Part shown: in pieces, positions 1-64,000 of the stretch | How positions within the stretch are numbered: position 1 is the first letter of the stretch | How the letters are laid out: the number at the start of each line of letters is the position of its first letter | Position numbers and translations under genes: made by a program | Assembly (NCBI RefSeq): GCF_011040385.1 | Contig: NZ_JAAIKB010000003.1 | Span: 372,001-436,000 of the forward strand | Source of the DNA: Falsiroseomonas algicola | GTDB lineage: Bacteria; Pseudomonadota; Alphaproteobacteria; Acetobacterales; Acetobacteraceae | Direction of reading: 5' to 3' | DNA: 64,000 nt | Notes under the pieces: model-generated | What the model was told of the DNA's origin: nothing | What the model saw: only the letters and a program-made list of their open reading frames with translations | Database searches by the model: none

Positions 1-375
1 GCGGTGCTTGCGGGCTCTGATAAAGGCGCGGAAGGCGTCCCGCACTTCACGCGGCTTGAGCGGCAGGCCGTGGGCGAGGTTGGCCTCGGCGGCAAGCCAA
101 CGGGCTTCCCGTGCGGTGGCCTGGACGATGACCGCCGGGACGGACGTTGCGCCGATGGCTTGGTGCGCCGCGACGCGGTGCCACCCGTCGACCAGCGTCG
201 GGACGCCTTCGATCATGGCGACCCGGACGGGCGGCAGTTCCACGCCTGCCCGAAGCGCCGTTGCGTATCGATCCACCACGGCGCGGTTGGTGCCGTGCCT
301 GATCTGGTTGCGCGGGTCGCGGTGTAGGTCAGCGATGTCGAGCTTGATGGGGGCAGCCTCGGTCGGGGAGAACAT
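1..375 (-). CDS. ParB-like N-terminal domain protein (3' end cut by window edge)
   Basis: The minus frame is open for 125 codons from ATG at 373-375 to the window edge, so the C-terminus is missing. The start reads MFSPTEAAPIKLDIADLHRD. Around residues 60-70 it has GVPTLVDGWHRVAA, the ParB/Srx-type box usually written DGxHR, followed by an Ala-rich helix and the motif AEANLAHGLPL. Stand-alone ParB-like domains on phages and islands act in DNA binding, nuclease or methylase regulation; the role here cannot be fixed. Its start lies 3 bases after the stop of the HNH-like gene, so the two are probably co-transcribed. Both belong to the island that continues leftward. The family call is good and the function is open. 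Confidence 0.7.
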   Translation of the reverse strand, partial: MFSPTEAAPIKLDIADLHRDPRNQIRHGTNRAVVDRYATALRAGVELPPVRVAMIEGVPTLVDGWHRVAAHQAIGATSVPAVIVQATAREARWLAAEANLAHGLPLKPREVRDAFRAFIRARKHR

Positions 376-378
376 GGC

Positions 379-804
379 CTAGTCCTCCGCGTCGGGCGCG
401 GTGGCGCCACGCCAATCGGTCTTCAGGTTGTCGCGGCAAAGGTTCAGCGGGTTGCCGTCGAGATACTGCACCTGTCGGTCTGCCATCTCATCTAGTCCCA
501 AGACGAGATGCGAGACCATGACCATCTGGCCCTTTCGCTCGCCTATGCCTGGGGGCAGCGTGGTGCGGAAATAGCCTTTGGCGCTACGTCCGTTGCCGTT
601 CGGCGTGATGCCGGGAAGGTCCCCGTTGAACATCGCGACGATGCGATCCCAATCGGGGGCGTGCATCGTAGCGGTCGTTGGTAGCGGATAAGTCGGCAAT
701 GTGATGCGGACTATCGGAATGTCGCGGCCCGCGATGGGCTCCACGGGCTCGATAGTCACGGGCAGCCGGCGGTGCCGCCCAACCCGCATGGTGACCGGCC
801 TCAT
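379..804 (-). CDS. HNH/AP2-type phage-like protein, one catalytic His replaced
   Basis: This 141-aa protein resembles the small HNH homing-endonuclease/AP2-like proteins of phages. Near the C-terminus it reads SHLVLGL and then QYLDGNPLNLCRDNLKT, matching the family pattern HRLxLGL...VDHIDGNPLDNRxxNLR. The His expected in the second part (DH) is Tyr here (QY), so nuclease activity is doubtful. I chose ATG 804 because it overlaps the stop of the upstream 63-aa gene as ATGA; a longer in-frame extension to 930 would cover that gene. The ParB-like gene follows 3 bases after the stop. The call rests on the motif only. Confidence 0.55.
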   Translation of the reverse strand: MRPVTMRVGRHRRLPVTIEPVEPIAGRDIPIVRITLPTYPLPTTATMHAPDWDRIVAMFNGDLPGITPNGNGRSAKGYFRTTLPPGIGERKGQMVMVSHLVLGLDEMADRQVQYLDGNPLNLCRDNLKTDWRGATAPDAED

Positions 805-992
805 GCTTCGCTGCTCCCGAAGGGCACGCGGCGCTTCCTGACAGGGCGCTTGGCGGGAAGCTCGATGTCCACCTTGAGGGCAGCGGCGCGATTTGCGAAA
901 GCTGCCTTGACGGCGGCGTAGTCGGGCCACGCGGCGGGCGCTGACGGCGCGGCGGACGTGGTGGTGGTGCTGTCGGTGGTTGCGTGTTCCAT
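801..992 (-). CDS. Small basic hypothetical protein of the island
   Basis: This is a predicted 63-aa protein beginning MEHATTDSTTTTSAAPSAP. It has a Thr/Ser/Ala-rich head, a short helix (AWPDYAAVKAAFANRAAALKV) and a basic tail (AKRPVRKRRVP). I recognise no domain. The support is positional: its TGA overlaps the ATG of the HNH-like gene by four bases, and both lie in one run with the ParB-like gene. Upstream ATG or GTG codons would lengthen it to as many as 118 aa, but the added residues look like out-of-frame translation. No strong ribosome binding site is visible before 992. Confidence 0.4.
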   Translation of the reverse strand: MEHATTDSTTTTSAAPSAPAAWPDYAAVKAAFANRAAALKVDIELPAKRPVRKRRVPFGSSEA

Positions 993-1399
993 GATCTTGG
1001 CAGGGGATGAGGGGCGCCGTGCGCGGGTCTTACGTTGACTGCACACAGCGCGAAGAAGCCCTGGCGGGACGCGCGGCGTCCGGGGCGGACCAAGCGGCGT
1101 GCGAAGGTGTGCGCGTGGCGCTTCGATCCGCCCCGCCGTCATCGCTTGCCAGGGCAAAACTGGGGTTCAGAGTGGGCGGGTATTCGCCCGCCGATTCTGC
1201 TGTGGGGAGGGGCCGGATAATCTGCTCCGGCGTAACGGGCGGCACCGATCCAGGGCGAAGGCCGGCAGCTTCCGAACTTCCTCTTGTGGGGAGGTCCGGA
1301 CTAATCCGCCGCTCGGACTAACCTGATGATATTACAAGAAAAAATTTACGGTGTAGTCTGACTGCACTTGAGTCGATTCGGCAACAAATTCTAGCCCGC
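993..1399. other. Island intergenic region with an imperfect direct repeat
   Basis: I see no convincing gene in these 407 bases. The region carries an imperfect direct repeat of about 25 bases: one copy at 1201-1225 and one at 1285-1309. Both begin TGTGGGGAGG and continue through CCGGA, an optional C, and TAATC(T/C)GC. A second CGGACTAA follows the right copy at about 1313. The last 80 bases before the integrase stop are noticeably A/T-richer. Arm-type integrase or excisionase sites, or an operator, are possible roles, but nothing here proves one. Confidence 0.35.
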
Positions 1400-3175
1400 C
1401 TAGGCGGCTCTTCTGTCGTCGCTCTCGCCTGCGACATGGAGGCCCGACAAGTCCACCTCCGGGTAACTTAACAGCGCGAGCGTCGCGGCAACTGCCTTCA
1501 ACCCTGGCCCTTTGTCGTATCGCACGGCGCCTTCGCTCCCCTGCCTCGCGTGGCCCATGAGGAAGTCAACATGGCGCTCTTGCTGGTGATCCGTAATGGT
1601 ATCGCGCAGACGCGTGATGGCGTTGTGGCGGAAGGCGTGCATCGCCACTCCGGGCCGAAAGACCTTGATGGCCCGGCGATACTCGACAAACCAGCGCGTA
1701 ATGCGCGGCCCGCGCTTGCAATCCTTACCCTGCGGCGCGAGGTCGGGGAACAGCGGATCATTTGGGTTCGGCGCCGTCTTGGCGACATAGGCCAGGAAGC
1801 CAAGACGGATTAGCTCCGCGTGAAGCGGGATGACGCGGGTTGCGGCTTCGCTCTTGAGTGAGCGATCCCCGGCCTCGCCGTTATCCTTCGTCTCGACAAG
1901 GCGCAGCGCCCAGGTTCCTTCGTCATGCCATACGTCGCGCCTGTAGAGGTCTGCGAACTCCTCAAGGCGTGCGCCGTGATAGAGGGCGAGGATTGGCAAC
2001 CAGAACCGCGCATCTCGGATAATGTGCGATCCCGGCTCCGACCTTCGGTTCGGCCCGGCGCATCCCGTCCACACGGGCGACCGGAACAGCGTGCGAAGCT
2101 CCTCCGGGGTCCATGTGTCGCGCTGGTCGCGTGCCTTCTGTTCCTCGCGAAAGCGGTGCTTCGCCGTCAGCTCCGTGTGTTGCGCCACTGTTAGATGTCC
2201 CCCATCCACCGCGAAGCGAAGGAACTGCGTCAGGGCCGTGTGGTGCCGTTTGACGGTCTTGTCTGTCAGTCGCGGCGCGTCGGCGGGGGCGGCGGCGATG
2301 ATGTCCGCCGCTCTGCGGTCGCGGTCCTTCGTTGACTTGCCGTAGGTCTTGGGAAGCTGCCGCAGCATGTCCAGGAACCGCGTCACGTCGCCTCGGCCGT
2401 AGGCGTTCACCGGCTTGTCGCCGCACACGTCCATGAACAGCCGCAGCGTGGTCCGCTCCTGGCTCATGTCGTGATGCGAGAGGCGGTCAATCGTCTCCCG
2501 CCGCACGAAGAACGGCTCCACCAGCGCGGAGGCGGTGGGAACGGGCGATGGCTCCGGCGTCGGGGCAGGCGCCACGCCTTCCGTGGATGGGGAAGGGGGT
2601 CGTAAACCCGCTGGTGCGTTGGCCGGCTCGTCCCGCTCGGTGAACACGGCGGGCATGTCGCCGATGACCTGCCGGATGGCCGCTTGGTGGGCGTGAACGC
2701 GGGCCTCAAGCACGCCGATGCCGAGGCCGAAGCGGTCCTCCGCCGGCACGCCGTGGAGGGCAGCGAGGCGATTCAGGTCCCCGACGACCGGCCCGAAGTC
2801 GCGGTTGGCAAGCGCCTCCCGGGCCTTGGCAAGCTGGTGCTCCAGGACCCGCAGGGAGGTCATGGAGAGGGGCGGTCGGCCCGCCCCGTCGCCTTCCAAA
2901 ATGCCCCGCAGATAGCCCCGCAGTATCGCGTTGAGGTCTGTCTTCTTTCCAGCCTGCGCCACGTCCACCCTCGCCCTCGCGAGCGCCCGGTCAAACTCCC
3001 GGTCCAACAGGGCCGCCCGATGCTCCGCCTCCCGGAAGGCGCGGGTGCAGAGGCTTACCACGACCTCGCGCCCTCGGGTCTCGCCGGGAAGTCGGCGCCG
3101 ATAGCGATACATGCAACCCCGGCGCTCGATGTGGGTCGCGGGGTGGTGGGACCATGGTGGGACCGTTGAGTGCAC
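1400..3175 (-). CDS. Tyrosine recombinase / phage-type integrase
   Basis: This 591-aa site-specific recombinase integrates and excises its element by a phosphotyrosine mechanism. The N-terminus (about residues 15-70, THIERRG...YRYRRRLP) fits the DUF6538 arm-binding-like domain of alphaproteobacterial integrases. A Pro-rich linker (190-215) leads to a SAM-like core-binding domain (about 218-345) and a catalytic domain. Visible catalytic residues are Arg403 (YHGARLEEF), a Lys near 441, His513 and Arg516 (HAFRH), His542 (LMGH) and Tyr553 (VRYDKG). The set is complete, so the enzyme should be active. I use the GTG at 3175; ATG 3112 is an alternative but would cut the N-terminal domain. It lies beside tRNA-Gln, its likely target. 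Confidence 0.9.
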   Translation of the reverse strand: MHSTVPPWSHHPATHIERRGCMYRYRRRLPGETRGREVVVSLCTRAFREAEHRAALLDREFDRALARARVDVAQAGKKTDLNAILRGYLRGILEGDGAGRPPLSMTSLRVLEHQLAKAREALANRDFGPVVGDLNRLAALHGVPAEDRFGLGIGVLEARVHAHQAAIRQVIGDMPAVFTERDEPANAPAGLRPPSPSTEGVAPAPTPEPSPVPTASALVEPFFVRRETIDRLSHHDMSQERTTLRLFMDVCGDKPVNAYGRGDVTRFLDMLRQLPKTYGKSTKDRDRRAADIIAAAPADAPRLTDKTVKRHHTALTQFLRFAVDGGHLTVAQHTELTAKHRFREEQKARDQRDTWTPEELRTLFRSPVWTGCAGPNRRSEPGSHIIRDARFWLPILALYHGARLEEFADLYRRDVWHDEGTWALRLVETKDNGEAGDRSLKSEAATRVIPLHAELIRLGFLAYVAKTAPNPNDPLFPDLAPQGKDCKRGPRITRWFVEYRRAIKVFRPGVAMHAFRHNAITRLRDTITDHQQERHVDFLMGHARQGSEGAVRYDKGPGLKAVAATLALLSYPEVDLSGLHVAGESDDRRAA

Positions 3176-3239
3176 AAGCCGCCTCCCGGGGGCTGTGCCG
3201 GCCCGGAAAGGCTAGGGAAATCAGCTTGTTGGAAGCGTG

Positions 3240-3313
3240 TGGCTGGGGGACCTGGATTCGAACCAAGACTGCCCGAGTCAGAGTCGGGAGTTCTACCGTT
3301 AAACTATCCCCCA
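3240..3313 (-). tRNA. tRNA-Gln (anticodon CTG)
   Basis: Read on the minus strand the gene folds as a standard cloverleaf. The acceptor stem is TGGGGGA with TCCCCCA, and the anticodon arm CCCGA-CTCTGAC-TCGGG has anticodon CTG (reads CAG, Gln). The T arm contains GGTTCGAATCC. The discriminator is G and CCA is encoded at 3240-3242. It is intact although an integrase lies next to its 3' end, so the integrated element must restore or preserve the tRNA end. Confidence 0.95.
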
Positions 3314-3622
3314 CCGGCGGGGCACTGACGTGCCATTCGCGGCGTGGCGGCGAGGTAGCATGCCGGCCGGGGCTCGGCAACAGCCCCCGGCAAACCCCGT
3401 CGCCTGGGAAATCGAGACGGGCGGGACGACAGCGCAGGCCGCGCTCTGCCCGGCAGGCAGTCGACATGACGTGTTTGTGATCTCGCGCTGCGCCGGATCA
3501 ATCCGCGGATATGTCCATGATCTCACAGGTTTACGCGGGCATGACGCAATTGCCGCGTCACGATCACGCCGTTGCGAAGCGCCTGGGCACCGATACCTTC
3601 CGCCGAGTTAACGGAGAGCCCG
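3314..3622. other. Intergenic region between tRNA-Gln and the RTX gene
   Basis: There is no convincing gene in these 309 bases. The region must hold the tRNA-Gln promoter (minus strand) and the RTX promoter (plus strand). A short inverted repeat TGACGC-N7-GCGTCA lies at about 3542-3560, 60-80 bases before the RTX start, and could be an operator or a weak hairpin. I could not assign -35/-10 boxes with confidence. Confidence 0.35.
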
Positions 3623-6112
3623 ATGTTTCAACTCTACGGTACGCGGCTGGCTGACACGCTGATCGGCACGGAGGAGGCGGAGACCCTCTACGGCGGCAGC
3701 GGCGATGACTTGATCCAGGGCCTGGGCAACGGCGACTACCTCCTCGGCAGCGTGGGTGACGATACGCTGCAGGGCGGCGACGGGGCCAGTACGCTTCACG
3801 GTGGCGCCGGAAACGATCGGCTGGTAGCCGGGGCGGGCGACGATCTGCTGTTCGGCGGCCACGGGGCCGATACGTTGGTCTCAATCCTCAGCGGCGCGGC
3901 CACGCTGAACGGGCAGGACGGGGACGATTTGCTGCTGGGCGGCGATGGCGATGACCTGATGTTCGGGGGCCACGGGGCCGATACGTTGATCGCAATCCTC
4001 AGTGGCGCGGCCACGCTGTACGGGCAGGACGGGGACGATTCGCTGCTGGGTGGCGATGGCGATGACCTGATGTTCGGTGGCAACGGCGCCGATACGCTGT
4101 TCGGGGGCGAGGGCGATGACGCGCTTTCCGGCGGCAACGGCGATGACACCGTGCAGGGCGAGCATGGCGACGACGCCATCCTGGGCGGCACGGGCGACGA
4201 CGATCTGCATGGCGGCGATGGCCAGGACCTGATCGCTGGCGAACGCGGCGCCGATACGCTGCGCGGTGATGCGGGGGATGACGAACTCGTTGGCGGGGCC
4301 GGTGACGATCTGCTCGACGGCGGAGAGGACGCGGATCTCCTGTTCGGCGAAGCGGGTGCGGACACGCTCTCCGGCGACGCGGGGGATGACGAGATCCACG
4401 GCGGGGCCGATGACGACCTGCTCGAAGGCGGGGAGGGCGCGGATTACCTGCTGGGCGAAGCGGGCGCGGACACGCTGCTGGGGCATGGTGGCTCCGACAT
4501 CCTGTCCGGCGGTGCCGGCAATGATCGCCTCTACCTGACCGATGCCAGCGATACTGTCGGCGACACGATGGGCGGTACTGCCGGTGGCGGCGATGGCGAT
4601 GACCTTGTGTGGGGTGGCGGCGGTGGCGATACAGTCGTGGGCGGCCGTGGCGCGGATACGCTGCTGGGGCATGGTGGCGACGACTTCCTGTCCGGCGAAG
4701 CGCATGATGACGTGCTGATGGGCGGCGCTGGCGCCGATACGCTGTCCGGCGGTGCCGGCAATGATCGTCTCTACCTGAACGATGACAATGACCCTTCCAG
4801 CGACACGATGGAGGGTTTGGTCGTCACCGGAGACGGCGATGATCTCGCCTGGGGTGGCGGCGGTGGCGACACGCTGTCTGGCGACCGTGGTGCGGATACG
4901 CTGATGGGGCATGGCGGCTACGACATTTTGAACGGGGGTGCCGGCAATGATCGCCTCTACCTGAGCGACGACAGCGATCCTTCCGGCGACACGATGGGGG
5001 GTGCTGTCGGTGGCGGCGATGGCGATGACCTCGTGTGGGGTAGCGGTGGCGCCGACTCAGCCATCGGCGGTCGGCACGCCGATACGCTGCTGGGCTATGG
5101 CGGCGATGATTTCCTGGCCGGGGAAGATCATGCCGACCTGGTGATCGGCGGTGACGGGAGGGACACGCTGGGCGGCGGCGCAGGCGCCGATACCCTCCTC
5201 GGCGGTGCTGATGACGATGTGTTCGACGGTGACGTGGGGAACGACCTCATGCTCGGCGGCGCGGGCGCAAACACCATGGTTGGCGGGGGCGGTGATGACC
5301 GCATCTACCTGTATGATGACATCGCCCCCGACGCGATCACCACCGGCGGGTTCGCCATCGGTGGTCTGGGTCGGGACCTGATCTGGGGCGCCGGCGGAGC
5401 CGACGGCATCACCGGCGACGAAGGCGCGGATACGCTGATCGGCAGCCTGGGCGCGGATTCCTTGCACGGTGGCGCGGGGGCGGACTTCATCAGCCTGTCG
5501 GACCTGCTCGGCCTGCTGGCGGACCATGACGGAGGCCTTGCAGGCGGTGGCAGCGGCACCGACACGATACTCGGCAGCCTGGGGGCTGATTCGATATCCG
5601 GCATGGAGGGGGCCGACAGCCTCGTCGGCCTTGGCGGTGCGGATTTCCTGGATGGTGAGGAGGGCCGGGACACGCTGCTGGGTGGCGATGGGCGCGATGT
5701 CCTGATCGGTGCGGCGGGAAGCGACCTGGTCGAGGGTGGCGCCGGCAACGACACCATCATCCTCGATACCCGGGACGGCGGGACGGATACGGTCTCGGGC
5801 GGCGCCGGGGCTGACGAATTCGCCTTCTTCGATTTCGGCGCGCGGCACCGGATCATGGATTTCAACCCGGAGGAGGATCGGTTCATCTTCATCGACCGGT
5901 CGCTGGGCGTGGCCACCTTCGGGATCACGCTGACCGGCGCGCCGGAGGGTGACGAGGCGCAGGTCGTCTACAACCGGGCGACCGGCCTGCTCTCCTGGTA
6001 TGCCGAGGGTGACCAGGGCGCTGGCGTCACCGTCGCCTGGCTGGATGGGGCGCCCGATCTTCTGCCCGGGAACTTCTTCATCCAGATCGTCCCTGATCCG
6101 CTGGCGGGTTAG
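3623..6112 (+). CDS. RTX (hemolysin-type) calcium-binding repeat protein
   Basis: This 829-aa acidic protein is built almost entirely of RTX nonapeptides (GGxGxDxLx) from about residue 15 to 730. Such repeats fold into a calcium-filled parallel beta-roll after export. The C-terminal 100 residues (FAFFDFG...IMDFNPEEDRF...) resemble the end module of serralysin/RTX proteins that carries the type I secretion signal. There is no N-terminal signal peptide, as expected for type I export. No enzymatic domain is visible. Larger modules containing GNDRLYL and DTMGG recur at 4511, 4751 and 4937. ATG 3623 has a GGAG six bases upstream. No ABC/HlyD exporter genes lie nearby. Surface layer, matrix or calcium-buffering roles are possible. 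Confidence 0.85.
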   Translation: MFQLYGTRLADTLIGTEEAETLYGGSGDDLIQGLGNGDYLLGSVGDDTLQGGDGASTLHGGAGNDRLVAGAGDDLLFGGHGADTLVSILSGAATLNGQDGDDLLLGGDGDDLMFGGHGADTLIAILSGAATLYGQDGDDSLLGGDGDDLMFGGNGADTLFGGEGDDALSGGNGDDTVQGEHGDDAILGGTGDDDLHGGDGQDLIAGERGADTLRGDAGDDELVGGAGDDLLDGGEDADLLFGEAGADTLSGDAGDDEIHGGADDDLLEGGEGADYLLGEAGADTLLGHGGSDILSGGAGNDRLYLTDASDTVGDTMGGTAGGGDGDDLVWGGGGGDTVVGGRGADTLLGHGGDDFLSGEAHDDVLMGGAGADTLSGGAGNDRLYLNDDNDPSSDTMEGLVVTGDGDDLAWGGGGGDTLSGDRGADTLMGHGGYDILNGGAGNDRLYLSDDSDPSGDTMGGAVGGGDGDDLVWGSGGADSAIGGRHADTLLGYGGDDFLAGEDHADLVIGGDGRDTLGGGAGADTLLGGADDDVFDGDVGNDLMLGGAGANTMVGGGGDDRIYLYDDIAPDAITTGGFAIGGLGRDLIWGAGGADGITGDEGADTLIGSLGADSLHGGAGADFISLSDLLGLLADHDGGLAGGGSGTDTILGSLGADSISGMEGADSLVGLGGADFLDGEEGRDTLLGGDGRDVLIGAAGSDLVEGGAGNDTIILDTRDGGTDTVSGGAGADEFAFFDFGARHRIMDFNPEEDRFIFIDRSLGVATFGITLTGAPEGDEAQVVYNRATGLLSWYAEGDQGAGVTVAWLDGAPDLLPGNFFIQIVPDPLAG
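3851..4183 (+). repeat. 111-bp tandem repeats inside the RTX gene
   Basis: Segments starting at 3851, 3962 and 4073 repeat in exact 111-base (37-codon) steps. The first two units are nearly identical over their full length: TTCGGxGGCCACGGGGCCGA at the front, then a Ser-Gly-Ala-Ala-Thr-Leu stretch, then GGCGATGGCGATGACCTGAT. The third unit diverges after about 30 bases. The even spacing and low divergence point to a recent in-frame duplication. Confidence 0.75.
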
Positions 6113-6113
6113 C

Positions 6114-6140
6114 CGCCGCCCCACGCCCCGCGGGGCGGCG
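6114..6140 (+). terminator. GC-rich hairpin after the RTX gene
   Basis: CGCCGCCCC (6114-6122) pairs with GGGGCGGCG (6132-6140), starting one base after the stop codon. There is no strong T run, so termination strength is uncertain. Confidence 0.4.
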
Positions 6141-6231
6141 ACTCGGAATTGCCTTGCCCCCGGGGCGCCATCGCCGGATCATGCGGGCAGCCCGCCTGCC
6201 GCCACCCTCGGCCAGGGCGGGCGCCCGGACC

Positions 6232-7356
6232 ATGATGACGAAGGATGCGCACCCCGCGGCCGACGCCGCGCCACCCCTTGAAGCCTGCGGCCCCTTGCCG
6301 TCGGCAGGGGCGGTGCTGCGCCCGCGGGAGGGCGTGGCTTCCTGCGGGACCCGGGCCTATGCGGCGCTCGACCTCGGCACCAACAACTGCCGGCTCCTGG
6401 TCGGCACGCCAGCGCCGGGCGGCAATTTCCGGGTGGTGGACAGCTTCAGCCGGATCGTCCGGCTGGGGGAGGGGCTCGGCGCCACCGGCAACCTCTCCGA
6501 CGTCGCCATGGACCGGGCGCTGGCGGCGCTGCGATCCTGCGCAGACAAGCTGGCGAAGCGGCCCGTCCGCGCCTTGCAGGCGGTGGCGACCGAAGCCTGC
6601 CGGCGCGCGCGCAACGGGCCGGCCTTCCTCGCGCGGGTGGAGGCCGAGACCGGCCTCCGGCTGCGGACCATCTCCCCGCGGGAGGAGGCGGAACTCGCCA
6701 TGGAATCCTGCGCGCCCCTGATGGAGCCGCAGGACCGCCGGGCGCTGCTGTTCGACATCGGCGGAGGCTCCACCGAGATCGCCTGGATCCGCACCCATGC
6801 CGACCGGCAGGGGCCGGAGCTGATCGGCTACATCTCCGTCCCCGTCGGGGTCGTCACGCTCTCGGAGCGCTGCGGACCCTCCTGCTTCACGGAAGCCGGC
6901 TTCCACGCGGTGGTGGATGAGGTGGCGGCACGGCTCCGGGGCTTCGATGCGGTGCATTGCATCGGGCAGGAGATCCGGGCCGGTGGCGTGCGCCTCATGG
7001 GCACCTCCGGCACCGTGACCACCCTGGCCGGCGTCGCCATGGCGCTGCCGCGCTACCGGCGGCCGCTGGTGGATGGGCAGACGCTGGAGGCCTGCGTCGC
7101 GGACCAGGCGCTGGGCGACCTCTTCGCCCTCGGGCGGGATGGACTGGCGGCGCATCCCTGCGTCGGCCCGGACCGGGTGGACTTCGTGCTGCCGGGCTGC
7201 GCCGTCTATGCCGCCATCCGCCGCGTCTGGCCCGTGCCGCGGCTGACGGTGGCGGATCGGGGGCTGCGGGAGGGCATCCTGCTGCGCCTGATGCGGGCGG
7301 ACCGGATGGCCGCGTCGCGCCGCGCACCGGGCCGTGGCTGGCATGGCACGGCCTGA
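6232..7356 (+). CDS. ppx: Ppx/GppA family exopolyphosphatase
   Basis: Ppx/GppA enzymes hydrolyse inorganic polyphosphate or pppGpp and belong to the sugar-kinase/Hsp70 fold. The first phosphate-binding loop appears as AALDLGTNNCRLLVG and the second as LLFDIGGGSTEIAW. The acidic segment EEAELA and the late motif GTSGTVTTLAG also fit the family. The 374-aa length matches the short Ppx2-like form without a C-terminal HD domain. I take ATG 6232 (ATG 6235 is adjacent); upstream ATGs at 6154 or 6181 would add an Arg/Pro-rich head that does not look native. rlmE follows after 17 bases, so they are probably co-transcribed. Confidence 0.85.
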   Translation: MMTKDAHPAADAAPPLEACGPLPSAGAVLRPREGVASCGTRAYAALDLGTNNCRLLVGTPAPGGNFRVVDSFSRIVRLGEGLGATGNLSDVAMDRALAALRSCADKLAKRPVRALQAVATEACRRARNGPAFLARVEAETGLRLRTISPREEAELAMESCAPLMEPQDRRALLFDIGGGSTEIAWIRTHADRQGPELIGYISVPVGVVTLSERCGPSCFTEAGFHAVVDEVAARLRGFDAVHCIGQEIRAGGVRLMGTSGTVTTLAGVAMALPRYRRPLVDGQTLEACVADQALGDLFALGRDGLAAHPCVGPDRVDFVLPGCAVYAAIRRVWPVPRLTVADRGLREGILLRLMRADRMAASRRAPGRGWHGTA

Positions 7357-7373
7357 GGGCCTATTGCGCCCCC

Positions 7374-8105
7374 ATGGCGAAGACACCCGGCGGCAAGCCG
7401 CCCAGCCCCTCCGTTCCCGGCCGCCAGCAGAGCCGCCCCGGCGCCAAGCCGGCCGACCGCGCGCTGAAGACCCGGCTGCGCACGGCGGAGGGCCGCACCA
7501 TCGGCAGCCAGCGCTGGCTGGAGCGGCAGCTGAACGACCCCTACGTCAAGGAAGCGAAGGCGCGGGGGCTGCGCAGCCGCGCGGCCTTCAAGCTGGAGCA
7601 GATGGATGACAAGTTCCGGCTGCTGAAGCCGGGCAGCCGGGTCGTGGACCTGGGCGCTGCGCCAGGCGGCTGGACGCAGGTCTCGCTGGCGCGCGGCGGG
7701 GCGAAGGCGAAGGTGGTCGCAATCGACCTGCTGCCGGTCGATCCGATCCCCGGCGCGATCCTGATCGAGGGCGATTTCCAGGAGCAGGCGGCGGAGGATG
7801 CGGTGCTGGCGGCGCTGGACGGGCAGGCGGACCTGGTGCTGTCCGACATGGCGCCCAACACGACGGGCCACAATGCCACCGACCATCTGCGCATCATGGC
7901 GCTGGCGGAGCTTGCGCTGGATTTTGCCCGGCGCGTGCTGGCGCCGGGCGGCGGCTTCGTGACCAAGGTCTTCGCCGGCGGGTCGGAGAAGGAGTTCCTC
8001 GCGACCCTGAAGCGGGACTTCGCGCAGGTGCGCCACGCCAAGCCCCCCGCCAGCCGCAAGGACAGCGCGGAGCTCTATGTGGTCGCGACCGGCTTCCGCG
8101 GCTAA
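7374..8105 (+). CDS. rlmE: 23S rRNA (uridine-2'-O)-methyltransferase RlmE
   Basis: RlmE (FtsJ/RrmJ) methylates the 2'-O of U2552 in 23S rRNA during late 50S assembly, using S-adenosylmethionine. The 243-aa protein has the SAM motif VVDLGAAPGGW and the K-D-K-E tetrad: Lys in AAFKLEQ, Asp in LSDMAPNTTGH, Lys in FVTKVFAGG and Glu in SAELYVVATGF. A basic Gly/Pro/Lys-rich N-terminal tail (about 40 residues) precedes the fold. ATG 7374 starts it; the frame is open further upstream, but only as a shadow of ppx. It follows ppx by 17 bases. Its stop codon lies inside the stem of a long hairpin. Confidence 0.95.
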   Translation: MAKTPGGKPPSPSVPGRQQSRPGAKPADRALKTRLRTAEGRTIGSQRWLERQLNDPYVKEAKARGLRSRAAFKLEQMDDKFRLLKPGSRVVDLGAAPGGWTQVSLARGGAKAKVVAIDLLPVDPIPGAILIEGDFQEQAAEDAVLAALDGQADLVLSDMAPNTTGHNATDHLRIMALAELALDFARRVLAPGGGFVTKVFAGGSEKEFLATLKRDFAQVRHAKPPASRKDSAELYVVATGFRG

Positions 8106-8153
8106 AGCACTATCCGATCAAGCTGAATCAGCTTGATCGGATGTCGTGCTTTA
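8103..8153. terminator. Long bidirectional hairpin between rlmE and the lipase-like gene
   Basis: An inner arm ATCCGATCAAGCTGA (8112-8126) pairs with TCAGCTTGATCGGAT (8128-8142) around one base. An outer arm TAAAGCAC (8103-8110) pairs with GTGCTTTA (8146-8153). The rlmE TAA is part of the stem. It separates convergent genes and should stop transcription both ways. Its near-perfect symmetry also resembles a dispersed intergenic repeat. Confidence 0.7.
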
Positions 8154-8166
8154 GAAGCAACAATTC

Positions 8167-11164
<2,998 letters not shown>

Positions 11165-11173
11165 GTCGGGCGG

Positions 11174-11196
11174 GGGCGCCGATCCGGCGCCCTTTC
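11174..11196 (+). terminator. Rho-independent terminator of guaB
   Basis: GGGCGCC (11174-11180), loop GATCC, GGCGCCC (11186-11192), then TTTC. It begins nine bases after the guaB stop. The A/T-rich stretch beyond (about 11215-11275) contains TTTAGCCGA twice and separates guaB from the convergent SPOR gene. Confidence 0.75.
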
Positions 11197-11392
11197 GCCA
11201 AGCTCTTGTTTTCGCTGAATACTACGAATTTAGCCGATTAGCCCGTTTAGCCGACTTATGCACCTTTAGTCGCGTTTTTCGTGGCCTGCCGGGGCGGCCG
11301 GCCCGCAGGGCGATGGGCGCGGCTCGGCACCGTGATATCCGGAACATAGACGGAACGGAGGCGCGAAGGCCAGCGCTTTCGGCGGGGAGGCC

Positions 11393-12487
11393 TCAGAAGC
11401 TGACCCAGCAGGGGAGTTGGCGTTCGGCCAGGCGGGCGCAGAAGCGCTCCGCCTCCTCCCGATTCGCGAAGCCGGCGACGCGCAGGCGGAAGATCGGCGG
11501 GGCGGCCTCCCGCTCCACCCGCAGGATGACCGGTGTCCGGCCGGCGGCGAGGTCCGGCAGGCGGGTGGCGAAGCCGGCCCAGTGGCGCTGCGCCTCGGCC
11601 TCGCTGCCCGCGGCGGCGATCTGGACGCGCGGGCCGGATGGCGTGGCGGGCGCCGGGCGGGTCGCGGACGGTTCGGGCAGCGTGGCGAGGATGATGGGCG
11701 GGGCTGGCGCGTCCGGTGGCGCGGCGGCGGATGGCGCTGGTTCCGCGGGCACGGGCGGGGATTGGCCGGCTTGCGGGCGGGTTGGCAGGGCGGGCGAGGG
11801 GCGCGCCGCCTCAGGGCGGGGCGTCGCGGCGAGCCGCGCGGGGGCTGGCTCGGGCTGGCGGGTAGGGGCTGGTTCGGCCTGGCGCGTGGGGGCTGGTTCG
11901 GCCTGGCGCGTGGGGGCTGGCTCGGCCTGGCGCGTGGGGGGCGTGTCGGGTTGCGGCGTCGGGGGCGGCTCGGACAGCCGCGTCGGCGCTGCCTCGGCGT
12001 GCTGCGCGGGGGCAGGCTCGGCCGGCCGTGCGGGGATGGCTTCGGCCTGCCTCGCGGACAGCGCCTGCGGCGCGGGCGTCGGTTCCGGCGGCGGTGGGGG
12101 CGGGGGTGACGCCAGGGCAATGACGGGCGTCAGTTCGGGCGGTGCGATGGCGGGTGCCGTGGCTGAGGGGGCGACCGGCGGCTCCGGCAGGGCGGAAGCG
12201 GGCAGTTCGGGCTCACGAGCCGCCGGCGCGGCCGGGGCAGGGGGCTCCGGCGGCGACGGCGCCGTGGCGGCCAGGGCGGGGAAGGCGGGTGCGACCGGCA
12301 GGGGTGGCGGGGGTTGCACCGCCTCCGACAGATCCAGCAGCCGGATGCGCGCGGCGCCGCCGCGGCCGGGCAGGACCGGGGGCAGCATGATGCGATCTTC
12401 GGGCGGCGGCGCGGCAGGCGCCTCCGCGATCGTCGATGGCGGGGCGGGCGGCGCGCAGGCCAGGAGCGGCGCGAGCAGGAGCAGCAT
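11393..12487 (-). CDS. SPOR-domain lipoprotein with a long Pro/Ala-rich linker
   Basis: The N-terminus MLLLLAPLLACAPP is a lipoprotein signal with lipobox LLAC (Cys at residue 11). A 270-residue Pro/Ala/Glu-rich region follows, containing the unit TRQAEPAP several times in a row. The last 80 residues (GPRVQIAAAG...REEAERFCARLAERQL) form a SPOR domain, which binds denuded peptidoglycan glycan strands, often at the division septum. The layout suggests a membrane-anchored protein with a flexible spacer reaching into the peptidoglycan. I use ATG 12487 because it gives a clean signal; an in-frame ATG at 12538 would add 17 residues. It is convergent with guaB. The repeat-rich linker probably varies in length between strains. 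Confidence 0.75.
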   Translation of the reverse strand: MLLLLAPLLACAPPAPPSTIAEAPAAPPPEDRIMLPPVLPGRGGAARIRLLDLSEAVQPPPPLPVAPAFPALAATAPSPPEPPAPAAPAAREPELPASALPEPPVAPSATAPAIAPPELTPVIALASPPPPPPPEPTPAPQALSARQAEAIPARPAEPAPAQHAEAAPTRLSEPPPTPQPDTPPTRQAEPAPTRQAEPAPTRQAEPAPTRQPEPAPARLAATPRPEAARPSPALPTRPQAGQSPPVPAEPAPSAAAPPDAPAPPIILATLPEPSATRPAPATPSGPRVQIAAAGSEAEAQRHWAGFATRLPDLAAGRTPVILRVEREAAPPIFRLRVAGFANREEAERFCARLAERQLPCWVSF

Positions 12488-12672
12488 GCGGCCGGCGCAA
12501 GGGGCAACCCGGCCCTGATGGCGATTGCTGCCTGTCATGCGCGCTGGCCCGGAGCCTCCTGCTGCCAAGCGCATCATGGCGGAGGCCCATGCCCTCCGCT
12601 ACCGCCCCTGTTGCATCCGGGCGCCCCTTGCTTCCGGTCCAGGGGGAGCGGCGCTCCCCCTGCCTTGTCGCG

Positions 12673-13173
12673 TCAGCGGCGCTGGGGCGGGATTTCGCTG
12701 ATGCGCAGCGTCGCGCGCTGGGGCGCGCCGCGCTCGAAGGTGCCGATCCAGATGTTGTAGTTCCCGCTCTGCGGGTTCTGGATGACGATGCCGGGGTTCA
12801 CGCCATCGAAATCGTCGTTGCAGATCCAGCGGCCGGAGGCGTCGTTGATGACCAGCGTGGTGTCGACGTTGGCGACGACAGAGATGTAGAGGGGGTACTG
12901 GCCGGAGGTGTAGTTGAGGTCCACGTCGGGCTTGGAGAAGTCGATCCAGCCGGCGCAGTCGGGGCCGATGCCGGTGGCTTCGCGGTCGCCGCCGGCTTCC
13001 ACCTGCACCTGGTGCGGGTCGGGCTCGAAGCCCGCGCGGAGGTTGGCGGTGGCGTAGCGCGGCTGCGCCTGCCAGTTCGGCGTGGCGTTGGGCGCGGCGC
13101 CCTTCTGCTGCGCCATCACTCCGGCCGTGGCCATGACCAGCATTGCGCCGGCGGCGGCGATCGTCCTCAGCAT
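12673..13173 (-). CDS. Secreted beta-sandwich (PPC-like) protein
   Basis: This 166-aa protein begins MLRTIAAAGAMLVMATAGVM-AQQ, a Sec signal peptide with cleavage after the Ala near residue 20. The mature part contains PDCAGWIDFSKPDVDL and an Asp-rich strand pattern (ISVVANVDTTLVINDASG, WICNDDF, GNYNIWIGTF) typical of PPC-like (bacterial pre-peptidase C-terminal) beta-sandwich proteins of alphaproteobacteria. It has no protease catalytic residues, although similar proteins are often labelled peptidase. ATG 13173 has AGAGGA eight bases upstream, whereas the alternative ATG 13179 sits too close to it. It is divergent from the HAD gene. A periplasmic or extracellular role is likely; function unknown. 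Confidence 0.6.
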   Translation of the reverse strand: MLRTIAAAGAMLVMATAGVMAQQKGAAPNATPNWQAQPRYATANLRAGFEPDPHQVQVEAGGDREATGIGPDCAGWIDFSKPDVDLNYTSGQYPLYISVVANVDTTLVINDASGRWICNDDFDGVNPGIVIQNPQSGNYNIWIGTFERGAPQRATLRISEIPPQRR

Positions 13174-13402
13174 CTGCATTTCCTCTTCGGCGCGCTGGAA
13201 TGCGCGTCGTTCCGCATCTTGAACCCGGGCCGGGGTCGTGCCGCAAGGGGCGCGCAACCGATTGAAACACATCGCGGCTTGGTGATCGGGGGCGGTGATC
13301 CAGGGGTGGCGTTCGGCCGTATCGCGCGCGGCCGGCACCGTTGTGCTTGCCGCCGCCGCCCGGCGGGGCGACCATCGGATCGAGGAAGGACAACAGACCC
13401 CC

Positions 13403-14101
13403 ATGGCATCATCCCCGGCGCCCCGGCCCGAACCGGTCGGCGCCTGCGTCTTCGACGCCTATGGCACGCTGCTCGACGTCCATGCGGCGGTTGGCCGGCA
13501 TGCCGCCGGGCTGGGCGACCAGGCCTGGGCGCTGTCCGCGCTGTGGCGGGCGAAGCAGCTGGAGTATTCCTGGATCTTCTCCCAGGCCGGCGACTACGAG
13601 GATTTCGAGACGCTGACCGAACGCGCGCTGGATGTGGCGCTGGCGACGCACGGGATCGCCGATCCCGGCCTGCGGGGCGCGCTGCTGGCGGCCTACCGGG
13701 AACTGGATGCCTTCCCGGATGCGGCACCGGCGCTGGCGGCGCTGCGGGCGCGGGGGGTGGCGACGGCGATCCTGTCCAACGGGTCGCCGGGGATGCTGGC
13801 GGCGGCGACGGGGGCGGCTGGGCTGGCGCCGCTGCTGGATGCGGTGCTGTCGGTGGACGATCTGCGCCTCTACAAGCCGGCGCCCCGCGTCTATGCGCTG
13901 GCTGCCATGCGCTTCGCCTGCGCGCCGCGTGACATCGTCTTCGTTTCGGGCAATGCCTGGGATGCCTATGGGGCGGCGCGCTTCGGCTGCCGCGTCCTCT
14001 GGCTGAACCGCACCCCCCAACCCGAGGAATACGGGCTGGACCGCCTGGCGGAGGGGCGCATCACGACCCTCGCCGAACTGCCTGATCGGATTTTCGCATG
14101 A
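13403..14101 (+). CDS. Haloacid dehalogenase type II (HAD family)
   Basis: This 232-aa member of the L-2-haloacid dehalogenase branch of the HAD superfamily replaces the halogen of short 2-haloalkanoates with hydroxide through an aspartyl ester. HAD motif I is VFDAYGTLLD with nucleophile Asp18. Motif II is ILSNGSP, motif III is the Lys in RLYKPAPRVY, and motif IV is FVSGNAWDAYGA; the SGNAWDAxGA form is typical of the dehalogenase subgroup. ATG 13403 follows a GAGGAAGGA ribosome site. Its stop overlaps the start of the RsmB-like gene as ATGA. The true substrate may be another small acid or phosphoester. Confidence 0.8.
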   Translation: MASSPAPRPEPVGACVFDAYGTLLDVHAAVGRHAAGLGDQAWALSALWRAKQLEYSWIFSQAGDYEDFETLTERALDVALATHGIADPGLRGALLAAYRELDAFPDAAPALAALRARGVATAILSNGSPGMLAAATGAAGLAPLLDAVLSVDDLRLYKPAPRVYALAAMRFACAPRDIVFVSGNAWDAYGAARFGCRVLWLNRTPQPEEYGLDRLAEGRITTLAELPDRIFA

Positions 14102-15411
14102 CACCCGCCGCGCGGCTTGCTGCCGCGATCGACCTTCTCGCAGCCGTGGAGGCCTCCCCGCGCCGTCCGGCCGATGGCATCGCCAACGACTTCTTCCGGG
14201 CCCGCCGCTACATCGGCAGTTCCGACCGGCGCAACGTCTCCGACCGCGCCTGGGGGGTGATCCGGCAGCGGCTGCGGCTCGCCTGGCATTTCGAGCAGGT
14301 GGGGGAGGCGCGGCCGGGCGCTCGGCTGCTGGTGGCCGGCCATCTGCTGGTGGCGGAGGGCTGGCTGCTGGACGGCATCGCCCAGAACTATTCGGGCGAA
14401 CGCTTCTGTGCCGGGCCGCTGACGGAGCATGAGCTGGCGGTGCTGAAGAAGCTGGAGGGGCGCCCCCTGGTGCATCCCGACATGCCGGAGGGGCCGCGGC
14501 TGAACCTGCCGGACTGGGCGCTGCCGGGGCTGAAGGCCCGGTTCGGGGAGGGGCTGGCGGCCGAAGCCGCCGCGATGGAGGAGGCGGCGCCGCTCGACCT
14601 GCGGGCCAACCTGCTGAAGGGCACGCGGGATGTCGTGCTGGCGGCGCTGACCGGGGAGGGGGTGCCGGCGACGGTGACGCCGCTCTCGCCCTGGGGGCTG
14701 CGGGTGCCGGACCGGCGGCCGGTGGGGGCGACCCGCGCGTATCTGGAGGGCCTGGTCGAGATCCAGGACGAGGGCAGCCAGCTCATCGCGCTGCTGACGG
14801 ATGCGAAGCCCGGGATGCGGGTGGTGGATTACTGCGCGGGGGCGGCGGGCAAGACGCTGGCGATCGCGGCCACCATGGACAACAAGGGCCACATCGTCGC
14901 CTGCGATGTCTCCGCGACCCGGCTGGAGGGGGCGGTGAAGCGCCTGCGCCGCGCCGGCGTCCATAATGCGGAACGGCACCTGCTGGCCGCCGGCGACAAG
15001 TGGCGGAAGCGGAACTCGAGAAAATTCGACCGCGTGCTGGTGGATGCGCCCTGCACGGGCAGCGGCACCTGGCGGCGCAATCCGGATGCCCGCATCCGCA
15101 CCAATGCGCGCGACCTGGCGGAGCTGGTGGAGAAGCAGGCGGCCATCCTGGCGGATGCCGCGGAATTGGTGCGGCCGGGCGGCAGGCTGGTCTACGCTAC
15201 CTGTTCCCTGCTGCCGGAGGAGGATGAGTTGCAGGTCGAGCGCTTTCTGCGCGAGCATCCGGACTTCGCGGCGGTGCCGGTACCGGGGCTCTGGGCCGGG
15301 CTGGCGCCGGGCGTGGCGTCTCCGGTGGAGGAGGATGCGATGGCCCTGTCCCCGGCGCGGCATGGCACGGATGGGTTCTTCGCGGCCGTGATGCAGCGGC
15401 GCGCGGCCTGA
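14098..15411 (+). CDS. RsmB family rRNA (cytosine-5) methyltransferase
   Basis: This 437-aa SAM-dependent RNA m5C methyltransferase of the Nol1/Nop2/RsmB type has a NusB-like helical N-terminus (about 1-140) and a Rossmann domain starting VVDYCAGAAGKT (242-252). The two catalytic cysteines are Cys319 in DAPCTGSG and Cys369 in YATCS, the motif IV and VI pair. This is a complete active site. The likely target is a cytosine in 16S rRNA, but the exact position cannot be told from sequence. It is translationally coupled to the HAD gene (ATGA at 14098). A GNAT gene follows after 25 bases. Confidence 0.85.
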   Translation: MTPAARLAAAIDLLAAVEASPRRPADGIANDFFRARRYIGSSDRRNVSDRAWGVIRQRLRLAWHFEQVGEARPGARLLVAGHLLVAEGWLLDGIAQNYSGERFCAGPLTEHELAVLKKLEGRPLVHPDMPEGPRLNLPDWALPGLKARFGEGLAAEAAAMEEAAPLDLRANLLKGTRDVVLAALTGEGVPATVTPLSPWGLRVPDRRPVGATRAYLEGLVEIQDEGSQLIALLTDAKPGMRVVDYCAGAAGKTLAIAATMDNKGHIVACDVSATRLEGAVKRLRRAGVHNAERHLLAAGDKWRKRNSRKFDRVLVDAPCTGSGTWRRNPDARIRTNARDLAELVEKQAAILADAAELVRPGGRLVYATCSLLPEEDELQVERFLREHPDFAAVPVPGLWAGLAPGVASPVEEDAMALSPARHGTDGFFAAVMQRRAA

Positions 15412-15436
15412 TGGGGCGGGCGGCGGGGAAGCGCCG

Positions 15437-16030
15437 ATGATCTGCATTCGCCGCGCCCGGCCGGGCGATGCCGCGGGGATCGCGGCGGTGCATGTGGCGG
15501 CCTGGCGCAGCGCCTATGCCGGCATCCTGGGCGATGGCTACCTGGCGGGGCTGTCGGAGGCGCGGATGGCCGCCTTCTACCAGCGCGCCATCCTGGACCG
15601 GCGGGACGGGCATGCCGTCTTCGTCGCGACCGCGGGCGGGGGCGACCAGCCGGCGCCGGAGGGCGACGGCCCCGCGCCGCGGGAGGCGCCGGTGGTGGGC
15701 TTCGCCTCCGGCGGGCGGGCCAGGCGGCGTGGCCTGGCAGAGGGCGAGGTCGAGACGCTCTATGTGCTGGATGATTTCCGGGAACGCGCCGTCGGGCGGC
15801 GGCTGATGCGGGCCATGGGGGCGCATCTGCGCGCCATCGGCTGCAATTCAGCCATGGCCTGGGTGCTGGAGGACAATCCGAGCCGCTTCTTCTACCGGCA
15901 CCTCGGCGGGCGGATGGCGATGCGGGAATCGATCCGGGTGGCGGGTCAGGGGGTGGAGCAGGTGGCGATGGTCTGGGACCCCATCGACGTGCTGCTGGCG
16001 GCGACCCTGACGACGCCGGAAGGCAGTTAG
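15437..16030 (+). CDS. GNAT family N-acetyltransferase
   Basis: This 197-aa protein begins MICIRRARPGDAAGIAAVHV, the usual opening strand and helix of GNAT enzymes. The acetyl-CoA region is visible as ETLYVLDDFRERAVGRRLM, where the classic R/QxxGxG/A loop appears as RAVGRR. AMAWVLEDNPSRFFYRHLGG is the typical final motif B segment. A low-complexity insert (about 72-90, Gly/Pro-rich) lies between strands. The acceptor (small molecule or protein N-terminus) is unknown. It follows the RsmB-like gene by 25 bases and precedes guaA by 48, so it may be read with both. Confidence 0.8.
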   Translation: MICIRRARPGDAAGIAAVHVAAWRSAYAGILGDGYLAGLSEARMAAFYQRAILDRRDGHAVFVATAGGGDQPAPEGDGPAPREAPVVGFASGGRARRRGLAEGEVETLYVLDDFRERAVGRRLMRAMGAHLRAIGCNSAMAWVLEDNPSRFFYRHLGGRMAMRESIRVAGQGVEQVAMVWDPIDVLLAATLTTPEGS

Positions 16031-16078
16031 CCCGCCTTCCCGCTTGCCCCCGCGCCGGGGTTGTGGTCATGACCCGCC

Positions 16079-17665
16079 ATGACGCAGACCGACACCCTCC
16101 CCGACATCCCCGCCCGGCATGAGCGCATCCTGGTGCTCGATTTCGGGAGCCAGGTGACCCAGCTGATCGCCAGGCGGCTCCGCGAGAGCGGGGTGTATTG
16201 CGAGATCTGGCCCTTCAACGCGGCGCCGGAACAGCGCATCCGGGATTTCGACCCCAAGGGCATCATCCTCTCCGGCGGGCCGGCCAGCGTGACGGAGGGG
16301 GAGAGTCCCCGGGCCCCGGACTATGTCTTCGAATCGGGGCTGCCGGTGCTCGGCATCTGCTACGGGCAGCAGACCCTGGCCCATCAGCTCGGCGGCACGG
16401 TGGAGGGCGGGCATGCCCGCGAATTCGGCCGCGCCTTCATCGACGTGACCGGCGACTGCGCCATCACCCAGGGTGTCTGGGCGAAGGGGGCGCGCGAGCA
16501 GGTGTGGATGTCGCATGGCGACCGCATCACGCAGCTGCCGCCGGGGTTCCGGGTGGTCGCTTCGAGCGAGGGTGCGCCCTTCGCGCTGATCGCCAATGAC
16601 GAGCGCCACTACTACGGCACCATGTTCCATCCGGAAGTCGTGCACACGCCGCATGGCGCGCAACTGCTGCGGAACTTCACGCACCTCGTCTGCGGCTGCC
16701 GTGGCGACTGGACCATGGGCGCCTTCCGCGCCGAGATGATCGAGAAGATCCGCGCCCAGGTCGGCACCGGCCGCGTGATCTGCGGGCTGTCGGGCGGCGT
16801 CGATTCCTCGGTGGCGGCGGTGCTGCTGCATGAGGCGATCGGCGACCAGCTGACCTGCATCTATGTCGACCACGGGCTGATGCGGGCGAACGAATCGCAG
16901 CAGGTGGTCAGCACCTTCCGCGACCGCTTCAACATCAAGCTGGTGCACCGGGACGCCAGCGACCTGTTCCTCGGCCAGCTGAGCGGCGTCACGGATCCCG
17001 AGATCAAGCGCAAGACGATCGGGCGGCTGTTCATCGAGGTGTTCGAGGAGGAGCAGAACAAGGTCGGCGGCGCCGACTTCCTGGCGCAGGGGACGCTCTA
17101 TCCCGACGTGATCGAGAGCGTGTCGGCGACCGGCGGGCCTTCGGTGACGATCAAGTCCCACCACAATGTCGGCGGCCTGCCCGAGGGCATGCGCATGAAG
17201 CTGGTGGAGCCGCTGCGCGAGCTGTTCAAGGACGAGGTCCGCGTGCTGGGCCGCGAGCTTGGCATCCCGGAGGAGATCGTGGGCCGCCACCCCTTCCCGG
17301 GCCCGGGCCTCGCCATCCGCATCCCGGGCGAGGTGACGCGGGAGAAGGCGGACCTGCTGCGGAAGGTGGATGTCATCTACCTCGAGGAGATCCGCGCGGC
17401 GGGGCTCTATGATTCGATCTGGCAGGCCTTCGCGGTGCTGCTGCCGGTGCGGACCGTGGGCGTGATGGGCGATGGCCGGACCTACGACATGGCCTGCGCG
17501 CTGCGCGCCGTGACCAGCACGGATGGCATGACGGCCGATGTCTATCCCTTCAGCATGGAGTTCCTGAGCCGGGTGTCGAACCGGATCGTGAACGAGGTGC
17601 GGGGCATCAACCGCGTGACCTACGACATCACGAGCAAGCCGCCGGGCACGATCGAGTGGGAGTGA
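16079..17665 (+). CDS. guaA: GMP synthase (glutamine-hydrolysing)
   Basis: GuaA converts XMP to GMP with ATP and glutamine. The 528-aa protein has a class I glutamine amidotransferase domain (about 15-205), with catalytic Cys in [12 protein letters not shown] and His/Glu in [10 protein letters not shown]. The ATP-pyrophosphatase domain follows with P-loop [14 protein letters not shown], and then the dimerisation domain ending [15 protein letters not shown], the standard GuaA terminus. All key motifs are intact. ATG 16079 overlaps an out-of-frame ATGACC ten bases earlier. Its 3' end overlaps the convergent small gene at 17628 by 38 bases. Confidence 0.97.
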
Positions 17666-18041
17666 GGCGCGCCGCCCGCCGCTGACGCCGCGGGCAGGCG
17701 GCGTCGTAGCGGAGCACCGTGGCGCCGGCGGCCTGGTGGGGCAGGGGCGTGCCCCAGCGGGCCGCGTGCGCGGCGGCGAAATCCTGGCGCTCCAGCGCCT
17801 CGCAGCGGTCGATGTGGTTCAGCAGCCGGCGCTCGGCGCGCTCGCTGCTGCCGGTGCGGCGGCGGAACAGGCGCCAGAGCATCAGCGCATTCACCGCCCA
17901 GCCATCATAGCTGTGTTCCTGCAGGCGCTGGCGGAGGCGCGGTGGCAGCGCATCGAAGGCGGCCCAGTCATCGCCGCTGAAGCGGCGCCAGAGGCGGGGG
18001 CGTTCGGTGACGTCGTTCGGTGAGGCGGCCGGGGTCTGCAT
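17628..18041 (-). CDS. DUF6525-like small conserved protein
   Basis: This 137-aa soluble protein has a core [20 protein letters not shown] followed by [11 protein letters not shown] and [18 protein letters not shown] recognise this helical pattern from uncharacterised alphaproteobacterial proteins (DUF6525-like), but I am not certain of the family number. The C-terminal 30 residues are Arg/Pro-rich and overlap the end of guaA antisense by 38 bases; they may be a poorly conserved tail. A short A/T-rich stretch with two TTATAACA-like sequences lies just upstream (about 18041-18060) and probably holds its promoter. No function can be given. Confidence 0.55.
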
Positions 18042-18071
18042 TGTTATAACATAACAAAACGACGATGCGCT

Positions 18072-19550
18072 TCAACCGGGGCGGCACCGCATCCAGGCGG
18101 CCAGGGCGGTGACCGTGGCGGCGGCGGCCAGCAGCGCGGCGCTGGCGGGCTCCGCCAGGAAGACGGACCAGTCGCCCCGGGCCAGGACCAGCGCGCGGCG
18201 CAGCGCTTCCTCGAAGGGGGCGGCCAGGGTGAAGCCGATCAGCAAGGGGGTCGGGTCCAGCCGCGCGCGGGCCAGCGCCCATCCCAGCAGCGCGAAGCCG
18301 AGCAGCAGCCAGAGGTCGAAGACGCTGCCCGAACTGGCCCAGAGGCCGCCGCAACTCAGCACGATGACGATGGCGGCCAGCAGGCGCAGCGGCAGCCGCA
18401 GCACCGCGGCCCAGAGCCCGACGAAGGGCAGGTTGAGGGCCACCAGCATGGCATTGCCCACCAGCATCGACAGGATGATGGCGCCGACCAGATCGGGCCG
18501 CTCCGCCACCACCGCGGGGCCGGGGGCGATGCCCTGCAGGAACATCGCCCCCGCCAGCACGGCCATGGTCGCATTGGCGGGCAGGCCGAGGGCCAGCAGC
18601 GGCGCGAAGGAGGTCTGGGCGGCGGCGTTGTTCGCGGCCTCCGGCGCCGCGACGCCGGCCATCTCGCCCTGGCCCCAGCGGCCGCGGCGGCGGAACAGGC
18701 CTCGCTCCGCCGCCTGCGCGGCCAGCGCCGCCAGCAGGGTGGAGGCGCCGGGCAGCAGGCCGATGGCGCTGCCGATGAGGCTGCCGCGCAGGGCGGGGGC
18801 GGTGGCGGCCGCGACCTCCCGCCGCGCGGGCCAGGGGGAGCCGACCGGCAGGGTGCGCCGCGCGGCGCCGCCGGATTCGAGGGCGCGGATCAGCTCCGCC
18901 ACGCCGAACAGGCCCATGGCGAGCGGGATGAAGCCGATGCCGTCGGCGAGTTCGGGGATGCCGAAGGTGAAGCGCGGCCGCCCGCCGGCGACATCGGTGC
19001 CGACCAGGCCGAGCAGCGCGCCGAGCGCCGCCAGCGCCCAGGCCGCGAGCAGCGGGGCGGGGGAGAGCGCGACGGCGGCGGCCACGCCCAGCAGCATCAG
19101 CGCCGCCGTCTCCGCCGGGCCGAAGGCGATGGCGAAGCGCGCCAGCGGCGCCAGCAGCAGCGCCAGGACTACGGCCGCGACCAGGCCGCCGAGGAGGGAG
19201 GCGAGGGCGGCGATGCCGAGCGCCGGCCCCGCCCGCCCGGCGCGGGCGAGCAGGTGGCCCTCCTGCGCCGTGACGATGCCGGAGGCCTCGCCCGGCACGC
19301 GCAGCAGGATGGCGGTGGTGGAGGAGCCGTACTGCGCGCCGTAGTAGATGCCGGCCAGCATGATGAGCGCGCCCGCCGGCGGCAGCGCGAAGGTGACGGG
19401 CAGCAGCAGTGCGATGGTCGCGACGGGCCCGAGGCCGGGTAGCACGCCGACCAGCGTGCCGAGCGCCACGCCCGCCAGGCAGAGCAGCAGGTTGGCCGGT
19501 TCCAGGGCGGGGCCAAGCCCCGCGTAGAGCATCGCCAGCGCCTCCGTCAT
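18072..19550 (-). CDS. tctA: Tripartite tricarboxylate transporter large permease TctA
   Basis: This 492-aa integral membrane protein of the TctA family is the main channel subunit of a tripartite tricarboxylate transporter, which imports carboxylates delivered by a periplasmic TctC receptor. It has about 11-12 hydrophobic segments. The family signature VGVLPGLGPVATIALLLPVTF appears near residue 35, and the second inverted half has IGLLPGASTLLAALAA. GIYYGAQYGSSTTAILLRVPGEASG is the conserved loop after the first hairpin. Its ATG overlaps the tctB stop as ATGA. The receptor gene lies divergently at 20053. Confidence 0.9.
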   Translation of the reverse strand: MTEALAMLYAGLGPALEPANLLLCLAGVALGTLVGVLPGLGPVATIALLLPVTFALPPAGALIMLAGIYYGAQYGSSTTAILLRVPGEASGIVTAQEGHLLARAGRAGPALGIAALASLLGGLVAAVVLALLLAPLARFAIAFGPAETAALMLLGVAAAVALSPAPLLAAWALAALGALLGLVGTDVAGGRPRFTFGIPELADGIGFIPLAMGLFGVAELIRALESGGAARRTLPVGSPWPARREVAAATAPALRGSLIGSAIGLLPGASTLLAALAAQAAERGLFRRRGRWGQGEMAGVAAPEAANNAAAQTSFAPLLALGLPANATMAVLAGAMFLQGIAPGPAVVAERPDLVGAIILSMLVGNAMLVALNLPFVGLWAAVLRLPLRLLAAIVIVLSCGGLWASSGSVFDLWLLLGFALLGWALARARLDPTPLLIGFTLAAPFEEALRRALVLARGDWSVFLAEPASAALLAAAATVTALAAWMRCRPG

Positions 19551-20008
19551 CGCGGGAGGCCGATGACGGGCGTGGGGAGGCCAAGCGCGCCCAGGAAGAG
19601 CGCCGTGGCGGCCACGGCCAGTGCCGCGCCGCCCGCCAGGATGGCGCGCAGCCGCAGCCCCGGCGCGGCGGCCAAGGCGAGGCTGCCCGCGGCCCAGGAG
19701 GCCGGCAGGAAACCGACCCAGGGCAGCAGCAGCGCGAAGCCCGCCACCGCCAGGCAGAGCATCGCCCCCGCCCTGGCGCCGCCCCGGCCCGCCGGCGGGG
19801 CGCCGCGCGCCGTCGCGGCCTGCAGCAGGCCGAGCGCCACCAGGGCGCCGGCGATCAGCGCCGGCACGAAGCCCGGCCCCGGCCGGCCCGAGGGCAGGCG
19901 GAAGGGCTGGCCGAGGGCGACCGCCAGGCAGGCGAGGCCGATCGCGGCCAGCGCCAGGCCCGGCGCGGCAGCAGCCACGCGAATGCGAATGAGTTGCAAA
20001 AAAGTCAT
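19547..20008 (-). CDS. tctB: Tripartite tricarboxylate transporter small subunit TctB
   Basis: TctB is the small, poorly conserved membrane subunit of the same transporter. This 153-aa protein has four hydrophobic helices (about residues 12-32, 45-65, 83-103 and 115-145) and the family-like segment GPGFVPALIAGALVALGLLQ. I place the start at ATG 20008; an in-frame ATG at 20035 would add nine residues. Neither has a strong ribosome site. Its stop overlaps tctA (ATGA), so translation is coupled. The divergent tctC starts 44 bases from ATG 20008, so the promoters must overlap. Confidence 0.8.
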   Translation of the reverse strand: MTFLQLIRIRVAAAAPGLALAAIGLACLAVALGQPFRLPSGRPGPGFVPALIAGALVALGLLQAATARGAPPAGRGGARAGAMLCLAVAGFALLLPWVGFLPASWAAGSLALAAAPGLRLRAILAGGAALAVAATALFLGALGLPTPVIGLPR

Positions 20009-20052
20009 GTGCTGCTCATATCGCGTCCAGCACATCCCTGGGAGTCCCCCTC

Positions 20053-21042
20053 ATGCCGTCACGCCGCACCCTGGCCCTTGCCGCCCTTTCGGCGCTGCCC
20101 TTGCCCTGGATGGGGCGAAGCGCGAGGGCGCAGGGCGCCGCCTGGCCGAGCCAGCCGATCCGGCTCGTCGTCGCCTCCGCCGCCGGCGGCAATGCGGATG
20201 TCGTCGCCCGGCTGGTGGCGAATGCGCTGGAGCCGCGGATCGGCCAGCGGATCCTGGTGGAGAACCTGGCCGCGGCATCCGGCATGCGGGCGACGGAGGC
20301 GGTGGCGCGGGCGGCGCCGGACGGGCATGTCTGGCTGGTCGGCACCTCCTCCCAGCTCGTGCACAACATCGCGCTGTTCGACCCGATGCCGGTGGACATC
20401 GCGCGGGCGCTGCGCGGCGTGGCGATGATCAATGAATCGCCGGGCGTGCTGGTGGTGAAGGCGGACCACCCGGCGCGGGACCTGGCGGATTTCGTCGCCC
20501 GCGCCAAGGCGGCGCCGGGCGAGTTCGTGATGGGCAGCGGCCCGGCGGGCACCACGACGCACATCATGGGCCTGCATTTCGCCGACCGGGCCGGTGTGCG
20601 GCTGGAACACCTGCCCTATCCCGCGGGCAGCCAGGCGATGCGCGATATCCTGGGTGGGCGCGTCACCGCCATGTTCGACATCGCGGTCACGGCGCTGCCG
20701 CAGATCCGCGGCGGTGCGGTGCGCGGGCTTGGCGTCTCCTCCCCCGAAAGGCTGGCCGCGGCGCCGGATCTGCCGACGCTGGTGGAGGGCGGGCTCGATG
20801 GCTTCGTCGCCGGCACCTGGAATTCCATCGCGCTGCCGGCGGCGACGCCGGAGGCGGTGGTGGCGCGCGTGAACGCGCTGGTGAATGAGGTGGTGCAGGC
20901 GCCGGCGATGCGCGCGCGGCTCGGCGAACTCGGCGGCTTCGTGCCGGCGGCGATGACGCCGGCGGAGGTGGATGCCTATGTCGCGCGGGAACGCGCGCTG
21001 TGGATTCCCGTGGTCCGCGCCACGGGGGCGCGCGCCAGCTGA
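20053..21042 (+). CDS. tctC: Bug/TctC family periplasmic solute receptor
   Basis: This 329-aa periplasmic receptor begins with a twin-arginine-like or Sec signal (MPSRRTLALAALSALPLP...ARAQG). The mature part opens WPSQPIRLVVASAAGGNADVVAR, the Bug-family first strand and ligand loop, and has IGQRILVENLAAASG, the conserved second strand. SGPAGTTTHIMG and LEHLPYPAGSQAMRDIL are further Bug motifs. Such receptors bind carboxylates (citrate, aromatic or dicarboxylic acids) or other small polar molecules; the ligand is unknown. It is divergent from tctB-tctA and most likely feeds that transporter. A strong hairpin follows the stop. Confidence 0.88.
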   Translation: MPSRRTLALAALSALPLPWMGRSARAQGAAWPSQPIRLVVASAAGGNADVVARLVANALEPRIGQRILVENLAAASGMRATEAVARAAPDGHVWLVGTSSQLVHNIALFDPMPVDIARALRGVAMINESPGVLVVKADHPARDLADFVARAKAAPGEFVMGSGPAGTTTHIMGLHFADRAGVRLEHLPYPAGSQAMRDILGGRVTAMFDIAVTALPQIRGGAVRGLGVSSPERLAAAPDLPTLVEGGLDGFVAGTWNSIALPAATPEAVVARVNALVNEVVQAPAMRARLGELGGFVPAAMTPAEVDAYVARERALWIPVVRATGARAS

Positions 21043-21049
21043 GCGCTGG

Positions 21050-21080
21050 GGGCGCGGGCACCGCCGGGGTGCCCGCGCCC
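21050..21080. terminator. Hairpin between tctC and terC (convergent genes)
   Basis: GGGCGCGGGCACC (21050-21062), loop GCCGG, GGTGCCCGCGCCC (21068-21080): a perfect 13-bp stem. It ends seven bases before the terC stop, so it can serve both genes. There is no T run. Confidence 0.6.
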
Positions 21081-21086
21081 GCCCCC

Positions 21087-22106
21087 TCATCGCGCCGCCG
21101 CCGCGCCCCGCGTCTTCCACAGCGACCAGGCGATGCCGGCCGCGAGGATGGCGAAGGTGATGGACAGCGACAGCGAAGGCGGGAACTTGCCCGTCTCGGG
21201 GAACACGAAGTCCGCCACGAAGATCTTCGACCCGATGAAGACCAGCAGCACCGACAGCGCGTACTTCAGGTAGTGGAAGCGGTGCACCATGGCGGCCAGG
21301 GCGAAGTAGAGCGCGCGCAGGCCGAGGATGGCGAAGATGTTGGAGGTGTAGACGATGAAGGGGTCGGTCGTGATGGCGAAGATCGCCGGCACGCTGTCCA
21401 CCGCGAAGATCACGTCCGCGACCTCCACCAGCACCAGCGCCAGGAAGAGCGGCGTCATGAACCAGGTGGCCTTGCCCGTCGCGGGATGCGGCTGGCGCAC
21501 CCAGAACTTCTCGCCATGCAGCGCATCCGTCACGTTGAAGCGGCGGCGCATGAAGCGGAGCAGCGGGTTGGACGCGATGTCGGGCTTCGCATCCGCCATC
21601 ACCCACATCTTGATGCCGGTGAAGACCAGGAAGATGGCGAAGATATAGAGCACCCAGGAGAAGCGGGAGACGATGGTGGCGCCGAGGCCGATCATGATCG
21701 CGCGCAGCACGATGACGCCGAGGATGCCCCAGAACAGCACGCGATGCTGGTAGATCCGCGGCACCGCGAAGTAGGTGAAGATCATCGCGATGACGAAGAC
21801 ATTGTCCACCGCCAGCGTCTTCTCGACGATGAAGCCGGTCCAGTAGAGCGTCGCGGCCTCCGCCCCCGCCAGGCCGATGCCTTCGGGCTTGAGGTTGTCG
21901 AAGCTCCACCAGACCCAGAAGCCGAAGGCGAGGCCGAGGCCGATATAGACGGCGGAGAGCACCAGGCTCTCCCGCACCTCGATCTCGCGCGCCTCGCGGT
22001 GCAGGACACCGAGGTCGAGCACGAGAAGCAGGCCGACGACGGCGATGAAGACAAGCCACATCCAGACCGGCGTGGCGAGGAAGGTTCCTGTCAGGAACTC
22101 GACCAT
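21087..22106 (-). CDS. TerC/Alx family membrane protein
   Basis: This 339-aa protein has nine or so membrane segments. It carries the TerC hallmarks: an acidic membrane motif VEKTLAVDNVFVIAMIF and a second LVEVADVIFAVDSVPAIFAIT, each with the conserved Glu and Asp residues thought to bind metal. TerC/Alx proteins are linked to manganese export, including metal loading of secreted proteins, and to tellurite or pH stress. The loop with ALHGEKFWVRQPHPATGK is soluble and lies between helices. I looked for a yybP-ykoY manganese riboswitch in the 51 bases upstream and saw none. The DUF4112 gene precedes it on the same strand, so co-transcription is possible. Confidence 0.88.
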   Translation of the reverse strand: MVEFLTGTFLATPVWMWLVFIAVVGLLLVLDLGVLHREAREIEVRESLVLSAVYIGLGLAFGFWVWWSFDNLKPEGIGLAGAEAATLYWTGFIVEKTLAVDNVFVIAMIFTYFAVPRIYQHRVLFWGILGVIVLRAIMIGLGATIVSRFSWVLYIFAIFLVFTGIKMWVMADAKPDIASNPLLRFMRRRFNVTDALHGEKFWVRQPHPATGKATWFMTPLFLALVLVEVADVIFAVDSVPAIFAITTDPFIVYTSNIFAILGLRALYFALAAMVHRFHYLKYALSVLLVFIGSKIFVADFVFPETGKFPPSLSLSITFAILAAGIAWSLWKTRGAAAAR

Positions 22107-22157
22107 GGGGGGCTCCAGGGGGGAATGCGGGGCAGGGCGGCGTTGGGTTCGGCGGCG

Positions 22158-22538
22158 TCAGCCGGCGGGCGGCGGGCGCGCGAGGTGCGCGCGCAGCAGC
22201 GCCATGTTCCGGCGGTTGGCGCGCAGGAAGATGTCGGCGGTCCAGCCGAGCAGCGGCACCGCGCCGACCGCGGCATCGACCGCGACATGGCCCAGCATGC
22301 GCAGCAGCACCGGCCGCGGCACGCCGAGCCGCGCCGCTTCCAGGATCAGCCAGGCGGAGACGCCCTTGGAGACCAGCGGCCCGACGCCGGGCAGGAGGTT
22401 GGCGGCCGCATCGGCGCCGAGGCGGATGGAGGTGCCAGGTATGCGCAGCGCGCTGTCGAGAAGCCAGGCCAGGCGATCGAGGCGCGAAAGCGCAGCGTCG
22501 TGCGGTGATCCGGGCGGTTCGTCGCGCGGGGGCGACAT
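22158..22538 (-). CDS. DUF4112 family protein
   Basis: This 126-aa protein fits DUF4112: LAWLLDSALRIPGTSIRLGADA, then NLLPGVGPLVSKGVSAWLI, then PVLLRMLGHVAVDAAVGAVPLLG and DIFLRANRRN. The glycine/proline-punctuated hydrophobic stretches suggest membrane association. ATG 22538 has TTGGGAG six bases upstream and is favoured over ATG 22598 or 22544. The gene lies 51 bases before terC on the same strand. Function of the family is unknown to me. Confidence 0.75.
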   Translation of the reverse strand: MSPPRDEPPGSPHDAALSRLDRLAWLLDSALRIPGTSIRLGADAAANLLPGVGPLVSKGVSAWLILEAARLGVPRPVLLRMLGHVAVDAAVGAVPLLGWTADIFLRANRRNMALLRAHLARPPPAG

Positions 22539-22750
22539 CGGCATCTCCCAAGGCGGGCCGCGGCAGCGCGCGACCCGACGATTGAAAGTGTCCGACATGA
22601 CGGCGCCATCGCCGCCAGAGGGGCCCGGACCCCAGTGATGGCGCGGAATTGGATTGCGGCCAGGGTGCTTTCAAGGGGTGCGCCGCTACCGGCGGCGACG
22701 GATCCATGCCCATCATCCCGCGCGCCCCTGGCACGAGGAGCCTGACCTGC

Positions 22751-23125
22751 ATGAACCCCGACATCACCCGCATCCCGAGCCGGAAGCTGCCGAGCAAGTC
22801 GGTGATGTCGATCTACCGTCTGCCGGGCGGGGGCGGTTTCCTCTGGGCGGTCGCCGTCTCCCCGGACCGGACGCCGGACATCAGGGCGCAGACGCGCGGC
22901 ACGCTGGCGGTGCTGGATGGCTACCTGGCCGAGGCTGGCATCGATCGCAGCCGCATCGTGAAGGCGGAGGTCGTGGTGACGGACCACGACAACAAGCCCG
23001 CCTTCGACGAGGTCTGGGCAGGGTGGATGCCGGACGGGCAGGGGCCGGTGCGATCCTTCGTGGAATCGCGGATGCCGGAAGGCGACCTGATCGAGATCAT
23101 CATCACCGCCGCCCTGCCGCCCTGA
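22751..23125 (+). CDS. RidA (YjgF/YER057c/UK114) family protein
   Basis: This 124-aa protein has the RidA-like fold signature: GGFLWAVAVSPDRTPDIRAQTRGTLAVLDGYLAEAG, IVKAEVVVTDHD, FDEVWAGWMP, and the end VESRMPEGDLIEIIITAA. RidA hydrolyses reactive enamines and imines such as 2-aminoacrylate. The Arg needed for deaminase activity (R105 in E. coli RidA, in the VxxRxxV/L segment) may correspond to VRSFVESRMP, but the alignment is uncertain. Family members lacking it bind ligands without catalysis. ATG 22751 is preceded by AGGAG at ten bases. An unrelated small gene follows. Confidence 0.75.
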   Translation: MNPDITRIPSRKLPSKSVMSIYRLPGGGGFLWAVAVSPDRTPDIRAQTRGTLAVLDGYLAEAGIDRSRIVKAEVVVTDHDNKPAFDEVWAGWMPDGQGPVRSFVESRMPEGDLIEIIITAALPP

Positions 23126-23220
23126 TGCGTGGGGGTGGCGCAGGGCAGCGACGGCCCTTGACGCGGCCGGAACAAAAAGTGAATATCGCCACCGCAACCC
23201 TCGGGCGGGAAGAGCGGTCG

Positions 23221-23721
23221 ATGAGCGGTCTCGGGGCTTCCGAACGGGATTTCGACTTCGAATTCGGGGTGTGGCGGGTTTCGCATCGCCGGCTGCGGCA
23301 GCGCCTGGTGGGCTGCCAGGATTGGGACAGCTTCGACGGCACCGCCGCCGTGAGGCCGGTGCTCGGAGGCCATGGCAACATCGAGGACAATGTCCTGGCC
23401 ATGCCGCAGGGAATCGTCAGGGCGATCGCCATCCGCTCCTTCGATGCGCAGCGCGGGCTCTGGGCGATCTGGTGGCTGTCGTCAGCCAACCCGCTGGCGA
23501 TCGATGCGCCGGTGGTGGGGCGCTTCGAGAGCGGGGTCGGCACCTTCGTCGCCGACGAGACGGTGGGTGGCCGGGCGGTGCGGACGCGGTTCCTCTGGCT
23601 CGATACCCGAACGGCGTGGCCGCGATGGGAACAGGCCCAGTCGGCCGATGGCGGCGCGACCTGGGAGACGAATTGGACCATGACCTTCGAAAGAGTCGAG
23701 GATTTCGACGGAGCGGGCTGA
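23221..23721 (+). CDS. DUF1579-like small beta-barrel protein
   Basis: This 166-aa protein starts ERDFDFEFGVWRVSHRRL and contains DWDSFDGTAAVRPVLGGHGNIEDNVL and a closing TWETNWTMTFERVED. The pattern (FxFGxWxVxHRRL, GNxEDN, alternating strands with Trp) fits small lipocalin-like or DUF1579-type barrels, which may bind hydrophobic ligands or heme. There is no signal peptide. It sits between RidA and the DNA glycosylase on the same strand, with 95 and 32 bases on either side. Assignment is by general pattern only. Confidence 0.5.
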   Translation: MSGLGASERDFDFEFGVWRVSHRRLRQRLVGCQDWDSFDGTAAVRPVLGGHGNIEDNVLAMPQGIVRAIAIRSFDAQRGLWAIWWLSSANPLAIDAPVVGRFESGVGTFVADETVGGRAVRTRFLWLDTRTAWPRWEQAQSADGGATWETNWTMTFERVEDFDGAG

Positions 23722-23753
23722 CATCGCGGCCCGTAACCCTGCAAGGACGACGC

Positions 23754-24308
23754 ATGACCGACATCCCACAGCGCTGCCGCTGGGCCGCCAGCGATCCGAT
23801 GATGGCCGAGTACCACGACACGGAATGGGGCGTGCCGGTGCGTGACGCCCGGATGCTGTGGGAGACGCTGATGCTGGAGGGATTCCAGGCCGGGCTTTCC
23901 TGGCAGGTGATCCTGCGCAAGCGGGAGGCCTTCCGGGCGGGCTTCGCGGGGTTCGACCCCGGCCGCGTCGCGGCCTTCGGGGAGGAGGACATACAGCGCC
24001 TGCTGGCCGACCCCGGCATCGTGCGGTCCCGCGCGAAGATCGAGGCGACCATCGCGGGCGCGCGCATCTTCAATGCCATGCAGGCGGCGGGCGAGGATTT
24101 TTCCCAGTGGTGCTGGTCCTTCACGGGTGGCGCGACGGTGAGGGGCGATGGCGTATCGGCCGTGACGCCGCTGGCGGAGACGGTGTCGAAGGCGCTGAAG
24201 AAGCGCGGCTTCAAGTTTGTCGGCCCCACCATCGTCCATGCCTGGATGCAGGCGGTGGGGATGGTGGATGACCACCAGCCGCATTGCTTCCGCTACCGCC
24301 CCGGTTGA
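23754..24308 (+). CDS. tag: DNA-3-methyladenine glycosylase I
   Basis: TagI excises 3-methyladenine from alkylated DNA. This 184-aa protein has the family opening RCRWAASDPMMAEYHDTEWGVPVRD, with the conserved zinc Cys and His near the start. LWETLMLEGFQAGLSW and FVGPTIVHAWMQAVGMVDDHQPHCF follow; the last carries the His/Cys zinc-snap ligands and the conserved Glu/Trp pocket. Length matches E. coli Tag (187 aa). ATG 23754 has AAGGACGA upstream. The next gene starts ten bases after the stop, so the two may be co-transcribed. Confidence 0.92.
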   Translation: MTDIPQRCRWAASDPMMAEYHDTEWGVPVRDARMLWETLMLEGFQAGLSWQVILRKREAFRAGFAGFDPGRVAAFGEEDIQRLLADPGIVRSRAKIEATIAGARIFNAMQAAGEDFSQWCWSFTGGATVRGDGVSAVTPLAETVSKALKKRGFKFVGPTIVHAWMQAVGMVDDHQPHCFRYRPG

Positions 24309-24318
24309 TCCTGCCGTC

Positions 24319-25323
24319 ATGCACGCGCTGATCGCCATCCTGCTGCTGATCGCGCTGCCCGCGCGGGGGCAGGAGGCGCTGTCGCTGGCGCCGGGGCATA
24401 CGCTGCGCTTCCACCCGGCGCCCTCCGCGGAACAGCCGGTGTCACGGGACTACACGGTCAGCCTCGCGGCCGGCGACTGGCTCGCCATCACCGCGCCGGC
24501 GGCGCAGGTGAATGGCGCGGCGACGGAGCCGGCCATCGAGGTGACCGGGCCGGGCGGGGCTGCCGCGCGGGATTACGGCCGCGTGGTGCTGCGGGCGGCG
24601 GCGGCAGGGCCCTACGCGATCTCGGTGCGGGATTTCCACGCGCTCTCGCTCTCCCGCTATCCCGCGGGTCACCCCGTGGTCGATCCGGGGCTGGCGGCGG
24701 CGGATGTGCGGGTGGAGGGGCGAGCGCTCGGCGCCACGGTAGCCGTCGCGTCGGAGCCGATGGACCCGCGCCATGAGGACGTGCCCCCGCCCTCCGGCTG
24801 GCCGGCGCGGCTGGCGGTGCGGGTGGGGGATGGCTTCACCATCCACCTCTACCGCCGCGATGCGCTGCGGCGGATGGAGTTGTGGCCGGCGGATCCGGTG
24901 CCGGTGGTGGCGGCGCTTCTGCGCGGCACGGCGCCGATCGAGGCCCGCACGGACCTGCCGCTGTTCCCCGCGGGCAATTTCAGCGTGGCCTTCGCCGCCC
25001 AGGCCGAACGGCGGCGCGGGCCCTGCATGGACTGGCTGCGCTACCTCGCGCGCCACACCCAGGAGGATGCCTGGCCCTTTCGCGGCCTCGCCTATGTCGC
25101 GCTCGGGCTGAGCCGGGATGGGCGCTTCTTCGCCACTGCCTCTGGCGAGACCGCGCCGACCCCCGCCAAGGGCGAGCCGGCCGAGGAGCGGGAGGGCCGC
25201 AACGCGGATTACGAGGCCGCGCTGCGCGCGCGGATCGCGACCGATCCGGCGGCGCTGGAGCCCAGGCTCTCGGCGCTGGATGCGGTGCTGGAGAGCCTCG
25301 TCATCCCGTGCGTCGCGCGGTGA
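24319..25323 (+). CDS. Periplasmic hypothetical protein
   Basis: This 334-aa protein has a clean Sec signal (MHALIAILLLIALPARG-QE, cleavage near residue 18). The mature part is beta-rich, with TLRFHPAPSAEQPVSRDYTV, AGDWLAITAPAAQVNGA, AIEVTGPGGAAARDYG, and PYAISVRDFHALSLSRYPAG. The C-terminal third is helical. I recognise no named family; the middle resembles PPC-like or esterase-inhibitor beta sandwiches only loosely. Its stop overlaps the SDR gene start (GTGA at 25320-25323), so it leads a compact four-gene run of membrane and redox proteins. Function unknown. Confidence 0.55.
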   Translation: MHALIAILLLIALPARGQEALSLAPGHTLRFHPAPSAEQPVSRDYTVSLAAGDWLAITAPAAQVNGAATEPAIEVTGPGGAAARDYGRVVLRAAAAGPYAISVRDFHALSLSRYPAGHPVVDPGLAAADVRVEGRALGATVAVASEPMDPRHEDVPPPSGWPARLAVRVGDGFTIHLYRRDALRRMELWPADPVPVVAALLRGTAPIEARTDLPLFPAGNFSVAFAAQAERRRGPCMDWLRYLARHTQEDAWPFRGLAYVALGLSRDGRFFATASGETAPTPAKGEPAEEREGRNADYEAALRARIATDPAALEPRLSALDAVLESLVIPCVAR

Positions 25324-26606
25324 CGATCCTCGTCATCGGCGGGCATGGGCTGGTCGGCGGCGCCGTCGTGGCGGCGCTGCTGGCGGAGGGGCATGCGGTG
25401 GCCGGCGCCGGGCGGGGCGTGGCGCGGGCAGCGTATCGGCAGCCGGCGGTGCGGTGGCACCGGATCGACATGGCCGATCCCGGCGCCGATTGGATGCCGG
25501 TGCTGGCGGGCGTGACGGCGGTGGTGAACTGCGCCGGCGCGCTGCAGGACGGGCCGGCGGACAGCCTGGCGGGGGTGCATGTGGCGGGGCTCGCCCGGCT
25601 GGTCGCTGGCTGCGAGGCGGCGGGGGTGCGGCGCTTCATCCAGGTCTCGGCGGCGGGGGTGGGGGAGAGCCCCGGGGCCTTCGGCGCCACGAAGCGGGAG
25701 GGGGATGCGTGCCTGGCGCGGTCCGGGCTGGATTGGCTGGTGCTGCGGCCCGGCCTGGTGCTGGCGCCGGTCGCCTATGGCGGCTCCGCCCTGCTGCGGG
25801 CGCTGGCGGCCTTTCCGCTGGTGGTGCCGGCGCTGCATCCCGGGCAGGTGGTGCAGGTGGTGGGCGCGGATGACGTGGCGGCGGCGGTGCTGGCGTCGCT
25901 GCGGCCGGGGGCGCCGCGTGGCGTCGCCATCGACCTGGTCTCGTTGGAGCCGACCACGCTGGCGGACATCCTGACGCGGCTGCGGGGCTGGCTCGGCCTG
26001 GCGCCGGCGCCGGTGGTGGCGGTGCCGCGCTTCGTCGCGGCGGTTGGCGCAGGGCTGGCGGATGGGGTGGCGTGGCTGGGCTGGCGGAGCCCGATGCGAT
26101 CCACCGCGATCGCGCAGCTGGCAGCGGGGGTGCCGGGCGACGGGGCGGCGGCGGTGGCGCTGCTCGGGCGGCCCGTGCGCGGGCTTTCGGCCTGGCTGGC
26201 GGCGCATCCGGCGGGGGTGCAGGAAGCCTGGTTCGCCCGGCTCTATCTGATGAAGCCGGCGGTGATCGGCATGCTGTCGCTGTTCTGGCTGGTCTCCGGC
26301 CTGGTCGGGCTGGCGCGGCCGGCTGAGGCGGCCTCCGTGCTGACGGCGGCGGGGTTCACGCAGGGGATGGCGCTGGCGGCGGTGCTGGGGGGAAGCCTCG
26401 CGGACATCGCGCTCGGGCTGATGGCGGCGCATCGGCGGACGGCGCGGCTGGCGCTGTGGGGGATGGTGGCGGTGACGGCGGCGTATCTGGCGGGCGCGAC
26501 GCTGTGGCGGCCGGACCTGTGGCTGGATCCGCTGGGCGTGCTGGTGAAGACGCTGCCGGCGGCGATGCTGGCGCTGGTCGGGCTGGCCCTGCTGGAGGAT
26601 CGATGA
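25320..26606 (+). CDS. SDR NAD(P)-binding protein fused to a DoxX-like membrane domain
   Basis: The N-terminal half starts VTILVIGGHGLVGGAVVAALL, an atypical-SDR Rossmann fold with nucleotide motif GGHGLVGG and strand VVNCAGAL (residues 1-210). A linker leads to a C-terminal half with four hydrophobic helices (about 310-428: IGMLSLFWLVSGLVGL, GMALAAVLGGSLADIALGLM, LWGMVAVTAAYLAGATLW, LVKTLPAAMLALVGLALL), matching the DoxX-like domain. The SDR catalytic Tyr-Lys pair is not obvious, which is common in complex-I-subunit-like SDRs. The start GTG overlaps the previous stop (GTGA) and its end overlaps the DUF2269 gene (ATGA). A membrane-tethered redox or assembly role is possible. Confidence 0.78.
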   Translation: MTILVIGGHGLVGGAVVAALLAEGHAVAGAGRGVARAAYRQPAVRWHRIDMADPGADWMPVLAGVTAVVNCAGALQDGPADSLAGVHVAGLARLVAGCEAAGVRRFIQVSAAGVGESPGAFGATKREGDACLARSGLDWLVLRPGLVLAPVAYGGSALLRALAAFPLVVPALHPGQVVQVVGADDVAAAVLASLRPGAPRGVAIDLVSLEPTTLADILTRLRGWLGLAPAPVVAVPRFVAAVGAGLADGVAWLGWRSPMRSTAIAQLAAGVPGDGAAAVALLGRPVRGLSAWLAAHPAGVQEAWFARLYLMKPAVIGMLSLFWLVSGLVGLARPAEAASVLTAAGFTQGMALAAVLGGSLADIALGLMAAHRRTARLALWGMVAVTAAYLAGATLWRPDLWLDPLGVLVKTLPAAMLALVGLALLEDR

Positions 26607-27073
26607 GCCTCTTCCTGGCGGTGAAGGTCCTGCATGTGATCGGTGCGGCGGTGCTGCTCGGCACGGGCGCGGGCATCGCCTTCTTCATGCTGATGGCCCA
26701 CCGCACGAAGGATGCGCGGGTGGTGGCGCATACCGCCGGCGTGGTCGTGGTGGCCGATACGATCTTCACCGCGACGGCGGTGGTGGCGCAGCCCGTCACG
26801 GGGCTGGCACTGGCCTGGATGGCGGGGCACTCGCTCACCGATGGCTGGCTGCTGGCGAGCATCGGGCTCTATGTCCTGACCGGCCTGTTCTGGCTGCCGG
26901 TGGTCTGGATGCAGTGGCGCATGCGCAACCTGGCGCGGGCGGCGGTGGCGGCGGGCGGCGGGCTTCCGGCGGAGTATCACCGCCTGTTCCGCGCCTGGTT
27001 CGCCTGCGGCTTCCCGGCCTTCGCGGCGGTGCTGGGCATCGTGGCGCTGATGGTGGCAAAGCCGAGCCTCTGA
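26603..27073 (+). CDS. DUF2269 family membrane protein
   Basis: This 156-aa protein has four hydrophobic helices. It opens MSLFLAVKVLHVIGAAVLLGTGAGIAFF, the DUF2269 hallmark with a His in helix 1 (KVLHVIG), and ends with AVLGIVALMVAKP. ARAAVAAGGGLPAEYHRLFRAWF sits between helices 3 and 4. The topology resembles CopD- or cytochrome-b561-like small membrane proteins, but bound cofactor is not known. It is translationally coupled (ATGA) to the SDR-DoxX gene and probably works with it. Confidence 0.8.
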   Translation: MSLFLAVKVLHVIGAAVLLGTGAGIAFFMLMAHRTKDARVVAHTAGVVVVADTIFTATAVVAQPVTGLALAWMAGHSLTDGWLLASIGLYVLTGLFWLPVVWMQWRMRNLARAAVAAGGGLPAEYHRLFRAWFACGFPAFAAVLGIVALMVAKPSL

Positions 27074-27084
27074 GGAGAGCGCGC

Positions 27085-27444
27085 ATGACCGAGTCCCCCG
27101 CCGTGACCATCCACGGCATCAGGAACTGCGACACGATGAAGAAGGCTCGCGCCTGGCTGGAGGGCGCGGGGATCGTGCATCGCTTCCGCGACTACAAGGC
27201 GGAGCCGCCGCGGCGGGAGGAGCTGGAGGCCTGGGCGGCGAAGGCGGGGTGGGAGGCGCTGCTGAACCGCGCCGGCACCACCTTCCGCAAGCTGCCGGAG
27301 GCGGAGCGCGAGGGCATCGACCGCGATCGTGCCCTGGCGCTGATGCTGGCCCAGCCTTCGGTCATCAAGCGGCCGGTGCTGGAGGCAGGCGGGCGGCTGC
27401 TGGTGGGCTTCAAGCCGGACGACTACCGCACCGCTCTCGGGTAG
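27085..27444 (+). CDS. ArsC/Spx-like reductase (YffB type)
   Basis: This 119-aa thioredoxin-fold protein of the ArsC/Spx superfamily has a start VTIHGIRNCDTMKKARAWL, with a single Cys in the N-terminal position, as in YffB rather than the CxxC of Spx. FRDYKAEPPRREELEAW, RAGTTFRKL and QPSVIKRPVL follow; the last is the conserved cis-Pro/Arg loop (IKRPV). YffB-type proteins are glutathione-linked reductases of unknown substrate, and genuine arsenate reduction is not implied. GAGGAGAG precedes ATG 27085. It is 11 bases after the DUF2269 gene and closes the run. Confidence 0.85.
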   Translation: MTESPAVTIHGIRNCDTMKKARAWLEGAGIVHRFRDYKAEPPRREELEAWAAKAGWEALLNRAGTTFRKLPEAEREGIDRDRALALMLAQPSVIKRPVLEAGGRLLVGFKPDDYRTALG

Positions 27445-27591
27445 CGCTGCCCTTTTCACGGGCAGTCCGGGAACCGTTTCGGCATAATCCCCGCATCAGG
27501 CTCTTGCCGGCCGCGCAAGGCCCAATGACACTGTGTTGTCCGCCGGACCTGTCCGGCGCACCACAACAGGCTTGTTGGGAGAGCTTCACGA

Positions 27592-28626
27592 ATGAAACTT
27601 GCGAAGATCGGCGCCGCTTTCGGCGCCGCGATGCTGGGTGCGCTGACCGTGGCGCCCGCCATGGCCCAGCAGCCCGCCGCCGCCGACACGGTCGCCGCCA
27701 TCCGTGCCCGCAACCAGCTGATCTGCTCCCACGCCCCCTCGACGGTCGGCTTCTCGCTGCCGGACAGCCAGGGCGTGTGGCGCGGGATCGACGTGGATTA
27801 CTGCCGCGCCGTCGCGGCCGCGATCCTCGGCGATGGCAACCGCATCCGCGTCGTGCCGTCCTCCACGCAGCAGCGCTTCACCATGCTGCAATCCGGCGAG
27901 ATCGACCTGCTGGTGCGCAGCACGACCTGGACGCTGGCGCGCGAGGCCTCGCTCGGCTTCGAATTCGCCGCCATCAACGTCTATGACGGCCAGGGCTTCA
28001 TGGTGCACCGCGACAGCGGCGTGACCTCCGCCCGGCAGCTGGATGGCGCGACGGTCTGCGTGCAGCCCGGCACGACGACCGAGCTGAACATGGCCGACTT
28101 CTTCCGCGCCAATCGCCTCCGCTTCACGCCGGTGGTGATCGAGAGCATCGAGGAGATCCGCAGCGCCTTCATCTCCCGCCGCTGCGACGCCTATACCAAC
28201 GATGCGTCCTCGCTGGCGTCCTTCGCCGCGAGCCAGGGCGCGAATGCCAACCGCTACCTGCTGCTGCCGGAGATCATCAGCAAGGAGCCGCTGGGCCCGG
28301 TGGTGCGCAAGGGTGACTGGCGCTTCTTCGACATCGTGCGCTGGACCCACTTCGCGCTGGTGACGGCGGAGGAGTTCGGCATCACCCAGGCGAATGTCGA
28401 CACCTTCCTGAACAGCAACAACCCGGACATCCAGCGCTTCGTCGGCCGCACCGGTGACCTCGGCCGCATGATGGGGCTGGAGAATGACTGGGCGGTGAAG
28501 GTGATCCGCGCCGTGGGCAACTACGGCGAGATCTGGGAGCGCAACATGACGCCGATCGGCTTCCCGCGCGGCATCAACAACCTCTGGACCCGGGGTGGCC
28601 TGCAATACGCGCCGCCGATGCGCTGA
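27592..28626 (+). CDS. AapJ-like amino-acid ABC transporter substrate-binding protein (copy 1)
   Basis: This 344-aa periplasmic binding protein is of the general L-amino-acid (AapJ) type. Signal peptide MKLAKIGAAFGAAMLGALTVAPAMA-QQ is followed by DTVAAIRARNQLICSH, VGFSLPDSQGVWRGIDVDYCRAVAAAI, GEIDLLVRSTTWTLAREASLG and PLGPVVRKGDWRFFDIVRW, all diagnostic. The end GGINNLWTRGGLQYAPPMR-like block (GINNLWTRGGLQYAPPMR) is the family C-terminus. GGGAGAG precedes ATG 27592. A paralogue follows at 28703 and no aapQ/M/P permease or ATPase is adjacent, so the transporter must be elsewhere. A hairpin separates the two copies. Confidence 0.88.
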   Translation: MKLAKIGAAFGAAMLGALTVAPAMAQQPAAADTVAAIRARNQLICSHAPSTVGFSLPDSQGVWRGIDVDYCRAVAAAILGDGNRIRVVPSSTQQRFTMLQSGEIDLLVRSTTWTLAREASLGFEFAAINVYDGQGFMVHRDSGVTSARQLDGATVCVQPGTTTELNMADFFRANRLRFTPVVIESIEEIRSAFISRRCDAYTNDASSLASFAASQGANANRYLLLPEIISKEPLGPVVRKGDWRFFDIVRWTHFALVTAEEFGITQANVDTFLNSNNPDIQRFVGRTGDLGRMMGLENDWAVKVIRAVGNYGEIWERNMTPIGFPRGINNLWTRGGLQYAPPMR

Positions 28627-28653
28627 GCGTCGCGCCTCAAGCTACGTGAAACC

Positions 28654-28685
28654 GGGGGTGGCGGGTGACCGCCGCCCCCTTCTTC
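28654..28685 (+). terminator. Terminator/attenuator between the two AapJ-like genes
   Basis: GGGGGTGGCGG (28654-28664), loop GTGA, CCGCCGCCCCC (28669-28679), then TTCTTC. It ends about 17 bases before the second gene, so copy 2 is either read through at reduced level or has its own promoter. Confidence 0.65.
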
Positions 28686-28702
28686 ATTCGAGGAAGGTGA
28701 GC

Positions 28703-29725
28703 ATGAAGAGCATTTTCGCCGGCGCGATCGCGCTGCTGGCTTCCGCCCTGCCGGCGCTGGCGCAGGCCCCGGCGGCGCCGGTGGACACCGTTGCCGCCAT
28801 TCGCGCGCGCGGCCAGTTGGCCTGCGGCGTCACGCCCAACACCATCGGCTTCGCGACGCCGGACAGCCGCGGCGTGTTCCGGGGCCTCGATGCCGATTAC
28901 TGCCGCGCCGTCGCGGCCGCATTGCTGGGCGATCCGGAGAAGGTGCGCTTCGTGCCGCTGTCGGCGCAGCAGCGCTTCACTGCCCTGCAGGCGGGCGAGA
29001 TCGACCTGCTGGTGCGCGCCACGACCTGGACGCTGTCGCGGGAGGCGCAGCTCGGCCTGGTCTTCGCCGGCGTCAACTACTACGACGGCAACGGCTTCAT
29101 GGTGCGCCGCAGCCTGGGCGTGACATCGGCGACGCAGCTGGATGGCGCGAGCGTCTGCCTGCAGGCGGGCTCCACGACGGAGCTGAACGTGGCGGATTAT
29201 TTCCGCGCCAACCGCATGCGGCTGCAGCCCGTGCTGTTCGACAACATCGAGGAGATCCGCTCCTCCTTCGTTGCGGGACGCTGCGATGCCTATTCCTCGG
29301 ACACCTCGACGCTGGCCGCCTTCCGCGCGGGGCAGGGGGCTCAGGCCGGCGACTACGTGCTGCTGCCGGAGGTGATCAGCAAGGAACCGCTGGGGCCGCT
29401 GGTGCGGAAGGGCGATTTCCGCTGGTTCGACATCGTGCGCTGGACGCATTTCGCGCTGGTGACGGCGGAGGAGATGGGGATCACGCAGGCGAATGTGGAC
29501 AGCTTCGCCGGCAGCACCAACCCCGATGTGCAGCGCTTCATGGGCCGCACGGGTGACCTCGGCCGGATGCTCGGGCTGGAGAATGACTGGGCGGCGAAGG
29601 TGGTGCGCAGCGTCGGCAATTTCGGCGAGTTGTGGGAACGCCACATCACGCCGCTGGGCTCGCCGCGGGGCATCAACAACCTCTGGACCCGCGGCGGGCT
29701 GCAATACGCCCCCCCGATGCGCTGA
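28703..29725 (+). CDS. AapJ-like amino-acid ABC transporter substrate-binding protein (copy 2)
   Basis: This 340-aa paralogue of the preceding gene aligns without long gaps through the whole mature protein. Signal peptide MKSIFAGAIALLASALPALA-QA is followed by VDTVAAIRARGQLACGVTPN and FRGLDADYCRAVAAALLGD. The two share ILAREA/LSREAQLG-type ligand loops, PLGP(V/L)VRKGD and the terminal GINNLWTRGGLQYAPPMR exactly. Loop differences (RDSGVTS versus RSLGVTS, TNDASS versus SSDTST) suggest altered ligand preference. AGGAAGGTGAGC precedes ATG 28703. A recent tandem duplication is the simplest explanation. The source of the transport subunits is unknown. Confidence 0.88.
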   Translation: MKSIFAGAIALLASALPALAQAPAAPVDTVAAIRARGQLACGVTPNTIGFATPDSRGVFRGLDADYCRAVAAALLGDPEKVRFVPLSAQQRFTALQAGEIDLLVRATTWTLSREAQLGLVFAGVNYYDGNGFMVRRSLGVTSATQLDGASVCLQAGSTTELNVADYFRANRMRLQPVLFDNIEEIRSSFVAGRCDAYSSDTSTLAAFRAGQGAQAGDYVLLPEVISKEPLGPLVRKGDFRWFDIVRWTHFALVTAEEMGITQANVDSFAGSTNPDVQRFMGRTGDLGRMLGLENDWAAKVVRSVGNFGELWERHITPLGSPRGINNLWTRGGLQYAPPMR

Positions 29726-29785
29726 TCGACCGGGTGATCCTTGGGGCCCTTCCCGGCGCGGGCCGGGAGGGGCCATGATCGGCGG

Positions 29786-30673
29786 ATGATCCGCCATCTC
29801 CGCACGCCGGTTCTCGATATCGCCTATGAGGAATCGGGGCCGCCGGAGGGGCTGCCCGTCGTGCTGCTGCACGGCTTCCCCTATGCCCCGCGCGCCTATG
29901 ATGGGGTGGTGGCGCTTCTGGTGGCGGAAGGGCGGCGCTGCCTGGTGCCCTGGCTCCGCGGCTATGGGCCGACGCGGTTCCTGGATGCGGCGACGCCGCG
30001 ATCCGGGCAGCAGGCGGCGCTGGGGCGTGACCTGCTGGATTTCCTCGATGCGCTGCGGATCGAGCGCGCGGTGCTGGGCGGCTATGACTGGGGCGGGCGT
30101 GCGGCCTGCGTCGTCAGCGCGCTGTGGCCGGAACGCGTCGCGGGGCTGGTGACCGGCACGGGCTACAACATCCAGGACATCGCGGGCTCGGCGCGCCCTG
30201 CCTCGGCGGAGCAGGAGCATCGCTGGTGGTACCAGTACTACTTCCACACCGAGCGCGGGCGGGCGGGGCTGGAGGCCGACCGGCGTGGCATCGCGCGGCT
30301 GCTGTGGCGGCTGTGGTCGCCCGACTGGGTCTTCGATGACGAAACCTTCGAGGCCAGCGCGCAGGCCTTCGACAATCCGGATTTCGTCGCCGTCGTGATC
30401 CAGTCCTACCGCCACCGCTTCGGCTATGCGCCGGGCGATCCGGCACTGGAGAGGATGGAGGCGGCGCTGGCGGCAAGGCCCGCGATCACGGTGCCAAGCA
30501 TCAACCTGCATGGCGGCAGTGACGGCGTCGGGCCGGCGGCAGGGTCGGAAGGCCATCATCGCCACTTCATCGGGCCCTACGAACGCCGCGTGCTGCCGCG
30601 CATCGGCCACAACCTGCCGCAGGAAGCGCCGGAGGCCTTTGCCCGGGCGGTGCTGGATTTGCCGGCGGGCTGA
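29786..30673 (+). CDS. Alpha/beta hydrolase, epoxide hydrolase/dehalogenase-like
   Basis: This 295-aa alpha/beta hydrolase has an oxyanion loop VVLLHGFPYAPRAYD (HGFP near residues 29-32) and a nucleophile elbow LGGYDWGGRAAC with Asp101 rather than Ser. Asp at this position is the mark of epoxide hydrolases and haloalkane dehalogenases. The likely catalytic His is His275 in IGHNLPQEAP. YQYYFHTERGRAGLE and LWSPDWVFDDETF form a cap domain with Trp and Tyr residues expected of an epoxide hydrolase. ATG 29786 is the best in-frame start; an upstream ATG at 29775 is out of frame. Substrate unknown. Confidence 0.8.
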   Translation: MIRHLRTPVLDIAYEESGPPEGLPVVLLHGFPYAPRAYDGVVALLVAEGRRCLVPWLRGYGPTRFLDAATPRSGQQAALGRDLLDFLDALRIERAVLGGYDWGGRAACVVSALWPERVAGLVTGTGYNIQDIAGSARPASAEQEHRWWYQYYFHTERGRAGLEADRRGIARLLWRLWSPDWVFDDETFEASAQAFDNPDFVAVVIQSYRHRFGYAPGDPALERMEAALAARPAITVPSINLHGGSDGVGPAAGSEGHHRHFIGPYERRVLPRIGHNLPQEAPEAFARAVLDLPAG

Positions 30674-30733
30674 GGCTTCGCAATCGGCGTGGCGCGGTGT
30701 TCCATGGCCGGACAACATCCAAGGCCGCGCCGC

Positions 30734-32011
30734 ATGCCCGATCCCGCGATCCTCGACCGCCTTCGCGCCGCCGTGGAGGCGGGATTCGCGAAGGAGGTCG
30801 CCTTCCTCCAGGACCTCGTGCGCTTCCCCTCGCTGCGGGGCGCGGAGGCGCCGTTGCAGGACTGGATGCACCGCGAACTCGGCGCGCGCGGCTATGCAAT
30901 GGATCGCTTCACGCTCGCCGATGTGCCGCTGGCCGCGCACCCTCAGGGCGCGCCGATGGTGGATGCGGACCCCGCGCGCAGCGTGCAGGTGGTGGCCGCG
31001 CACCGCGCCGCGAACCCGACCGGCCGCAGCCTGATCCTGCAGGGGCATATCGATGTGGTGCCGGAAGGCCCGCATGAGATGTGGACCCACCCGCCCTATG
31101 CCGCGGTGATCCGCGATGGCTGGCTCTATGGCCGCGGCGCGCATGACATGAAGGCCGGCGTTGCCGCCATGGTCTTCGCCATGGATGCGATCCGCGCCGC
31201 CGGGCTGGAGCCGGCGGCGGATGTCTACCTCCAGACGGTGACGGAGGAGGAGAGCACAGGCAATGGCGCGCTGGCGACCCTTCTCCGCGGCTACCGGGCG
31301 GAGGCCGCGCTGATCCCGGAGCCCACGGGCCACAGCATCACCCGCGCCCAGACCGGCACCATCTGGTTCCGCCTCAAGGTCCGCGGCGTGCCGGTGCATG
31401 TGATGGTCGCGCAGGACGGCACCAACGCCATCATGTCGGCCTATGCGCTGATCAACGCCCTCTACGCCCATACGAAGGTGCTGAACGCCGAGGGTCGCGC
31501 CAATGCCTGGTATGGCGAGGTGAAGGACCCCATCAAGTTCAACCCCGGCATCATCCGCGGTGGCGACTGGGCGTCCTCCACGCCGTCCTGGTGCGAGGTG
31601 GATTGCCGCATCGGCCTGCTGCCCGGCACGACGCCGGAGGAAGCCATGGCGCGCATCCGCCAGGTGGTGGCCGAGGCCGCGAAGGGTGACAGCTTCCTGG
31701 CCAACAATCCGCCGGAGGTGAGCTTCCACGGCTTCCAGACCCAGCCTTATGTGCTGGAACCCGGCAGCGAGGCGGAGGCGGTGCTGGCCGCCGCCCATGC
31801 CGGCGTGCATGGCGGGGAGATGCCGGCACGACTCAGCACCGCGGTGAACGACACGCGCTACTACGGCCTGCAGATGGGCGTGCCGGCGCTGTGCTACGGG
31901 CCGAAGGGGGAGGGGGCGCATGGCTTCGACGAGCGCACCTCGCTGGCCGATCTGAAGACCTGCACGCTGACCCTCGCCGCCTTCATCGCGGATTGGTGCG
32001 GGGTCCGGTGA
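30734..32011 (+). CDS. M20 family metallo-deacylase (ArgE/DapE-like)
   Basis: This 425-aa zinc-dependent amidohydrolase of peptidase family M20 has LILQGHIDVVPEGPHEMW (first metal His with catalytic Asp), LYGRGAHDMKAGVAAMVFA (bridging Asp), LQTVTEEESTGNGALA (catalytic Glu pair), and TAVNDTRYYGLQMGVPALCYGP (dimer and metal region). A lid domain spans about 205-320. Members deacylate N-acyl amino acids (ArgE, DapE) or act on succinyl or carbamoyl derivatives; the Bug and deacylase setting suggests amino-acid scavenging. Start ATG 30734 is preceded only by weak ribosome-site sequence. Its stop overlaps the EthD-like gene as TGATG. Confidence 0.85.
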   Translation: MPDPAILDRLRAAVEAGFAKEVAFLQDLVRFPSLRGAEAPLQDWMHRELGARGYAMDRFTLADVPLAAHPQGAPMVDADPARSVQVVAAHRAANPTGRSLILQGHIDVVPEGPHEMWTHPPYAAVIRDGWLYGRGAHDMKAGVAAMVFAMDAIRAAGLEPAADVYLQTVTEEESTGNGALATLLRGYRAEAALIPEPTGHSITRAQTGTIWFRLKVRGVPVHVMVAQDGTNAIMSAYALINALYAHTKVLNAEGRANAWYGEVKDPIKFNPGIIRGGDWASSTPSWCEVDCRIGLLPGTTPEEAMARIRQVVAEAAKGDSFLANNPPEVSFHGFQTQPYVLEPGSEAEAVLAAAHAGVHGGEMPARLSTAVNDTRYYGLQMGVPALCYGPKGEGAHGFDERTSLADLKTCTLTLAAFIADWCGVR

Positions 32012-32703
32012 TGGGCAAGCACCGGGTCTTCCTGGCGGCGCCGGCTGGCGCGGATCGCGCGGGCTTCCGGGCGGAGGTGCGGGCGGTCCTCGCGCCCGGG
32101 CTGCTGGCGGCGGTGCCAGGGCTGACGGCGCTGTCGGCCTGCCTGGTCGATGCCACGCCGGCCGTGCCGCCCTGGCAGCGGCCGGGGGAGGCGCCGGCCC
32201 CGGCCGAGCCCGTCTTCGACGCGGTGATCGATGCCTGGGGGGACGGCGCGGCGCTGGATGAGGCACTCGCCTGGCTGTCGCCGCGCGTGGCGGGGCTGCC
32301 GCAGGCCTCGATCCGGGTGGCGGAGACGGTGGAGAAGGACGAGTTGGCGCGGCCGGCGGGGGCGCGCGCGCCGGGGGTGAAGTTCCTGGCGCTGATGTGC
32401 TTCCACGAGGACCTGCCGCCGGCGACGGCGCGGCGGCTCTGGACGCATCACGCGGCACTCGCGTTGCGCGTCCATATCGGCATGGGGCGCTATGTGCGGG
32501 ACTGGGTGGAGGCGATCGCGCCCGACGATCTGCCCGTGCCGCGCTTCGGCGGCGTGGCGGAGCTGCACTTCCCCTCCGCCGAGGTCATGGCCGCGCAGTG
32601 GTTCGACAGCGAGGCGGGGCGCCAGGCCATCATCCACGATGTCGGCCATTTCCTGGCGCGTGCCACGCGGCTCTACACCACGGAGCACGTGCTGAAGGCG
32701 TAA
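32011..32703 (+). CDS. EthD-domain protein
   Basis: This 230-aa protein has a C-terminal EthD/dimeric alpha-beta barrel half: KFLALMCFHEDLPPATARRLWTHHAALALRVHIGMGRYVRDWVE, VPRFGGVAELHFPSAEVMAAQWFDSEAG and FLARATRLYTTEHVLK. The N-terminal half (about 1-105) may be a diverged second copy of the same fold (HRVFLAAPAGADRAGF, VFDAVIDAWGDGAALDEALAWL). EthD proteins are linked to degradation of ethers and other xenobiotics and often assist a partner enzyme. The start overlaps the M20 gene stop, so the two are translationally coupled. Possible substrate unknown. Confidence 0.7.
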   Translation: MGKHRVFLAAPAGADRAGFRAEVRAVLAPGLLAAVPGLTALSACLVDATPAVPPWQRPGEAPAPAEPVFDAVIDAWGDGAALDEALAWLSPRVAGLPQASIRVAETVEKDELARPAGARAPGVKFLALMCFHEDLPPATARRLWTHHAALALRVHIGMGRYVRDWVEAIAPDDLPVPRFGGVAELHFPSAEVMAAQWFDSEAGRQAIIHDVGHFLARATRLYTTEHVLKA

Positions 32704-32707
32704 GGCG

Positions 32708-33235
32708 TCAGGCCCCCGCGGGCGGCGCCTTGTGGATGGGGTCCACCCAGAGGACCTGTTCCGGCTTCTCCACGGGCTCGATCTCCAGGTTCACGACGAC
32801 CGCTTCGTTGTCGCTGCGGACGAGGACGCATTCCAGCGTCTCCTCCGTGCTGGCGTTGATCTCCTGGTGGGGGACGTAGGGGGGGACGAAGATGAAGTCG
32901 CCGGGGCCGGCCTCCGCCACGAATTCCAGCTTCTCCCCCCAGCGCATGCGGGCGCGGCCCTTCACGACATAGATCACGGATTCCAGCGCGCCGTGGTGAT
33001 GCGCGCCGGTCTTGGCATTGGCGTGGATGTGGACGGTGCCGGCCCAGATCTTCTGCGCGCCGACGCGCGCCAGGTTGATGGCGGCGGCGCGGTTCATGCC
33101 GGGGGTCTGCGCGGTATTGGCATCCAGGCTGTCGCCGGGGATGACGCGCACGCCGGTGTTCTTCCAGCCATCGGCCGGCGTGTGGTGATGGTCGTCGTCG
33201 TGGTGGTGATGATGCGGGATGCCATCATGCGGCAT
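32708..33235 (-). CDS. Cupin domain protein with a His/Asp-rich N-terminus
   Basis: This 175-aa protein begins MPHDGIPHHHHHDDDHHHTP, a native polyhistidine/aspartate tract that probably binds metal ions. A single cupin follows: VHIHANAKTGAHHHGALESVIYVVKGRARM gives the first motif (G(X)5HXH(X)3-4E(X)6G), and GDFIFVPPYVPHQEIN the second (G(X)5PXG(X)2H(X)3N, with YVPH). The complete His/Glu metal set is present. Substrate unknown. It is convergent with the EthD gene (four bases apart) and starts 28 bases before the tctC-like gene stop on the same strand, so it may be read with it. Confidence 0.8.
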   Translation of the reverse strand: MPHDGIPHHHHHDDDHHHTPADGWKNTGVRVIPGDSLDANTAQTPGMNRAAAINLARVGAQKIWAGTVHIHANAKTGAHHHGALESVIYVVKGRARMRWGEKLEFVAEAGPGDFIFVPPYVPHQEINASTEETLECVLVRSDNEAVVVNLEIEPVEKPEQVLWVDPIHKAPPAGA

Positions 33236-33262
33236 GTCACGAAGTTCCTGATGCTGGTGGGT

Positions 33263-34237
33263 TCAGTCTGCCCTCGCGCCGGAGGCGCGGACAAGCGGCA
33301 CCCAGAGGTCGATCTCCGTGCGCAGGAAGGCTGCGAAGCGGTCGGGGGTCCAGCCGCGCATGGCGGGGGTGCCCATCTCCTCGAAGCGCTGGGCGATCTG
33401 CGTGTCGGACAGCGCCTGGTCGATGGCGGCCGCCATGCGGTCCACGATCGGGCGCGGCGTGCCGCCGGGGGCGTAGATGCCGTACCAGGAATAGGCCTTG
33501 AAGCCGTCGAGCCCGATCTCCCGCGCCGTCGGGACATCGGGCGCCGCGGGGCTGCGGTCATCGGTCGCGACGAACATCATCCGGGCCGTGCCTTCCCGGT
33601 GGAAGGGGGCGAGGAGCGAGGGGATGTCCGTGGTGAAGGCGATCTCCCCCTGCTGCAGCGCGAGGAAGGTCTGGCCGGGGTTGCGGTAGGTGACGTGCTC
33701 CGCCGTTGCGCCGATGCGGGCGAGGAAGGAGGAGGAGCAGATGTGGCCGGAGGTGCCGGCCCCCGCGCTGCCATAGCTGAAGCGGCCGGGATTGGCGCGG
33801 AGCAGGGCGATGAAGTCCTGCGCATTGGTGACGCCGAGCTTCGCGGAGGCGGAGATGGCGAGCGGGATGAAGACCGTGGGGGCGACGGAGGCGAGGTCGC
33901 GCAGCGGGTCATAGGGCAGGCGGCTGTAGAGGCCGAGGGCGAGCGCCATGTTGGAGACGGTGGCCAACAGGAAGGTCTCCCCGTTCGGCGGCTGCTTGGC
34001 GACGTAGTCGGCGCCTACCGTGCCGCCGGCGCCGACGCGATTCTCGATCACCACCGGCTGGCCGAGGATCTCCGCCAGACGCGGAGCGATCAACCGCGTG
34101 GTGATGTCCGTGCCGCCGCCGGTGCCGAAGGCGACGACGATGCGGATGGGGCGCGTCGGCCAGGGGGCCTGGGCCAGGGCCGGGCGGGCGAGGGTGGTGG
34201 CGAAGGGAAGCGCAAGGGCAGCGCGGCGGTGGATCAT
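33263..34237 (-). CDS. Bug/TctC family periplasmic receptor (second copy)
   Basis: This 324-aa periplasmic receptor begins MIHRRAALALPFATTLARPALA-QA. WPTRPIRIVVAFGTGGGTDITTRL, LAEILGQPVVIENRVGAGGTVGADYVAKQ and DFIALLRANPGRFSYGSAGAGTSGH are Bug hallmarks. There is no TctA or TctB nearby, so it must share membrane subunits encoded elsewhere or act in signalling. The end YSWYGIYAPGGTPRPIVDRM and FEEMGTPAMRGWTPDRFAAFLR is shared with the receptor at 36064, so these two are closer to each other than to the one at 20053. Start ATG 34237 gives a good signal; 34297 adds an Arg-rich head. Confidence 0.85.
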   Translation of the reverse strand: MIHRRAALALPFATTLARPALAQAPWPTRPIRIVVAFGTGGGTDITTRLIAPRLAEILGQPVVIENRVGAGGTVGADYVAKQPPNGETFLLATVSNMALALGLYSRLPYDPLRDLASVAPTVFIPLAISASAKLGVTNAQDFIALLRANPGRFSYGSAGAGTSGHICSSSFLARIGATAEHVTYRNPGQTFLALQQGEIAFTTDIPSLLAPFHREGTARMMFVATDDRSPAAPDVPTAREIGLDGFKAYSWYGIYAPGGTPRPIVDRMAAAIDQALSDTQIAQRFEEMGTPAMRGWTPDRFAAFLRTEIDLWVPLVRASGARAD

Positions 34238-34347
34238 GGCGGGATGCTCCGGGACGTGCCGATCAAAGCGCGTTGCGCGCCGTCGCGCATCCCCCATGCG
34301 CGCCCCCGATCCCGCCCCGACCCGCAGCCATCCGCCATCGCTGCGGG

Positions 34348-35298
34348 TCAGGAGACGGACAGGTAGTCCCGGCGTCGGGCGGTGCGGCTGATGCCGAAGG
34401 AGAGTTCGAGGATCAGCCGGCGGCCGCGCTGGACGGTGGTGCCGGTGTGGTAGCCGAAGGGGTCCTCGACGAAGCCGGTGCCGGCGCTGCCGGTGATCGC
34501 CTCGATCGCGGCCGCGCCGTGCAGCGCCGCCACCGCGGTCCTGGAGCGGGAGTAGAAGGGCTTGAGCTGGTCAGCCAAGGGCCGCCTGGCATGGCTGCGG
34601 CGCGCATAGACATGCGGCCCGCTCTCCATATCCACGTCGGTGATGTAGAAGAAGAACTTCAGCTGCTGCCAGTCGGCTAGGTCGAAATGGAAGGTGTCCA
34701 GCGCGACGCGGCTGAGCTGGCTGTGGCTTGCGCCTGTTGCCGGGAAGGTCCACCAGAGGCGCACGTCGATCAATTCTGGCCGCGCACCCAGGTAGCCCGC
34801 GGCGATGCGGTGGAGCCAGGGATTGCGGATCAGCTCCGCCACGGCGGTGCAGTCGCGGTCGCAATCCGGGAAGTTGGCGACCAGCAGCTTCTCGCCGTGC
34901 CGCGCTTCCGAACCCGCGTGGTCCCAGGGCTCGACAGGGGTGTTCCAGCGCGGGCCGCCGTAGCACAGATGGGTCTCGGCGTAGTCGCGGATCCTCGCCA
35001 CGGTCTCCTCCGGCAGCTTCAGGCCCGTGCACAGCCCATCCTGGCGCAGCCGTGCAACCACCTCCGCCACCTCGAGGGACGACAACCCGCCCCCTGCTTC
35101 GCTGGTCGGTGGGACGAGGGTCGGCCGTGCGCGGCCGGCGGCATAGCGGGCAAGGCCGCGTATGGCGCTGAAGCGGCCGAAGATGAAAAGCATGGCCGAG
35201 GCGGGACGACGAAGTTGCTCGTCGATGAGCTCGGGCACTCGAGTAATAAACTTCCTATACTGTCGCAATTTATCGGGCTGAAACTCAAGCAGGCCCAT
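34348..35298 (-). CDS. Phytanoyl-CoA dioxygenase (PhyH)-like Fe(II)/2-oxoglutarate oxygenase
   Basis: This 316-aa protein has the PhyH-like double-stranded beta-helix. DTFHFDLADWQQLKFFFYITDVDMESGPHVY gives iron ligands His204 and Asp206. HVYARRSHARRP and DPFGYHTGTTVQRGRRLILELSFG give the distal His284 and an Arg (292/293) for 2-oxoglutarate. Such enzymes hydroxylate lipids or small metabolites, or act in secondary metabolism. ATG 35298 has GGAGG six bases upstream; ATG 35322 is an alternative. The first 60 residues and the upstream sequence are less G+C-rich than the surroundings. No partner genes are visible; the substrate is unknown. Confidence 0.75.
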   Translation of the reverse strand: MGLLEFQPDKLRQYRKFITRVPELIDEQLRRPASAMLFIFGRFSAIRGLARYAAGRARPTLVPPTSEAGGGLSSLEVAEVVARLRQDGLCTGLKLPEETVARIRDYAETHLCYGGPRWNTPVEPWDHAGSEARHGEKLLVANFPDCDRDCTAVAELIRNPWLHRIAAGYLGARPELIDVRLWWTFPATGASHSQLSRVALDTFHFDLADWQQLKFFFYITDVDMESGPHVYARRSHARRPLADQLKPFYSRSRTAVAALHGAAAIEAITGSAGTGFVEDPFGYHTGTTVQRGRRLILELSFGISRTARRRDYLSVS

Positions 35299-35515
35299 GT
35301 GGACCTCCGCCGTTACATCCACGCGCGGCGGAACATTGCGTGGCGTCGCCCAGTTTCATAAGCAACTATCGGAGAGCGCAACTGTAATGATGCGTGATCG
35401 GTGGCCGATCAACCTTGCCAGGGCGCCGTCGCGCGGATGTCGTGCCGACGGCCTTTTCTGCTGGTGCAGGGGCCTGCCGTGCAGGGCGGCCGCGACGTGA
35501 TCGCGCCTTGGCGGA

Positions 35516-35941
35516 TCAGGCCTTGGGCGGCGGCAGCACCGGCAGGGCGGGCGCCTGTGCTTCCAGCATCAGCACATCCTGCCGCAGCAGGCAGACCTGG
35601 TCGCGGGCGGCGAGGCAGGTCGTGCCGTCGGCGCCACGGCGGGGGAGGTAACGCCAGGCGCTGACCTGCCCTTCCTGGGCGAAGCGGGCGGCCAGGCGAT
35701 CCACCTCCGCCCCGCTGCCGGCAAGGTCCTGCCGCAGGACGCCGATGAGCAGGTCACCCCGCATGGTCACCACGCGGAACAGGACAACGCCACCGCCCGC
35801 CGCATGGGCGCGGTCGGTACCGAGGCGCGAGGCGGCGGTGGTGAAGAGAAGCCCCAGGGCCAGGCCCTGAAGCATCGAGACGGCGTCGATTCGCGCGGGC
35901 ATGGCCGGCGACTCCGGATGGGTGGCCAGGGCATTCTGCAC
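35516..35941 (-). CDS. Small hypothetical protein
   Basis: This 141-aa protein could start at ATG 35941, at ATG 35902 (MPARIDAVSMLQGLALGLLF) or at ATG 35875. The segment IDAVSMLQGLALGLLFTTAASRLGTDRAHAAGGG looks like a signal or anchor helix followed by an exported segment, which would favour 35902. The rest (VVTMRGDLLIGVLRQDL, RLAARFAQEGQVSAWRYLP) is not recognised. The Pro/Ala-rich tail PALPVLPPPKA is short. No operon partner is obvious. The ORF looks coding by codon pattern, but evidence is limited. Confidence 0.45.
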   Translation of the reverse strand: MQNALATHPESPAMPARIDAVSMLQGLALGLLFTTAASRLGTDRAHAAGGGVVLFRVVTMRGDLLIGVLRQDLAGSGAEVDRLAARFAQEGQVSAWRYLPRRGADGTTCLAARDQVCLLRQDVLMLEAQAPALPVLPPPKA

Positions 35942-36063
35942 CTGATCCGTGGCCGAACCGTGTCGCGCCTGTTTCGCCTGTTTCGGCGTGGCGCGCCAAG
36001 GGCCGGTGGCATCCTGCGCCGCCGGCCCTTGCCCGGTCGATAAGAATCGCCGGGGAGGTGCCG

Positions 36064-37056
36064 CTATTCCCGGATGTTCAGGCTGCGGACCAGCGGCGCC
36101 CAGGTGGCATTCTCCTCCCGCACATAGGCGGCGAAGCGATCGGGGGTCCAGCCGGTCATGGCTGGAGTGCCCATCTCCTCGAAGCGCCGCTTGATGGTGG
36201 GGTCGGAGAGCACCGTCTCCAGCGCCTGGGCCATGCGGTCCACGATCGGGCGGGGCAGGCCGGCGGGGCCGAAGATGCCGTACCAGGAATAGGCCTTGTA
36301 GTCCGGCATGCCGGCTTCCCGCGCCGTCGGCACATCCGGCACCAGGCTGCTGCGGTCATCCGTCGCCATGAAGACGATGCGGGCGGTGCCGGCATCGTGG
36401 AAGGGCTTCAGCAGGCTGGCGATGTCGCAGCAATAGTGGATCTCCCCGGACTGCAGCGCGGTGAAGACCTGGCCGCCGCCGCGATAGGGGACGTGGATCG
36501 CCTCCGCCCCCGTCCTGATGGCGAAGGTGGCGGCGGCGATGTGGCCGGAGGAGCCGACGCCCGAACTGCCATACTGGTAGAAGCCGGGCCGCGCCTTCAT
36601 CAGCGCCACGAATTCCTGGGCGGTGCGCGCATTCACGCCGCGCTGGGTGATGGCGAGGCCGATGGGGACGAAGACGGTGGGCGCGACCGGCGTCAGGTCC
36701 CGGATCGGGTCGAAGGGCATCGGCGCGGGCAGGCCCGGCGCCAGGCCGATGGGGGAGAGTGTGGAGAGCGCGAAGACCTCCCCGTTCGGCGGCTGCTTGG
36801 CCACGTAGTCGGTGCCGACCACGCCGCCGGCGCCGGCGCGATTCTCGATCACCACGGGCTGGCCGAGCACGTCCTGCAGCCGCGGCGCGATGATCCGGGT
36901 GGTGACGTCCGAGCCGCCGCCACCGCCGAAGGGCACGACGATGCGGATGGGGCGCTGCGGCCAGGCGCCCGGGGCTGTGCCCTGGCCGAGAGCGGGGGCG
37001 GCGAGCAGGGCGGCGGGGGCGGCAAGGAGGGTGCGGCGCGGCAGGATCGGGGGCAT
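36064..37056 (-). CDS. Bug/TctC family periplasmic receptor (third copy)
   Basis: This 330-aa receptor begins MPPILPRRTLLAAPAALLAAPALG-QG. The mature protein has WPQRPIRIVVPFGGGGGSDVTTR, LQDVLGQPVVIENRAGAGGVVGTDYVAKQPPN, and DYKAYSWYGIFGPAGLPRPIVDRM. It ends with a block very close to that of the 33263 receptor (FEEMGTPAM-GWTPDRFAA), so these two are paralogues. There is no TctAB nearby. ATG 37056 has GGGGGCATC-type upstream sequence and an NrdR-box-like palindrome lies at 37063-37078, between this gene and nrdA. The ligand is unknown. Confidence 0.85.
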   Translation of the reverse strand: MPPILPRRTLLAAPAALLAAPALGQGTAPGAWPQRPIRIVVPFGGGGGSDVTTRIIAPRLQDVLGQPVVIENRAGAGGVVGTDYVAKQPPNGEVFALSTLSPIGLAPGLPAPMPFDPIRDLTPVAPTVFVPIGLAITQRGVNARTAQEFVALMKARPGFYQYGSSGVGSSGHIAAATFAIRTGAEAIHVPYRGGGQVFTALQSGEIHYCCDIASLLKPFHDAGTARIVFMATDDRSSLVPDVPTAREAGMPDYKAYSWYGIFGPAGLPRPIVDRMAQALETVLSDPTIKRRFEEMGTPAMTGWTPDRFAAYVREENATWAPLVRSLNIRE

Positions 37057-37062
37057 CGGCGG

Positions 37063-37078
37063 TTCCTATATCTTGTGG
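37063..37078. promoter_or_regulatory. NrdR-box-like site (distal)
   Basis: TTCCTATATCTTGTGG matches the core CwAtATaTwG of the NrdR box except one base. It lies 7-22 bases upstream of the third tctC gene and about 340 bases upstream of nrdA. Whether NrdR controls either gene from here is inferred from the motif only. Confidence 0.4.
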
Positions 37079-37320
37079 TCGGGATGATGGGGCCGGTGGA
37101 CCTCTTCGCGAAGGGGTGGAGGCCGCGGGGGCTGTGGAAAACGGGGACATCGGGGATGGCTTGGAAACGCACGCGATTGGGGGTGGAGCGTGGCGCGGGC
37201 TGGGCGTAGTTTACGGCGCGTCAATGAACGAAACGGGAACTTCGGCGCGCGTTGAGCGGTCACAAAAAAATTGCAACCGGTGAACTGCAGGCCGCATGTG
37301 GTGTTTGGGTGAGTGTGGCA

Positions 37321-37336
37321 ACACTACATCTTGTTG
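37321..37336. promoter_or_regulatory. NrdR-box-like site (proximal to nrdA)
   Basis: ACACTACATCTTGTTG matches 12 of 16 positions of the NrdR consensus acaCwAtATaTwGtgt. It lies 79-94 bases upstream of the nrdA GTG. NrdR represses ribonucleotide reductase genes when dATP is high. I do not see the usual partner box about 31 bases away. Confidence 0.5.
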
Positions 37337-37414
37337 GACTGGGCCCGTCGGGGGCATTCTCCGCGCCACGGGGGAGTCGCTCCACCACTGCGGAGCAATT
37401 TCGGGGGGTTGGTC

Positions 37415-39289
37415 GTGTTTGATGCAGTTCAGCTTGAAGGCCATGGCCAGGTTCGGATCGACCGCACGCGCGACGCGCTGCTGACCGATTTCGGCAAGGC
37501 GACGCTTGATGACCGGTATCTGCTGCCGGGTGAGTCCTACCAGGATTTGTTTGCCCGGGTGGCTTCGGCCTACGGGGATGACGCTGCCCATGCGCAGCGG
37601 ATCTACGACTACATCAGCCGGCTGTGGTTCATGCCGGCGACGCCGGTGCTGTCCAATGGCGGCACGACGCGCGGCCTGCCCATCTCCTGCTTCCTGAACG
37701 AGGCCAGCGACAGCCTGGACGGCATCGTCGGCCTCTGGAACGAGAATGTGTGGCTGGCGGCCAAGGGCGGCGGCATCGGGTCCTACTGGGGCAACCTCCG
37801 CGGCATCGGCGAGAAGGTCGGCCGCAACGGCAAGACCTCCGGCGTCATCCCCTTCATCCGGGTGATGGACAGCCTGACTCTGGCGATCAGCCAGGGCTCG
37901 CTGCGCCGCGGATCGGCCGCCTGCTACCTGCCGGTGAACCACCCGGAGATCGAGGAATTCCTCGAGATGCGGCGGCCGACCGGCGGCGACCCGAACCGCA
38001 AGGCGCTCAACCTGCACCATGGCGTGCTGCTCTCCGACGCCTTCATGCGCGCGGTGGAGAATGACGAGGAGTGGGCGCTGGTCTCCCCGAAGGACGGGGC
38101 GCTGATGCGCAAGGTCTCGGCGCGGGCGATCTGGATCCGCATCCTGACCGCGCGGATCGAGACGGGCGAGCCCTACATCATCTATTCCGACCACGTGAAC
38201 CGCGCGCGGCCGGAGCATCACAAGCTCTCGGGGCTCGAGGTGAAGACCTCCAACCTCTGCTCGGAGATCACGCTGCCGACGGGCATCGACCAGCATGGGA
38301 TGGAGCGCACCGCGGTGTGCTGCCTCTCTTCGCTGAACTGCGAGACCTGGTTCGAGTGGAAGGACCATCCGCGCTTCATCCCGGATGTGATGCGCTTCCT
38401 CGACAACGTTCTGCAGAGCTTCATCGACACCGCGCCGGACAGCATGGCGCGGGCGCGCTACTCCGCGATGCGGGAGCGGTCGGTGGGCCTCGGCGTCATG
38501 GGCTTCCACAGCTTCCTGCAGGCGATGAACGTGCCCTTCGAGAGCGCGATCGCGAAGGTGTGGAACAAGCGGATGTTCAAGCACATCCGCGAGCAGGCGG
38601 ACCTTGCGAGCCGCATGCTGGCAGAGGAGCGCGGGCCCTGCCCGGATGCCGCGGAATACGGCTTCATGGAGCGCTTCTCCAACAAGATCGCGATCGCGCC
38701 GACGGCGTCGATCTCGATCATCTGCGGCGGCGCCTCCCCGGGCATCGAGCCGATCGCGGCCAATGTCTACAACCACAAGACGCTGTCCGGATCCTACATC
38801 GTCCGCAACCCGCATCTGAAGAAGGTGCTGGCCAAGCATGGGCGCGACGATGACGAGACCTGGACGAGCATCACCGTCACCAAGGGCAGCGTGCAGCACC
38901 TGGACTTCCTGACGGAGCAGGAGAAGCTGACCTTCCGCACGGCCTTCGAGCTCGACCAGCGCTGGGTCGTGGAACATGCGGCCGACCGGACGCCCTATAT
39001 CTGCCAGTCGCAGTCGGTGAACCTGTTCCTGCCCGCGAATGTGCACAAGAAGGATCTGCACCAGATCCACATGATGGCGTGGAAGCGCGGCGTGAAGTCG
39101 CTCTACTACTGCCGCAGCCTGTCGATCCAGCGCGCCGATACGATCAGCGCCAAGGTGGTCGGGCAGGGCGATGTCATGGCGGCGCATAATGATGGCGCGC
39201 CCGCGCCGCTGCCGCTGGTAGCGCGGCGGCTGGACGCCGAGCCGAAGGCGAATGGCAACGACTACGAGGAATGCCTGGCATGCCAGTGA
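37415..39289 (+). CDS. nrdA: Ribonucleoside-diphosphate reductase, alpha subunit
   Basis: The class I alpha subunit reduces ribonucleotides to deoxyribonucleotides with the radical from NrdB. In this 624-aa protein the active-site set is present: Cys92 (PISCFLNE), Asn280-Cys282-Glu284 (SNLCSEITLPTG) and a partner Cys near 302, with C-terminal redox pair Cys620/Cys623 (CLACQ). The N-terminus is short and lacks the full ATP-cone of E. coli NrdA, so dATP inhibition through a cone may be absent. I chose GTG 37415 because of GGGGGG six bases upstream; the frame is open back to 37313. It overlaps the 77-aa ORF by ten bases, and nrdB follows. Confidence 0.93.
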   Translation: MFDAVQLEGHGQVRIDRTRDALLTDFGKATLDDRYLLPGESYQDLFARVASAYGDDAAHAQRIYDYISRLWFMPATPVLSNGGTTRGLPISCFLNEASDSLDGIVGLWNENVWLAAKGGGIGSYWGNLRGIGEKVGRNGKTSGVIPFIRVMDSLTLAISQGSLRRGSAACYLPVNHPEIEEFLEMRRPTGGDPNRKALNLHHGVLLSDAFMRAVENDEEWALVSPKDGALMRKVSARAIWIRILTARIETGEPYIIYSDHVNRARPEHHKLSGLEVKTSNLCSEITLPTGIDQHGMERTAVCCLSSLNCETWFEWKDHPRFIPDVMRFLDNVLQSFIDTAPDSMARARYSAMRERSVGLGVMGFHSFLQAMNVPFESAIAKVWNKRMFKHIREQADLASRMLAEERGPCPDAAEYGFMERFSNKIAIAPTASISIICGGASPGIEPIAANVYNHKTLSGSYIVRNPHLKKVLAKHGRDDDETWTSITVTKGSVQHLDFLTEQEKLTFRTAFELDQRWVVEHAADRTPYICQSQSVNLFLPANVHKKDLHQIHMMAWKRGVKSLYYCRSLSIQRADTISAKVVGQGDVMAAHNDGAPAPLPLVARRLDAEPKANGNDYEECLACQ

Positions 39290-39513
39290 CGATCCCCGTC
39301 CTCGACCTCGACATATTGCCCAGCGAGCCCGCGGGGCTGCGCGCGCGGAAGCGCGCGCTGGAGCGTGACCTCGACCGCATGCTCGAACTGCGCGGCCCGG
39401 TGACGGAGGTGCGGCGGCTGGTCGCCGACCTCGACCGTGTTGCCGCCGAACTGGCGCGCAGCCTGCGCGGCGTGACTTCACAGCAAGCGACGGACCACCA
39501 CCTCCACAACTGA
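39280..39513 (+). CDS. Small helical protein between nrdA and nrdB
   Basis: This 77-aa protein is MPVTIPVLDLDIL, then a charged helix ARKRALERDLDRMLELRGPVTEVRRLVADLDRVAAELARSL with heptad-like Leu spacing, and a short tail TSQQATDHHLHN. ATG 39280 overlaps the nrdA stop by ten bases; GAGGA lies nine bases upstream, inside nrdA. nrdB starts 47 bases later. No known domain applies. The position inside the nrd operon and coupling to nrdA suggest a role with the reductase (assembly, regulation, or metal or radical handling), but this is inference. Confidence 0.6.
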   Translation: MPVTIPVLDLDILPSEPAGLRARKRALERDLDRMLELRGPVTEVRRLVADLDRVAAELARSLRGVTSQQATDHHLHN

Positions 39514-39559
39514 CGCCTTACGTCACCGACAACGTCACTTCAGACGAGAGCACCCTCCC

Positions 39560-40618
39560 ATGCCCGACGACGCGATGCCGCGCGACGAACTGCCGATCCG
39601 CTTCGACCTGCTGACCGCGAACCCGGTCTACAAGCCATTCCGCTACCCCTGGGCCTATGAGGCGTGGCTGCAGCAGCAGCGCATCCATTGGCTGCCGGAG
39701 GAAGTGCCGCTCGCGGATGACGTGAAGGACTGGCAGAAGAACCTGACGGCGACCGAGCGGAACCTGCTGACGCAGATCTTCCGCTTCTTCACCCAGGCGG
39801 ATGTCGAGGTGAACAACTGCTACATGAAGCAGTACAGCCAGGTCTTCAAGCCGACCGAAGTGCTGATGATGATGTCGGCGTTCTCGAACACCGAGACGAT
39901 CCACATCGCCGCCTACTCCCACCTCCTCGACACCATCGGGATGCCGGAGATCGAGTACACGGCCTTCCTCAAGTACAAGGAGATGAAGGACAAGTACGAC
40001 TACATGCATTCCTTCTCGGTCGAGAACAAGACCGAGATCGCGAAGACGCTGGCCGCCTTCGGCGCCTTCACGGAGGGGCTGCAGCTCTTCGCCTCCTTCG
40101 CCATCCTCATGAATTTTCCTCGATTCAACAAGATGAAGGGGATGGGCCAGATCGTCAGCTGGTCGGTGCGGGATGAAACCCTCCATTGTCTCAGCGTGAT
40201 CCGCCTGTTCCGCACCTTCGTGCAGGAGAATCCGGAGATCTGGACGGAGGAGCTGAAGCGCGACCTCTACCTCATCTGCTCCACCATCGTGGACCATGAG
40301 GACGCCTTCATCGACCTCGCCTTCGAGCTCGGCGGCGTGCAGGGCCTCGATGCCGCGCAGACCAAGCAGTACATCCGCTTCATCGCGGATCGCCGCCTGC
40401 AGCAACTCGGCCTCAACCCGCTCTACAACGTCGAGAAGAACCCGCTGCCCTGGCTCGATGAGATGCTGAACGCGATCGAGCACACGAACTTCTTCGAGAA
40501 CCGCGCGACCGAATACTCCCGCGCGAGCACCGAGGGTTCGTGGGAGGAGGCTTTCGGCGACGCGACCTTCACCAGCGCGCAGCCCGAAGGCGAGATCGAG
40601 CTGTCCAGCCGCCACTGA
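39560..40618 (+). CDS. nrdB: Ribonucleoside-diphosphate reductase, beta subunit
   Basis: NrdB houses the diiron-tyrosyl radical cofactor. This 352-aa protein has all ligands: Asp81 (TQADVEV), Glu112 and His115 (TETIHIAAY), radical Tyr119, Glu172 (FTEGLQLFASF), and Glu206 and His209 (RDETLH). The spacing D81-E112-Y119 matches E. coli (D84-E115-Y122). The C-terminal tail (FGDATFTSAQPEGEIELSSRH) would dock on NrdA. It is the last gene of the nrd operon; two strong hairpins follow. GAGAGCACCCTCCC sits before ATG 39560. Confidence 0.95.
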   Translation: MPDDAMPRDELPIRFDLLTANPVYKPFRYPWAYEAWLQQQRIHWLPEEVPLADDVKDWQKNLTATERNLLTQIFRFFTQADVEVNNCYMKQYSQVFKPTEVLMMMSAFSNTETIHIAAYSHLLDTIGMPEIEYTAFLKYKEMKDKYDYMHSFSVENKTEIAKTLAAFGAFTEGLQLFASFAILMNFPRFNKMKGMGQIVSWSVRDETLHCLSVIRLFRTFVQENPEIWTEELKRDLYLICSTIVDHEDAFIDLAFELGGVQGLDAAQTKQYIRFIADRRLQQLGLNPLYNVEKNPLPWLDEMLNAIEHTNFFENRATEYSRASTEGSWEEAFGDATFTSAQPEGEIELSSRH

Positions 40619-40626
40619 AAACGAAA

Positions 40627-40654
40627 CCGGCGCCCCGCATCAACGGGGCGCCGG
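40627..40654 (+). terminator. Hairpin after nrdB
   Basis: CCGGCGCCCCG (40627-40637), loop CATCAA, CGGGGCGCCGG (40644-40654): a perfect 11-bp stem starting eight bases after the nrdB stop. Confidence 0.75.
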
Positions 40655-40669
40655 CTCAGCCTTCGGATC

Positions 40670-40693
40670 GCCCGCGGCGTCATCGCCGCGGGC
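40670..40693 (-). terminator. Second hairpin before the convergent 94-aa gene
   Basis: GCCCGCGGCG (40670-40679), loop TCAT, CGCCGCGGGC (40684-40693). It stands ten bases from the stop of the gene at 40704 (minus strand), so together the two hairpins separate convergent transcripts. Confidence 0.65.
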
Positions 40694-40703
40694 GTCGTCG
40701 TCT

Positions 40704-40988
40704 TCAGTTCTCGTTCGCGTCGGGGTGGCGCAGCAGCCACAGCCGCTCATGCGCCGCGACCAGGCTTTCCATGTTCTTCCGGCGGTTCACATCGGGGGAG
40801 ACGGGGCGGCGCGTCAGCATCATCTCGAGGATGCGCAGCAGCTCCTCCGCCACCTCGAAATCGCCCTGGTCGCAGGCATGGTGGAAGGCGATCAGGATCT
40901 TGTCGGACAGCCGGCGCGTGTGACGCGGCGGCCCAGAGGGCGCGCGGCCCGCGTCGCGGCCGGACGGATCCCGTTCCTCGTCAGACAT
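40704..40988 (-). CDS. Small conserved hypothetical protein (Rhodospirillales type)
   Basis: This 94-aa protein has a disordered, Arg/Asp-rich head (MSDEERDPSGRDAGRAPSGP) and a helical core SDKILIAFHHACDQGDFEVAEELLRILEMML, then PVSPDVNRRKNMESLVAAHERLW. The core resembles a short helical-repeat or TPR-like unit (DQGDFEVAEELL) and I believe it is conserved among Rhodospirillales, but I cannot name the family. It is convergent with nrdB, separated by two hairpins. Function unknown. Confidence 0.6.
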   Translation of the reverse strand: MSDEERDPSGRDAGRAPSGPPRHTRRLSDKILIAFHHACDQGDFEVAEELLRILEMMLTRRPVSPDVNRRKNMESLVAAHERLWLLRHPDANEN

Positions 40989-41087
40989 GCAGCATGCAGC
41001 TCCCAGTAAGGCCCATGGTCAGGCGCCCGGCGCGCACAATAGCTTGGGTTGAGGCGCGCCGGAACCCTCCGCTTCAGACGGGTGGGT

Positions 41088-41768
41088 TCAGCCCCCGGCT
41101 GATCGCAGATGGGCCCGGACCGATTGGGCGATCGCCTCGGGGGCGGTTTCCGGCCGGAACAGCGTGCGCACGCGGCCATCCGGGCCGACCAGGTAGATGA
41201 AGGAGGAGTGGTCCATCAGATACTGGGTCATCTCCGGCCTGTTCACCTTTGCGTAGAATACACGATACGCGCGGGCCGCGGCGGCCACCTGCTCCGCCGT
41301 GCCGGTCAGGCCGACCATGCGGGGATGGAAGCGGGAGACGTAGTCGGCCAGCGCCTCGGGCGTGTCACGCTCCGGGTCGATGGAGATGAGAACGGGCGTC
41401 ACGCGCCGTTCCTGGTCGCCCAGCAGGTCCATGGCATTGGCGATGATGCCGAGCTCCGTCGGGCAGACATCCGGGCAGTAGGTGAAGCCGAAATAGACGA
41501 GCATGAAACCGCCGGCGAAATCCGCCTGCGTCACCGCGCGGCCTTCGTGATTCGTCAGGGAGAAGGGCCCGCCCAGCGCCAGGCCCTGCGGCAGCTGCAC
41601 GCCGCCCGCGGCCGGCGCCGGCATGTCCTGCCCGAAGATCGAGGCGATGCGGCGGAGGAAGGCGTCGGCGACGGTGTCGTCCTCCCCCTTGCCCAGCCAG
41701 GCAGCGGCCCAGAGCCCCCCCAGCATGAGAAGCAGGATGAGCGCGGCAATCCGGATGGCGGCGAGCAT
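41088..41768 (-). CDS. SCO1/SenC family copper chaperone
   Basis: This 226-aa protein has an N-terminal membrane anchor (IRIAALILLLMLGGLWAAAWLG) and a periplasmic thioredoxin-like domain. GGFMLVYFGFTYCPDVCPTEL contains the copper ligands Cys98 and Cys102, and the distal ligand is His187 in YLMDHSSFIYLVGP. ISIDPERDTPEALADYV is the family signature. Sco proteins insert copper into the CuA site of cytochrome c oxidase subunit II; the oxidase genes are not in the window. It stands alone between the 94-aa gene and the divergent NeuD-like gene. Confidence 0.92.
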   Translation of the reverse strand: MLAAIRIAALILLLMLGGLWAAAWLGKGEDDTVADAFLRRIASIFGQDMPAPAAGGVQLPQGLALGGPFSLTNHEGRAVTQADFAGGFMLVYFGFTYCPDVCPTELGIIANAMDLLGDQERRVTPVLISIDPERDTPEALADYVSRFHPRMVGLTGTAEQVAAAARAYRVFYAKVNRPEMTQYLMDHSSFIYLVGPDGRVRTLFRPETAPEAIAQSVRAHLRSAGG

Positions 41769-41861
41769 GATGCGGTGACATAGGCGCGCGCCGGCGCCCC
41801 GTCCACCTGCCCGACCGCGCGGGATCGGCTACAGGGAAACCGGCGGCGGAAGGCGGCATCG

Positions 41862-42491
41862 ATGCGGGCAGGCGAACACCAGATCATCGTCATCGGCGCC
41901 GGCGGCCATGCACGACCGGTCGTGGAAACCCTGCTGCTGACGGGGCACCGCATCGCCGGGCTGGTGGATGACGACACCAGCCGCGCGCCGGTGCTCGGCC
42001 ACGCCATCATCGGCGGCCTTGACCAGCTGCCGCGCCTGCGCGCCGCCGGAATCGACGGCGCGGCGATTGCCATCGGCCACAACGCGACGCGCCTCGCGCT
42101 CGGCGACCGGCTGCGCGGGCTCGGCTATACCCTGCCGATCCTGGCCCACCCCACGGCCGTCATCTCCCCCCACGCCAGCATCGCGGAAGGCGCGCAGATC
42201 CTCGCCCGCGCCGTGGTCGGGCCGGAAGCCCGCATCGGGCGCCTCTGCCTCATCAACACCGGCGCCATCATCGACCACGAATGCACCGTGGACGAAGGCG
42301 CCCACATCGCCCCCGGCGCCATCCTCTGCGGCCAGGTGCGCATCGGCGCGCGGTCCCTGGTCGGCGCCGGCAGCACCACCATCGCCGGCCGCCACATCGG
42401 CCCGGACGCGACCATCGCTGCCGGGGCAGCCGTGACGACGGACGTGGCGGCGGGGGCGCGTGTGGGCGGGGTGCCGGCGCGGGGGCTGTAG
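41862..42491 (+). CDS. NeuD/PglD-like sugar O/N-acetyltransferase
   Basis: This 209-aa protein begins IIVIGAGGHARPVVETLLLTGHRI, the Rossmann-like PglD N-terminal domain that binds a UDP-amino sugar. A left-handed beta-helix follows, with hexapeptide repeats: ISPHASIAEGAQILARAVVGPEARIG, CLINTGAIIDHECTVDEGAHIAPGAIL, RIGARSLVGAGSTTIAGRHIG. IIDHECTV carries the catalytic His of the family. The C-terminal tail GGVPARGL is typical. Members acetylate UDP-sugars or sialic acids for surface glycans; the exopolysaccharide genes at 55-64 kb would fit, but are 13 kb away. Confidence 0.85.
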   Translation: MRAGEHQIIVIGAGGHARPVVETLLLTGHRIAGLVDDDTSRAPVLGHAIIGGLDQLPRLRAAGIDGAAIAIGHNATRLALGDRLRGLGYTLPILAHPTAVISPHASIAEGAQILARAVVGPEARIGRLCLINTGAIIDHECTVDEGAHIAPGAILCGQVRIGARSLVGAGSTTIAGRHIGPDATIAAGAAVTTDVAAGARVGGVPARGL

Positions 42492-42738
42492 CGCGGATGG
42501 CCCCGGAGCGGGGCTGCGCGCCCCTCTCCGGACCTCACCCGCGCCAGGGGCGTCGCGCCCCTGGACCGCGAGGCCGTTGGTCGATGGAGGGAGGGGCGTA
42601 GCGCTACCGCGGGTTCGGAGCGCGCGACGTGCCCCTCCCTCCATCGACCAAGTTTCATGGGGTCGAGGGGCCCGCTGGCCCCTCGCGGGGAAGGGGTATC
42701 GGGGAAGGGGCGGAGCCTCTTCCCCGGGCCACCGGCGC
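42492..42738. repeat. Multi-hairpin intergenic element
   Basis: In 247 bases I find several strong inverted repeats: CCAGGGGCG (42544-42552) with CGCCCCTGG (42556-42564); a perfect 21-bp pair at 42577-42597 and 42631-42651 (TTGGTCGATGGAGGGAGGGG, plus C) around a 33-base loop that holds GTAGCGCTAC; CGAGGGGCC (42664-42672) with GGCCCCTCG (42677-42685). The run separates convergent genes and is far denser in symmetry than an ordinary terminator; a dispersed REP-like family is suspected. Confidence 0.6.
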
Positions 42739-43455
42739 CTACAACCCCAGCCCCGCCCCCCTGCGCAGCACCGCCTCCGCCGTCCCGTCGCCGTCGTGCA
42801 GCGCCAGGCCGGGCAGGATGCGGGCCGGGCTGCGGCCGTGGTGGCGGCCGCCGAGGAGGATGCGCTTGGCGGGTTGGCCGGGCCGGGGCCAGAGGGGGAG
42901 GAGGGTGTGGCTGCCGCAGCGGGCGGCGGTGAGGGCGGCGATGCCGTCGGAAAGGCGGGCGGCGGGGAGGATCAGCGTGAGGCTGCCAAGGCGGGCCAGG
43001 CGGTGCGCGAGCAGGGTCGTCCAGGCGGCGAGGGGGGTTTCCTCGGCATGGGTGGCGTTGGCGCGGAGCGCTTCGGGCGGTGGCGTGCCGGCCGGCCAGT
43101 AGGGCGGGTTGGCGAAGGCGTGGGCGCAGGCCGGCAGGCGGGGGCGCAGCGCGGGGTCGGTGATGTCGGCCTCCAGCACCGTCACCTGGTCCGCCCAGCC
43201 GTTGAGGGCCGCGTTCTCCCGCGCCAGGGCGGCGAGGGTCGGGTCCCGTTCGATGGCGGTGACGCGGAGGCCGGGGATGCGGGCCATGAGGCACAGGAAG
43301 ACGGCGCCGGTGCCGCAACCCGCTTCCAGCACGGCCTGGCCGGGTTTGGCGGGGATGCTGGCGGCGAGCAGCACGGCGTCGTGCCCGGCGCGCAGGCCGC
43401 TTGCGGGTTGGCGGAGGCGGACGCGCCCGCCGAGGAGGGTGTCCTCCGTCGTCAT
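42739..43455 (-). CDS. tRNA1(Val) (adenine37-N6)-methyltransferase-like (TrmN6)
   Basis: This 238-aa SAM-dependent methyltransferase has motif I VLEAGCGTGAVFLCL and motif IV AFANPPYWPAG, the NPPY of N6-adenine enzymes. RLRQPASGLRAGHDAVLLAAS is the TrmN6 opening. The family methylates N6 of A37 in tRNA1(Val) and relatives. Start ATG 43455 overlaps the DUF2007 gene stop (ATGA), so the two are coupled. The identity of the modified tRNA is assumed from the family; a related function (e.g. methylation of another RNA or protein) cannot be excluded. Confidence 0.8.
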   Translation of the reverse strand: MTTEDTLLGGRVRLRQPASGLRAGHDAVLLAASIPAKPGQAVLEAGCGTGAVFLCLMARIPGLRVTAIERDPTLAALARENAALNGWADQVTVLEADITDPALRPRLPACAHAFANPPYWPAGTPPPEALRANATHAEETPLAAWTTLLAHRLARLGSLTLILPAARLSDGIAALTAARCGSHTLLPLWPRPGQPAKRILLGGRHHGRSPARILPGLALHDGDGTAEAVLRRGAGLGL

Positions 43456-43670
43456 CGCCAGCCTTCGGTCTCCCCGGCGTCGCGCAGGATTCGGCGGGCG
43501 TGGTGTTCCTGGTCCTCCGGCACGGCGAGGCGGCGAGGGAAGGCGCCGATATTGCCTTCGAGCGCGCCGATATGGCCATCGAGCACCACCGGGTCGCAGC
43601 CACCGTCGCGCAGCAGCGCGATGAGGAAGGAGAGGCGCACGGGGTTGGTGGTGGCGAGCAGGACGCGCAT
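43452..43670 (-). CDS. DUF2007 family protein
   Basis: This 72-aa protein fits DUF2007: MRVLLATTNPVRLSFLIALLRDGGCDPVVLD, then HIGALEGNIGAFPRRLAVPEDQEHHARRILRDAG. These small ferredoxin-like domains are proposed signal-transducing or regulatory modules (related to GlnB-like folds) but their ligand is not established. It starts 116 bases from the divergent polyprenyl synthase gene and is coupled by ATGA to the downstream TrmN6-like gene, an order seen in many alphaproteobacteria. Confidence 0.85.
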   Translation of the reverse strand: MRVLLATTNPVRLSFLIALLRDGGCDPVVLDGHIGALEGNIGAFPRRLAVPEDQEHHARRILRDAGETEGWR

Positions 43671-43786
43671 CGGGCCGCTTTCGATATCGGTGGGTGTTGC
43701 GCGCCAAGGGCCTGGTTGGGCTGCCTGCTTGCCCGCCCCGGGGGTGGTGGCTAAGTTGCGCGCGACGCAACCGAGGTCAAGATCGC

Positions 43787-44821
43787 GTGGATTTGTCCGT
43801 CGCGCCGGGTACGCAAGCAGCTTCGGACACCGTCCGCGGAGAGGACGCGCTTGCGGCGCTGACCGCGCTGGTGCGCGATGACCTCGAGGCCTGCAACCGG
43901 CTGATCGTGGAGCGGATGCAGAGCCCGGTGGCGCTGATCCCGCAGCTGGCGGCGCATATCGTGGCGGCGGGCGGCAAGCGCCTGCGGCCGCTGCTGACCC
44001 TGGCGGCGGCGAAGCTCGCGGGGTATCGCGACGGGCAGCGGCATGTCGCGCTGGCGGCCTGCGTGGAGTTCATCCACACCGCGACGCTGCTGCATGACGA
44101 CGTGGTGGATGAAAGCGCGCTGCGCCGCGGCCAGGCGAGTGCCAATGCGCTGTTCGGCAACAAGCCCAGCGTGCTGGTCGGCGATTTCCTCTTCGCCCGC
44201 GCCTTCCAGGTGATGGTGGAGGATGGGTCGCTCGAGGTGCTGCGCATCCTGTCCGAGGCTTCCGCGACGATCGCGGAGGGCGAGGTGCTGCAGCTGATCA
44301 CGCAGAACGACACCGCGACGACCGAGGAGCAGTACCTCGCGGTGATCGAGGGCAAGACGGCGGCGCTGTTCGCCGCGGCGACGGAGGTGGGGGCGATCGT
44401 CGCCGCCTGTTCGCCCGCGCAGCAGCAGGGGCTGCGTGCCTATGGCCACAACCTCGGCGTTGCGTTCCAGCTGATCGACGATGCGCTGGACTACAGCGCG
44501 AACCAGGCGGCGCTGGGCAAGACGGTCGGCGATGATTTCCGCGAGGGCAAGATCACCCTGCCGGTGCTGCTGGCCTTCCAGCGCGGCGACGAGGCGGAGC
44601 GCGCCTTCTGGCGCCGGACGCTGGAGGAGCGGGAGCAGGGCGAGGATGACCTGGCCCGCGCGATCGCGCTGATGGAGACGCATGCGGCCTTCGCGGACAC
44701 GGTCGGCCGCGCGCGGGACTATGGCAATGCGGCGCTGGAGGCGCTGGCGGTCTTCCCGGATGGGGTGGAGCGGCGCGCGCTGGAAGGCATCGTGGAGTTC
44801 TGCATTTCCCGGGCGCGGTAG
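43787..44821 (+). CDS. Polyprenyl diphosphate synthase (octaprenyl/decaprenyl type)
   Basis: This trans-long-chain prenyltransferase elongates isoprenoid chains for the quinone side chain. The 344-aa protein has both aspartate-rich motifs: LLHDDVVDES (Asp104, Asp105, Asp108) and QLIDDALDYS (Asp231, Asp232, Asp235), along with GGKRLRPLL and GEVLQLITQND. Chain length is probably C40-C50, since the residues just before the first motif (EFIHTATL) are small. I take GTG 43787 with GAGG upstream; the frame is open 93 bases further to 43694. It is divergent from the DUF2007 gene. Confidence 0.9.
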   Translation: MDLSVAPGTQAASDTVRGEDALAALTALVRDDLEACNRLIVERMQSPVALIPQLAAHIVAAGGKRLRPLLTLAAAKLAGYRDGQRHVALAACVEFIHTATLLHDDVVDESALRRGQASANALFGNKPSVLVGDFLFARAFQVMVEDGSLEVLRILSEASATIAEGEVLQLITQNDTATTEEQYLAVIEGKTAALFAAATEVGAIVAACSPAQQQGLRAYGHNLGVAFQLIDDALDYSANQAALGKTVGDDFREGKITLPVLLAFQRGDEAERAFWRRTLEEREQGEDDLARAIALMETHAAFADTVGRARDYGNAALEALAVFPDGVERRALEGIVEFCISRAR

Positions 44822-44837
44822 CGCTCCGGCCCGGGCG

Positions 44838-46307
44838 CTACCGGCAGGCCGACAGCGTCCAGAAGCCGGGGCGGAGGGATTCGCGCGGCGTGCTCGGCGC
44901 GCCGGGCACCTGCCCGTACCACAGGGCCTGGCCGATGCCGGGCAGGAACAGGTGGCGGGGCGCGGGCATGCCGCTGCGGGGCGGTGTTTCCAGGATGGAG
45001 AGGTCCGCCTGGACGCCATGGAAGGCCATCAGGCCGAGGGCGTCGTTCTCCACCTCGAGGTCGCTGTGCCCGTCCTCCGCCGTGCTGGCGGAGGGGGCGG
45101 CGATGGGCAGGACGTATTGCGTGCCGTAGCCCTGGGATTGCGTGAAGCGGAACCAGTAGTCGCGGGATGAGGCGGCGGAGCGGAGCCGCAGCACGAGATC
45201 GGATTCGGCGCCGGGGGGTGGGCCTTCGCGTCGGAGTTCGGCGGTGAAGTCACCCTCGCCGGCGAAGCGGTAGGTGGCGCGCTCCGCGGGGCAGGTCTCG
45301 ACCGCCGGCTGCTGCGCCCGCGCCACGGAATCGAGCGAGACCGCGGCGAGGACGAGGGAGCGGCCCTCGAGGCGGAAATCGATCCGCGCGGTGCCGCCGG
45401 AGGGACAGCAATTGCCGTCCTGCTCCCGCCAGAGCGGCGTGCGGGCGGAGAGTGATTCCGCGTCGTACTCCACGCCCTGCCAGGCGCCGAGCCCCGCGGG
45501 CAGGCGGGCGGGGAGGGCTGCGCGCCAGCTTTCGGATTCCAGCTCGGACCAGCCCTGCGGCGTCAGGCGGTAGAAGAGATCCGCATTGCCGTTGCCGGAG
45601 CCGCCGGTGCGGCCCTCCGCATGGACCAGCAGGCCGGCGTCGCTTTCGACGAGATGCGGCGGGTTGAAGGTCACGCCTTCGAAGGACCAGCCGACCAGGC
45701 GCCAGCCGCCGCGCGCTTCCGCCATCAGCACGATGCCGGCGCGCAGCCCGTCGCTGTCCGTGAATCCGTGCTGGATCTGCCAGAGGATGCGGGTGTTGCG
45801 GTCCTCGCTGGCGACGAGGCCGGCGGCGCCGACGCGGCAGTTGCGGAGTGCCGTACCGAGGCAGCTGCGTTCCAGCGCGGCGGGGCGGGCGAAGACGGGG
45901 TTGGGCGGGCAGTCGCGCCGGCCATCGGGGCAGCGCTGGACCTCCAGCCGTCGGATGGAGCGGTCCTGGCGCACCAGATCGTCCAGCTGCGCGGTGCGCT
46001 CCCGGTATTCGTCCAGCAGTTCATCACGGGTGAAGGGGCGGGGCGGCGTGGCGTTGGTCTCGCCGGCTTCGAGGCGGCGCTGCCAGGCCTCCGCGCGCGT
46101 GGACAGCGTGGCGGGGCGGGCGGTGCTGGCGGCGGCGGCGCGTTCGGCGGCGCGCAGCCGCGCATCGGCGGCACGCAGCGCGGCATCCCCGCAGATGCTG
46201 GCCTGCAGCGGCCCCGCGGGCGCGGTGCAGGCGGGCGTGCGGGGCTGCGCGACGGCCGGTTGCAGGCCGAGGAGGAGCAGGAGCGAGGCGGCGGCCAGGC
46301 GGCGCAT
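44838..46307 (-). CDS. Secreted hypothetical protein, 489 aa
   Basis: This 489-aa protein starts MRRLAAASLLLLLGLQPAVA-QP, a Sec signal. Near the N-terminus CTAPAGPLQASICGDAALRAADARLRAAERAAAAS resembles the LprI-like (DUF1311) Cys-containing helical segment. The middle has a beta-rich part (RGGWRLVGWSFEGVTFNPPHLVES) and the C-terminus has SRDYWFRFTQSQGYGTQYVLP. I recognise no complete family. ATG 46307 gives the signal; 46355 adds an unlikely Arg-rich head. It is convergent with the polyprenyl synthase and divergent from the first Hint gene. Periplasmic location is expected. Confidence 0.6.
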   Translation of the reverse strand: MRRLAAASLLLLLGLQPAVAQPRTPACTAPAGPLQASICGDAALRAADARLRAAERAAAASTARPATLSTRAEAWQRRLEAGETNATPPRPFTRDELLDEYRERTAQLDDLVRQDRSIRRLEVQRCPDGRRDCPPNPVFARPAALERSCLGTALRNCRVGAAGLVASEDRNTRILWQIQHGFTDSDGLRAGIVLMAEARGGWRLVGWSFEGVTFNPPHLVESDAGLLVHAEGRTGGSGNGNADLFYRLTPQGWSELESESWRAALPARLPAGLGAWQGVEYDAESLSARTPLWREQDGNCCPSGGTARIDFRLEGRSLVLAAVSLDSVARAQQPAVETCPAERATYRFAGEGDFTAELRREGPPPGAESDLVLRLRSAASSRDYWFRFTQSQGYGTQYVLPIAAPSASTAEDGHSDLEVENDALGLMAFHGVQADLSILETPPRSGMPAPRHLFLPGIGQALWYGQVPGAPSTPRESLRPGFWTLSACR

Positions 46308-46420
46308 CGGTGGCGATTCCCGGGGGCGCGATCCGATTCCGCGCCGGTGGGCCAAGAATGCACCGGAAGGCGGGCGGCCCGGAAGCGCCGTCCGCCGGCC
46401 TTCGAAACGACTTGTCAGGT

Positions 46421-46437
46421 GTTACCGCAATGGTAAC
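46421..46437. promoter_or_regulatory. Palindromic operator-like site before the first Hint gene
   Basis: GTTACC-GCAAT-GGTAAC, a perfect 6-bp inverted repeat with a 5-base centre, lies 68-84 bases upstream of the first Hint-protein ATG in an otherwise A/T-rich stretch. The shape suits a dimeric repressor or activator. I did not find the same sequence upstream of the other three copies. Confidence 0.4.
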
Positions 46438-46504
46438 TCTCCGGGTCAGCGTTCAGGGAAAAACTCTCCTTCCGGTTGCATCCGATCCGTCGTTGGGGAC
46501 GATC

Positions 46505-47395
46505 ATGGCTACATTCGACATCGCCGGCTTGTATCCCGGGACCTTCAACCCGGCGACCGGCGTCTTCCGCATCACCGAGGCCTGGATCCCCTTCGCCTAC
46601 ACCTACACGGACGACAATGGCAGCGTCGTGGGCGGCGATCAGGTGGTCGGCGATCCGAATGACGGCCTCGGGCCGTTCACCGACACCTATGTCGGCTCCA
46701 TCAACGGCCATTGGGTCGTCGCCACGGAGGAGGACGGCTACTTCCTCGCGACGACCACGGTGAATCCCTATCCCATGGGCATCACCGCCGTGGTGGACCA
46801 GACGACGCCCTTCATCTTCTGCTTCGCCGCCGGGACCGCGATTGCGACGCCCGCGGGCGAGGTGCCGGTGGAGGCGCTGGCGCCCGGTGACCTGGTGCTG
46901 ACGGCGGATGGGCGCGCGGTGCCGGCACTCTTCATCGGACGGCAGACACTGTCAGCGATCTTCGTGCCGGAGGCGCGCAGCCTGGTGCGCATTGCCGCTG
47001 GCGCGCTGGGAGAGGGGCTGCCGCGGCGCGACCTGGTGCTGACGGGCGACCACGCCCTGCTGCTGGAGGGCGTGCTGGTGAATGCCGGCGCGCTGGTGAA
47101 CGGCACGACGATCGCGCGGGTGCCGCGTGGGGCACTGCCTTCGCGCTTCACGGTCTATCATGTGGAAACCGCGGCGCATGACATCATCCTGGCGGAGGGC
47201 GTGCCGGCGGAGACCTACATGGATGCGAAGGGTCGCGCGCGCTTCGACAACCATGCGGAGTATGTCCCGCCGCCTGGCGGGGATCGGAAGATCGAGCATC
47301 CGGCGCCGCGCGTGACGGCGCCGCGGCAGGTGCCGGCGGCGGTGCAGGCCCGCCTGGCCGGTCATGCGCCGGCTCCCCCGACCGTCGCCGCCTGA
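46505..47395 (+). CDS. Hint-domain protein, array copy 1
   Basis: This 296-aa protein has an N-terminal variable domain (1-103) and a Hint_2 (Hedgehog/intein) domain. The Hint part starts with Cys106 (FIFCFAAGTAIATP), the N-S acyl-shift nucleophile, and has VPVEALAPGDLVLTADGR, the block-B TGDH at 180-183 and YHVETAAHDIILAEGV (His219, His225). The intein-type C-terminal His-Asn is absent, so Hedgehog-like self-processing is more likely than splicing. A conserved tail follows: EYVPPPGGDRKIEHPAPRVT. No signal peptide is visible. The start is ATG 46505. Three paralogues follow in tandem. Confidence 0.8.
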   Translation: MATFDIAGLYPGTFNPATGVFRITEAWIPFAYTYTDDNGSVVGGDQVVGDPNDGLGPFTDTYVGSINGHWVVATEEDGYFLATTTVNPYPMGITAVVDQTTPFIFCFAAGTAIATPAGEVPVEALAPGDLVLTADGRAVPALFIGRQTLSAIFVPEARSLVRIAAGALGEGLPRRDLVLTGDHALLLEGVLVNAGALVNGTTIARVPRGALPSRFTVYHVETAAHDIILAEGVPAETYMDAKGRARFDNHAEYVPPPGGDRKIEHPAPRVTAPRQVPAAVQARLAGHAPAPPTVAA

Positions 47396-47594
47396 CCCCC
47401 AGGCGATCGCGCGCCTGCCCGCGGTAAGCCGCGCCAGGGCAGGCGAGCACGACGCCAAGCGGCACGGCGCATGGAACGAGAAACACTCGAAGGCTGAGCC
47501 GCACGGCGCTGCCCGAGTTGTCGTGCCGCCGCAACGGTTGCAGCATGCGCCCTGGCTGACCGACATCAACCCCTGAATGCTGGAGTTCATCGTG

Positions 47595-48488
47595 GCCGTC
47601 CTCAGCACGTCCGGCTACTACTACCTCGGAAATCAACCGAGCGGGCTTGGGTCTTCCTTCACCATCCCGGCGGGCACCTTCTCCTACCTCGCAGTTGACT
47701 TCTCCGACGCGGATGGCGCCCTGCAGCCTGGGGATCGGATCACCGGCGAATGGGAGGAGGTATACAGCTTTCAGTTCACCTATGTGGGCAACCATGAGGG
47801 CAACGTCGTCGTCGCCCTGGACGATGACTATTACTTCTTCACGCCGTCGGAGGACCCTTACCCCGACGGCGCGACCATCACCCCTGACACGACGTCGACC
47901 TTCGTCTTCTGCTTCGCCGCCGGGACGGCGATCGCGACGCCATCCGGCAAGGTGGCGGTGGAGGCGCTGAAGCCCGGTGACCTGGTGATGACGACCGACG
48001 GGCGTGCGGTGCCGGCGATCTTCATCGGGCGGCAGACACTGGCGGCGATCTTCGTGCCGGAGGCGCGCAGCCTGGTGCGTGTCGCTGCCGGGGCGCTCGG
48101 CGATGGGCTGCCGCGGCGCGACCTGGTGCTGACGGGCGACCACGCGCTGATGCTCGACGGCGTGCTGGTGAACGCCGGCGCGCTGGTGAACGGCACGACG
48201 ATCGCGCGGGTGCCGCGTGGGGCACTGCCTTCGCGCTTCACGGTCTATCACGTGGAGACGGCGGCGCATGACATCATCCTGGCGGAGGGCGTGCCGGCGG
48301 AGACCTACATGGAGGCGAGGGGTCGCAAGCGCTTCGACAACCATGCGGAGTACGTCCCGCCACCTGGCGGGGACAGGAGGATCGAGCATCCGGCGCCGCG
48401 CGTGACGGCGCCGCGGCAGTTGCCGGCGCGGCTACGGTGCCTGGTTACTGGCTCTCCGCTGCATGACCGGTCGAGGCGGGTAGCCTGA
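47595..48488 (+). CDS. Hint-domain protein, array copy 2
   Basis: This 297-aa paralogue has the same layout: variable head 1-104 (MAVLSTSGYYYLGNQPSGLG), Hint from Cys107 (FVFCFAAGTAIATP), TGDHALMLDGVL, YHVETAAHDIILAEGV and the tail PPGGDRRIEHPAPRVT. The head keeps the family pattern GYY...D-DGAL-PGDRI and FTYVGNHEGNVVV. I take GTG 47595 with TGGAG eight bases upstream, matching the MAxF/GYY starts of copies 3 and 4; ATG 47577 is an alternative. The tail is longer and ends RSRRVA. Secreted or surface location is inferred for the whole array. Confidence 0.78.
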   Translation, partial: AVLSTSGYYYLGNQPSGLGSSFTIPAGTFSYLAVDFSDADGALQPGDRITGEWEEVYSFQFTYVGNHEGNVVVALDDDYYFFTPSEDPYPDGATITPDTTSTFVFCFAAGTAIATPSGKVAVEALKPGDLVMTTDGRAVPAIFIGRQTLAAIFVPEARSLVRVAAGALGDGLPRRDLVLTGDHALMLDGVLVNAGALVNGTTIARVPRGALPSRFTVYHVETAAHDIILAEGVPAETYMEARGRKRFDNHAEYVPPPGGDRRIEHPAPRVTAPRQLPARLRCLVTGSPLHDRSRRVA

Positions 48489-48748
48489 TCATCGAGATGC
48501 AGAAAAGGCACGCCGTGCGGCGTCGTGCCAAGTGACTTCGTTCCCGCAGTCTCTGCCTCAGCGTCGCGCGACGCGTCTGGCCCAGCGGTCGGGAGAGCGC
48601 TTTCGTGGAGTCAGACCGGTCAACCGGAACTGCCCATTTTCACGAATGCGTGTGTTCATTATCCGGTGGGATGATGTGGATAACGTCGTGATGATATCCG
48701 TAGTTGAGGGGGCCGGTGACGGTCTCAACCGACTGGAAAAGCGAGACG

Positions 48749-49678
48749 ATGGCTGATTTTCCGACTGCCGGATACTATAATCTCCAATACGATACAGTTA
48801 CCCACCAATTCACCATTCTTGGCGCGTTCAACGAAGCCGCGAATACCTATACCGACAGCGATGGCGTCGCGACGCCAGGCGAAGCGATCGGCGGCCTGTA
48901 CAATGAGACTTATGTCGGCAGTTTCGAGGGCCATCTCGTCGTCTCGGATGGCAGCTATTACCTGTCGACGACGAGCGTCGACCCGTATTTCGATGGATTC
49001 ACCTTCGCGGCGGATACGACGACGCCCTTCATCTTCTGCTTCGCCGCCGGGACGGCGATCGCGACGCCATCGGGCGGGATGGCGGTGGAGGCGCTGAAGC
49101 CCGGCGACCTGGTGCTGACGGCGGATGGGCGCGCGGTGCCGGCGATCTTCATCGGACGGCAGACGCTGGCGACGATCTTCGTGCCGGAAGCGCGCAGTCT
49201 GGTGCGCATCGCGGCGGGAGTGCTGGGGGAGGGGCTGCCGCGTCGCGACCTGGTGCTGACGGGCGATCATGCGCTGATGCTCGACGGCGTGCTGGTGAAT
49301 GCAGGTGCGTTGGTCAACGGCACGACGATCACGCGAGTGCCGCGCGCCCAGTTGCCCGCACGCTTTACGGTCTATCACGTGGAGACCGCAGCGCATGACA
49401 TCATCCTGGCGGAGGGCGTGCCGGCGGAGACCTACATGGATGCGAAGGGTCGTGCGCGCTTCGACAACCATGCCGCCTACGTCCCGCCGCCTGGCGGGGA
49501 CCGGAAGATCGAGCATCCGGCGCCGCGCGTGACCGCGCCGCGGCAGGTGCCCGCGCGACTGCTGGCACGCATCGCTACCTCATGGGCGCGCCCGGGCTTC
49601 GCGGTCGCGGGCGAAGGCGATGCCACGGGAGGGGTGTCTCGTCGGGCATCGCCGGAGCGGGAAAGGCCCGCGGCTTGA
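48749..49678 (+). CDS. Hint-domain protein, array copy 3
   Basis: This 309-aa paralogue starts MADFPTAGYYNLQYDTVTHQ. The head (1-94) is coded by low-G+C DNA: 41 of the first 90 bases are G or C by my count, far below the Hint part. It carries TYTDSDGVATPGEAIGGLYNETYVGSFEGHLVVSDGSYYLSTTS, then Hint from Cys97 (FIFCFAAGTAIATP), TGDHALMLDGVL and YHVETAAHDIILAEGV. The tail PPGGDRKIEHPAPRVT is followed by a longer, Arg/Ala-rich extension. ATG 48749. The 260-base spacer before it is also less G+C-rich. Confidence 0.78.
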   Translation: MADFPTAGYYNLQYDTVTHQFTILGAFNEAANTYTDSDGVATPGEAIGGLYNETYVGSFEGHLVVSDGSYYLSTTSVDPYFDGFTFAADTTTPFIFCFAAGTAIATPSGGMAVEALKPGDLVLTADGRAVPAIFIGRQTLATIFVPEARSLVRIAAGVLGEGLPRRDLVLTGDHALMLDGVLVNAGALVNGTTITRVPRAQLPARFTVYHVETAAHDIILAEGVPAETYMDAKGRARFDNHAAYVPPPGGDRKIEHPAPRVTAPRQVPARLLARIATSWARPGFAVAGEGDATGGVSRRASPERERPAA

Positions 49679-49709
49679 TGGCGGGGCGCGACGGCGCCTC
49701 CCGAATGCG

Positions 49710-49738
49710 TTGACAATTCCAGGACGCCTGGATACTCA
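49710..49738 (+). promoter_or_regulatory. Sigma70-like promoter before Hint copy 4
   Basis: TTGACA (49710-49715), a 17-base spacer and TACTCA (49733-49738). The -35 is perfect, the -10 weak. The spacer holds the small inverted repeat CCAGG-ACG-CCTGG, a plausible operator. The leader downstream (about 49745-49785) is A/T-rich. Confidence 0.45.
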
Positions 49739-49810
49739 GGATCCTGTTTGTTTCGATAAAAGAAAGAAAATTTTCCGATTGTCTGACAAACGTGGCAGGG
49801 AGAAAGTCAG

Positions 49811-50680
49811 GTGGCGGATTTCACGACGGTTGGCTATTATCAGATCGACTACAACGAGGTCGATAAGACATTTACCATCTATAATAGTTATGTATCTGAA
49901 GAGAATACCTTCACCGACGCAGATGGCGCGATGAATCCGGGGGAATTCATCGGCGGCACCTATAGCGAAACCTATGTCGGGAGCTTCGAGGGGCATATCG
50001 TCACCTACAACGGCGTCAGCTACTGGCTGGCGACGACCAGCGAAGACCCTTACCCCGCCATGTTCACCGGCACCGTGGACACGGACAACGCCTTCATCTT
50101 CTGCTTCGCGGCCGGCACCGCCATCGCGACGCCATCGGGCGAGGTGCCGGTGGAAGCGCTGGTGGTTGGTGACCTCGTGCTGACGGCGGATCGGCGCGCG
50201 GTGCCCGTCACGTTTCTCGGGCGACAGACCCTGACGCGCTTCAACCTGCCTGAGGCGCGCAGCCTGGTGCGCATCGCGGCCGGGGCGCTCGGCGATGGGC
50301 TGCCGCGGCGCGACCTGGTGCTGACGGGCGACCACGCGCTGATGCTCGACGGCGTGCTGGTGAATGCGGGGGCGCTGGTGAACGGGACCAGCATCACGCG
50401 CGTCCCGCGTGCCGAATTGGCCGCGCGCTTCACGGTCTATCACGTGGAAACCGCGGCGCATGACATCATCCTGGCGGAGGGCGTGCCGGCGGAGACCTTC
50501 ATGGATGCGAAGGGCCGCGCGCGCTTCGACAACCATGCGGACTACGTCCCGCCGCCTGGCGGGGATCGGAAGATCGAGCATCCGGCACCGCGCGTGACGG
50601 CGCCGCGGCAACTCCCGGCGTGGCTGGCGGAACGGATCGACGGCCATGTCGGAGTGGATGGGCTGAAGGCGGCGGCCTGA
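49811..50680 (+). CDS. Hint-domain protein, array copy 4
   Basis: This 289-aa paralogue starts from GTG 49811 (MADFTTVGYYQIDYNEVDKT). The head (1-95) is again low in G+C: 36 of the first 90 bases by my count. It carries ENTFTDADGAMNPGEFIGGTYSETYVGSFEGHIVTYNGVSYWLATTS. Hint begins at Cys98 (FIFCFAAGTAIATP) and includes VGDLVLTADRRAVPVTFLG, TGDHALMLDGVL and YHVETAAHDIILAEGV. The tail is PPGGDRKIEHPAPRVT. The TPR/glycosyltransferase-like gene starts 17 bases after the stop, so both are likely in one transcript. Confidence 0.78.
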   Translation: MADFTTVGYYQIDYNEVDKTFTIYNSYVSEENTFTDADGAMNPGEFIGGTYSETYVGSFEGHIVTYNGVSYWLATTSEDPYPAMFTGTVDTDNAFIFCFAAGTAIATPSGEVPVEALVVGDLVLTADRRAVPVTFLGRQTLTRFNLPEARSLVRIAAGALGDGLPRRDLVLTGDHALMLDGVLVNAGALVNGTSITRVPRAELAARFTVYHVETAAHDIILAEGVPAETFMDAKGRARFDNHADYVPPPGGDRKIEHPAPRVTAPRQLPAWLAERIDGHVGVDGLKAAA

Positions 50681-50697
50681 GACAGCGCCATTCCGGT

Positions 50698-52650
50698 ATG
50701 GGGGCGGGGGAAGCGCCATCCTTGCGCGGCGCGCCGGCGCCGGCGGTTGTCGCCGCGCTGGTCGATGGTTGCGACGCCACCGAGGCCTTGGCCCGGCTGC
50801 GAGCCGCGCTGGCCGAGCACGCAACCGACATCGCGCTGCGAATCGCCGTGGCGCAGGCGCTGCGGCAGCGGGCACCGGAAACCGCGCTGGCGCTGCTGCG
50901 CGAGGCCCCGCCGGGGCATGCGCGGGATGCCGATCTCGGCCTGGAATGCGTGGCGTTGCTGCGGGCGCTGAAGCGGGGAGGCGAGGCTTCGGCGCTGCTG
51001 GTGGACCTTGCCGGGCGCCATCCGGAGGACGGGCGCATCGCCGCGCAACGCGCCGGCTTGATGGAGGCTGCCGGGGACCACGCGGGCGCAGCGGAAGCCT
51101 TCGCCATCGCCTGCCGGGCCAGCCCCGGCGACACGCAGCTGCGCATCCGCTTCGCCCGCAGCCTGCGCGCCGCGCGCCGACCCGCGGAGGCCGTCACGGC
51201 GCTGGAGAACCTGCCCGCCGACCTGCCCCAGGCGACGGCGGAGCGGAGCTACGCGTTGCTGGCAGTGGGCGATGTCGCGCGCGCGGGGGAGGAGATCGCG
51301 GCGCTGGCGCGCCGGCATCCGGGCTTCCCGCATCTTCCCCGGCTGACGGCCCTGCGGGCGGAGGCGCTGGGGGACATGCCAGAGGCCGCCGCGGCGCTGG
51401 CCGGGGCCATGGCGATCGAGCCCACCCATGCGGGGCTGCGGGACCAGCGGCGGCGCGCCTTGCGCCTGGCCGGCGATGCCGACGGCCTGCGTGCCCTTCT
51501 GGCCGAGGCGCCCGCCGGCCGGGACGCGATCCGCGGCGACCTGGTCGAGGCGCTGCTGGAGCAGGGCCAGGTGCGGGCGGCGGAGGCGGTCCTGGACACG
51601 CTGCCGGCGGATGGTGACCTCGCGCTGCGGGGCGCCGTGCTGGTGGCGCTGCGGCGCGGGCGGCACGCCCTGGCGGCATCCCATGCGGCGGCGATCCTGG
51701 CGCGCCGTCCCGATGACGCCTGGGCCCTGTGGCGGCAGGCGCAGGCGCTGGCGCTGTCTTTCCGGGCGGAGGCCGCGTGGTCCCGGCTTCGACGGCTGGA
51801 GGCGAGTGGCGCGCTGAGCCGCCGGACGGCTCGCAACAATGCCGTGGGCCATCTGGTCAACGACATGCGGCTGAACCCCGCGACGACGGCGATGCTGGCG
51901 CTGGCGGAGGAGGGCATGCCGGGCCGGGCGCTGGCGGTGGCGGTGGAGATGATGCGGCAGGAGCCGGGCGAGACCGCGCCGGCCCTGGCGCTGTTGCGGC
52001 ACTGGCCGGCGCCGGACGCCGGGGACGATAAGGGCGGTGTCCGCCTGATCCCGCCCTGCCTGCACGGCGCCGAGGAAACGGGTCCGGCCGCGGCGTTCCT
52101 GGCGTCCCGGCTTGACGCCGCCCATCCCGCCATGGCGGTGGAGGCCTGGCCGACCCGGGGCCTGATGGCGGAGGCGGCCTCCACGATGCCGCTGCTGGCG
52201 CAGGCACTGCGCCTGGCGCCGGCGGGCGCCGTGGTGCGGGACCTGCTGCGGCTGGGCGTGCTGGTGCTGCGCGGCGGGGTCTGGGTCGATCCGGGGCTGC
52301 TCTGCATCGCGCCGCTGGATCCGCTGCTGCCGCCCGGCGCGGGCCTGGTGCTGGCCCGGGATGGGCTGGGCGGGATCGGCACGGCCTTCCTGGCGGCATC
52401 GCCCGGCCATGCCGCACTGCGGGCGGCGTTGGAGGAAGCCTGCCAGGAGGTGATCGGCGGCGCGCGGGAATCGGCCTGGTTGACGACCGGCGGCGGGCTG
52501 CTTGCGCGCCATGTCGCGCGGTGGCTGGCGGAGACGGGCGGCGGGCGGGACGTCGTCATCCACGATCCGGGCCGCATCGGCCGCCATCTTCGGCCGACCC
52601 GGCATTCGCCCTGGCAGCCCGCCATCGCAGGCTGGGAAGCGGAGATGTAG
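50698..52650 (+). CDS. TPR protein with degenerate glycosyltransferase-like C-terminus
   Basis: The first 400 residues of this 650-aa protein are TPR-like helical pairs (e.g. ALIDGCDATEALARLRAALAEH, AQRAGLMEAAGDHAGAAEAF, RFARSLRAARRPAEAVTAL). From about 440, RLIPPCLHGAEETGPAAAF and RDLLRLGVLVLRGGVWVDPGLLCIAPLD resemble the sugar-binding region containing the DXD motif (family with RY..L...GGIYLDxD). The DXD appears as VDPG, so catalysis is uncertain. There is no signal peptide. The gene lies 17 bases after Hint copy 4. A role in modifying or exporting the Hint proteins is plausible but unproven. Confidence 0.55.
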   Translation: MGAGEAPSLRGAPAPAVVAALVDGCDATEALARLRAALAEHATDIALRIAVAQALRQRAPETALALLREAPPGHARDADLGLECVALLRALKRGGEASALLVDLAGRHPEDGRIAAQRAGLMEAAGDHAGAAEAFAIACRASPGDTQLRIRFARSLRAARRPAEAVTALENLPADLPQATAERSYALLAVGDVARAGEEIAALARRHPGFPHLPRLTALRAEALGDMPEAAAALAGAMAIEPTHAGLRDQRRRALRLAGDADGLRALLAEAPAGRDAIRGDLVEALLEQGQVRAAEAVLDTLPADGDLALRGAVLVALRRGRHALAASHAAAILARRPDDAWALWRQAQALALSFRAEAAWSRLRRLEASGALSRRTARNNAVGHLVNDMRLNPATTAMLALAEEGMPGRALAVAVEMMRQEPGETAPALALLRHWPAPDAGDDKGGVRLIPPCLHGAEETGPAAAFLASRLDAAHPAMAVEAWPTRGLMAEAASTMPLLAQALRLAPAGAVVRDLLRLGVLVLRGGVWVDPGLLCIAPLDPLLPPGAGLVLARDGLGGIGTAFLAASPGHAALRAALEEACQEVIGGARESAWLTTGGGLLARHVARWLAETGGGRDVVIHDPGRIGRHLRPTRHSPWQPAIAGWEAEM

Positions 52651-52694
52651 GGCGCGGCCGGCGCCATCCCGGGCGGGATGGCGCCGCGCCGCGT

Positions 52695-53553
52695 TCAGAC
52701 GCCGGCGAGCGCCTGCTGCTGGTCCGTCTGGCCGCGCATGGCCCAGCCGGTGGTGCGGTTCTCGATCGCGACGGCGGCGACATACATCGCGACACCCATC
52801 ACGGCCGTGACCATCAGCCCCGCGAAGACCAGCGGCACGTCGAAGCGGGAGGAGGCGAGGATCATGAGGTGGCCGATGCCTTTGTTGGCGGCGACGGTCT
52901 CCGCGATGATCGATCCCACGAAGGCGACGGTGATGGCGATCTTCAGCGAGGCGAAGAAGTAGGGCATCGCGCGCGGCAGGCCGACCTTGCGGATGATGTC
53001 GGTGGGCTTGGCGCCGAGCGCGCGCAGCACGTCCCGCAATTCCGGCTCCACCGTCGCGATGCCGGTCGCGACGTTCACGACGATGGGGAAGAAGCTGATC
53101 AGGAAGGCGGTGATGACGGCGGGCACGGTGCCGATGCCGAACCAGATGACCAGGATCGGCACCACCGCCACCTTGGGGACGGAGTTGAAGCCGATCAGCA
53201 GCGGATAGAGCCCGTGATAGAGCAGGGTCGAGCTGCCGATGGCGATGCCGAGCAGCAGGCCGAAGACGATGGCGAGGCCGAAGCCGATCAGCGTCGTCAT
53301 GAGCGTCTGCCAGGAATTGTCCAGCAGCGGCTTCCACCACTTGATCATGCTGGCGGCGATGTCGGTCGGCGCGGGCAGCACGAATTGCTGCACCTGGAAG
53401 GCCTTCACGGCGACTTCCCAGATCACGAACATGCCGATGATGACCAGCCAGGGCAGCCAGGCCTGCAGGCGCCGGCGGCGGCGCGCGGCGGCGGCCAGGG
53501 CTTCGAGGCGTCGCAGCGCCTCCGGCGACATGGAGCCGTCGCCGACGGCTTGC

Positions 53554-53564
<11 letters not shown>
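52695..53564 (-). CDS. NitT/TauT-type ABC transporter permease
   Basis: This 289-aa inner-membrane permease of the SsuC/TauC/NrtB family has about six helices. FVLPAPTDIAASMIKWW, TLIGFGLAIVFGLLLGIAIG and LLIGFNSVPKVAVVPILVIWFGIG are the family's typical opening segments, and the EAA loop is LRDVLRALGAKPTDIIRKVGLPRAMPYFFASLKI. Family members import sulfonates, nitrate, taurine, thiamine precursors or aromatic acids. It overlaps the ATPase gene by 11 bases. No periplasmic binding protein lies in the window, so the substrate cannot be told. Confidence 0.9.
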
Positions 53565-54363
<799 letters not shown>

Positions 54364-54501
54364 CGAACCCCCCGGCTGAAGCGCCCGCTGGGTGGGCGCA
54401 TACGGGATCGTGTGTGCGACAGGGGGGGCCGCCGGCGCAAGCGGGCGCGAGGGCGCGATGCCTGTTGCGGCGCAGCGTGGACACGGGTTAATGCCCTGAG
54501 G

Positions 54502-54516
54502 TGGGCAAATTGCCCA
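54502..54516. promoter_or_regulatory. Palindrome between mepA and the ABC operon
   Basis: TGGGCAA-A-TTGCCCA, a symmetric 15-mer in a locally A/T-rich stretch. It lies downstream of the mepA-like stop and upstream of the ABC ATPase start on the same (minus) strand. It could be an operator for the ABC operon or part of the mepA terminator. Confidence 0.35.
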
Positions 54517-54528
54517 GAAAACAGGCGA

Positions 54529-55338
54529 TCAGGGCGCCGTCAGCAGGGTGGCGCAGGCCAGCGGCATCCGGGGCGGCGGCGCGGGGCGCGACGGGGGCGG
54601 CGGGCGCTGGCGGGATTCGGGGGTGAACCACCAATCGAGCGTGGCGTCGCAGCCATCGCCCGGCGGCGGCGGCGCGATGTCCCGGCATTCCGGGCTGTCG
54701 GCGGGGCAGCGGAGCCGAAGATGCATATGGCTGTCATGGCCCCGCCAGGGCCGGACGCGCCGCAGCCAGGGCTCGCCGCGGTGGTCGGCGCAGAGGCGGC
54801 GCTTGATGGCGGGGTTGACCAGCAGGCGGTCGAGGCCCGGCGCCTCCGCCGCGATGCGGATCAGGGTCGCGTGCCGCGGCGTCCAGCGGGACGGGTCCAC
54901 GGCCGATTCGTCGGGCAGGACCAGGGAAGGGATGGACAACTCCTCCCGCTGCAAGGCCGGGACGCGGGGCTTCGGGCGGAGGTCGAGCCAGATATCGGCG
55001 TCGAGGCCACTCTGGTGGCTGGCATGCCCCCAGGGCATCGGTCCGCCCCGGGGTTGGGAGAGGTCGCCGATCCAGAGATCGGGCAGGCCCGCCTGGCGCG
55101 CCTGGCCCGCGACATGCGCAACCAGGGCAATGGTGGCGGGGTGGCCCCAATGCCGGTTGCGGCTGGTGCGGATGGCCTGCCAGCCCGGGCCTTCGGGCGG
55201 CAAGGCCACGGCGCCGGCGATGCAGCCGAGATTGGTGGTGCCGATGGACCGCGCCGGACCCAGCACCGGGCGCGCCAGGGCGGCCCAGTCCGCGGCCCGG
55301 GGCAGGGGGCCCTCCGCGGCCTGCGCCCCGCCCGCCAT
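54529..55338 (-). CDS. mepA: MepA-like penicillin-insensitive murein endopeptidase
   Basis: MepA cleaves D-Ala-meso-DAP cross-links in peptidoglycan; it is a zinc LAS-type peptidase in the periplasm. HQSGLDADIWLDLRP gives the first His/Asp ligands and WRGHDSHMHLRL the final His cluster. IGTTNLGCIAGAV and GDLSQPRGGPMPWGHASHQ are family marks. The ATG-based start (55338) leaves a very short leader, but the frame is open upstream and encodes LRPTLRFLALAAFMAGGAQA, a good signal peptide. The only start codon there is CTG at 55375-55377, overlapping the Wza stop as CTGA, so translation may begin there (282 aa). Confidence 0.8.
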   Translation of the reverse strand: MAGGAQAAEGPLPRAADWAALARPVLGPARSIGTTNLGCIAGAVALPPEGPGWQAIRTSRNRHWGHPATIALVAHVAGQARQAGLPDLWIGDLSQPRGGPMPWGHASHQSGLDADIWLDLRPKPRVPALQREELSIPSLVLPDESAVDPSRWTPRHATLIRIAAEAPGLDRLLVNPAIKRRLCADHRGEPWLRRVRPWRGHDSHMHLRLRCPADSPECRDIAPPPPGDGCDATLDWWFTPESRQRPPPPSRPAPPPRMPLACATLLTAP

Positions 55339-55373
55339 GAAGGCGGCCAGGGCGAGGAAACGGAGGGTGGGTC

Positions 55374-55946
55374 TCAGAACCGCCTCTCGAACACCGTCAC
55401 CACGTCGCCGGGCTGCAGCAGGGCCTGGCGGCTGGCGCGGAATTCCTGCGCGCGGCCTTCCTCCGTCACGCGGGTGACGGAGACATAGTCGCGCAGCGCG
55501 CGGTAGTTGAAGCCGCCGGCGACGGCGACGGCGGTGAGCGTCGTCATGCCGGGTTGATAGGGAAACTGGCCGCCGCGCTCAACCTGGCCGAGCACGAAGA
55601 CGGGCCGGTAGGTCATGACCTCCACCGCCGCGGAGGGGTCGCGGAACAGGTTCTTCTCCCGCATGGACTGCTCCACGGCGCGCTCCACCTCCGCCGTGGT
55701 GCGGCCGGCGGCCTGGATGGCGCCGATCAGGGGAAGGGCGATGGTGCCGGCATCGGTGACGCGGAATTCGCCGGTCAGGCGCGGGTCATTGAACACCGTC
55801 ACGCGCAGCTGGTCCTCCGGGCCCAGGCGATAGGCGCTGCGGCTGGCATCGGGCAGCGGCGGCAGGTCGAGCCCCGGATTGGCGCAGGCGGCGACGCCGA
55901 GGGCGGGCAGCAGCGGCAGCAGGAGGGCGAGACGGCGAGACGTCAT
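55374..55946 (-). CDS. Wza-like polysaccharide export lipoprotein
   Basis: This 190-aa outer-membrane polysaccharide export protein begins MTSRRLALLLPLLPALGVAACANP, with lipobox GVAAC (Cys near 21). YRLGPEDQLRVTVFNDPRLTGEFRVTDAGTIALPLIG is the Poly_export domain; VFVLGQVERGGQFPYQPGMT is a SLBB domain, as in Wza/KpsD. It would form the outer-membrane exit channel for capsule or exopolysaccharide. ATG 55946 is favoured; the frame runs to 56027. The mepA-like gene follows in the same direction (CTGA overlap), and the Wzc-like gene is divergent, about 190 bases away. Confidence 0.88.
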   Translation of the reverse strand: MTSRRLALLLPLLPALGVAACANPGLDLPPLPDASRSAYRLGPEDQLRVTVFNDPRLTGEFRVTDAGTIALPLIGAIQAAGRTTAEVERAVEQSMREKNLFRDPSAAVEVMTYRPVFVLGQVERGGQFPYQPGMTTLTAVAVAGGFNYRALRDYVSVTRVTEEGRAQEFRASRQALLQPGDVVTVFERRF

Positions 55947-56137
55947 GGCAGCGGTCCTCTTCTTGGGTAGTCGGGCGGAGGGACGCGCGACCCGCCTTCG
56001 CGTTTCCTTCCGCAGGCGGGTCATCACGGGCTTGTTTGTGCGGGCGCGGAACCGATGCGGGGCGGGCCGGTTTGTGCAGCGCGGCGCGACCTGCGTGTTG
56101 CAGGCAACTCGGGCGCCGCCGGGGGAGTTCCACGCCG

Positions 56138-58405
56138 ATGCTCGACAGACCGGTCACCGACCAACGCCTGCCCGCGGACCGCCGCGCCCCGCCGCGCGCG
56201 GCGCCGCCGGCCGCGCCGATCGAACCGGAGGGGCTCAACATCACGGCGCTGCTGGGCGCGCTGCGCCGGCGACGCTGGGTGCTGATCGCCTGCATCGTGC
56301 TGTTCCCCCTGCTGGCGCTGGTGGCGGCGAAGAACATCACCCCCCGCTACACCGCCAGCACCACGGCGATGTTCGAGCCGACGGAATACGCGGCGCGCGA
56401 ATTGCAGAGCATCCTGCGGGACGAGAGCACGACGGACGCCGTGCTGGCGAGCCAGGTGGAGATCGTGCGCTCCCTCTCGGTCTCCCGGCGGATCGTCGAA
56501 CGCTTCAACCTGACGGAACGGCGCGAATTCGCCTGGTGGCTGCAGGACCGGGAGAGGGCGGAGACCATTCCCTTCCGGGTGCGCAGCGCCATGGCCGGCT
56601 GGGTGGAGCCGATCCTGCCTGACCTGGCCGAGATGATCGCGCCGCGCCCGATCGCGTCCGTGCCGACCGGCGAGATCGCGCAGATCCAGGCGGCGGAATT
56701 CGTGCAGGGCAGGCTGGAGGTGCAGGTGGTGCGCAACAGCCGCGTGCTGCAGATCCGCTTCACCTCGGAAGACCCGCAGCTGGCGGCCGCGGCGGCGAAC
56801 CTGGCGGCGGAGCTCTACATCGCCGACCAGCTGGAAGCGAAGTTCACCGCCGTGCGCCGCGCCAATGACTGGCTCGATGGCCGCATCGCGCAACTGCGCG
56901 CGGAAGTGCAGCGGAACGAGAGCCAGATCGCCGAGCTGCGCAGCACCTCCGGCCTGACGCGCGGCGTGACCGCGGGTCTGGGCACGGAACAGATCAGCCG
57001 CATCACCCAGGACCTGGTGGAGGCGCGCAACCAGCTGGCGACGGCGGAAGCCCGGTTCAGCGCGGCGCGGGGCGGTGGCGGTGGCGCCGACATGGCGGCG
57101 CTGGGGTCCGCCAACCTTGTCGCCCAGCGCCAGGCGCGTGACGAGGCGCGGCGGGAGCTGGACCGGCTGGCGGCGACGCTCGGCAGCGGCCACCCGGATG
57201 TGCGTGCCGCGGCGTCCCGCCTGGCGGCCGCCGAGCGGGCGGTGGGCGGCGAAACGAGTCGCGTGGTGCAGGCGCTGGATGCCGAGGTCCGGGCCGCCCG
57301 CGCCCGCGTCGGCAGCCTGGAGCAGAGCCTGGCGCAGCAGGAGGAGCGGATGTCCCGCACCCAGGGCGCCGAGATCCGCCTGAACGCGCTGGAGCGCGAG
57401 ACGGAAGCGGCGCGGAGCCTGCTGCGCGCGGTGCTGGAACGCAGCCAGTCCACGGTCAGCCAGACGGCGATCGAGAAGCCGGATGCGCGCATCCTGTCGC
57501 CGGCGACGGTGCCGGGCATCCCCTCCTTCCCCAAGCCGACGCTCTTCGTGGCGGCGGCGGCGGCGCTGGGCGCGCTGTTCGGGTTGCTGCTGGTGTGGTT
57601 CCTGGAGCAGGCGGACAGCACCATCCGCACCGGCGACGATGTGCGGGCCTCGCTCGGCCTGCCCTGCGTGGCGCTGGTGCCCATGCTGCGGCGCGGCATC
57701 CTGGGCCGGAACCGCGTGGAGGACTACGTCGCCCGCAAGCCGCTCAGCCCCTTCTCCGAAAGCATGCGCAACCTGCGCGCGGCGCTGTGGCTGGGCTCCG
57801 ACCCGCCCAAGGTGGTCGTGATCACCGCGGCGCGGCCGGGCGAGGGCAAGACCACCACCTCCATCGCGCTGGCGCGGTCGGCGGCCATGAACGGGGAGAA
57901 GGTGCTGCTGGTGGATTGCGACATCCGCCAGCCCTCCATCGGCAAGGCGTTCCGGGCGGAGACGGCGGCGGGGGTGACGGAGCTGCTGCTGGGCCAGGCG
58001 CGCTACGAGGATATCGTCCGGCGCGACCACCTGACGGGCCTCGACTACGTCACGGCCGGCGCCGCGGAGATCCATTCCCTGGGGCTGTTCATGTCGGAGG
58101 CGATGGCATCGCTGCTGGAGCGGGTGCGGCGGGACTATGACCTGGTGATCCTGGACGCGCCGCCGGCGCTGGCCATGGCGGATGCGCGGGTCGTGGCCCG
58201 TCTTGCCGATGCCACATTGCTTTGCGTGAAATGGCGCGACACGCCGCGTTCCGTCGTGCGCAATTCGCTCGCCCTTCTGGAAGATGCCAAGGCCCGCATC
58301 GTCGGCGCGGCATTGACACAGGTGGACGCGAAGTCGCATCGACGGTCGGGCTACGCCGACAGCGAGGTCTATCATCCCCGCTACAGCGGCTACTTCAGGG
58401 AGTAG
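56138..58405 (+). CDS. Wzc-like chain-length determinant and tyrosine autokinase
   Basis: This 755-aa protein has an N-terminal Wzz domain with two membrane helices (about 48-66 and 470-490), a large periplasmic coiled-coil part (e.g. LEAKFTAVRRANDWLDGRIAQLRAEVQRNESQIAELR) and a C-terminal BY-kinase: Walker A TAARPGEGKTTTS, A' VLLVDCDIRQPS, B LVILDAPP. The last 20 residues are Tyr-rich (YADSEVYHPRYSGYFRE), the phosphorylated tail. Wzc controls polymer length and couples to Wza. ATG 56138 is preceded by GGGGGAG. galE follows after four bases, so they are co-transcribed. Confidence 0.9.
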   Translation: MLDRPVTDQRLPADRRAPPRAAPPAAPIEPEGLNITALLGALRRRRWVLIACIVLFPLLALVAAKNITPRYTASTTAMFEPTEYAARELQSILRDESTTDAVLASQVEIVRSLSVSRRIVERFNLTERREFAWWLQDRERAETIPFRVRSAMAGWVEPILPDLAEMIAPRPIASVPTGEIAQIQAAEFVQGRLEVQVVRNSRVLQIRFTSEDPQLAAAAANLAAELYIADQLEAKFTAVRRANDWLDGRIAQLRAEVQRNESQIAELRSTSGLTRGVTAGLGTEQISRITQDLVEARNQLATAEARFSAARGGGGGADMAALGSANLVAQRQARDEARRELDRLAATLGSGHPDVRAAASRLAAAERAVGGETSRVVQALDAEVRAARARVGSLEQSLAQQEERMSRTQGAEIRLNALERETEAARSLLRAVLERSQSTVSQTAIEKPDARILSPATVPGIPSFPKPTLFVAAAAALGALFGLLLVWFLEQADSTIRTGDDVRASLGLPCVALVPMLRRGILGRNRVEDYVARKPLSPFSESMRNLRAALWLGSDPPKVVVITAARPGEGKTTTSIALARSAAMNGEKVLLVDCDIRQPSIGKAFRAETAAGVTELLLGQARYEDIVRRDHLTGLDYVTAGAAEIHSLGLFMSEAMASLLERVRRDYDLVILDAPPALAMADARVVARLADATLLCVKWRDTPRSVVRNSLALLEDAKARIVGAALTQVDAKSHRRSGYADSEVYHPRYSGYFRE

Positions 58406-58409
58406 GGCG

Positions 58410-59411
58410 TTGGGTCGCTATCTCGTCACCGGCGGTGCCGGATATGTGGGCAGCCACACGGTTCTGGCCCTGCTCGACCGGGGGGATGAGGTCGTCGTCC
58501 TCGACGACTTCTCCAAGGGCCACCGGGAGGCCGTGCCAAGCCGGGTCCGCCTGGTGGATGGGCGCTGCGAGGACCCGAAGGCGCTGGCGGAGGCCTTCGG
58601 CGGCGAACGCTTCGATGCCGTGCTGCACTTCGCCGCGCTGTCGCTGGTGGGCGACAGCATGAGGATGCCGCTGCGCTACATGGCGGAGAACCTGGCGACG
58701 CTCTCCGCCGTGGCGGACGCCGCCGTGGCGCATGGCTGCCGGAAATTCGTCATGTCCTCCACCGCCGCGCTGTTCGGCTTCCCGGAGCGGATCCCGATCG
58801 ATGAGGAGCAGCGGCTGGGCCCCGTATCGCCCTACGGCGAAAGCAAGCTGATGTGCGAGCGGGCGCTGGACTGGGCGGAGAGGATCCACGGGCTGCGCTT
58901 CGCGTCGCTCCGCTACTTCAACGCCGCCGGCGCCGATCCCGAGGGACGCGCGGGGGAGGATCATGAGCCGGAGAGCCACCTGATCCCGCTGGCGATCGAT
59001 GCGGCGCTCGGCATGCGGCCGCCGCTGACGGTCTTCGGCACGGATTACGACACGCCGGATGGCACGGGCGTGCGGGACTACGTGCATGTCACGGACCTCG
59101 CGGATGCGCATCTGCGCGCACTGCCGCTGCTGGAGGAGCGGTCCGTCCGATTCAACCTCGGCAACGGCACGGGCTATTCGGTCAGGCAGGTGATCGAGGC
59201 GGTGGAGCGCGTCGGCGGCCGCAAGGTGCCGCACGTGCTGGGGCCGCGGCGGGAGGGTGACCCGGCGACGCTGGTCGCGTCCTCCGCCAAGCTGCGGGCG
59301 GAGACGGGCTGGAGCCCGCGCTTCCCGGGGCTGGATGAGATCGTGAAGACCGCCTGGGATTGGCGGGTGAAGCACCCCAAGGGCTATGCGGGGGCGCAGC
59401 GGGCGGCGTGA
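58410..59411 (+). CDS. galE: UDP-glucose 4-epimerase
   Basis: GalE interconverts UDP-glucose and UDP-galactose, giving sugars for exopolysaccharide. This 333-aa extended SDR has the NAD motif YLVTGGAGYVGSHTV, the acid VVVLDDFSKGHREAV, catalytic Ser/Tyr/Lys in MSSTAALFG and VSPYGESKLMCE, and the substrate part RYFNAAGADPEGRAGE. The start is a TTG at 58410 with AGGGAG upstream; there is no good ATG. It directly follows the Wzc-like gene. A Rho-independent terminator follows the stop. Confidence 0.93.
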   Translation: MGRYLVTGGAGYVGSHTVLALLDRGDEVVVLDDFSKGHREAVPSRVRLVDGRCEDPKALAEAFGGERFDAVLHFAALSLVGDSMRMPLRYMAENLATLSAVADAAVAHGCRKFVMSSTAALFGFPERIPIDEEQRLGPVSPYGESKLMCERALDWAERIHGLRFASLRYFNAAGADPEGRAGEDHEPESHLIPLAIDAALGMRPPLTVFGTDYDTPDGTGVRDYVHVTDLADAHLRALPLLEERSVRFNLGNGTGYSVRQVIEAVERVGGRKVPHVLGPRREGDPATLVASSAKLRAETGWSPRFPGLDEIVKTAWDWRVKHPKGYAGAQRAA

Positions 59412-59749
59412 ACAGGGGGCCTTCGGGCGCCCTTTTTCGTGGTCGGTGCTGGCTGAGCGGCGATAGGCTGGCCGGCGGCCTGTATCGAATCACGATCGAC
59501 TGCGCCGGTATCCCTGCTCCGGCAGGGGCCCAGGCGGCACTGGATATAGCCGCGGCGTTTCGGCGCGGCTATCCGCATGAGCATCTCGTTGGCTGCTGTT
59601 TCCGAGATGGGATGCTGCGGATCGTGGTCGAGAACGACTACGACTCCGCAGGGCTCAACCTGATGGACGAGGTCTCGGACCTTATCGGCGCCAACCTCGG
59701 ACCGTTCGACGGCGACCTCAGGCTCGTCAGCGTCGAGACGTTGCGATGA
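59408..59749 (+). CDS. Small hypothetical protein (start uncertain)
   Basis: The segment LYRITIDCAGIPAPAGAQAALDIAAAF, HLVGCCFRDGMLRIVVENDYDSAGLNLMDEVSDLIGANLGPFDGDLRLVSVETLR looks like a real folded alpha/beta protein of about 90-113 aa. The in-frame GTG at 59408 overlaps the galE stop (GTGA), but a strong terminator then lies in the coding region, so the true start may be a non-standard codon downstream, for example near 59490. I recognise no family. G+C is lower than in the neighbouring genes. Confidence 0.4.
   Translation: MNRGPSGALFRGRCWLSGDRLAGGLYRITIDCAGIPAPAGAQAALDIAAAFRRGYPHEHLVGCCFRDGMLRIVVENDYDSAGLNLMDEVSDLIGANLGPFDGDLRLVSVETLR
59414..59437 (+). terminator. Terminator of galE
   Basis: AGGG(G)GCC (59414-59421), loop, GGC(G)CCCT (59426-59433), then a T5 run (59433-59437). 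Starts three bases after the galE stop. Confidence 0.75.
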
Positions 59750-59771
59750 AGGCATTGCCTTCCCGCTCAAG

Positions 59772-60818
59772 TCAGCTCGTCATGCGGTCCAGCACCGGGA
59801 TGTGGCGCAGCACCAGGCGCTTGCCGAGCATCGGCAGGATCACGCCGGCGGCCGTCAGCACGGGGATGTGGATCCAGAAGCCGGCCGCGGTCCAGCCGAT
59901 GCCGGCCAGGATCAGCGCGGCCTTGGCGACGCCGATGGCGATGGTGTTGAAGAGGTAGATCACCATGCTCGCCTGGCCGAGCACCAGCGGCCACTGCCAG
60001 CGCGTCACCGGCGCCACGCGCATCAGCCCGTGCAGCGCGGGGATGGAGAGCAGGCCGCAGACCAGAAGCGACAGGTCGCCGGAGAGTGGGCCGAAGACGG
60101 TCGCGAGCAGCGCCGCGACGAAGGCCAGCCACCAAAGGGCCAGGTAGCGGGTGAAGAGGGGCAGGAGCAGCGCCTCCCGCTCCGCCGCCCAGATTCCGAT
60201 GGCGAAGAAGACGGCATGGCGCGCCAGCCGGTCGGCATAGAGAATGGAGGGCGGGTCCAGCGCCAGCAGCAGCAGGCCGATCAGCACCAGGCCCGGCGCG
60301 CCGATGCGGCGCCAGATCGGCGGCGCGGCGATGGAGCAGACGAAGAGGACCCAGAGATACCAGACCGAGGTCGCGGGGCTGCGGGCCGTGGTGAAGAGCA
60401 GGTCCCGCAACCCGCCCAGCAGCCCGTCCGGCCGGTTGTCGACATGGACGAAGTGCTCGGTGGCGAGCTTGCCGAACAGGATCAGCAGGCCGAAGAGGAA
60501 GAAGGGAGGCAGCAGGCGCGCCGCGCGCTTGGCCGCCAGGGCCGGCATGCCCGACAGCGGCGTGCGCTGCGTGCCCATCAGCCCGAAGACGGTGCCCGAC
60601 AGATACAGGAAGAAGGGCATGTGGAAGGCGTAGATCGCCGTCCGCAGCAGGTCCCACCACTCGGCGCCGGGCGGCGGTGCGCCGGCGACGATGTGGCCGA
60701 AGACGACGATCAGGATCGCGACGCCCTTGGCGCGATCGAGGTCGAGGCGCCGCTCGCGCGACGGGCGCGCGGGGCTGGTGGCGATGAAGGCGGGCAGCGC
60801 GGCGGCCGTCGTGCTCAT
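59772..60818 (-). CDS. Acyltransferase-3 family membrane protein (copy 1)
   Basis: This 348-aa protein has about ten helices and fits the acyltransferase 3 family (OafA/WecH/NodX). The first part REERRLDLDRAKGVAILIVVFGHIVAGAPP carries the conserved His after helix 1 (VVFGHIV), and MPFFLYLSGTVFG the second conserved segment. Members O-acetylate surface sugars or lipids. Its start overlaps the O-antigen ligase-like gene stop (ATGA 60815-60818), so they are co-translated. It faces the small gene at 59408. Confidence 0.85.
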   Translation of the reverse strand: MSTTAAALPAFIATSPARPSRERRLDLDRAKGVAILIVVFGHIVAGAPPPGAEWWDLLRTAIYAFHMPFFLYLSGTVFGLMGTQRTPLSGMPALAAKRAARLLPPFFLFGLLILFGKLATEHFVHVDNRPDGLLGGLRDLLFTTARSPATSVWYLWVLFVCSIAAPPIWRRIGAPGLVLIGLLLLALDPPSILYADRLARHAVFFAIGIWAAEREALLLPLFTRYLALWWLAFVAALLATVFGPLSGDLSLLVCGLLSIPALHGLMRVAPVTRWQWPLVLGQASMVIYLFNTIAIGVAKAALILAGIGWTAAGFWIHIPVLTAAGVILPMLGKRLVLRHIPVLDRMTS

Positions 60819-62179
60819 GCCGCGCGCAGCCGCCGGGCGAGGTCTTCACGCATCAGCCCGGCGGAGACGCTCTCCCGCTGTTCGAGCCTTGCTCGGGCGA
60901 GCGCGGCGGCGAACCAGGTGAACTGGGCCACGGCGGTGCTGGCGATCAGCGTGTTGTCGAAGGCGCTGTGTAGCAGGGCGCCCACGATGGCGGCGCGCAG
61001 CACCAGGCGATCCGCAGGCGCTGCGCGCCGCGTGCCGGCCCAGACCCAGGCGAGGAGCGAGAGGAAGATCAGCGCGCAGCCGATGATGCCGGCATCGACG
61101 GAGAGGCGGAGGTATTCGTTGTGCGCGGCGTTGGAGCGGATGAGGCGGATGCGCGGATCCTCGGGGTCCACGATCAGCTTGCCGGCGCCCAGGCCATAGC
61201 CGAAGAGCGGGCGCTGCTCGATCGCGTCGAGGAAGTAGGGCCAGATGACGTCGCGGCCGGAGAGGTTGACGTCATCGCCGCCGAGGAAGCGGTCGGCCGC
61301 GAAGATGGCGACGGGGCCGAGCAGGATGGCGCCGGGCAGCATGCCGCCCATCACCAGGTCCACCTTGCGCTTCAGCGGCAGCACGCGGCGATCCGCCAGC
61401 AGGAAGACGATGCCGAGGAAGAGCATGACGGCGATCAGCGGCGCGCGCGCCTGGGTCGCCAGCAGCACCGCGAGCGCCGCGCCCGTCAGCAGCAACCAGT
61501 GCATGCGGGAGGTCCGGAGATACTCCAGCGTGGCGGCGAAGACGGCGGTGACGGCGAAGCCCGCGAGGAAGGGCGGCGAATGCATGCCCTGGAAGCGCCA
61601 ATTGGCGTCGAAGGGCGATTGCAGCCCGGTCGGCCAGGCCAGGAAGCCGGCGGCGGCGCTCAGCAGGGGAATGAAGACGATGCCCTTGCAGAAGCTGGAC
61701 CAGACCCGCCGCGGCGCCGCGGCGAAGGCGAGCACGAAGGGTGCGGTGGAGCCGATGAAGCTACGCACCATCTCCCCGTTGGAGGAGACGCGGCCCATCG
61801 GCAGCACGACGATGCTGACCATGGCGACGACGGCGAAGGCGAGGAAGGGCCAGTTGATGGCGGAGGAGAAGCCGTAGCGCAGGCAGAGCATGGCGGCGAT
61901 GGCGAAGGGCACCAGCTTCACCACGGCGCTGCCGAGCGCCGCCGCGCCGCCCGTCGCCATCAGGTCCAGCTGCACATCGACGGCGAGCCCGTAGACGACG
62001 ACGAGCAGGCCGACGGCGAGCAGCGGTGCCTCATAGAACAGGAGTGCCACCATCAGCGCGACGGCGGCCGGCATCACGGCCAGCGCCAGCTGCGGTTCGA
62101 TGATCGCGAGCGCCAGCAGCGCCAGCGCTGCGACGATGGCGAGGAGGAGGGCGAGGAGCGAGGCTGGAACGGTGCGCAT
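60815..62179 (-). CDS. O-antigen ligase / polysaccharide polymerase-like protein
   Basis: This 454-aa membrane protein has about 11-12 helices and fits Wzy_C/O-antigen ligase. The periplasmic loop with LFGYGLGAGKLIVDPEDPRIRLIRSNAAHNEYLRLSVDAG carries the family motif HNEYL. SGRDVIWPYFLDAIEQRPLFGYG is the loop start. Such enzymes polymerise repeat units or ligate glycans to lipid A-core or proteins. In this locus a Wzy-type polymerase for the exopolysaccharide is more likely than a lipopolysaccharide ligase. It is coupled to the acyltransferase gene. The start lies 76 bases from the divergent acyltransferase copy 2. Confidence 0.85.
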   Translation of the reverse strand: MRTVPASLLALLLAIVAALALLALAIIEPQLALAVMPAAVALMVALLFYEAPLLAVGLLVVVYGLAVDVQLDLMATGGAAALGSAVVKLVPFAIAAMLCLRYGFSSAINWPFLAFAVVAMVSIVVLPMGRVSSNGEMVRSFIGSTAPFVLAFAAAPRRVWSSFCKGIVFIPLLSAAAGFLAWPTGLQSPFDANWRFQGMHSPPFLAGFAVTAVFAATLEYLRTSRMHWLLLTGAALAVLLATQARAPLIAVMLFLGIVFLLADRRVLPLKRKVDLVMGGMLPGAILLGPVAIFAADRFLGGDDVNLSGRDVIWPYFLDAIEQRPLFGYGLGAGKLIVDPEDPRIRLIRSNAAHNEYLRLSVDAGIIGCALIFLSLLAWVWAGTRRAAPADRLVLRAAIVGALLHSAFDNTLIASTAVAQFTWFAAALARARLEQRESVSAGLMREDLARRLRAA

Positions 62180-62255
62180 GTTATTGCGTTATCGCACGCG
62201 AACGGGACCCGTTCCCAATCAGCTTTCGGTGTCAATCTTCCAGCCGGGATAACGC

Positions 62256-63314
62256 ATGGGTGCGAATGACAAGCAGGCGGCGCAGCGCCGCCCGGCGCTG
62301 ACGCGTCTGCGCGTGCTGCTGATCGGCTGGGTGCTGGTCTACCACCTGGAACTGCCGCTCCGCGCGCTGCGCGGGCTGGGCTTCATGGAGGGCGTGGCGC
62401 TGAAGGGATACCTTGGCGTCGATGGCTTCTTCCTTCTGTCGGGATTCGCGCTGGTCCTGGGCTATGCGCATCGTCCACCCGCGGGATTCGCGGGGTGGGT
62501 GGGCTTCATGCGCGGCCGGCTGGTGCGCGTGCTGCCGCTGCACTGGGTGATGCTGGTGGCGCTGCTGGCGCTGGTGCTGGCGGCGATGGCGGCAGGGTTC
62601 GCCGTGAATGCGCCGGAACGCTTCGGGGTGCGGGAATTCGTGCTGCAGGCGCTGCTGCTGCATGGCTGGGAGACGACGTCGCAGCATGCCTGGAACTACC
62701 CGTCCTGGGCGCTGTCGGTGATCCTGGCGGGCTACATCGCCTTCCCGACCCTGCTGGCGGGCATGGTGGCGGCGCCGGCCGGCGTGCTGCTGCTGCTGTT
62801 GGTCGTCGCCGCGGTCGGCCTCTTCGCCCTTGGCGCCGTCGATCCGCTGCTGCAGCTGAACCACACGCTGCATCTGGGCTTGCCGCGCTTCTTCCTGGAA
62901 TTCATCGCCGGCATGGCGCTGGCACGGCTGGTGCAGGCCGGGGTGATACCGCGCGGCCTCGCAACGGCCGGCATCGCGCTGGTGCCGATCGGGCTGTGGC
63001 TGAACATCGATGCGGTGGTTGTCCTGGGGCTTGCAGCCCTGGTGGTGCGCGCCGCGCTGGCGGAGGGAAGCGATGAGGGTGGGATTCTCCATCGGCTTGG
63101 CGAGGCCTCCTTCGGCGTCTACCTCACCTTCGTCTTCGTGGAGGCCGTGCTGGTGCTGGTGCTGCGCATCGTGCAGCCGGGCCTGGCCGGGCGACTGCTG
63201 CTGATGGTGGGCGGGCTCGGTGCGACCTTCATCGCAGGCTGGATCGCCTGGCGCGTCATCGAGGTGCCGGCGGCGCGGTGGTTCGGCCGCGGGCGGTCAG
63301 CGGGCGCCGCGTAG
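62256..63314 (+). CDS. Acyltransferase-3 family membrane protein (copy 2)
   Basis: This 352-aa protein has about ten helices and fits acyltransferase 3: LTRLRVLLIGWVLVYHLELPLRAL has the conserved His (VYHLEL), and GYLGVDGFFLLSGFALVLGYAHRP the GVDGFF-SGF motif. LRGRLVRVLPLHWVMLV and LGEASFGVYLTFVFVEAVL follow. It differs clearly from copy 1 (59772). A role in acylating exopolysaccharide is plausible. Its last 18 bases overlap the end of the convergent glycosidase gene. ATG 62256. Confidence 0.85.
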   Translation: MGANDKQAAQRRPALTRLRVLLIGWVLVYHLELPLRALRGLGFMEGVALKGYLGVDGFFLLSGFALVLGYAHRPPAGFAGWVGFMRGRLVRVLPLHWVMLVALLALVLAAMAAGFAVNAPERFGVREFVLQALLLHGWETTSQHAWNYPSWALSVILAGYIAFPTLLAGMVAAPAGVLLLLLVVAAVGLFALGAVDPLLQLNHTLHLGLPRFFLEFIAGMALARLVQAGVIPRGLATAGIALVPIGLWLNIDAVVVLGLAALVVRAALAEGSDEGGILHRLGEASFGVYLTFVFVEAVLVLVLRIVQPGLAGRLLLMVGGLGATFIAGWIAWRVIEVPAARWFGRGRSAGAA

Positions 63315-64000
63315 CGCCTGGGCGAGGCGGGGGCGCGGGCGGGGGGCCTCCCCCTCCTGCAGCCGCCAATGTCCGCCATGGGTCACGGCCCAGAGCGTGA
63401 CAGGCAGGTTCAGGCGACGCAGGACCGGCAGCGCGACCGAGAGGTCCCGCGCCCAGGCGGCCTCATCCTCGGCATGCGGCAGGGCGCCGCCGAGTTCCGC
63501 GACGATGACGGGGGTGCGGTGGCGGTCGCGCCAGGCCGCGACGGCACCGAAGCGCTCCGCCACCCAGGGGGCGGCACCGCCTTCGTAGTCATGCACCTCC
63601 GCGATGGTCAGCGGGTCCGCGGGCGGCGCCTGGCGGAGCAGGGAGCGCCAGGAACACCATTCATGGCCGCCCCACACCAGCGCATGGCGGGGCGCGGCGG
63701 CGCGCGCGGCGGCCAGGAGGCGGTCACGGACCGGCGTCCAGGCGGCGGCATCGTCGAAGGCGGGTTCGTTGAGCGGGCCGAGCACGACCTGCGCAGGGTC
63801 CGTCGCCGTGCCGAAGAGGCGCGCGCGGGCCTGCATGACGCGCCAGGCGGCCTCGTCCCAGGGCGCCCAGGGCTCATAGAGGTCCGAGAGGCCGAGCAGG
63901 ATGGGCAATCCGGCCGCCTTCGCATCCTCTATGGCCTGGAGGAAGAGGCGCGGCACCTCCTCGCCGGCGCCGGCATCGCGAGGGATGAACAGCCGCGCAT
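63297..64000 (-). CDS. GH5-like glycoside hydrolase (5' end beyond window)
   Basis: 233 codons are visible; the frame is open to the right edge, so the N-terminus is missing. LGLSDLYEPWAPWDEAAW, VVLGPLNEPAFDDAAAW (acid/base Glu in NEP) and TPVIVAELGGALPHAEDE (candidate nucleophile Glu in AELG) match the clan A GH5/cellulase pattern. VTLWAVTHGGHW is the terminal barrel strand. It could trim or degrade the exopolysaccharide made by the neighbouring genes, as cellulase-type hydrolases do in such loci. No signal peptide can be judged. Convergent overlap of 18 bases with acyltransferase copy 2. Confidence 0.75.
   Translation of the reverse strand, partial: ARLFIPRDAGAGEEVPRLFLQAIEDAKAAGLPILLGLSDLYEPWAPWDEAAWRVMQARARLFGTATDPAQVVLGPLNEPAFDDAAAWTPVRDRLLAAARAAAPRHALVWGGHEWCSWRSLLRQAPPADPLTIAEVHDYEGGAAPWVAERFGAVAAWRDRHRTPVIVAELGGALPHAEDEAAWARDLSVALPVLRRLNLPVTLWAVTHGGHWRLQEGEAPRPRPRLAQALRGAR

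What the first reader, a model, noticed from the sequence alone, without database searches (positions are those of the whole stretch)
46505..52650. Four tandem Hint-domain proteins plus a TPR/glycosyltransferase-like gene: a possible self-processing, modified surface-protein system
The sequence shows four same-strand paralogues with nearly constant Hint domains (Cys nucleophile, TGDH, YHVE...H motifs) and different heads, and a TPR/GT-like gene 17 bases after the last one. Hint domains are known to catalyse N-S acyl shifts. The missing C-terminal His-Asn speaks against splicing and for Hedgehog-type cleavage or cross-linking. Inference: the array offers a choice of secreted heads, joined to or released from a common processing module and perhaps glycosylated by the linked enzyme. 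I know of no described system with this architecture.
Basis: partly seen in the sequence, partly recalled or inferred. Interest (0 to 1): 0.75.

Follow-up and report, generated by a model that had tools for sequence, protein, structure and literature searches.

The report
Hint-protein gene array with TPR-glycosyltransferase-like partner
A bacterium related to Falsiroseomonas carries four side-by-side genes whose proteins share one nearly identical self-cleaving-type (Hint) domain but have different front parts, followed by a partner gene that recurs beside such proteins in other bacteria and here seems to have lost its sugar-transfer active site.

Summary
Confirmed: four same-strand Hint_2 (PF13403) genes (46505-50680), then 17 bp later a TPR plus glycosyltransferase-like gene (50698-52650). 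The heads are diverged paralogues, not unrelated domains. Three results go further. (1) The pairing is real: 6 of 33 other TPR-GT places read have a Hint gene within 300 bp (0.07 expected), in five other genera, and one same-genus genome lacks array plus TPR-GT as one clean block. Most places of either gene are nevertheless unlinked. (2) Hint domains evolve in concert within species while heads stay orthologous between species; on average the switch lies at the catalytic Cys. (3) The partner's GT domain has lost its DXD motif in the window and two orthologues, and independently in a second Hint-linked lineage; 26 of 26 unlinked tree rows keep it. So the window protein probably does not glycosylate in the usual way; I read it as a TPR escort with a degenerate GT domain. 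Hint chemistry is intein blocks A, B and F without C-terminal His-Asn, as in B-type bacterial intein-like domains: N-terminal cleavage, not splicing. Cleavage, export and binding are untested. New variant of a known kind.

The parts
46505..47395 (+). Hint protein A (296 aa): head 46505-46819, Cys codon at 46820, Hint_2 domain, tail with RQVP
47577..48488 (+). Hint protein B (303 aa; start probably GTG 47592), Cys codon at 47910
48749..49678 (+). Hint protein C (309 aa), Cys codon at 49037
49811..50680 (+). Hint protein D (289 aa), Cys codon at 50102; head predicted all-beta with fair to good confidence
50698..52650 (+). TPR protein with C-terminal glycosyltransferase-like (PF04488-related) domain lacking the DXD motif
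46326..52658 (.). The block (array plus TPR-GT) that is absent as one piece from same-genus genome G203, both flanks being present

Best explanation
A two-part module. Each Hint gene makes a small beta-rich head fused to a B-type-BIL-like Hint domain and a conserved tail. The Hint domain shifts the Phe-Cys peptide bond to a thioester and so frees (or transfers) the head; it cannot splice. The TPR-GT protein is the dedicated partner: its TPR half recognises the Hint precursors. In most relatives its GT half probably adds sugar to the heads; in this lineage, and once more elsewhere, the GT active site has decayed and the protein is kept mainly as an escort or processing partner. Gene conversion is the likely reason why the Hint module stays uniform while the heads keep separate identities. 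Shown: gene anatomy, linkage, presence and absence as a block, concerted evolution, DXD loss. Inferred: secretion, cleavage, TPR binding, escort role. My odds for the pieces: real functional pairing 0.85, cleavage at the Cys 0.6, GT half not active in the usual way 0.6.
For: Hint_2 over cut-off in all four; Foldseek matches of the model to inteins and BIL domains, best E 2.3e-4. Of 33 non-window TPR-GT places read, 6 have a Hint gene within 300 bp (expected 0.074, P 2e-10 if independent), five of them same-strand Hint-then-GT with gaps of 14-126 bp. Strong TPR-GT and array matches are in the same 3 of 15 genus genomes. Empty site in G203. The Hint alignment rejects the head topology (dlnL 108) and the head alignment rejects the species topology (dlnL 121); mean orthologue and paralogue identities cross at the Cys. 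DXD lost in 4 of 8 linked and 0 of 26 unlinked GT rows, also in G205. FlmG's TPR half is needed and enough to bind its flagellins (PMC7591256, passages).
Against: 27 of 33 non-window TPR-GT places read have no Hint gene within 300 bp (several lie on short contigs); 2 of 3 plasmid loci of the TPR-GT kind viewed show no annotated Hint gene; 12 of 16 annotated plasmid Hint loci viewed have no adjacent or near-adjacent annotated GT. So each part can exist alone. Linked GTs are hardly more clustered on the tree than shuffled labels (6 changes against a mean of 7.2-7.3, reached by 76-78 of 500 shuffles; quick tree, long-branch warning for the window's row). GT dN/dS of 0.58-0.65 would also fit simple decay. 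Aureimonas is linked and keeps DXD. The Hint half and the GT half are poorly modelled. No cleavage data.
Confidence: 0.45

Rival explanations
1. The linked TPR-GT actively O-glycosylates the Hint heads in the cytoplasm before export, as FlmG does for flagellins.
For: Four linked relatives keep DXD (G166, G067, G105, G188). Aureimonas pAU20a has a Ser/Thr/Gly-rich Hint protein between a DXD-bearing TPR-GT and a GT2 gene. Other GT families beside Hint genes: TibC-type in Neokomagataea, GT4-type in Antarctobacter, an annotated glycosyltransferase in Phyllobacterium.
Against: Window and two orthologues lack DXD; the profile search listed no second match in the window's genome at E <= 1e-10 (12 of 119 first-look candidates scored).
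Confidence: 0.2
2. Hint plus tail is a self-removing export tag: the tail directs type I secretion and the Hint domain cuts it off outside the cell.
For: Tail motif R[QL][VL]P in 40 of 52 complete tails, with quite different heads; no signal peptide apparent by eye in A, C and D, no predictor run; an RTX plus Hint_2 protein in the genus; the genome's only over-cut-off PrtD-type exporter lies about 14 kb downstream.
Against: G203 keeps this exporter without the array; 12 of 52 complete tails lack the motif, 8 of them with another conserved tail; none of the 16 plasmid stretches viewed names a type I secretion gene (gene tables incomplete).
Confidence: 0.2
3. The adjacency is incidental: ordinary Hint proteins beside a decaying, unrelated gene.
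For: Most TPR-GT places and most plasmid Hint loci viewed are not linked; the GT half is under weak constraint.
Against: Linkage far above chance and in different neighbourhoods; absent as one block; open frames kept in three species.
Confidence: 0.12
4. Polymorphic-toxin precursors with a pretoxin Hint domain.
For: Sub-threshold PT-HINT hits in three relatives.
Against: Only a tail of 44-67 residues follows the Hint domain in the window copies, with no Pfam domain in it; no gene of immunity-protein kind stands out between the genes of the block.
Confidence: 0.03

Closest known systems
B-type bacterial intein-like (BIL) domains
   Same: Intein blocks A, B and F with Cys nucleophile and block-B His, no block-G His-Asn; reported to cleave rather than splice (PMC7765530, PMC4031507, passages)
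   Different: Here four tandem copies evolving in concert, with a conserved tail and a linked TPR-GT gene; activity untested
Hint_2 (PF13403) proteins of Alphaproteobacteria
   Same: Same Pfam domain; protein D matches in 155 of 200 family genomes and in 216 plasmid records
   Different: Small heads in a four-gene array paired with a TPR-GT gene
FlmG of Caulobacter (TPR plus GT, flagellin O-glycosylation)
   Same: N-terminal TPR for substrate binding, C-terminal GT (PMC7591256, passages)
   Different: FlmG has a GT-B-type C-terminus; here a PF04488-related domain that has lost DXD
TibC-type O-heptosyltransferase gene downstream of two Hint genes (Neokomagataea tanensis plasmid)
   Same: GT gene next to Hint genes
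   Different: Unrelated GT family (Glyco_transf_9), no TPR

Membership tests
Hint_2 (PF13403) | Profile score above gathering cut-off | tested here: met
   121.7-127.2 bits against 28.4
B-type BIL | Cys nucleophile and block B/F motifs present | tested here: met
   Phe-Cys, TGDH and HVETAAHD in 4 of 4; block assignment by eye
B-type BIL | No intein block G (His-Asn) | tested here: met
   No HN in the Hint end of 4 of 4; HN near the end in 1 of 55 Hint rows
B-type BIL | Autocatalytic cleavage | not testable with these tools
   Needs expression and mass spectrometry
Intein / A-type BIL | C-terminal His-Asn | tested here: not met
Hedgehog Hog domain | Thioester attacked by cholesterol via a sterol-recognition region | not tested
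   The tail lies where such a region would; only a weak fold match to the Hedgehog Hint domain was seen (1at0, E 0.054)
Gly_transf_sug (PF04488) enzyme | Profile score above gathering cut-off | tested here: not met
   Window 12.9 against 23; 4 of 6 linked relatives scanned pass
Gly_transf_sug (PF04488) enzyme | DXD motif | tested here: not met
   Absent in window, F. stagni and G205
FlmG-type TPR-GT | N-terminal TPR domain | tested here: met
   TPR_19 53.4 bits against 25; helical repeats at block pLDDT 77-94 for residues 11-300
FlmG-type TPR-GT | GT-B C-terminal domain | tested here: not met
   By sequence profile the domain belongs with PF04488-type DXD enzymes; its fold was not modelled and the fold class is recalled
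Polymorphic toxin (PT-HINT) | Toxin domain after Hint, with immunity gene | tested here: not met
   Only a short tail without a Pfam domain follows the Hint domain

The most novel reading that the evidence does not exclude
The Hint thioester is resolved by a glycan: the GT-fold half of the partner has given up sugar transfer and instead binds and presents a cell-surface polysaccharide, so that each head becomes ester- or amide-linked to exopolysaccharide, a bacterial counterpart of cholesterol attachment by Hedgehog. The array lies near an exopolysaccharide cluster (polysaccharide export and Wzz/AAA genes).
Probability: 0.06. Interest if true: 0.85.

Novelty: new variant of a known kind. Interest (0 to 1): 0.5.

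Why it matters
Matches to these Hint proteins are common in the family (155 of 200 genomes), but what their Hint domain does is open as far as I found. A compact five-gene unit with natural variants (1, at least 3 and 4 heads), an empty site in a same-genus genome, a homogenised Hint module and a linked partner gives a clean system to test whether bacterial Hint domains release, tag or anchor surface proteins. Loss of the catalytic motif in two lineages, seen only in Hint-linked copies, points to a non-enzymatic role for a glycosyltransferase-type domain.

Tried and rejected
Viral origin: one scan of viral contigs confirmed no relative. Head fold: the listed Foldseek matches with E <= 0.001 were to inteins and a BIL domain; no head-specific match could be told apart; the pdb_via library was not available. 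GT fold: the two-row alignment did not model residues 378-650. Promoters and terminators: 1 promoter-like site, on the - strand (0.5 expected), and 4 terminator-like sites (2.2 expected), uninformative. Neighbourhood: the genes scanned beside five linked pairs include RecQ (both G146 and G081), malic enzyme, a branched-chain amino acid ABC transporter and a pyridine nucleotide oxidoreductase; four of the ten proteins had no Pfam match and the G188 pair was not scanned; so an EPS context is not general. Type I exporter as part of the unit: rejected, since G203 keeps it without the array. Tandem Hint genes also occur in G202 and G204 and on plasmids, so tandem arrangement alone is not special. 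Papers: passages of PMC7765530, PMC5874633, PMC2362128, PMC4031507 and PMC7591256 were seen; all other papers were seen as listings only.

Rows dropped or not seen: L088 (G115) was left out of the GT tree because its frame holds a stop; the TPR-GT place G130:C11:375417 was listed but not fetched; the chance estimate used first-look candidate numbers (an upper bound for Hint copies) and rounded genome sizes, typed by hand; in the tree G092 (Hint 3.8 kb away) and G194 (10.7 kb) count as unlinked.
Full report
What is there. Window 46505-52650 holds four Hint_2 genes and a TPR/GT-like gene on one strand, 17 bp between the last Hint gene and the TPR-GT start. They are the only four PF13403 matches (E <= 0.001) in the 6.56 Mb genome. 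All four have the Cys nucleophile preceded by Phe, TGDH (block B) and HVETAAHD (block F), and no His-Asn in the Hint end. The block assignment is mine, by eye, in line with the reviews seen in passages. The heads are 96-111 residues, homologous to each other at 32-55%, and for D predicted as a small all-beta domain (block pLDDT 69-92 for residues 1-90; whole model 58.6 from 11 sequences, Hint half mostly poor). Foldseek places the Hint part among inteins and BIL domains (best E 2.3e-4, TM-score by target about 0.5).

Same locus in relatives. Of 15 genomes of the genus, strong matches (E below 1e-190) to the TPR-GT are in three (G000, G205, G209); five others have weak matches, E 5.7e-10 to 4.9e-4. 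Array-type Hint matches (E 5e-94 or better) are in the same three; five others have more distant Hint matches, E 1.2e-35 at best. G205 is an Acetobacteraceae MAG with A-, C- and D-type Hint genes up to a contig end, and a second contig that opens in a Hint gene and runs into the TPR-GT. G203 has both flanks at about 84-92% identity but nothing of the unit: window 46325 and 52659 fall 56 bp apart. Since G205 and G209 carry the unit at the same site, loss in G203 is the simplest reading (inference).

Concerted evolution. Heads pair by type across species (D-D 73%, C-C 65%, A-A 86% with F. stagni but 50% with the MAG), while Hint domains are most alike within a species (MAG 90-96%, window A-C 89-90%; window D only 82-85% to A-C). 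For Hint DNA the head-type topology is rejected (dlnL 108); for heads the species topology is rejected (dlnL 121). In sliding windows mean orthologue identity leads up to the Cys and mean paralogue identity leads from it for about 160 residues, into the tail; for window D alone the paralogue lead fails in several windows. Gene conversion is the likely cause (inference). Caveats: eight sequences, three genomes, one a fragmented MAG. Hint dN/dS is 0.16-0.22; head dN/dS is 0.21-0.26, except 0.59 for A against the MAG's A.

The linkage. A GT-domain profile of 23 rows found 35 places above 190 bits in 32 of 200 family genomes, counted by me from the listing. I read 34 of these regions including the window. 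Outside the window, 6 of 33 have a Hint gene within 300 bp: G166, G067, G105, G146 and G081 with Hint directly upstream on the same strand, and G188 divergent. Chance would give 0.074 (P 2e-10), or 0.99 within 4 kb against 7 seen (P 8e-5). These P values treat genomes as independent, which they are not; the six lie in five genera. Several regions end at contig borders, so misses may be overcounted; the places were found through a profile that contains the window's own GT. The neighbours scanned beside five linked pairs differ, except that G146 and G081 (one genus) share RecQ. Linked GTs do not form one clade: 6 changes, shuffled mean 7.2-7.3 (quick tree). On plasmids, 4 of 16 annotated Hint loci viewed have an adjacent or near-adjacent glycosyltransferase, of different kinds (Antarctobacter GT4-type, Aureimonas TPR-GT plus GT2, Phyllobacterium, Neokomagataea TibC-type after a second Hint gene); 12 of 16 do not. 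The 16 are my choice out of 216 records; the Aureimonas locus was opened because both searches hit it. Of three plasmid loci of the TPR-GT kind opened, only Aureimonas shows a Hint gene.

The partner. Its N-terminal TPR half is well predicted; the C-terminal half is not modelled. By profile the family resembles an OCH1-like mannosyltransferase and other DXD glycosyltransferases. The stretch that reads YADADD or similar in relatives reads WVDPG in the window, WVDRS in F. stagni and WVERS in the MAG. The Hint-linked copies of G146 and G081 have also lost it, while the unlinked copies of the same genomes, on a sister branch, keep it. In all, DXD is lost in 4 of 8 linked rows and 0 of 26 unlinked rows of the tree (Fisher P 0.0015 if rows were independent; in fact two lineages). 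Aureimonas shows that linkage does not require the loss. GT dN/dS is 0.58-0.65 and TPR 0.41-0.54: weak constraint, open frames kept in three species.

Mechanism. Most likely the Hint domain makes a thioester at its Cys and releases the head; the missing His-Asn speaks against intein-type splicing. The tail is conserved (R[QL][VL]P in 40 of 52 complete tails; in 8 of the other 12 a second class, CAP-x-LHGG, all in other genus genomes), so it is either an export signal or the part that supplies the acceptor. FlmG shows that a TPR half can be the substrate-binding part of a TPR-GT. I therefore read the TPR-GT as a partner of the Hint precursors whose transferase function has decayed here. Shown: anatomy, linkage, absence as a block, concerted evolution, DXD loss. 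Inferred: export, cleavage, binding, escort role.

Context. Downstream lie an ABC permease and ATPase, a murein endopeptidase, a polysaccharide export gene and a Wzz/AAA gene. About 14 kb past the TPR-GT, beyond the window, lies the genome's only over-cut-off PrtD-type exporter, with an HlyD gene; that stretch is also present in G203.

Noticed in passing
G000:C33:439025-440647 (L160 6959-8719), about 3 kb beyond the window end: PrtD-type type I exporter plus HlyD gene near sugar-transferase genes; the stretch is kept in G203, which lacks the array.
   Followed up: partly
L151-L155 (G201, G202, G204, G152) and L098 (G152): Other Hint proteins of the genus, one scanned and found to carry RTX repeats, have a different conserved tail (CAP-x-LHGG...AIR) from the RQVP tail of the window type.
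   Followed up: no
L100, L101, L103: Small Hint genes of G063, G088 and G138 sit beside a HerA_C helicase gene in all three.
   Followed up: no
L167 6846-8255: Aureimonas Hint protein with a Ser/Thr/Gly-rich head of about 270 residues between a TPR-GT and a GT2 gene.
   Followed up: partly
L065/L096 (G081) and L071/L089 (G146): G081 and G146 each hold two TPR-GT copies: an unlinked one with DXD and a Hint-linked one without.
   Followed up: yes
window 46505-50101, heads of A-D: Heads are 53-64% GC against 71.5-73.3% for the rest of the same genes.
   Followed up: no
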